Below, piece after piece: positions 1-20,494 of a stretch of 20,494 nt of DNA. The notes beneath the pieces are model-generated. The model saw only the letters and a list, made by a program, of their open reading frames with translations. It was not told the origin of the DNA and made no database searches. A program made the position numbers and the translations under genes. The stretch comes from a virus. The stretch's first letter is position 1, and each line of letters opens with the position of its first letter. The stretch lies in IMG/VR virus record IMGVR_UViG_3300017757_000218, positions 1 through 20,494 of that record. The stretch is one strand, 5' to 3'.

Positions 1-1035
1 CATTACACCTAAACCTAATGCTCTACCTTTTTTAGCATGTCTATGAGTTCTAGCCATAGAATCTTTACCATTAGTTTTTGTAATAAATTCTTCCATTACA
101 CCATCTAAGAAATAAGTAGCAATTTCAACTACATCTGTGTTTTTCCATTCATCGTATTTTGCTAAGTTTAAAGAAGATAAACAGCAAATAAATGAATGTT
201 CTTCATCTGTATGTAATGTAATTTCAGTACAAATATTAGTCATGCTTACATTAAGATTGTTCATACGATATGCTAAAGGATTATCTTTATTAACATTATC
301 TTTGAACATGATATAAGGTTCACCCGTTTCTACTCGTGATTTCAATATTTCTAACCATATAGACATAGCTTCACTATCACGATCTTGTAAACGTTTCATA
401 AAAGCATCATCTACACCCACACATTGATGTAAATTAAGACATTGTCTATTAGGATCTCCTTTAGGTCTTCTAATTTGTAAATATTCTTTAATGTCTTTAT
501 GGTCAACATCTAAATTTACAGAGGCAGCACCTCTTCTAACTGATCCTTGGTTAGTTGCAATAATAGTTGAATCATAAATTTTAGCCCAAGGAACTACTCC
601 TTCAGATTTGCCATTTCCAGTAATAAATTCACCTCTTCCTCTAATTCTATTCAGCGATATTCCAACGCCCCCACCATAGCTTGTGAGACGCATTAGTTCC
701 GCATTTGTAAGGCCAATACCGCGCACTGAATCGGGGGTATCTATGCCAAAGCAACTAATAGGAAGGCCTCTATCTGTACCTGTATTGCTAAGGACGGGAG
801 ATGCTAATCCAATCCACCCATTCCAAATATATTTAAAAAATTTATTTTCTAAATCAGGTCTATTCAATCTTAATGCTACAGCATGTGCAACTCTTCTATA
901 TGCTTTTTTAGGAGTTTCACCAGGTAATAAGTATCCTTTACTAATAGTTGACAATGAAACATCATCAAACCATTCAGGATAATCTTTACCACATTCCCAC
1001 TTTGTATAATCTGCTATTAAACTATTGTTATCCAT
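1..1035 (-). CDS. nrdA: Class Ia ribonucleotide reductase large subunit, 3' part outside window
   Basis: Catalytic subunit that reduces ribonucleoside diphosphates to deoxynucleotides, working with NrdB encoded just upstream. The first 345 codons are visible; the frame is still open at base 1, so the C-terminal part is missing. Visible active-site features: Cys95 in ISCFGIDT (the first redox cysteine, E. coli C225), the N267-x-C269-x-E271 motif (NICTE) that carries the thiyl-radical cysteine, and CCLSSLNL at 284-291 (the second redox cysteine). YGGGVGISLNRIRG (120-133) is a typical substrate-loop region. Only about 40 residues precede the conserved core, so there is no N-terminal ATP-cone and allosteric activity control by that domain is absent. 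The ATG at 1035 lies 21 bases after the NrdB stop, and AAAGGAG upstream of it is the only clear Shine-Dalgarno sequence in the window. A GC-rich patch at about 655-800 covers residues 79-127. Confidence 0.96.
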   Translation of the reverse strand, partial: MDNNSLIADYTKWECGKDYPEWFDDVSLSTISKGYLLPGETPKKAYRRVAHAVALRLNRPDLENKFFKYIWNGWIGLASPVLSNTGTDRGLPISCFGIDTPDSVRGIGLTNAELMRLTSYGGGVGISLNRIRGRGEFITGNGKSEGVVPWAKIYDSTIIATNQGSVRRGAASVNLDVDHKDIKEYLQIRRPKGDPNRQCLNLHQCVGVDDAFMKRLQDRDSEAMSIWLEILKSRVETGEPYIMFKDNVNKDNPLAYRMNNLNVSMTNICTEITLHTDEEHSFICCLSSLNLAKYDEWKNTDVVEIATYFLDGVMEEFITKTNGKDSMARTHRHAKKGRALGLGVM

Positions 1036-1056
1036 TATTTATCTTCTCCTTTATAT

Positions 1057-2043
1057 TTAAAATATTGATTCATCCCACTGCAAATGACCTTTACTATAAT
1101 TAGTTACTCTATTAGCAAAGAAATCTGTATGTTGTTTTCCTGCAGATAAATGATCAAACCATTTCATCCTTTCAACAGATGTCATATCAATATCTGTAAT
1201 AATTCCTTTATATCCAAGATCACCTAATTTAGCATTAACTCTATTCTTAATAAAGTTTTCTAAATCATATTGTGAACATCCCTCTAAATCACCTAACTCA
1301 TAACATTTTTTAATAAAATCTAATTCAAGTTGTAATGATAATAAAGCTGCCTCATTGATTGCTGCTTCTAATTCAGGGGTTTTTAATTTAGGGTTTTCTT
1401 CTATAAGTGTTCTAAATAACCAACACCCAGCCTCTGAGTGTAATGATTCGTCTCTGATACTCCACTCTACTATTTGCCCAACTCCTTTAAGTTTATTTCT
1501 CATTTTAAATGACAATAAAACTGCAAAAGAACTAAATAAATTAACACCTTCAGTAAAGGCTGAAAATATTGCAAGTGATTTAGCTATTTCATGAAGATCA
1601 TTTTCATCTTTAAAGCTATCTCTAACATCCGTAAGATTTTCAATTTTAGCCATTGTAGCTTCATCTTCCATAAATTCATCAAAATTTTCCAATCCTAATG
1701 TTTCATTTAATAAAGAATATGCTTCAGCATGAATTGTTTCAAAAGCACCAAAAGTAGTAGCCATAGCTATTACTTCTGGTTTTCTAAACCATTTTGTTAC
1801 TAACCCTGACCAATAATCATTTACTACAGTTTCAGTTTGTGCAAATCCTTTTAGAATAGATCCAATTATATTTTTTTCTGTTTCACTTAGGTTTGAGTTC
1901 CAATCAGTTAAATCTGACATCATAGGAACTTCTGTGTGAAGCCAATGTGCTTGGTGTTGTTTTAACCAGTAGTCAGCTGCTTGTTGGTACTCAAACGGTT
2001 TGTATACAACTCGTTCTTGTAGTAATGATTTTTTCTTTGGCAT
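1057..2043 (-). CDS. nrdB: Class Ia ribonucleotide reductase small (radical) subunit
   Basis: Generates and stores the radical used by NrdA. The 328-aa length fits the family. By alignment to E. coli NrdB in my head, metal ligands are Glu71, Glu102, His105, Glu165, Glu199 and His202, in TETVVND, ETIHAEAY, FTEGVN and RDESLHSEA. Tyr109 sits four residues after His105 and is the expected radical tyrosine. The first ligand is Glu where E. coli has Asp84. The C-terminal tail HLQWDESIF is the kind of flexible peptide that docks on NrdA. It lies directly upstream of nrdA and 24 bases after the helicase gene, consistent with one transcript. The ATG at 2043 has an A/C-rich leader (AACCAAAC-type) and no Shine-Dalgarno sequence. 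Confidence 0.96.
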   Translation of the reverse strand: MPKKKSLLQERVVYKPFEYQQAADYWLKQHQAHWLHTEVPMMSDLTDWNSNLSETEKNIIGSILKGFAQTETVVNDYWSGLVTKWFRKPEVIAMATTFGAFETIHAEAYSLLNETLGLENFDEFMEDEATMAKIENLTDVRDSFKDENDLHEIAKSLAIFSAFTEGVNLFSSFAVLLSFKMRNKLKGVGQIVEWSIRDESLHSEAGCWLFRTLIEENPKLKTPELEAAINEAALLSLQLELDFIKKCYELGDLEGCSQYDLENFIKNRVNAKLGDLGYKGIITDIDMTSVERMKWFDHLSAGKQHTDFFANRVTNYSKGHLQWDESIF

Positions 2044-2067
2044 ATTTGTTTGGTTTAGTTTGGTTAG

Positions 2068-3435
2068 TTATGCATTTAATGCAAAAAATTTACTACTCAA
2101 CATTTGCTTATCAAATTGATCTAAATCATTTGGGTTTTGTCTCTGTTGAGAGTTAGATTCATTTTCAAATTCAGCATCAGGATCATAATCATGTACTTCG
2201 AAATGGCCCGTTGAGGTATCAGCTTTTACACCAAATGTTAAACCATCCATTCCATATCTATTTTTCATAATATGAAATCTACCTGTTCCGTTTACTTTAT
2301 CCTTTGCTTTTCTTGAAAGAGACATACAAAAATCAGTAATCATAATCTTATCATATGACCCCGCTGCTTTATCTCCTTCAATCACGTCATCTTTAGCACC
2401 TGCTCTATTTACTTGTGAAACTGACCAAATAGGCACATCTAATTCACGAGCAAGTCCTTTAGTGCTCGTATAAATATCATCAATTTCACCCTTACGATCA
2501 GCTGTTCTTTTTCTTGATGAAAGTAAATCAACATAATCAATAATAATTAAATCTGGTTTAGTTCCTAAATCAGTTACTTTACGAATATGTGATTCAATTG
2601 TGGATATTGTTGCTCTACCCATTGGGAATTCTTTTATAATTAATTCACCAGGTAATTGTGGGATTACATCTTCTACTTTTTTCCTATTTTTAAGTATTTG
2701 ATCAACTGGAGTGTTTGTAAAGTAAGCATCATATCTACGCCCCACATAATCTTCACCTAATTCCAAAGTGTAATGTAAAACATTAAATCCCATTCTCACG
2801 GCATAACCACCTAAAGCAACTAAACTCCAAGATTTACCACCACCAGGATTACCAAATATTAAACCAAAATCACCATTCCCTATTCCACCTTGCACCAAAT
2901 CATTAACTCTATCCCAAGGGGTTGGTATTACGACTCTAGCATCTTCTCTAAATCGAGCTTCAATATCTTTATTATATTCGTGTCCTACATTTTTATCTTG
3001 GCCTGATTTTAATGCTGATTCTACTAGAAATTTAATACCATCAAAATCACCCGCTTTTAATAAATCAACACTACTAAGTAATGCTTTTTTAAGTTGTTGG
3101 TTTTTACAAAATGTTGAAAATTCTTCCCTTACATATTCTAAATCTTCATTTGATGCCTCATATGCCTCTCTAAGTTGTTCTCTAATAGAAACTTTAAGAA
3201 CATCATTTGTTACTTTTTTTAATTCCACTTTTAAAATGTCCATCGAAGGAGTGGTATTATATTTATCATAATATCTGATTATCTCATTTATAATCCACTT
3301 ATGTGCTTGATTATCCCAATATTCATCACTGATTATATCGTGAATGTTGGTTAAGAATTCTTTATGAGTTAATAACGCAGAGATTACTTTGATCTGAAAC
3401 GCGGGTCCATATTGGTTTAGGGAATTTAATGTCAT
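2068..3435 (-). CDS. Replicative DnaB-type helicase, T4 gp41-like
   Basis: Hexameric 5'-3' helicase expected to unwind DNA at the phage fork. The 455-aa protein has an N-terminal helical DnaB-like domain (about 1-145), then a RecA-like motor: Walker A GNPGGGKS at 195-202, Walker B LIIID at 296-300, and a SVSQVNRAG segment (338-346) matching the glutamine sensor motif H3 region of DnaB/gp41 proteins. The C-terminal 40 residues are acidic and low complexity. No primase domain is fused and none is visible in the window, so primase must be elsewhere. It lies between the 5'-nuclease gene (51-base gap) and nrdB (24-base gap). The leader is AT-rich with no Shine-Dalgarno sequence; an exact TATAAATA occurs on the coding strand at 3466-3473, but one copy is not enough to call a promoter. 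Confidence 0.93.
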   Translation of the reverse strand: MTLNSLNQYGPAFQIKVISALLTHKEFLTNIHDIISDEYWDNQAHKWIINEIIRYYDKYNTTPSMDILKVELKKVTNDVLKVSIREQLREAYEASNEDLEYVREEFSTFCKNQQLKKALLSSVDLLKAGDFDGIKFLVESALKSGQDKNVGHEYNKDIEARFREDARVVIPTPWDRVNDLVQGGIGNGDFGLIFGNPGGGKSWSLVALGGYAVRMGFNVLHYTLELGEDYVGRRYDAYFTNTPVDQILKNRKKVEDVIPQLPGELIIKEFPMGRATISTIESHIRKVTDLGTKPDLIIIDYVDLLSSRKRTADRKGEIDDIYTSTKGLARELDVPIWSVSQVNRAGAKDDVIEGDKAAGSYDKIMITDFCMSLSRKAKDKVNGTGRFHIMKNRYGMDGLTFGVKADTSTGHFEVHDYDPDAEFENESNSQQRQNPNDLDQFDKQMLSSKFFALNA

Positions 3436-3486
3436 TTTATAACTTTTTAATTAGTTTAATTAATTTATTTATAACTTATTTTAGAT

Positions 3487-4509
3487 TTAACTTAATTTTT
3501 CAAATACATCTTTAATCCAGTATTCTACATTTCGAATTATGTTTCCTAATCTGTCAGTATTATACATGCCTAAAAACTGGTCTGGAAGGTATGTAGGTTT
3601 TTCTGATTCTACAACCTGCTTTAAATAGTTTTTATCATTTTCATCTAACATTGGATTTGATAAATCCATAATTTTGTAATTTTTCTCTAAACTGTCAATT
3701 GTTTGTATAATACGGGCATATATTACATTCTCCTTAAATTTAGCTTCACATATATCATAGATATCATCTAATGATAAATCCCTTTCACTTAACTCAGGAA
3801 ATAATTTCTTTAATTTTTTAGGACCTAATCCTTTAACTCCTGCAACTTTATCTGAATTATCACCCATTAGGGTTTTGTAAATAATAAAGTTATTAGGAGA
3901 CATATTAAATTTTTCTACAACTGTAGCTTCAGTATAATACTCTTTTTCCATAGGACGATATACAATTACATTTTCATTTACTAATTGTAAAAAATCCTTA
4001 TCAGAAGAAACAATAAATACTTTATCTTTTGGTGATTGGGGAATTATAGTTCCCAAATATGCAATAATATCATCAGCTTCTACTTTATCTAATGATACGG
4101 TTTTAACTGGTAGTGTTTTTAGGTATTGAATTATTCTAACTATTTGATCTATTTTAGCATCATCTTCATCTTCTAAATCATCAAATGCATCCCAATTAGT
4201 AATACGTTGTAAATTTCTACCTGATTTATATTCAGGGAGTAAGTTTTTTCTATTGTTTGAAGATCCAGCACCATCAAATACCACATATACTTGAGTAGGA
4301 TTAATTTGACGTATTAATGCTCCTAATGAACGGAAAAATCCACCTAAACCTCCAATATGAACTCCATCAGGATTAACCATATTTAACATTGCAAAATTTC
4401 GAAAGAATAGGTTTAAACCATCTATCATTAATACTCTTTCACCCTCAACTGTTTCAGGTTTTTTCTCATCCATATTGTTGAGAAGATTTAGTAAATCTTT
4501 TTTATCCAT
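3487..4509 (-). CDS. FEN-type 5'-nuclease (T4 RNase H-like), RNA-primer removal
   Basis: Structure-specific 5'-3' exonuclease of the PolI-5'exo/FEN/T4 RNase H family, expected to remove RNA primers and flaps from lagging-strand fragments. The 340-aa protein shows the acidic metal-site motifs in order: Asp30 in LMIDGLNLFFR, Asp79 in VVFDG, EADD at 144-147, SSDKD at 168-172, and GDNSD at 216-220 followed by the helix-hairpin-helix GVKGLGPKKLKKL (about 224-236). As the family A polymerase in this window has no 5'-nuclease domain, this separate protein plausibly provides that activity. It has its own promoter (TTCG-N20-TATATTTA, 4533-4564) and starts after a terminator that closes the uvsX transcript. 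The ATG at 4509 is preceded by AATAAGTT, a leader ending shared with the 157-aa gene. Confidence 0.94.
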   Translation of the reverse strand: MDKKDLLNLLNNMDEKKPETVEGERVLMIDGLNLFFRNFAMLNMVNPDGVHIGGLGGFFRSLGALIRQINPTQVYVVFDGAGSSNNRKNLLPEYKSGRNLQRITNWDAFDDLEDEDDAKIDQIVRIIQYLKTLPVKTVSLDKVEADDIIAYLGTIIPQSPKDKVFIVSSDKDFLQLVNENVIVYRPMEKEYYTEATVVEKFNMSPNNFIIYKTLMGDNSDKVAGVKGLGPKKLKKLFPELSERDLSLDDIYDICEAKFKENVIYARIIQTIDSLEKNYKIMDLSNPMLDENDKNYLKQVVESEKPTYLPDQFLGMYNTDRLGNIIRNVEYWIKDVFEKLS

Positions 4510-4532
4510 AACTTATTTTAAATTTTATAATG

Positions 4533-4564
4533 TAAATATACGAACTATTTTTCGAATAAACGAA
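4533..4564 (-). promoter_or_regulatory. Promoter of the 5'-nuclease gene, Bacteroidetes type
   Basis: On the coding strand: TTCG (4564-4561), a 20-base spacer, then TATATTTA (4540-4533), 24 bases before the ATG. It resembles the Bacteroidetes -33 TTTG and -7 TAnnTTTG elements, with one mismatch in each. The same spacing occurs at three other replication-gene starts in this window. The bases just before the -7 box are TTCG. Confidence 0.65.
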
Positions 4565-4579
4565 TAATAATAGGTTTTC

Positions 4580-4642
4580 TTAAAAAAAAAGAAACCCAAG
4601 CGCTTTCGAGGGTAGAGGGGAACTACTAACGCTTGAGTTTCT
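4580..4642 (-). terminator. Rho-independent terminator after uvsX
   Basis: Arms 4630-4642 and 4590-4602 form a 13-bp stem on the minus-strand RNA (one G-U pair), directly followed by nine U (4590-4582, the first U shared with the end of the stem). It lies 58 bases after the uvsX stop and before the promoter of the 5'-nuclease gene. The 27-base loop is unusually long, and bases 4612-4618 in it are complementary to 4671-4677 upstream in the RNA. Confidence 0.85.
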
Positions 4643-4700
4643 AATAAAATTATTGTAAATCCTTCTACTGCCTCTACTCAGTATAAGATTAATGTATTAA
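4643..4700 (-). other. 3' untranslated segment of uvsX with possible loop-pairing site
   Basis: This segment joins the uvsX stop codon to the terminator stem. No ORF was recognised. It contains 4671-4677, complementary over seven bases to the terminator loop (4612-4618), so the transcript end could fold into a kissing or pseudoknot-like structure. Together with the terminator and promoter it makes up the 191-base gap between uvsX and the 5'-nuclease gene, the longest gene-free stretch of the window. Confidence 0.4.
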
Positions 4701-5783
4701 TTATTGAGGTTCATCTGAGAATGTTGAAATATCAGTGTATGCTTGTTCCTCTTCAGCAATTATAAAATCACCACCACCTAGAATTTTTTTCCAAGCTTCT
4801 TTGTGTTCATCTTTATAATTTTTAAGTGCTTTATCATTATCAAGAATAAACCCGTGAGGTGTCATTACAATTTTACCTCTAGTAGTAACTCCATTGATGT
4901 GATTTTTATCAATTTGTAGGTTAGTACGTTTAGCAAATTCTACCTGCTTACCATCTTTAATTGCTTTAATTTTAGATGTTCCAGCTGACATAACATTACC
5001 AAATGTAACTACAAATGTTGAGTCAAACCACATTGCATATCCACCTTTGTTCATTAGTTTGGGTTGACCCATAGGTGATTCTGCTTTAAGAGTCCATACT
5101 TTATTAATTGCAACAAGTGTATTTGTAAAAGGACTACTTTCCTTTCTAGACATTACAATTCGTTGGTTAACATTGTTTCCAAATTGTGTTGACATAGCAC
5201 CTGCATTCCATTCGTTATTGTTTTTATTTGACTTTAACGACATTTCACAAGGTACTGACCCAATTGAATCCCAACAGAATAATAAATCAAAAGGTAAATT
5301 ACCTTTTTTCTGCTCGTCAATCAAATCAAGAATAAAACCAGCAACGTCTTCGATTGAGTTAATAGTTTCTCTATCTACATAGATAAAATTACCACTGTAA
5401 TCAATTACTTCACCTGTTTCTTCATCAACAACTTCATCAACTTCAAGTCCCATCATTTTAGCATGTTCCCATGACCACTTCATCTCAGTGATAATAAAAA
5501 CTGGCATAATACCTCGTTTTTGAGCTGATACAGCTGCTTCAATTAAAGCAGTTGTTTTTCCTGTATCTGAATGTCCACGAAGTAATACAATGTGACCCTG
5601 AGGTATCCCAGGTACTGATGTAATTTCTTGGTATGCACTTGATAGTGGAATCCAAGTTTGTTCTTTAAATTTAGCTTTGGATGATAATCCTTTCTTAGTT
5701 TTAAAACTGTCTAAATTAAAGTTCGCTTTAATCTCGGAGGAGACAGCCTCCGAGAGTGATTTTCTGTTTTTTCCTCTTGGCAT
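4701..5783 (-). CDS. uvsX: UvsX recombinase (RecA/Rad51-type strand exchange protein)
   Basis: ATP-dependent recombinase that forms filaments on single-stranded DNA and drives strand invasion for recombination-dependent replication and repair. The 360-aa protein has Walker A GHSDTGKT at 70-77, ITEMKWSWEHA (98-108) carrying the catalytic-glutamate region, the Walker B-like stretch LLFCWDSIGS (167-176), and a central NEWNAGAMSTQFG loop region expected for DNA binding. The C-terminus is acidic. Its start lies 10 bases after the gp32-like SSB stop, so the two, which cooperate on single-stranded DNA, are almost certainly co-transcribed from the promoter at 6674-6705. A strong terminator follows. 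A GC-rich perfect hairpin lies in the coding region 30-51 bases after the start codon. The ATG at 5783 has no Shine-Dalgarno sequence. Confidence 0.95.
   Translation of the reverse strand: MPRGKNRKSLSEAVSSEIKANFNLDSFKTKKGLSSKAKFKEQTWIPLSSAYQEITSVPGIPQGHIVLLRGHSDTGKTTALIEAAVSAQKRGIMPVFIITEMKWSWEHAKMMGLEVDEVVDEETGEVIDYSGNFIYVDRETINSIEDVAGFILDLIDEQKKGNLPFDLLFCWDSIGSVPCEMSLKSNKNNNEWNAGAMSTQFGNNVNQRIVMSRKESSPFTNTLVAINKVWTLKAESPMGQPKLMNKGGYAMWFDSTFVVTFGNVMSAGTSKIKAIKDGKQVEFAKRTNLQIDKNHINGVTTRGKIVMTPHGFILDNDKALKNYKDEHKEAWKKILGGGDFIIAEEEQAYTDISTFSDEPQ
5733..5754 (-). promoter_or_regulatory. GC-rich hairpin inside the 5' end of uvsX
   Basis: CTCGGAGG (5733-5740) and CCTCCGAG (5747-5754) form a perfect 8-bp stem with a 6-base loop, at codons of residues 10-17 of UvsX. 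It stands out from the AT-rich surroundings. Its place just after the start codon suggests an effect on translation or mRNA stability; that role is inference. Confidence 0.45.
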
Positions 5784-5793
5784 ATTACTTTAT

Positions 5794-6645
5794 TTAAAAT
5801 GGTAAATCATCAGTTTTGTCATCATCTCCAAACAAATCATCGAATTGCTCTGTTTTTGTTTTCTTAGGAGTTTTTTGTTGACTTAGAGAATAATTAGATT
5901 TAGGTTCTTCTTTAACATCATTATCGAATGCTACAGCTGGTTCTGATACGATTGAACCTTCCTCTTCATTATCTTCAGGTGATAACCATTCTTGTAATGC
6001 ACCTTTCATTTCATCATAAGAAAGTGGTTTGAATACTTTCAAAGGATCAGCTTGATTTTCAAGTAAACTTTTAACAGTTTCTTCAGTATCAGCTAACGGT
6101 AATGTTTTCATTGAAGCATTTACTGTTGTCTTGTTGTAAGGTGTTCCTGTAACTTCAGGTCCTACAGTAGTTAATTTAATATCTCTACCTTCTACGATAT
6201 CAGTGAAATCACCAATTTCATCGTCAGCAGCCATATTTAAAAACTCTTGGTAAACTTGTTGACCGAATTGCCACAACTTAACACCTTCATCTTCTTGTCC
6301 TCTTACGATAATAGGAGCAAAAATACGAACTTTGGCATCAAGCTTTTTAGCTAGTCTCCAATTTTCTCTATCGTTAGTTCCTCTAAGTTGCTTAGCAAAT
6401 TCCATAATCGGATCTTTCTCTCCCCAGTTTTGAGGTGAAGACATAACTCTCTTACTACCAATTCCGTAGTAAAACATCATCTCTGAGAATGGGTTTGCTT
6501 TGTTGTACTTAGAAGGTACGACACGAATTACTTGTTTACCTACTGTTGGTTTCCAGAATAGGTTTTTAGTATTGTTTCTTCCACTGTTGTTTGTTTTTTG
6601 CTTGTTCAGTGACTCCAAGCGTTGTTTGATAACATTTAAATCCAT
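5794..6645 (-). CDS. Single-stranded DNA-binding protein, T4 gp32-like
   Basis: Coats single-stranded DNA at the fork and modulates UvsX. The 283-aa size is close to T4 gp32 (301). It has a basic N-terminus (about 1-30, LNKQKTNNSGRNNTKN) of the kind used for cooperative self-binding. The core, about 28-210, includes FWKPTVGKQVIRVVPSKYN and NPFSEMMFYYGIG, which match the gp32 OB-fold entry. A Ser/Pro/Glu-rich linker and an acidic C-terminal tail ending in DDLPF follow. The protein contains no cysteine, so the structural zinc site of T4 gp32 is absent. The end resembles the bacterial SSB tip (DDDIPF). It is the first gene of an SSB-uvsX pair, with its own promoter in the 60-base gap before it. 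Confidence 0.9.
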   Translation of the reverse strand: MDLNVIKQRLESLNKQKTNNSGRNNTKNLFWKPTVGKQVIRVVPSKYNKANPFSEMMFYYGIGSKRVMSSPQNWGEKDPIMEFAKQLRGTNDRENWRLAKKLDAKVRIFAPIIVRGQEDEGVKLWQFGQQVYQEFLNMAADDEIGDFTDIVEGRDIKLTTVGPEVTGTPYNKTTVNASMKTLPLADTEETVKSLLENQADPLKVFKPLSYDEMKGALQEWLSPEDNEEEGSIVSEPAVAFDNDVKEEPKSNYSLSQQKTPKKTKTEQFDDLFGDDDKTDDLPF

Positions 6646-6673
6646 AATATAACTAATTTTTAATTTTATAACT

Positions 6674-6705
6674 TGAATATACGAACGATAATTTGGGTAT
6701 CCAAA
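6674..6705 (-). promoter_or_regulatory. Promoter of the SSB-uvsX pair, Bacteroidetes type
   Basis: On the coding strand: a perfect TTTG (6705-6702), a 20-base spacer, then TATATTCA (6681-6674), 29 bases before the SSB start codon. The bases TTCG directly precede the -7 box, as at the 5'-nuclease promoter. It fits the Bacteroidetes TTTG / TAnnTTTG layout. Confidence 0.7.
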
Positions 6706-7179
6706 CTAGAGTTCAATTATTTTGTAAATCTTTGTTTTTAGCTGTTTAAGCTCATCATGCTGGGTAAGTAAGATTGTATTTTTGTAATGTTGCCAATCGA
6801 TCGGGAATCGAGTGTCTACAACTCCACCGTTTAAACACTTAATCAACTCATTTAGAGCATTGATAGTATACAAAGTGTTAGAATCTTTTTTTCGGTGAAC
6901 TAAAATTGTGTTAGGAGGAATCTCAGAAACATTTCCTAAATCAATATTGTAGGTGCAAACATATTCATTATTACTTTTAACGTGTAAAACGAATATTTTA
7001 TTGTACATCACGTCATACTTAGAAGTAATACTCTCAACTAGATTATCTAGCTCATCGAGAGTAGTGAATGTACAGAATAACTTATTTTGTAAGGCCAAAC
7101 CTTTAATATCTTTAATGTCGGTTATAACATCATAACCTTGGGTATACGTATCACCTCTTTTGCTCAAAATCGACTCCAT
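6706..7179 (-). CDS. Unknown 157-aa protein in the replication cluster
   Basis: I do not recognise the family. The protein is soluble-looking, mixed alpha/beta, with no signal peptide or membrane segment. Visible features are LDELDNLVESITSKYD (about 41-56), a beta-rich stretch with VLHVKSNNEYVCTYNIDLG, the segment ILVHRKKDSNTLYTINALNELI, and a basic, lysine-rich C-terminal helix. It has two cysteines far apart and no obvious catalytic motif. It has its own strong promoter with a 59-base leader and lies between the polymerase and SSB genes, so a role in replication or its control is a reasonable inference. It does not resemble T4 RegA or the T4 clamp and clamp-loader proteins as I remember them. 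The ATG at 7179 shares the AATAAGTT leader of the 5'-nuclease gene. Confidence 0.8.
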   Translation of the reverse strand: MESILSKRGDTYTQGYDVITDIKDIKGLALQNKLFCTFTTLDELDNLVESITSKYDVMYNKIFVLHVKSNNEYVCTYNIDLGNVSEIPPNTILVHRKKDSNTLYTINALNELIKCLNGGVVDTRFPIDWQHYKNTILLTQHDELKQLKTKIYKIIEL

Positions 7180-7237
7180 AACTTATTTAATTTTTTATTT
7201 TGTTTTTAATTTATTTTATAACTTATTAACTTATGCG

Positions 7238-7269
7238 TAAATATACGACCATTATTTTTAATAACCAAG
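7238..7269 (-). promoter_or_regulatory. Promoter of the 157-aa gene, Bacteroidetes type
   Basis: On the coding strand: CTTG (7269-7266), a 20-base spacer, then TATATTTA (7245-7238), 59 bases before the ATG. GTCG directly precedes the -7 box. This gives the longest leader of the four promoters of this class and leaves room for post-transcriptional control. Confidence 0.65.
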
Positions 7270-7285
7270 TTCCAATGCAATTAAC

Positions 7286-8569
7286 TTACACTAAAGAACA
7301 TTCAACTTTATTCATTTCTCCGTAATTTTTACCACATTCCATTTTAATACCCAGGTCATATTTTTTGAATATCTCAATTATTTCCTTAATGGTATCTTTC
7401 TCACTCTTATCTACATCGAATGTGAATGAATCATACGTATATAGTATTAATTTAGTATTCTTACCTCTTAATACACGAAACATTTCCCACAAGATACAAA
7501 TATTAGTTGCGGTTTCCAAATTTTGTAGTATATAATTTAACAATTTTTGTGGTTTCATATCCGTCAACACATCATTTCTATATATGTGCTTTGAAACAGG
7601 GCATTCAACAAAACCCTCATTTTGAAAACGAGCCCACAAATCATCAGTATATACCTTCATTTTACTAAAAAATTCCAGCTCCTCATATTGTTTGAAGACT
7701 CCTCCATACATTTGTTTAAACGTAAGTTCCTTAGCTTTTTTGTAATCCACTTGGTACATATCGGCAAACGCTTGGTGTATGTCTTTTTCTTTAAATTCGT
7801 AACCAATTTGTTTCGCAAGTAACGTTGGGTGATAAGCGGATATATCAATTTCAAATAGCAAGTCATTACTTGGGATAAAACATTGTCTATCCCCATTTTC
7901 TTTATTTATCGCCGCGAAGTTAACTCCGTTGAATTTATTTGAAGGTCTTGTTGTAAGTGTCTTGAAGTTAAATTGGCTGTAGACGGTGTTGGTATCAAGT
8001 AAGTGAAAACGCGGTTCGAATTTTTCTCTATCAACTTGTATTCCACTTCGTTCAATGGCGTTGAACACCACTGAGGCTTTGTTGTTGTAAAAGTCGTTAA
8101 CTGGCTCATTAATTCTATTTTTAAGGTCATCAAATGTTTTTTCACAATACTCATAGTGTTTAACAATGGGTATAATGCGGTTCACATCTGTTTTATTTTT
8201 ATATTTGTGGTAAAACCAACTATGTGTTTGTGTGTAGTCTTGTATATACGGAGGTTGTTGTAGTGTTGTGTCGAGAAGAGTTTTTAAAATGAAATAATGT
8301 AAGAATTCTTTTTTATCCCTAACGTATATGCGTTTAAATTTGCTTATTACGCGCTTTACTTCGCGTATATCAAGCGATAGCGTTTCACTATGGGAAATAG
8401 ACGCAATATACCCCTTCGTTGAATTTAGCGGCCTTATGTAAATAGCACATACTTGATTTTCTACGGGGTGGACTTCATTTGAAAATGGAATTATTTCAAT
8501 AAAAGCATCCTCTAAATCACTATTATATAACTCTTCTAATTGACTTTGATTTTCGATCAACCAATACAT
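7286..8569 (-). CDS. Minimal family A DNA polymerase, apparently thumbless and without proofreading
   Basis: Probable phage DNA polymerase of the Pol I family. TTRPSNKFNGVNFAA (206-220) matches the TGRLSS..NLQN entry of Pol I. Motif A is IDISAYHPTLLA (241-252, catalytic Asp242). Motif B is AKELTFKQMYGG (279-290; Lys280, Phe284 and Tyr288 align with Klenow K758, F762, Y766). Motif C is YTYDSFTFDV (377-386, Asp380; Klenow's HDE becomes YDS). AIERSGIQVD (171-180) matches the conserved ME..G..vD segment before the thumb. Only about 26 residues separate that Asp from the palm entry, against roughly 130 in Pol I, so the thumb is essentially missing. Residues about 20-100 look like a degenerate exonuclease fold without the DxE motif. 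At 427 aa it is far shorter than Pol I-type enzymes. Codons are somewhat less AT-rich than in neighbours. An accessory or specialised polymerase is an alternative. Confidence 0.85.
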   Translation of the reverse strand: MYWLIENQSQLEELYNSDLEDAFIEIIPFSNEVHPVENQVCAIYIRPLNSTKGYIASISHSETLSLDIREVKRVISKFKRIYVRDKKEFLHYFILKTLLDTTLQQPPYIQDYTQTHSWFYHKYKNKTDVNRIIPIVKHYEYCEKTFDDLKNRINEPVNDFYNNKASVVFNAIERSGIQVDREKFEPRFHLLDTNTVYSQFNFKTLTTRPSNKFNGVNFAAINKENGDRQCFIPSNDLLFEIDISAYHPTLLAKQIGYEFKEKDIHQAFADMYQVDYKKAKELTFKQMYGGVFKQYEELEFFSKMKVYTDDLWARFQNEGFVECPVSKHIYRNDVLTDMKPQKLLNYILQNLETATNICILWEMFRVLRGKNTKLILYTYDSFTFDVDKSEKDTIKEIIEIFKKYDLGIKMECGKNYGEMNKVECSLV

Positions 8570-8584
8570 AACTTTTGTTTTGTA

Positions 8585-8616
8585 TCAATATAATGTGAAA
8601 ATGTTAGATATCCAAA
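8585..8616 (-). promoter_or_regulatory. Promoter of the polymerase gene, Bacteroidetes type
   Basis: On the coding strand: a perfect TTTG (8616-8613), a 20-base spacer, then TATATTGA (8592-8585), 16 bases before the ATG. Spacing and -7 core equal those of the three other replication promoters, but it lacks the TCG that precedes their -7 box. Confidence 0.65.
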
Positions 8617-8618
8617 TT

Positions 8619-9242
8619 TTATTTGAAGAACTTTAGGTAGTTGTTTCTTAAAAATTCTTTAAGTCCTACTCTTTTTAGTCTTTGTTCTTGGAGTATGGTT
8701 ATATTGTAGTTTGTTTTTTCTACTTCTTTTTCTTCACCCTTAATAGTCCATATAAGTTGAAATGGTGTGTACAATTCCCATAACCAATCTTTCTTTTGTG
8801 TTGTTATGGCGTCATATGTTTTTTTACTTATTTCAATATAAGCATTTTCATTTGTTTTTACACAAAAATATCTTGGAAAAACTCCTAAATCATAATCCTC
8901 TTTAGTAGGTGTTGGGTAGAATGGAAGAGGTAAGAATTTTACTTGTTTTGAGTAGTCAAGTTGATTAGCATTTAAATATTCTTGTACTAAGGTAGTATCA
9001 GTATCATCAATTTCTATTAATGAATATGATGTTTTGTTAGTTAAAGCATTATTTGATTGTGCTGGGGTAAATGGTGTTAATAATTGAGATGGTTTATCAT
9101 TAGGTGTTTTACCCGTAAACATTTCACCAGTATATTTCTTCCAATACGGACCTACATAATTTACCCCAGTAGATGAAATTTTTAATTCATATCCATTAGT
9201 GTATAAATTGGTTTTTATTCTATTTGAAGGTATATAAGTCAT
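8619..9242 (-). CDS. Probable virion protein, 207 aa, function unknown
   Basis: The N-terminal 55 residues contain a pattern common in structural proteins of marine T4-like phages as I remember them: IKTNLYTNGYELKI, then NYVGPYWKKYTGEMFTGKTP, ending in a Pro/Gln-rich linker. The middle has LPLPFYPTPTKEDYDLGVFPRYF (about 104-126), and the C-terminus is basic and helical. No catalytic motif, signal peptide or membrane segment is visible. It is the last gene of the tail module, 19 bases after the hub gene, before the promoter of the polymerase. A baseplate or fibre-connecting role is inferred from position only. The leader is purine-rich (AAGAGAAAAA) but has no good Shine-Dalgarno sequence. Confidence 0.8.
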   Translation of the reverse strand: MTYIPSNRIKTNLYTNGYELKISSTGVNYVGPYWKKYTGEMFTGKTPNDKPSQLLTPFTPAQSNNALTNKTSYSLIEIDDTDTTLVQEYLNANQLDYSKQVKFLPLPFYPTPTKEDYDLGVFPRYFCVKTNENAYIEISKKTYDAITTQKKDWLWELYTPFQLIWTIKGEEKEVEKTNYNITILQEQRLKRVGLKEFLRNNYLKFFK

Positions 9243-9261
9243 ATTTTATTTGGTTTTTCTC

Positions 9262-12240
9262 TTACCATTCTTTTAAAACCCCTCTAATATCATAGTGAAC
9301 AAAGCTATTGTATTTACCTAAACCGCCTTTAGGAATCTTATTTTCATTCATTAATCTTAAAATAAGGTTGTAAAGTGTTTCTACTTTATCTGATCTAATT
9401 CCAATATCTGCAGCTCCCCCAGTTTTATGAACGGAGTTTTTGGCTGAATTTGGTACTGTGCAGTTATATACAGGTGAACGATATCCACTATTTATAGTAG
9501 TTGGAGATACATTACCAAAACCACTAAATGGTTTATCCATTTCAATTCCAATTACATTTATAGCTTCATATAATGATCTTGCTACTTTCCATCCTTCTTT
9601 AGGTAGTTCATTTCCGTCTCCATCTGTCATAAGTTTATTAAACTTCGAACTTTCAAGTGATTCTCCCCTAAATGTTAAGTTATATTTAGGACCATATTCT
9701 AAAATATCTTTCACAGAACCATCTAGATCTACAAAAGTTTCTTTAAAAATATTATTTTTAAAATGGATATTATAGGCTGTTGAGTAAGGTTCGTTTCCAA
9801 ATTCTATCTCACAACTTTCTTTTGAGTTGGATGGATTAAAACCTTCACCACCACCACCAAATTCATAAGGTTGGATTTGTTCATTTTTATATACTTTAGC
9901 CGTTGGAGTAGATAAAGTATCTAGCTTAGTTGTCCAAGCTGTATTATTTATTGAATGGTTAACTCCTTTAATTTGGATTTCAACTCCACCCTTTTCATAC
10001 GAAGGTGGTAAAACCTCTTCACTAATTTCAAATTTCTGATATAATACCATCCCTGATAGTCCTTCCATTTCTAATGAAAAATTAAATGGTAGGAAAAATG
10101 GTGATTCTAATTGTTGATTTTCAGATGGTTGGGATAACTTACCTAAAACTAAACCAGCATGAGTTGTGTTTAAAGATTTTAAAGATGTTATATTTTCACT
10201 TAAGAAATTTCTATCTTCATAAACCGAATCAAATATTGATTCTTTTATTCCTTCCTTAGTACCTTCTCCACCTTCTATAAATCTTATTCTAGACATTTTA
10301 GTCCAATTAGATTCAATATTTTTATCATTTTTAACACTGCCACTCGTTGGAGATGGAGGGGTATATGAAGATTTTTCTTCAATTAATCTATCTTCTAACC
10401 CTAAATTATAATTAGAAAATGCAGTGGCATTTGCAGAAAATTGATTACCATTTGATTGGGCTCCAATTGAGATCATAGAGGCAAAATCACTTGAAATTTC
10501 GGCCGTTAGATTTATATTTTTTATAAAGCTACCTTTACCAGATTCAACCCCAAATGTTTTAAAATGAGCATGTTTACCTTTAGGTGCTACACCATAATTA
10601 GCTGGTATATCTTCTACAAATTGAATTTTACCATCTATAGTAGTACGTACTGATATTTGGTTAAAACCACCTAATGATTGTGTAATACCTTTTATTATTT
10701 CTTTAAGGAATGATAAAATGGAAATTGTGTTATTATCATCTTGTGGTAAATTTGATATTACTTGGTCTATATAATTCACATTAACAAAAACACCTGATAG
10801 TCTTCCTAAATATAAAGATTCTGAAACTTTCCACTTAGAAACTTTAGATAAAGCTTTATTAAGTAGTGAGTTAGGCATTTTTAAATCTGGTGAAGGTGAA
10901 TTTGTGTTAGTATATGGTATTAAACAAACAGTAGGATCAGATGAAAAACTTCCAGGGAATGTTAATATATAATTTTCATCTTTAGATAGATCATTAAAAT
11001 CCATATCAATCGAAGATATTGGAATTGATTTATCACCTACATTATTATATAATAAAAATCGTGATTGAATATAAGCCATTAAAGTTCCAAAAGTCATGTA
11101 TATTTGTTTGGCTTGATGTACATCACTATCAGATGTTGTTTTAGGAACTGTTAATATTGCGTTTTTAATTTTAAGATCTTCTCGTATAAATTCTTTATCA
11201 GAACTAATGGTTTTGGATAATGTAGTTGATGTTGGGAAATCAGTTATTGTATGAGAAAATGATTGAAAGTCCTCTTGACTTTTTTCATTAATTGTATCTT
11301 GAAAAATTTTATATATAACTTGATTTAATAAAGTTTTATCTTTATTAGCTATTATAGGAGATACTGTGGTTTCTGAAGGTTCATCATTTTTACCATTTAC
11401 TGATGTTGTTGATATTTTTTGGAGGTCTTGATTTACATTGATTTTAAGTGATTCTATAACATCACCCATACCTGTTAATATTACCTGACAATCATAACTC
11501 CCATCAGGGTTGAATTGCCAATTAAAATTAGATATTTTACCATATACGGCGTCATAATTTCCACTACGATCTATTCTGGTTTGTTCAATTTCTCTATAAA
11601 TATCAAATTGATTTTTACTTCCTGGGTTTAAAAGTGTTCTTAGGGGTTGAGTAGAGAAATTATCAAATGATTTCAATTTACCACTATTATCTAAATAAAC
11701 GCTATGTCCAAACTCTAGTAAAAGAGTATACCCCGGACGAAGGTATAAAACATCTATAAGTTGGAATTGCTGTTTGCTAAAACATCTAATATTAATTGTG
11801 GTTTTAGTTAAAGCGCCATTATTTAAATACTGAACATCAGCATTAGTAATACCAGGCATAGGGACAAATCCTCTTTCTTTTATCCCACCCCAACCATACG
11901 CACCATTAAATAATCCGTTATTTTGTTTATTTAAACCAGAGTTGAGTTTTTCATCTGATGTTACTCCACCTTGTAATATTAAGTTTTTAGCTAAATTATC
12001 ACCTACAATTTGATTTCTTGATATACTATTATTAGATGATAAAATTTTATTTAAAACACTATTACTACTAGCTTCAGTTTCTGATATATTTACACCACTA
12101 GCTAATCTAATCCAAGGTGTCTTTGTTGTATAATATTTTAGGTCTGATGTGGAGATATTTGAGTATTTACCCAATGATGATTGTCTTATATCAACTTGTT
12201 CCCTTACATAGTCTTTAAATGGTTGTCCTAAAAGCGGCAT
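9262..12240 (-). CDS. Baseplate hub protein with C-terminal M15 peptidase (tail lysin)
   Basis: A 992-aa structural protein ending in a probable peptidoglycan-cleaving domain. The C-terminal 75 residues have the M15/VanY-like layout: SGYRSP (918-923), the zinc site SVHKTGGAADI with His938 and Asp945, and the third ligand His982 in FVHYDIRG. Preceding residues about 805-917 lack cell-wall repeats. The N-terminal part carries WIRLASGVN (43-51), a GFVPMPGITNADVQY stretch and QFQLIDVLYLRPGYTLLLEFGH, reminiscent of T4 gp27-like hub proteins of other phages, though I cannot prove homology. A Gly-rich linker (GGGGEGFN) separates the two parts. It begins 1 base after the LysM-like gene and is followed by the 207-aa gene. 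The domain would open the cell wall under the tail tip at infection, a job done by gp5 lysozyme in T4. Confidence 0.85.
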   Translation of the reverse strand: MPLLGQPFKDYVREQVDIRQSSLGKYSNISTSDLKYYTTKTPWIRLASGVNISETEASSNSVLNKILSSNNSISRNQIVGDNLAKNLILQGGVTSDEKLNSGLNKQNNGLFNGAYGWGGIKERGFVPMPGITNADVQYLNNGALTKTTINIRCFSKQQFQLIDVLYLRPGYTLLLEFGHSVYLDNSGKLKSFDNFSTQPLRTLLNPGSKNQFDIYREIEQTRIDRSGNYDAVYGKISNFNWQFNPDGSYDCQVILTGMGDVIESLKINVNQDLQKISTTSVNGKNDEPSETTVSPIIANKDKTLLNQVIYKIFQDTINEKSQEDFQSFSHTITDFPTSTTLSKTISSDKEFIREDLKIKNAILTVPKTTSDSDVHQAKQIYMTFGTLMAYIQSRFLLYNNVGDKSIPISSIDMDFNDLSKDENYILTFPGSFSSDPTVCLIPYTNTNSPSPDLKMPNSLLNKALSKVSKWKVSESLYLGRLSGVFVNVNYIDQVISNLPQDDNNTISILSFLKEIIKGITQSLGGFNQISVRTTIDGKIQFVEDIPANYGVAPKGKHAHFKTFGVESGKGSFIKNINLTAEISSDFASMISIGAQSNGNQFSANATAFSNYNLGLEDRLIEEKSSYTPPSPTSGSVKNDKNIESNWTKMSRIRFIEGGEGTKEGIKESIFDSVYEDRNFLSENITSLKSLNTTHAGLVLGKLSQPSENQQLESPFFLPFNFSLEMEGLSGMVLYQKFEISEEVLPPSYEKGGVEIQIKGVNHSINNTAWTTKLDTLSTPTAKVYKNEQIQPYEFGGGGEGFNPSNSKESCEIEFGNEPYSTAYNIHFKNNIFKETFVDLDGSVKDILEYGPKYNLTFRGESLESSKFNKLMTDGDGNELPKEGWKVARSLYEAINVIGIEMDKPFSGFGNVSPTTINSGYRSPVYNCTVPNSAKNSVHKTGGAADIGIRSDKVETLYNLILRLMNENKIPKGGLGKYNSFVHYDIRGVLKEW

Positions 12241-12241
12241 A

Positions 12242-12565
12242 CTATAAACTGTTTATCTCAATATAACTATCAACGATTGAACTTATGTTAATTGGTATTC
12301 TTAACTGAGTACCTTCAGGTATAAATAAAGAACCAAAATTAACTTCATTAGGATTTGCAGTTGCTATAATCCAATATAAAGTAACATCATTATAAAATTG
12401 ATTAGCTAATAAATCTAATCTGTCTCCAAAATCCGTAATTACATAAATATCACTTTCAGATAATGGTATTTCCGGATATTGAGTATTAAGATAATAAGAA
12501 GTACCCAGTGTTCCAACATTTTCGTTAGTATTTTTTGAAGTCTTTATTGTGTTATAACGTTTCAT
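12242..12565 (-). CDS. LysM-like small baseplate protein (gp53 / tail protein X-like)
   Basis: A 107-aa protein whose second half carries the LysM-like pattern of small baseplate proteins: DRLDLLANQFYNDVTLYWII (about 48-67), an Asn-Pro turn, then IPEGTQLRIP (82-91). In contractile tails such proteins (P2 gpX, T4 gp53) hold hub or wedge parts together. The neighbours, a tube-like baseplate protein upstream and the hub immediately downstream (1-base gap), fit this. No signal peptide is present, so it is not a secreted cell-wall protein. The ATG at 12565 lies 16 bases after the preceding stop, with an AT-rich leader. Confidence 0.75.
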   Translation of the reverse strand: MKRYNTIKTSKNTNENVGTLGTSYYLNTQYPEIPLSESDIYVITDFGDRLDLLANQFYNDVTLYWIIATANPNEVNFGSLFIPEGTQLRIPINISSIVDSYIEINSL

Positions 12566-12581
12566 TGTTGTAAAATTACTG

Positions 12582-14276
12582 TTATATTAAACTTATTTGA
12601 TTATCAGTTGTTTGGGTAGATGTGTCAGTAACATCTTCACCTCTATTCTCAACATACTCTCCAGGTGCTAGTTGTGGTAAATAGAAATCTTTATAATTGC
12701 TATATTTTTCTGTTGTACCATCAGCTAAAGCTATATAACGTTCTTTAGGATTGTTATATTGTTCATCATCATTACCATTATTTAATTCAGATGGTGTTTT
12801 AGCTATTTGTGGTAAAAATTTATGAATAGGTGTGAATGATAGAGTTACTTGAATCATATGAGGTAATTCTTTTACACTTTCATCTGAATCTCCGTTTTCA
12901 TCAATGCCTATTTCCCAAGGTGATTCTTGAGGGATTGTATAATTTAATGAAGTAAAATAACCTGGTTGTTCGTAAATATAACCACCCATAGTTAAACGTA
13001 CTAAATTACCTCTCATAAACCCAGCACTTGTATAGTCTGGAGTTAATGTAGATGCTAAATGGTTTAATTTTTTATACATTGGAATTAATTCAGCTTTTGA
13101 TTGAGCAAAAACTGTGAATCCCATACTAATATCACGAGTAAACCCACCATAATTTCCTAATGAATCACCTCTACCAACATATTGTACTTGATTCCATGTG
13201 GCATTATAATTATCTGAGAAACTGTCTATAAATGCTCTAAAATGCATATAAACTGCTGAAGTACCATTTCCATCGTTATTAATGGATGCTATTCTAAATT
13301 TAACTAAATCGTTAATGGCATTAGCTCCATCAGGATAGTCGCCTTCATACATTGGTAAAGCGGTGATTTTATCTAATGGTATTAATTGATCTGCGGGTAC
13401 TGAATAATTGTAAACACTTTTACGTTTTCCAGGGCTACCTTGATTTACTCTAGTATCAAGTGCTTTACCACCTGTATAACCTGGAGACACTGCTAATATA
13501 GTAGAATCTGTAAGTTGGTTATTGTCTATTATTTTTTTCCTAAAATCTTGTCCTATTCTAGGGTTTGAGTTTGAAGGGGTAAAATCTTCAGGAGTTGTAG
13601 GGTTAGTTAATTCGTTATTACCTAAAAATCTACCTGTTTTAGAATTAGGATTATTTTTTCCTGTTCTCTGATCTGCAAATGGTATTTTTGTTTTACCAAT
13701 TCCTAATATAGAACCAGGACCCCCACCATATTCTAATATATTTACGGGATCAGTATTTTTAGTTAATTCTACTAATCTATTTTCTTTATTTTTATCTTTT
13801 TGGTCTTTAATTATACCAAAGTAATCATTTATACCTAATATAGACAAACCTGATGGGTCTATACCTAATAAATTTAAATGTATACCTGCCATTCCTACTC
13901 CAGCTTGTGCTATTGTAGAAGTAGGTAAATATACACCTTGATTAACTCCACCACCACCATATGCTGGTCCTTTAGATGCTTCGGTTTTAACAGAAGTACG
14001 AGATAATAAATTTTGTTTTGCTATAAATAATGGACCGTTTGGAGATTTAAAATCAAAAAACATCTGAGATAATCTACTAACATCATTAGCAGCTTTAAGT
14101 GGTGCCAAAATTCCCCCTCTTAAAAGGAAATCAGGACCACCTGTTGCTAAAATGCCGGGTTGATCATTTTCAGGGATGGGTTTCTGAACATAAGGTTGAT
14201 TACTAGATCCACCTCCTGGTCTGTCATTCCCAAACTTTAATGATTTAAAATTCGTTTTTAGGTCTATTAAAGGCAT
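12582..14276 (-). CDS. Baseplate structural protein, possibly tube-like (gp48/gp54 analogue)
   Basis: A 564-aa protein without enzyme motifs, signal peptide or membrane segment. The first 240 residues are rich in Gly, Pro and Asn and look loosely folded. The C-terminal half (about 300-500) is beta-rich and contains DSFSDNYNATWNQVQYVGRGD, SMGFTVFAQSKAEL, KLNHLASTLTP, GDY-like and PWEIG segments, ending in LPHMIQVTLSFTPIHKF. This resembles tail-tube/tube-initiator folds in other contractile phages, where a short helix-loop is followed by a beta barrel. That comparison is from memory and uncertain. The last 60 residues are acidic. It sits between the 74-aa gene (3-base gap) and the LysM-like gene (16-base gap), a usual place for the baseplate-to-tube adaptor. 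Confidence 0.6.
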   Translation of the reverse strand: MPLIDLKTNFKSLKFGNDRPGGGSSNQPYVQKPIPENDQPGILATGGPDFLLRGGILAPLKAANDVSRLSQMFFDFKSPNGPLFIAKQNLLSRTSVKTEASKGPAYGGGGVNQGVYLPTSTIAQAGVGMAGIHLNLLGIDPSGLSILGINDYFGIIKDQKDKNKENRLVELTKNTDPVNILEYGGGPGSILGIGKTKIPFADQRTGKNNPNSKTGRFLGNNELTNPTTPEDFTPSNSNPRIGQDFRKKIIDNNQLTDSTILAVSPGYTGGKALDTRVNQGSPGKRKSVYNYSVPADQLIPLDKITALPMYEGDYPDGANAINDLVKFRIASINNDGNGTSAVYMHFRAFIDSFSDNYNATWNQVQYVGRGDSLGNYGGFTRDISMGFTVFAQSKAELIPMYKKLNHLASTLTPDYTSAGFMRGNLVRLTMGGYIYEQPGYFTSLNYTIPQESPWEIGIDENGDSDESVKELPHMIQVTLSFTPIHKFLPQIAKTPSELNNGNDDEQYNNPKERYIALADGTTEKYSNYKDFYLPQLAPGEYVENRGEDVTDTSTQTTDNQISLI

Positions 14277-14279
14277 ATA

Positions 14280-14504
14280 TTAAAAAGTAGAGTTCTCAGG
14301 TGCGTTGTCTCTGTAATTATTAGCTGGTACTTCACCTTGTAAATCTAATAAAGATGGTGTTGGTTTCCCAGGAACTACAGGTATATTATTAATTGAATAA
14401 GTGTCATGTAGTTTAGAGCCTGCAAAGTTAGGAACTGTTGCTGTGCTACCATTTAAATTTGAAAGGTTAGAACCTGCTGTTGTTAATTTGTCAAGTAAAG
14501 CCAT
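14280..14504 (-). CDS. Small tail-module protein, 74 aa, unknown
   Basis: I do not recognise a family. It starts MALLDKL, is low in charge and rich in Ser, Asn, Pro and Leu, with no membrane helix. The patterns SKLHDTYSINNIP and PSLLDLQGEVPANNYRDN look like extended, binding-type segments. It lies between the tape measure gene and the baseplate protein, only 3 bases from the latter, so it is probably a small structural or assembly factor. A copy of the late motif AATATTTATA overlaps the tape measure stop 26 bases upstream of its ATG, and the leader is a run of A and T. Being real rather than spurious is supported by tight packing and by the motif. Confidence 0.72.
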   Translation of the reverse strand: MALLDKLTTAGSNLSNLNGSTATVPNFAGSKLHDTYSINNIPVVPGKPTPSLLDLQGEVPANNYRDNAPENSTF

Positions 14505-14529
14505 AATTGTATTTTTATTTTTTGTTTAT

Positions 14530-14539
14530 TATAAATATT
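14530..14539 (-). promoter_or_regulatory. Candidate late promoter upstream of the 74-aa gene
   Basis: Coding-strand AATATTTATA, overlapping the stop codon of the tape measure gene and 26 bases before the next ATG. One of four exact copies, all between tail genes. No TTTG occurs 20 bases upstream. Confidence 0.45.
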
Positions 14540-16829
14540 AACCCATTCTAGAAGTTGACAATGCTAATGATCTACCTGCTTTAGCTCCATCAATATAAAC
14601 ATCACCACCTTGTTTAACAGCTCCTATTAGTTCTTTTAGTAATGAAACTACTTCACCATTATTACCACCACCTGAAGCTCCGTGAGATGGGCTCATTGAA
14701 ACTCCATCATTTCTTGATCCTTGGAATATACCACCTTCTCTTGGAGACATTACAATAGGACCTCCATTTGGATCTATACTTAAATCACCTGTAGGTGTTA
14801 TTTCATTATTTCTCTTAAAATCATAAGCCAAACCTGCACCCATACCTGCAAGTGCTCCTAATGGACCCCCTGCCATTCCTCCTAACAAACCACCCGCTAT
14901 CATTCCCATGTAAGGGATAAGACTTTCTACTATGGATGCTAAACCTTCAAGCATAGGCATCATTTTTTCTGCTATATTTACAAACATATCAGTAAATTTA
15001 GCCATTACATCGTTTAACCTTTCCTGCATATTTGCAGATTTCAATTGATTCCCCAGCCCTTCATCCATCAATTCAAGCCTACGAGCTTCATCTAAATTAC
15101 CTTCTCTAACTGCTTTGTTATAGTCTTCTTGGACTTCAGACATGGATTTAAAACCTTTACTTCTTAAAAAGTCGAGTTTTTGCTGTTCTACCATAGCTTT
15201 TGATAATTCTTCTCTACTCATACCCAAAGCTTGTGCGAACTGATTCATTATAATTGGGTTTTGTTTTTGCTCATCTGTTAAACCAGCCATTTCACGTCTT
15301 AATTCTTGAGCTAATGTCGCATGATCTCCAGTTAATGCTGCGGCTCTTGCTCTTTCTAAATTTAATTCTTTACCAGTTAACAATTCAGCTTGCATTTCAG
15401 CTTCTATTGAAGATGAAAAATCTAGTAAATTCGAACTAATACCTTCTAATTGTGATTGACTAACACCTAATAATTTTGCTTGGAATACTTGATTAGTTAA
15501 TTCCTTAGTATTCATTTTATTAGCTATCAACTGAGATGCTGATAATTGGCTAAGTCCTTCTTGAATATCTCTTTGATTTAATGATATTCCTTCTTGATTA
15601 TTTAATTCTAATGTAACACCTTGGATAGTTTCTAACTGATCCATCATGTTTCCATCATTAGCCATAGATAGTACTGTTAATCTACCCATTGTTTCGGCTG
15701 ATAATCCCAATCTTTTTTGGATTAATGCAAAATCAGATGATAGTTTATCTGAAAATACAGTTGATGTTCCAAATTCAGCATTTAGAGAAGCTTGAGCTTC
15801 ACCTATATTTTTAGTATTTAAAGCAGTATTACCTGATGTTGTTGCTATTCTATTATTATTACCTACTAATTTTTGAGCTTCCGCATTTGATATAGCATAA
15901 TTTTTAGCCATTTCACCCGAGGCACTGTCAATTAATTGGAATGCTTTTGCAAATTGACCTGCTATAACTGATAATGCTGCAGCTGGTCCTAAGGATTTGG
16001 ATAAATTTTTACCCATTTGCCCTGTATAATGTCCAACTGATTTGAATTTATCTAATATGGTTCCTCCATTTTCTCTAACACCCTCCAAACCCGCGGCGTA
16101 TTCACGGGTACTTTTAGAAGCTTCTTCTAAACCTAATTTATCAGATATTGAACCCATACCCAATTTATTCAAAAATACATCTAACCCCTTTCCTATATCT
16201 TGTAAACCAATAGCACTATCACCAAATAAACTAGCAGCACTACCTATATTTTTAGAGTGTTGTTCAATTTGTTCAAGTTCGTCTCCTTGTTGATCTAATG
16301 CTACATTTTGTTGATTATATAAGTCTAAAAGAGTTTGTTCTTCAGCAGTTAAATCTTGAGCGTATTTAAACATAATATCTTGAAGTCCTGATGTGGACTT
16401 CATAGCTGTGTTAATATCGTCTTGTGCTTCAGCTCCAAATCTTGTGGTAGTAAGTATTTTACTTAAAGCTTGTTGTTGCTCTACTGCAAGTGATTGTTTA
16501 TTTTTTTCTAGTTTAAATAAATCTTTACTTATATCTGATATTTTCTTACTACCTTTAGCTATTTCACCATATTCTCGTGTTATGTCTCGGGAACTACTTG
16601 AAAGGTCTTTAAATGATTTAGCTGCTGCTGATGCTTGAATTGTATTTTCAAATACAGATTTGGTGGCACTTCTGGCTTCTGATGCATAATCCCTAGTTAA
16701 GAATAAAACATCCTGTAAGGATTGTTTTAAATCTTCAACACTTTTAACTTGTTCACCTTGAATTTGTTTGGTTTTTTCAAGTTCTCTATTATATTGTGCT
16801 TGTTTTTGAGGATCTAGTTGACCAGCCAT
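14538..16829 (-). CDS. Tail tape measure protein
   Basis: Sets tail length and is expected to leave through the tube at infection. The 763-aa protein is almost entirely predicted helical: a coiled-coil-like N-terminus rich in Lys/Glu/Gln (about 1-200), long alternating helical stretches, then a strongly hydrophobic Gly/Met/Ala/Leu region (about 623-668, with GGLLGGMAGGPLGALAGMGAG) that may insert in membranes, and a C-terminal VYIDGAKAGRSLA segment seen in many tape measures. At about 1.5 angstrom per residue the tail would be near 115 nm. It follows the chaperone genes, as usual in tailed phages. The ATG at 16829 has an AACAAAACAAAG leader and no Shine-Dalgarno sequence. No peptidase or transglycosylase motif was seen. 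Confidence 0.9.
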   Translation of the reverse strand: MAGQLDPQKQAQYNRELEKTKQIQGEQVKSVEDLKQSLQDVLFLTRDYASEARSATKSVFENTIQASAAAKSFKDLSSSSRDITREYGEIAKGSKKISDISKDLFKLEKNKQSLAVEQQQALSKILTTTRFGAEAQDDINTAMKSTSGLQDIMFKYAQDLTAEEQTLLDLYNQQNVALDQQGDELEQIEQHSKNIGSAASLFGDSAIGLQDIGKGLDVFLNKLGMGSISDKLGLEEASKSTREYAAGLEGVRENGGTILDKFKSVGHYTGQMGKNLSKSLGPAAALSVIAGQFAKAFQLIDSASGEMAKNYAISNAEAQKLVGNNNRIATTSGNTALNTKNIGEAQASLNAEFGTSTVFSDKLSSDFALIQKRLGLSAETMGRLTVLSMANDGNMMDQLETIQGVTLELNNQEGISLNQRDIQEGLSQLSASQLIANKMNTKELTNQVFQAKLLGVSQSQLEGISSNLLDFSSSIEAEMQAELLTGKELNLERARAAALTGDHATLAQELRREMAGLTDEQKQNPIIMNQFAQALGMSREELSKAMVEQQKLDFLRSKGFKSMSEVQEDYNKAVREGNLDEARRLELMDEGLGNQLKSANMQERLNDVMAKFTDMFVNIAEKMMPMLEGLASIVESLIPYMGMIAGGLLGGMAGGPLGALAGMGAGLAYDFKRNNEITPTGDLSIDPNGGPIVMSPREGGIFQGSRNDGVSMSPSHGASGGGNNGEVVSLLKELIGAVKQGGDVYIDGAKAGRSLALSTSRMG

Positions 16830-16844
16830 TTAACTTTGTTTTGT

Positions 16845-16854
16845 TATAAATATT
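16845..16854 (-). promoter_or_regulatory. Candidate late promoter upstream of the tape measure gene
   Basis: Coding-strand AATATTTATA, 16 bases before the tape measure ATG and directly after the hairpin that overlaps the preceding stop codon. Second of four identical copies. Confidence 0.45.
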
Positions 16855-16855
16855 A

Positions 16856-16881
16856 AAGGACGTCATTTCTTTGACGTCCTT
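16856..16881 (-). terminator. Hairpin over the chaperone stop codon, possible terminator
   Basis: AAGGACGTCA (16856-16865) and TGACGTCCTT (16872-16881) form a perfect 10-bp stem with a 6-base loop. The stop codon of the T-like frame lies within it. On the minus-strand RNA it is followed by UUAAUAUUUAU, which is U-rich but not a clean U run, so it may terminate weakly or protect or punctuate the transcript. Confidence 0.5.
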
Positions 16882-17198
16882 GTAACATAATTAGGTGGGG
16901 TAACCTGTTTATTTGGAATTTTTTTCTTATCTGGATTAGCTAAGTCAATTTGTGTATTATTTGATTGTGAAGAAGTAACACCTTTATGGGCATCAGATTC
17001 TTGTTGTTTATTCTCAACAATTGATTTATAAGTAAATTTTCTTAACCATATTGGCATTTCGTATATAGTATGCCAATCATATCCACCCCCTCCATAGTAA
17101 ACTATTTCGTGGATTTGTTTAAATAGTGATTTTCGGTATTCAGACGTCAGGCCAAAAAAAGTTAGTTGTGATCGGGATTGAAGCCTCCCCGTCTTCAC
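16863..17198 (-). CDS. T-like extension of the tail assembly chaperone, probably made by frameshift
   Basis: The open frame is 111 codons from an in-frame GTG at 17198 and overlaps the previous gene by 59 bases. The part after the T7 run (96 residues, from GLTSEYRKSLF) looks like the T component of tail assembly chaperones: a short helix, YYGGGGYDWHTIYEMPIWLRKF, then a Lys/Asn/Gln-rich tail (SQSNNTQIDLANPDKKK). The 15 residues before it lie wholly inside the overlap. The GTG has a weak AAAGGG upstream, so independent initiation cannot be excluded, but no ATG exists before residue 48. Placement directly before the tape measure gene is the conserved position of the G/GT pair of long-tailed phages. 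Confidence 0.75.
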   Translation of the reverse strand: MKTGRLQSRSQLTFFGLTSEYRKSLFKQIHEIVYYGGGGYDWHTIYEMPIWLRKFTYKSIVENKQQESDAHKGVTSSQSNNTQIDLANPDKKKIPNKQVTPPNYVTRTSKK

Positions 17199-17880
17199 CG
17201 TTATCCCTTTCGTATTTAAATGTTAAATCTACATCTGGTTGTGTTAATTTTATATGATCTCTTAATGCTTTTGAATCACGAGCTAACATATAATTATCAA
17301 CAAATTCTCTAACTGCTCTATTTTCTTCATTACCATCAACTGATACAATCATATGTTTCAAACGAGTTGATATTTCAGGAGATGCTTTTTTGTTAAGTTT
17401 TTGTAAACCTTTAATCTCTTGACGGATTTCTCTATCATCATTTCCAGTTAATAACTTATATTCAATTGTAGCTCCTGTTGTAGGTAATGTATATTCAAAT
17501 TTGTTTACCCCTTTGGTTGGAATTGATTCCTCACTTAAATATTTAGATTCAATTTGAGATAAATCTACAGTTTCTTCTTTTCCTAAAAAATTAAAAACAT
17601 AATCTTTACCATATCCTAAGACACGAGCTGCTACCATAATAGCATTTCTATCTCCTACAACAAGATCGTCATATTTAACTTTACTTACAATTAGGGATTT
17701 TAATAACTTTTCAATTACAGTTCCGTCCTGGATGTAATTTTGGTTAGTTAAAATATCTTCTTCTTTTGCTGTCATATATTTCATTTCAACTTCACCCGAA
17801 GAAAGTGGGTTTGATTCAGGGTATACTAAACCTTTAGAAGGTAGTTCTACCATTTCTGTTGGGAACTTAAATTCGCTCAT
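17140..17880 (-). CDS. Tail assembly chaperone, T4 gp26-like (G-like product)
   Basis: A 246-aa protein matching from memory the T4 gp26-type baseplate/tail chaperone family: an N-terminal LPSKGLVYPESNPLSSGEVEMKYM, then TAKEEDILTN, then LLKSLIV with DDLVVGDRNAIMVAARVLGYGKDYVFNF (about 67-98). The middle is mixed helical with GNDDREIRQEIKGLQKL. It has no membrane or signal segment. The last codons are AAC TTT TTT TGG CCT GAC GTC TGA, and the second frame continues past them, so the protein is probably made both alone (246 aa) and as a fusion (338 aa by a +1 shift, 339 by a -2 shift). Its neighbours are the membrane/coiled-coil gene and the tape measure gene. The ATG at 17880 is 34 bases after a late-motif copy. 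Confidence 0.82.
   Translation of the reverse strand: MSEFKFPTEMVELPSKGLVYPESNPLSSGEVEMKYMTAKEEDILTNQNYIQDGTVIEKLLKSLIVSKVKYDDLVVGDRNAIMVAARVLGYGKDYVFNFLGKEETVDLSQIESKYLSEESIPTKGVNKFEYTLPTTGATIEYKLLTGNDDREIRQEIKGLQKLNKKASPEISTRLKHMIVSVDGNEENRAVREFVDNYMLARDSKALRDHIKLTQPDVDLTFKYERDNGEDGEASIPITTNFFWPDV
17151..17163 (-). promoter_or_regulatory. Candidate programmed frameshift site
   Basis: Coding strand AAC TTT TTT TGG C, with seven T at 17160-17154, lies four codons before the stop of the gp26-like frame. A Phe tRNA can re-pair fully after moving +1 (to GGC) or -2. Both lead into the T-like frame; a -1 shift does not. A GC-rich stretch (about 17164-17200) with GGGGAGG lies just upstream in the RNA. 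Confidence 0.6.
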
Positions 17881-17913
17881 ATAAATTTTATTTTGTTATA
17901 ACTTAATTTCATG

Positions 17914-17923
17914 TATAAATATT
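17914..17923 (-). promoter_or_regulatory. Candidate late promoter upstream of the chaperone gene
   Basis: Coding-strand AATATTTATA in the 62-base gap after the membrane/coiled-coil gene, 34 bases before the ATG. Third of four identical copies; no -33 TTTG at the 20-base distance. Confidence 0.5.
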
Positions 17924-17942
17924 ATAGAATGTTGTTTTTCGT

Positions 17943-18254
17943 TTAATAAACGTTTGTTTGTGTTTTTTTAATGTCAAAATCCTTGTATATCTGGGTTGAT
18001 AGTTCTATCATTTTTGTATCAACATGCTTGTACAAAGCTTCTAACTCTCCATTAGTATTTTTAACTGTTTGTGTTGTATATCCTACACAACTTTGTTCTG
18101 TCATATGGATTTTTTGATCTAGTGAATTGATTAAATCAAGATTTTCATTAATCTGTTTCTGTTGGGATTTAATTGTTCTATAATTTGAATAAATTAAAAT
18201 TGTGTTTAACATAATATACCCACTTACTACTAAAATAAAAATTGTTGTCTCCAT
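17943..18254 (-). CDS. Small protein with N-terminal membrane helix and coiled coil, unknown
   Basis: I do not recognise this 103-aa protein. Residues about 4-22 (TIFILVVSGYIMLNTILIY) form one hydrophobic transmembrane-like segment, followed by YRTIKSQQKQINENLDLINSLDQKIHM, a polar helical stretch with spaced Leu/Ile, and a second helical stretch to the end. The topology could be an inner-membrane anchor with the coil in the cytoplasm or periplasm. It sits inside the tail module, right after a terminator and before the chaperone gene. Possible roles are a spanin-like or holin-associated protein, an exclusion factor, or a tail-assembly membrane factor; none can be chosen from sequence. No lipobox is visible, and the single cysteine lies at residue 56. 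The ATG at 18254 has an ACACCAAAACCAAATCAAT leader. Confidence 0.75.
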   Translation of the reverse strand: METTIFILVVSGYIMLNTILIYSNYRTIKSQQKQINENLDLINSLDQKIHMTEQSCVGYTTQTVKNTNGELEALYKHVDTKMIELSTQIYKDFDIKKTQTNVY

Positions 18255-18299
18255 ATTGATTTGGTTTTGGTGTTAAAAATTTAATTATAATGGAAGATA

Positions 18300-18327
18300 C
18301 AAAAAGAGCTTGGTAAAACCAAGCTCC
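18300..18327 (-). terminator. Rho-independent terminator after the tail tube gene
   Basis: GAGCTTGGT (18306-18314) and ACCAAGCTC (18318-18326) form a perfect 9-bp stem with a 3-base loop. On the minus-strand RNA it is followed by five U (18305-18301). It lies 28 bases after the tube stop and ends the sheath-tube transcript, so high-level expression of these two can be separated from the next gene. Confidence 0.85.
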
Positions 18328-18354
18328 TTTCAAAAACATATGATAAAATTTATT

Positions 18355-18843
18355 CTAGTAGTTCAATACGCAGTAATCCATACCTATTGTTACATCTAAA
18401 TTAATAGCAGTTCCATCATCATCCCAATTGTAATCTCCAAATGAAGCATCTTTGATAAAAGCACCTTTGATAATCCATTCTGATACTACATCACCTACAG
18501 GACCTAATACATTAATGGTTAAATCTTTTTTGTAAAAATCTGAATAACCATCTCTACCTGTAACTGATTCATGGTGTAATCTTACCCATTCCATCACTGA
18601 TTGAGCACCTGAGGGTGTAATCGGATCAAATAATGTCATTGATAAGTCATTCCATCTCAATTTACCCTTAACTTTACGGTAAGTATTGATGTGATTTAAT
18701 GTTATCTCGTCTTGTGAGAATCCCATTCCACTAATTCCTTTTATAAGGTATGAAGGGATGCCATCCACATACATGACGAACCTATTTGCTTGTTTTGGTT
18801 CAAATGCTGTGAAAAATATTTCGTTTGGATCTAATACTGCCAT
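18355..18843 (-). CDS. Tail tube protein (T4 gp19-like)
   Basis: Forms the stacked hexamer rings of the inner tube. The 162-aa size equals that of T4 gp19 (163). Visible family features are FEPKQANRFVMYVDGIPSYLIKGISG (about 14-39), which fits the tube-protein entry, VKGKLRWNDLSMTLFDPI (58-75), and a C-terminal beta region with DGTAINLDVTIGMDYCVLNY. No signal peptide or cysteine-rich region. It follows the sheath gene by 56 bases and is closed by a strong terminator. A late-motif copy is 33 bases upstream of its ATG, so it may also have its own promoter. The leader is A/T-rich without Shine-Dalgarno. Confidence 0.93.
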   Translation of the reverse strand: MAVLDPNEIFFTAFEPKQANRFVMYVDGIPSYLIKGISGMGFSQDEITLNHINTYRKVKGKLRWNDLSMTLFDPITPSGAQSVMEWVRLHHESVTGRDGYSDFYKKDLTINVLGPVGDVVSEWIIKGAFIKDASFGDYNWDDDGTAINLDVTIGMDYCVLNY

Positions 18844-18875
18844 TTTATTTTTATTTTGCTATTTTTTTATTCAAT

Positions 18876-18885
18876 TATAAATATT
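18876..18885 (-). promoter_or_regulatory. Candidate late promoter upstream of the tail tube gene
   Basis: Coding-strand AATATTTATA in the 56-base gap between sheath and tube, 33 bases before the tube ATG. Fourth of four identical copies; no TTTG at the 20-base distance. Confidence 0.5.
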
Positions 18886-18899
18886 CGATTTCTAAATTT

Positions 18900-20494
18900 T
18901 TACGCTGGGAAAGTAGCTCCTGTTGGTAAAATGTTGAAATCTAAGTAAATAAATTCAGCTGTTTTCGTTGGTTGGATATAAATCGCACCTACTAATTGAT
19001 TTCTGTCAATTACATCAGCTGTATTATTACTATCATCCATTACTACTTTAAATGCAAACAAACCTTGACGTTGTTGAACACTTTCCAAATATGGATTTAC
19101 TTGGCTTAAGAATTGGTTTCTTGTTGCTGCTGAATTTTGTTCAAATACTAATACATCAGAAATTTGAGCTATGTATCCTTTTAATTCAATTAACAATCTT
19201 CTTACATTTACTCTATCTAAAGCACTTGATTGTGTTTGTAGTGTTTTTTGTCCAAATACTACAACTCCTCTTCCTGGGAATGTTGCTATTGGATTTACTT
19301 TACCTGTGTATAAAGCATCTCTATTAGCTTGAGTTAATTTACGTTCTGCTTGTATAACATTACCTAAACCACCTCTATTAATTCCTGCAGGTGCAAACCA
19401 TGCTTCTGATGTTCTATCGTTATTAGCATAAACACCTGGCATCATTGTTGAAGCCGGAACCCATACTAATTGTCCTGTGTCAGTATCTGAAATTTGAACC
19501 CATGGCCAGTAAGAAGCTACATATGAGCTATCTACACTAGCTGCTGTTGTAGTAGTTCCTACTACTGTAGCGCCATATCCTTTAAGATCCATTACTATAA
19601 TAGCATCACCTCTACTTTCAATGTTTGATACTAAAGAATTTAATGGAGTTGCTTGATCAGCATTTTCATATATTAAACCTGGTGCTGTGATTATATTAAA
19701 TCTGTAATCATCTTTATTTGCTAACAAATTAAGAGCATCTGTATAATTACCACCTTTTAATCCTTGTGAATCTGTAGCACTAATTTCATCGTAATATTTT
19801 CCAGTTCCTGTTAAAATTGAACCTTCGGCTGAACCAAAAACACCACTTTGAGCTCCTGGTATATCATTTACAAATTCTGATTTTGCAATACCATCATTAT
19901 CTAAATAATCTGGAGTTTTTAAATCTACTGAACTTACTCTTACGTATCTTGAAGCATTTGGGTAGTTACCTGTTGTTCCAACATAAACATCTGTTCCTGA
20001 TCCTAATACTTCTTGTTTTTGATCACCAATTACTCTAGCTATATAATTTGGAGCTTTTGGATCTAATGATACATTTGTAAATGTTTCTAAAACTGATTTG
20101 TTTTTAGTATTATCATCACCTCTTCTAATTACTACACTAAATACTCCTGATGATGTGTTTGGATTAACAATTTCCCATCTTAGGTTATCTGAAGAACCAT
20201 TAGGTAATGAACCTGCAGCTGTTTCAGTTGAATCACTGTTCATGATTTCACCTTGGCCTATAGTTTCTAAAGTAAAAGCATTTGCTAATGTTATATTATC
20301 TGAAGTTAAAGTTATTTCTAAATCTGTACCATTAGGTTCTGTAGCTCCTAATGATTGTGAAGTGAACGTAATTGTTTCTCCTACTCTATAATCTGAACCT
20401 AGTGTTACTACATCAATTGATGTTAATGATTCGCTATTTGAAGTAATGATATCAAATTCAGCACCTGTACCATTTACACTAGCAGCTCCAGTTA
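18900..20494 (-). CDS. Contractile tail sheath protein, 5' part outside window
   Basis: Contracts at infection to drive the tube through the envelope. The open frame runs through the right edge, giving at least 530 residues; the ATG at 20243 is internal, since the frame is open for 83 codons above it. The first 75 visible residues (GTGAEFDI, VTLGSDYRVGETITF, NGTDLEITLTSDNI) look like a beta-repeat domain. The following sheath core has VVIRRGDDNTKNKSVLETF and DPKAPNYIARVIGDQ. The C-terminal sheath domain shows GVVVFGQKTLQ, RVNVRRLLIELKGYIAQISDVLVFEQN and YIQPTKTAEFIYLDFNILP. The T4 gp18 sheath is 659 aa, so most of the gene is present. It is followed by the tube gene. Confidence 0.93.
   Translation of the reverse strand, partial: TGAASVNGTGAEFDIITSNSESLTSIDVVTLGSDYRVGETITFTSQSLGATEPNGTDLEITLTSDNITLANAFTLETIGQGEIMNSDSTETAAGSLPNGSSDNLRWEIVNPNTSSGVFSVVIRRGDDNTKNKSVLETFTNVSLDPKAPNYIARVIGDQKQEVLGSGTDVYVGTTGNYPNASRYVRVSSVDLKTPDYLDNDGIAKSEFVNDIPGAQSGVFGSAEGSILTGTGKYYDEISATDSQGLKGGNYTDALNLLANKDDYRFNIITAPGLIYENADQATPLNSLVSNIESRGDAIIVMDLKGYGATVVGTTTTAASVDSSYVASYWPWVQISDTDTGQLVWVPASTMMPGVYANNDRTSEAWFAPAGINRGGLGNVIQAERKLTQANRDALYTGKVNPIATFPGRGVVVFGQKTLQTQSSALDRVNVRRLLIELKGYIAQISDVLVFEQNSAATRNQFLSQVNPYLESVQQRQGLFAFKVVMDDSNNTADVIDRNQLVGAIYIQPTKTAEFIYLDFNILPTGATFPA

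Follow-up and report, generated by a model that had tools for sequence, protein, structure and literature searches.

Probable +1 programmed frameshifting in the gp26-like tail assembly chaperone gene of a virus and its T4-related relatives

The gp26-like tail assembly chaperone gene described here very probably gives rise to two proteins, TAC-N (246 residues) and TAC-NC (338 residues), through conserved +1 programmed frameshifting. Sequence and comparison together establish the presence of two frames, selection on the second (the T frame), the +1 relation between them and the location of the shift. From these we infer use of the shift by ribosomes, its efficiency and a role in tail assembly. 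An initial annotation had proposed a programmed frameshift in this gene and the proposal is strongly supported. Of 173 unique relatives at least 160 show the +1 relation, as does every one of 86 held-out sequences; the T frame has a dN/dS of 0.14, and the slip site could be mapped.

The chaperone gene and its second frame

The source is a virus record of 20,494 bases, a metagenome-derived fragment, analysed over its full length and referred to here as the window. The chaperone locus is on the minus strand, where TAC-N (17140-17880) lies between the tube and tape measure genes. Profile matches place TAC-N in the T4 gp26/PF12322 family. The window protein matches phrog_150, "baseplate hub", with an E-value of 1.5e-9, as do 38 of 39 of its relatives, and PF12322 with an E-value of 2.9e-4, the 21 bits of the latter falling under the Pfam cut-off of 24.5. 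The upstream neighbour but one is a gp19-like tail tube protein (18355-18843, minus strand; phrog_4542, E = 4.6e-22; PF06841, E = 6e-5). Between the tube gene and the chaperone there is a 103-residue ORF with a hydrophobic N-terminus (17943-18254) and no convincing family match. Directly after the T domain comes a 763-residue ORF (14538-16829, minus strand), for which no family match was found in Pfam or PHROGs. We call it the tape measure protein gene, the presumed partner of the chaperone, because of its position and the annotation of the syntenic gene in Flavobacterium phage immuto. Elsewhere, positions 9262-12240 encode a 992-residue protein that resembles baseplate hubs and carries, at residues 912-987 near its C-terminus, an endolysin/peptidase-like domain (phrog_894). 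No tRNA genes or Rfam families were found in the 20,494-nt window.

The chaperone ORF (17880 to 17140, minus strand) ends with AAC TTT TTT TGG CCT GAC GTC TGA, the zero-frame stop occupying 17140-17142. The initial annotation placed this stop four codons after the TGG; a small correction is needed as three sense codons (CCT GAC GTC) precede it. A second frame, +1 (equivalently -2) relative to that of gp26, is open from 17198 to a stop at 16863-16865 and holds YYGGGGYDWHTIYEMPIWLRKF. It passes the gp26 stop and ends just before the tape measure ORF, which begins at 16829, as had been claimed. The T domain itself (16863-17159, minus strand; FFGLTSEYRK...MPIWLRKF...) forms the C-terminal part of TAC-NC. 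The window therefore displays two overlapping frames between tube and tape measure genes, as in G/GT-type chaperones. The commonest form of that device, a -1 slip at X XXY YYZ, does not apply. The -1 frame opens 4 nt before the gp26 stop and extends only 12 codons beyond it, so the earlier dismissal of a -1 route was right.

The overlap contains a U7 run (17154-17160, minus strand), in frame as UUU UUU U(GG), on which a P-site Phe-tRNA could re-pair one base 3', from UUU to UUU. It is part of a 15-mer, TTTTTTTGGCCTGAC (17146-17160, minus strand), conserved among clusters formed at 75% identity and read in two frames, as F-F-W-P-D and F-F-G-L-T. In-frame UUU UUU U occurs once in the 5925 codons of the window genes, at this site, and the motif is common in relatives, which together put the site beyond chance.

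We propose that most ribosomes would stay in the zero frame and terminate at 17140 to yield TAC-N. At the two Phe codons (UUU UUU U) a minority would move forward by one base, the P-site Phe-tRNA letting go of its UUU and pairing again with the UUU that overlaps it in the +1 frame. These ribosomes would enter the T domain and produce TAC-NC as a fused chain with the junction ...TTNFF-GLTSEYR.... In variant sites the +1 slip would take place on UUU.C, or with Leu-tRNA on CUU.U. The tryptic peptides computed for the window are DNGEDGEASIPITTNFFGLTSEYR (2632.19 Da) for the +1 junction and DNGEDGEASIPITTNFFWPDV (2323.03 Da) for the zero-frame end; a -2 shift or slippage would instead give ...NFFFGLTSEYR (2779.26 Da). 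By analogy with lambda G/GT (PMC5009743), and given the gene order, the short form may coat the tape measure protein while the T domain of the long form may recruit tube subunits.

TAC-N and the T domain were modelled apart, not as a fused chain. The AlphaFold model of TAC-N has a pLDDT of 92 and the T domain is predicted, with moderate confidence, to be a helical hairpin. Sequence and fold searches of the PDB gave no significant match; the HK97 chaperone (PDB code 2ob9) ranked 33rd against TAC-N with non-significant values (E = 2.3, target TM 0.47, probability 0.21).

Conservation of the +1 relation among relatives

Five further queries and phage records brought a first set of 80 viral contigs up to 173 unique sequences. 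A sequence was scored +1 when that frame, and no other, stayed open for 45 codons or more beyond the gp26 stop, as it does in 160. Four of the other 13 have the T frame in -1, two have a separate T gene, two have both frames open and five are cut by the contig end. The last two categories were counted into the +1 class, which then numbers 167; at least 160 of the 173 thus encode the T domain in +1. Extra loci fetched once the rule was formed left 86 unique new sequences, the held-out set, in every one of which a T-domain HMM matched the +1 frame, with no match in -1. The +1 class then totals 253 unique sequences. The homologue alignment suggested by the initial annotation as a check has in this way borne out the frame relation.

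The slippery sequence of the overlap is conserved together with the frame relation, TTT TTT TGG CCT being present in 137 of the 173 unique relatives. Alignment of 39 diverse relatives gives the T domain the pattern FFGLT..YR..LF..IHEIVYHGxGGYDWxTVYNMPIWLRxFT, and the frame evolves as a protein, with a median dN/dS of 0.14 over 238 pairs and values under 0.5 in 99% of them. The +1 arrangement is also seen in the sequenced isolates immuto, Mel-JY01, SP-15 and RM378. The metagenomic origin of the window could invite the view that the overlap is a sequencing error, or has decayed and gives no functional T product. That the arrangement recurs in the isolates and in 253 unique relatives, together with the low dN/dS of the T frame, refutes this and leaves it a negligible likelihood. 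Phage immuto contains a relative, as do several MAGs that bear the label Flavobacteriales; the latter may be virus contigs binned with bacteria. The immuto record misses the frameshift, listing the T domain (3839-3949) as a very small hypothetical ORF that begins at an internal ATG.

Does the T domain have a start of its own? A separate gene, translationally coupled to gp26, does exist in two relatives, L251 (2992-4040) and L256 (2977-4010), where an ATG comes just after the gp26 stop and the T gene carries a new N-terminal stretch; the window T frame also has an in-frame GTG, at 17198. The T frame, under selection as protein, is nonetheless without its own start in many members. No ATG, GTG or TTG precedes the conserved core in 61 of 160 sequences (20 of 63 clusters at 75% identity) or in 26 of the 86 held-out, and the first in-frame ATG is usually within the MPIWLR motif. 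Moreover, both separate-gene members, which are sisters of the +1 phage immuto (tree support 100/98), have lost the slip motif, the sequences there being TTC TTG TAT CCT in L251 and TTC CTT TGG CCA in L256. We consider a separate gene to be highly improbable for the window. Loss of the T7 run and an ATG at the head of the T gene had been named in the initial annotation as observations that would speak against a frameshift; that both changes occur in the same two members supports it.

Position and direction of the shift

The T frame has a stop just 2 nt ahead of the first Phe codon in 22 of 160 sequences, and the gp26 stop is 15-30 nt past that codon. These limits place the frame change at the T run or a few codons after; the sequences compared leave it about 20 nt around the run in which to take place. 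A slip at CCT GAC was rejected since a move from CCU to CUN would leave Pro-tRNA unpaired, and GAC is frequently missing. Among the 75% clusters CCT is fixed in 49 of 49 (background 0.37) and GAC in 35 of 35 (background 0.20). The probabilities computed for these codons and for the base before the run treat clusters as independent, which overstates significance. The invariance of both codons is attributed to double coding (WPD over GLT) and was not counted as an RNA signal.

The initial annotation left the direction as +1 or -2. It can be narrowed to +1, since several lineages have variant sites at which re-pairing would fail after a -2 shift. Scored by simple pairing rules for Phe and Leu tRNAs, every one of the 253 +1-class members (167 of 167 and 86 of 86) has a YUU.Y site that permits +1 re-pairing. 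A -2 programmed shift on the U7 run, of the kind known in phage Mu (PMC5009743), would insert one extra Phe (FFF-GLT). The window would allow the necessary re-pairing, and so would 236 of the 253, including 153 of the 167 in the first set. It is impossible in the remaining 17, 14 of them first-set members on three separate branches and three from the held-out set, yet their frame relation is unchanged. The sites concerned are TTC TTT TGG (the L241 group), TTC TTT CGT (GXN1), TTT CTA (LR756508, L365, L367) and TTC TTC TTT CCC (L359), and we regard the -2 alternative as unlikely. Tandem -1 re-pairing is possible in none of the first set and impossible in 249 of the 253. Four held-out members with longer T runs (TTT TTT TTC; L273, L310, L320 and L323) would permit it too, and three of the four carry AAT before the run.

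The site is otherwise variable. TTT CTT TGG, CTT TTT TGG, TTC TTT TGG and TTT TTT TAC all occur with the +1 relation, as do TTT CTA TTC (LR756508), TTT TTT CAC (SP-15), TTT TTT AGT (LIS04) and TTC TTT CGT (GXN1), and the held-out set adds TTC TTT TTT CCC, TTT TTT TTC CCT, TTT TTT TGG CCC and TTT CTA TGG CCT. Neither the U7 run nor the adjacent Trp codon, both stressed in the initial annotation, is therefore essential, as TTT CTT TGG, TTC TTT TGG, TTT TTT TAC, TTT TTT CAC and TTC TTT CGT retain the frame relation. A starved Trp codon as the driver was likewise rejected, with TAC, TTC, CAC, AGT and CGT replacing TGG in the same relation.

A homopolymer such as T7 might also be subject to transcriptional slippage, RNA polymerase dropping one base or adding two so that some mRNAs carry a fused frame. 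T10 runs at the slip site (AAT TTT TTT TTC) are present in L310, L320 and L323 with the +1 relation retained, and transcript slippage is plausible in that subgroup. The longest T run, however, is just three or four in 22 of the 167 first-set members and the run is interrupted in at least 14 of the 86 held-out members, with the frame relation the same, which argues against slippage. The main group moreover avoids T8, which none of its 52 clusters has although 27 are expected to; slippage would favour the reverse. For the window we judge this explanation very unlikely and retain +1 ribosomal frameshifting.

One published ranking counts against the +1 reading: in E. coli UUU.U lies well below CUU.U for +1 shifting (PMC5009743). 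Another supports it, placing UUU and CCC next after CUU among the codons most prone to +1 shifts (PRFect, PMC10885494). Searches for stimulators were negative, which also weighs against the +1 reading. A downstream pseudoknot or hairpin is not conserved (mean z 0.0 to -0.6 over 57 clusters), and one hairpin that spans the window's site (-20 kcal/mol) was discarded as a stimulator because relatives give no matching signal (mean z -0.32). Upstream, no conserved positions of a Shine-Dalgarno-like element were found in the 57 clusters beyond those that are codon-constrained, and a prfB-like GGG before TTT CTT TGG belongs to one subgroup only and is not general. With no conserved structure or Shine-Dalgarno element the efficiency is not predictable.

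The base before the long T run is never T in 52 clusters, where codon usage predicts 27 T-ending codons, whereas T precedes the run in 12 of 12 -1 members. The simplest reading is selection in the +1 class against -1 slippage. As an absolute rule the absence of T was rejected, L310, L320 and L323 being exceptions. Two kinds of -1 lineage provide natural controls. Three contigs (L010, 731-1468, together with L022 and L094) have AAT TTT TTC TGG CCC, with a classical U UUU UUC and the T frame in -1. L010 is closely related (68% identity) and branches from within the +1 clade (support 100/98), which implies a recent change of frameshift direction. In the jumbo phages 121Q, GAP32, RaK2, XacN1, SCTP-2, Phosso, Atu_ph07 and MIJ3 the T frame is -1 without exception and the site is U UUU UUY; the T domain so encoded is homologous to that of the +1 group (hhalign probability 96%).

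The direction of the shift thus seems to depend on a few bases. We give an even chance to a broader proposal, drawn from these comparisons, that the Phe-Phe dipeptide in this gene, which is conserved among phages, works as a two-way switch for frameshifting. U before UUU with UUY after would lead to -1, C, G or A before with UUU.Y to +1, and lineages would have flipped direction, or gone over to a separate ATG gene, via a few base changes and an indel. Under this scheme the base ahead of the run would be maintained as a guard against -1 leakage.

Known systems and implications

The frameshift in the lambda G/GT tail assembly chaperone and many relatives was reportedly described by Xu, Hendrix and Duda in 2004. 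The window gene resembles lambda in its place between the genes for tube and tape measure, in short and long chaperones with a common N part, and in a T domain present only as a fusion. It differs in that lambda shifts -1 and the window gene probably +1 on UUU.U, and in its gp26-like N domain, which has no sequence match to solved chaperones. Most tail chaperone frameshifts go -1, while Mu uses -2 and HSTV-2 probably +1; as all three directions are known in the wider G/GT group, direction is not a requirement (PMC5009743). HSTV-2 is a haloarchaeal myovirus for which the +1 chaperone frameshift is reported as very likely (PMC5009743); the likeness is one of direction, and the host is archaeal.

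The jumbo phages (RaK2, 121Q, GAP32, Atu_ph07, Wroclawvirus) have homologous N and T domains and the same Phe-Phe pair at the slip. They differ in using -1, in a T-ending preceding codon and in a second Phe codon that is mostly TTC. Their -1 slip is our deduction from sequence; published data were not found. T4 gp26 and gp51 belong to the same families by annotation (PF12322, phrog_150), but no T frame lies behind gene 26, which is followed by gene 25, and T4 is cited as an exception that lacks G-T frameshifting (PMC5009743). For T4-like phages, Vladimirov et al. 2022 reportedly describe one gene for the short form and another for the fused form (as cited in PMC10885494). The C-terminus of T4 gp51 (4480-5229 of the locus) matches the T profile weakly, at about 10 bits, in line with gp51 being a fused long form.

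Two systems outside tail assembly invite comparison at the slip itself. In prfB, the gene for release factor 2, a +1 shift at CUU U needs an A-site stop codon and an upstream Shine-Dalgarno stimulator. The phage sites resemble it in the proposed +1 slip of a P-site tRNA to UUU, and TTT CTT TGG members share the CUU U tetranucleotide, but both the stimulator and the A-site stop are absent, the A-site codon being TGG, TAC, TTC, CAC, CGT or similar. In influenza A PA-X, Phe-tRNA slips +1 on UUU C (UUU CGU). Phage GXN1 has exactly TTT CGT, though the gene is unrelated and the PA-X ribosome is eukaryotic.

The G/GT device itself is well known. No prior report of +1 in the T4-related group was found in the literature searched, in which Vladimirov et al. 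2022 was covered through its citation in PMC10885494. Hundreds of T4-related phages, relatives of immuto, Mel-JY01, SP-15 and RM378 included, appear to use +1, in a large and mostly uncultured group whose known relatives shift -1. The finding also accounts for misannotation, such as the listing of the immuto T domain as a tiny hypothetical gene. With +1, -1 and separate-gene solutions in one family, these phages offer a natural set of sites for learning what sets frameshift direction. If the two-way switch is correct, the clade, which is mostly from aquatic metagenomes, would constitute the largest described natural set of +1 shifts at UUU.U in bacteria or phages.
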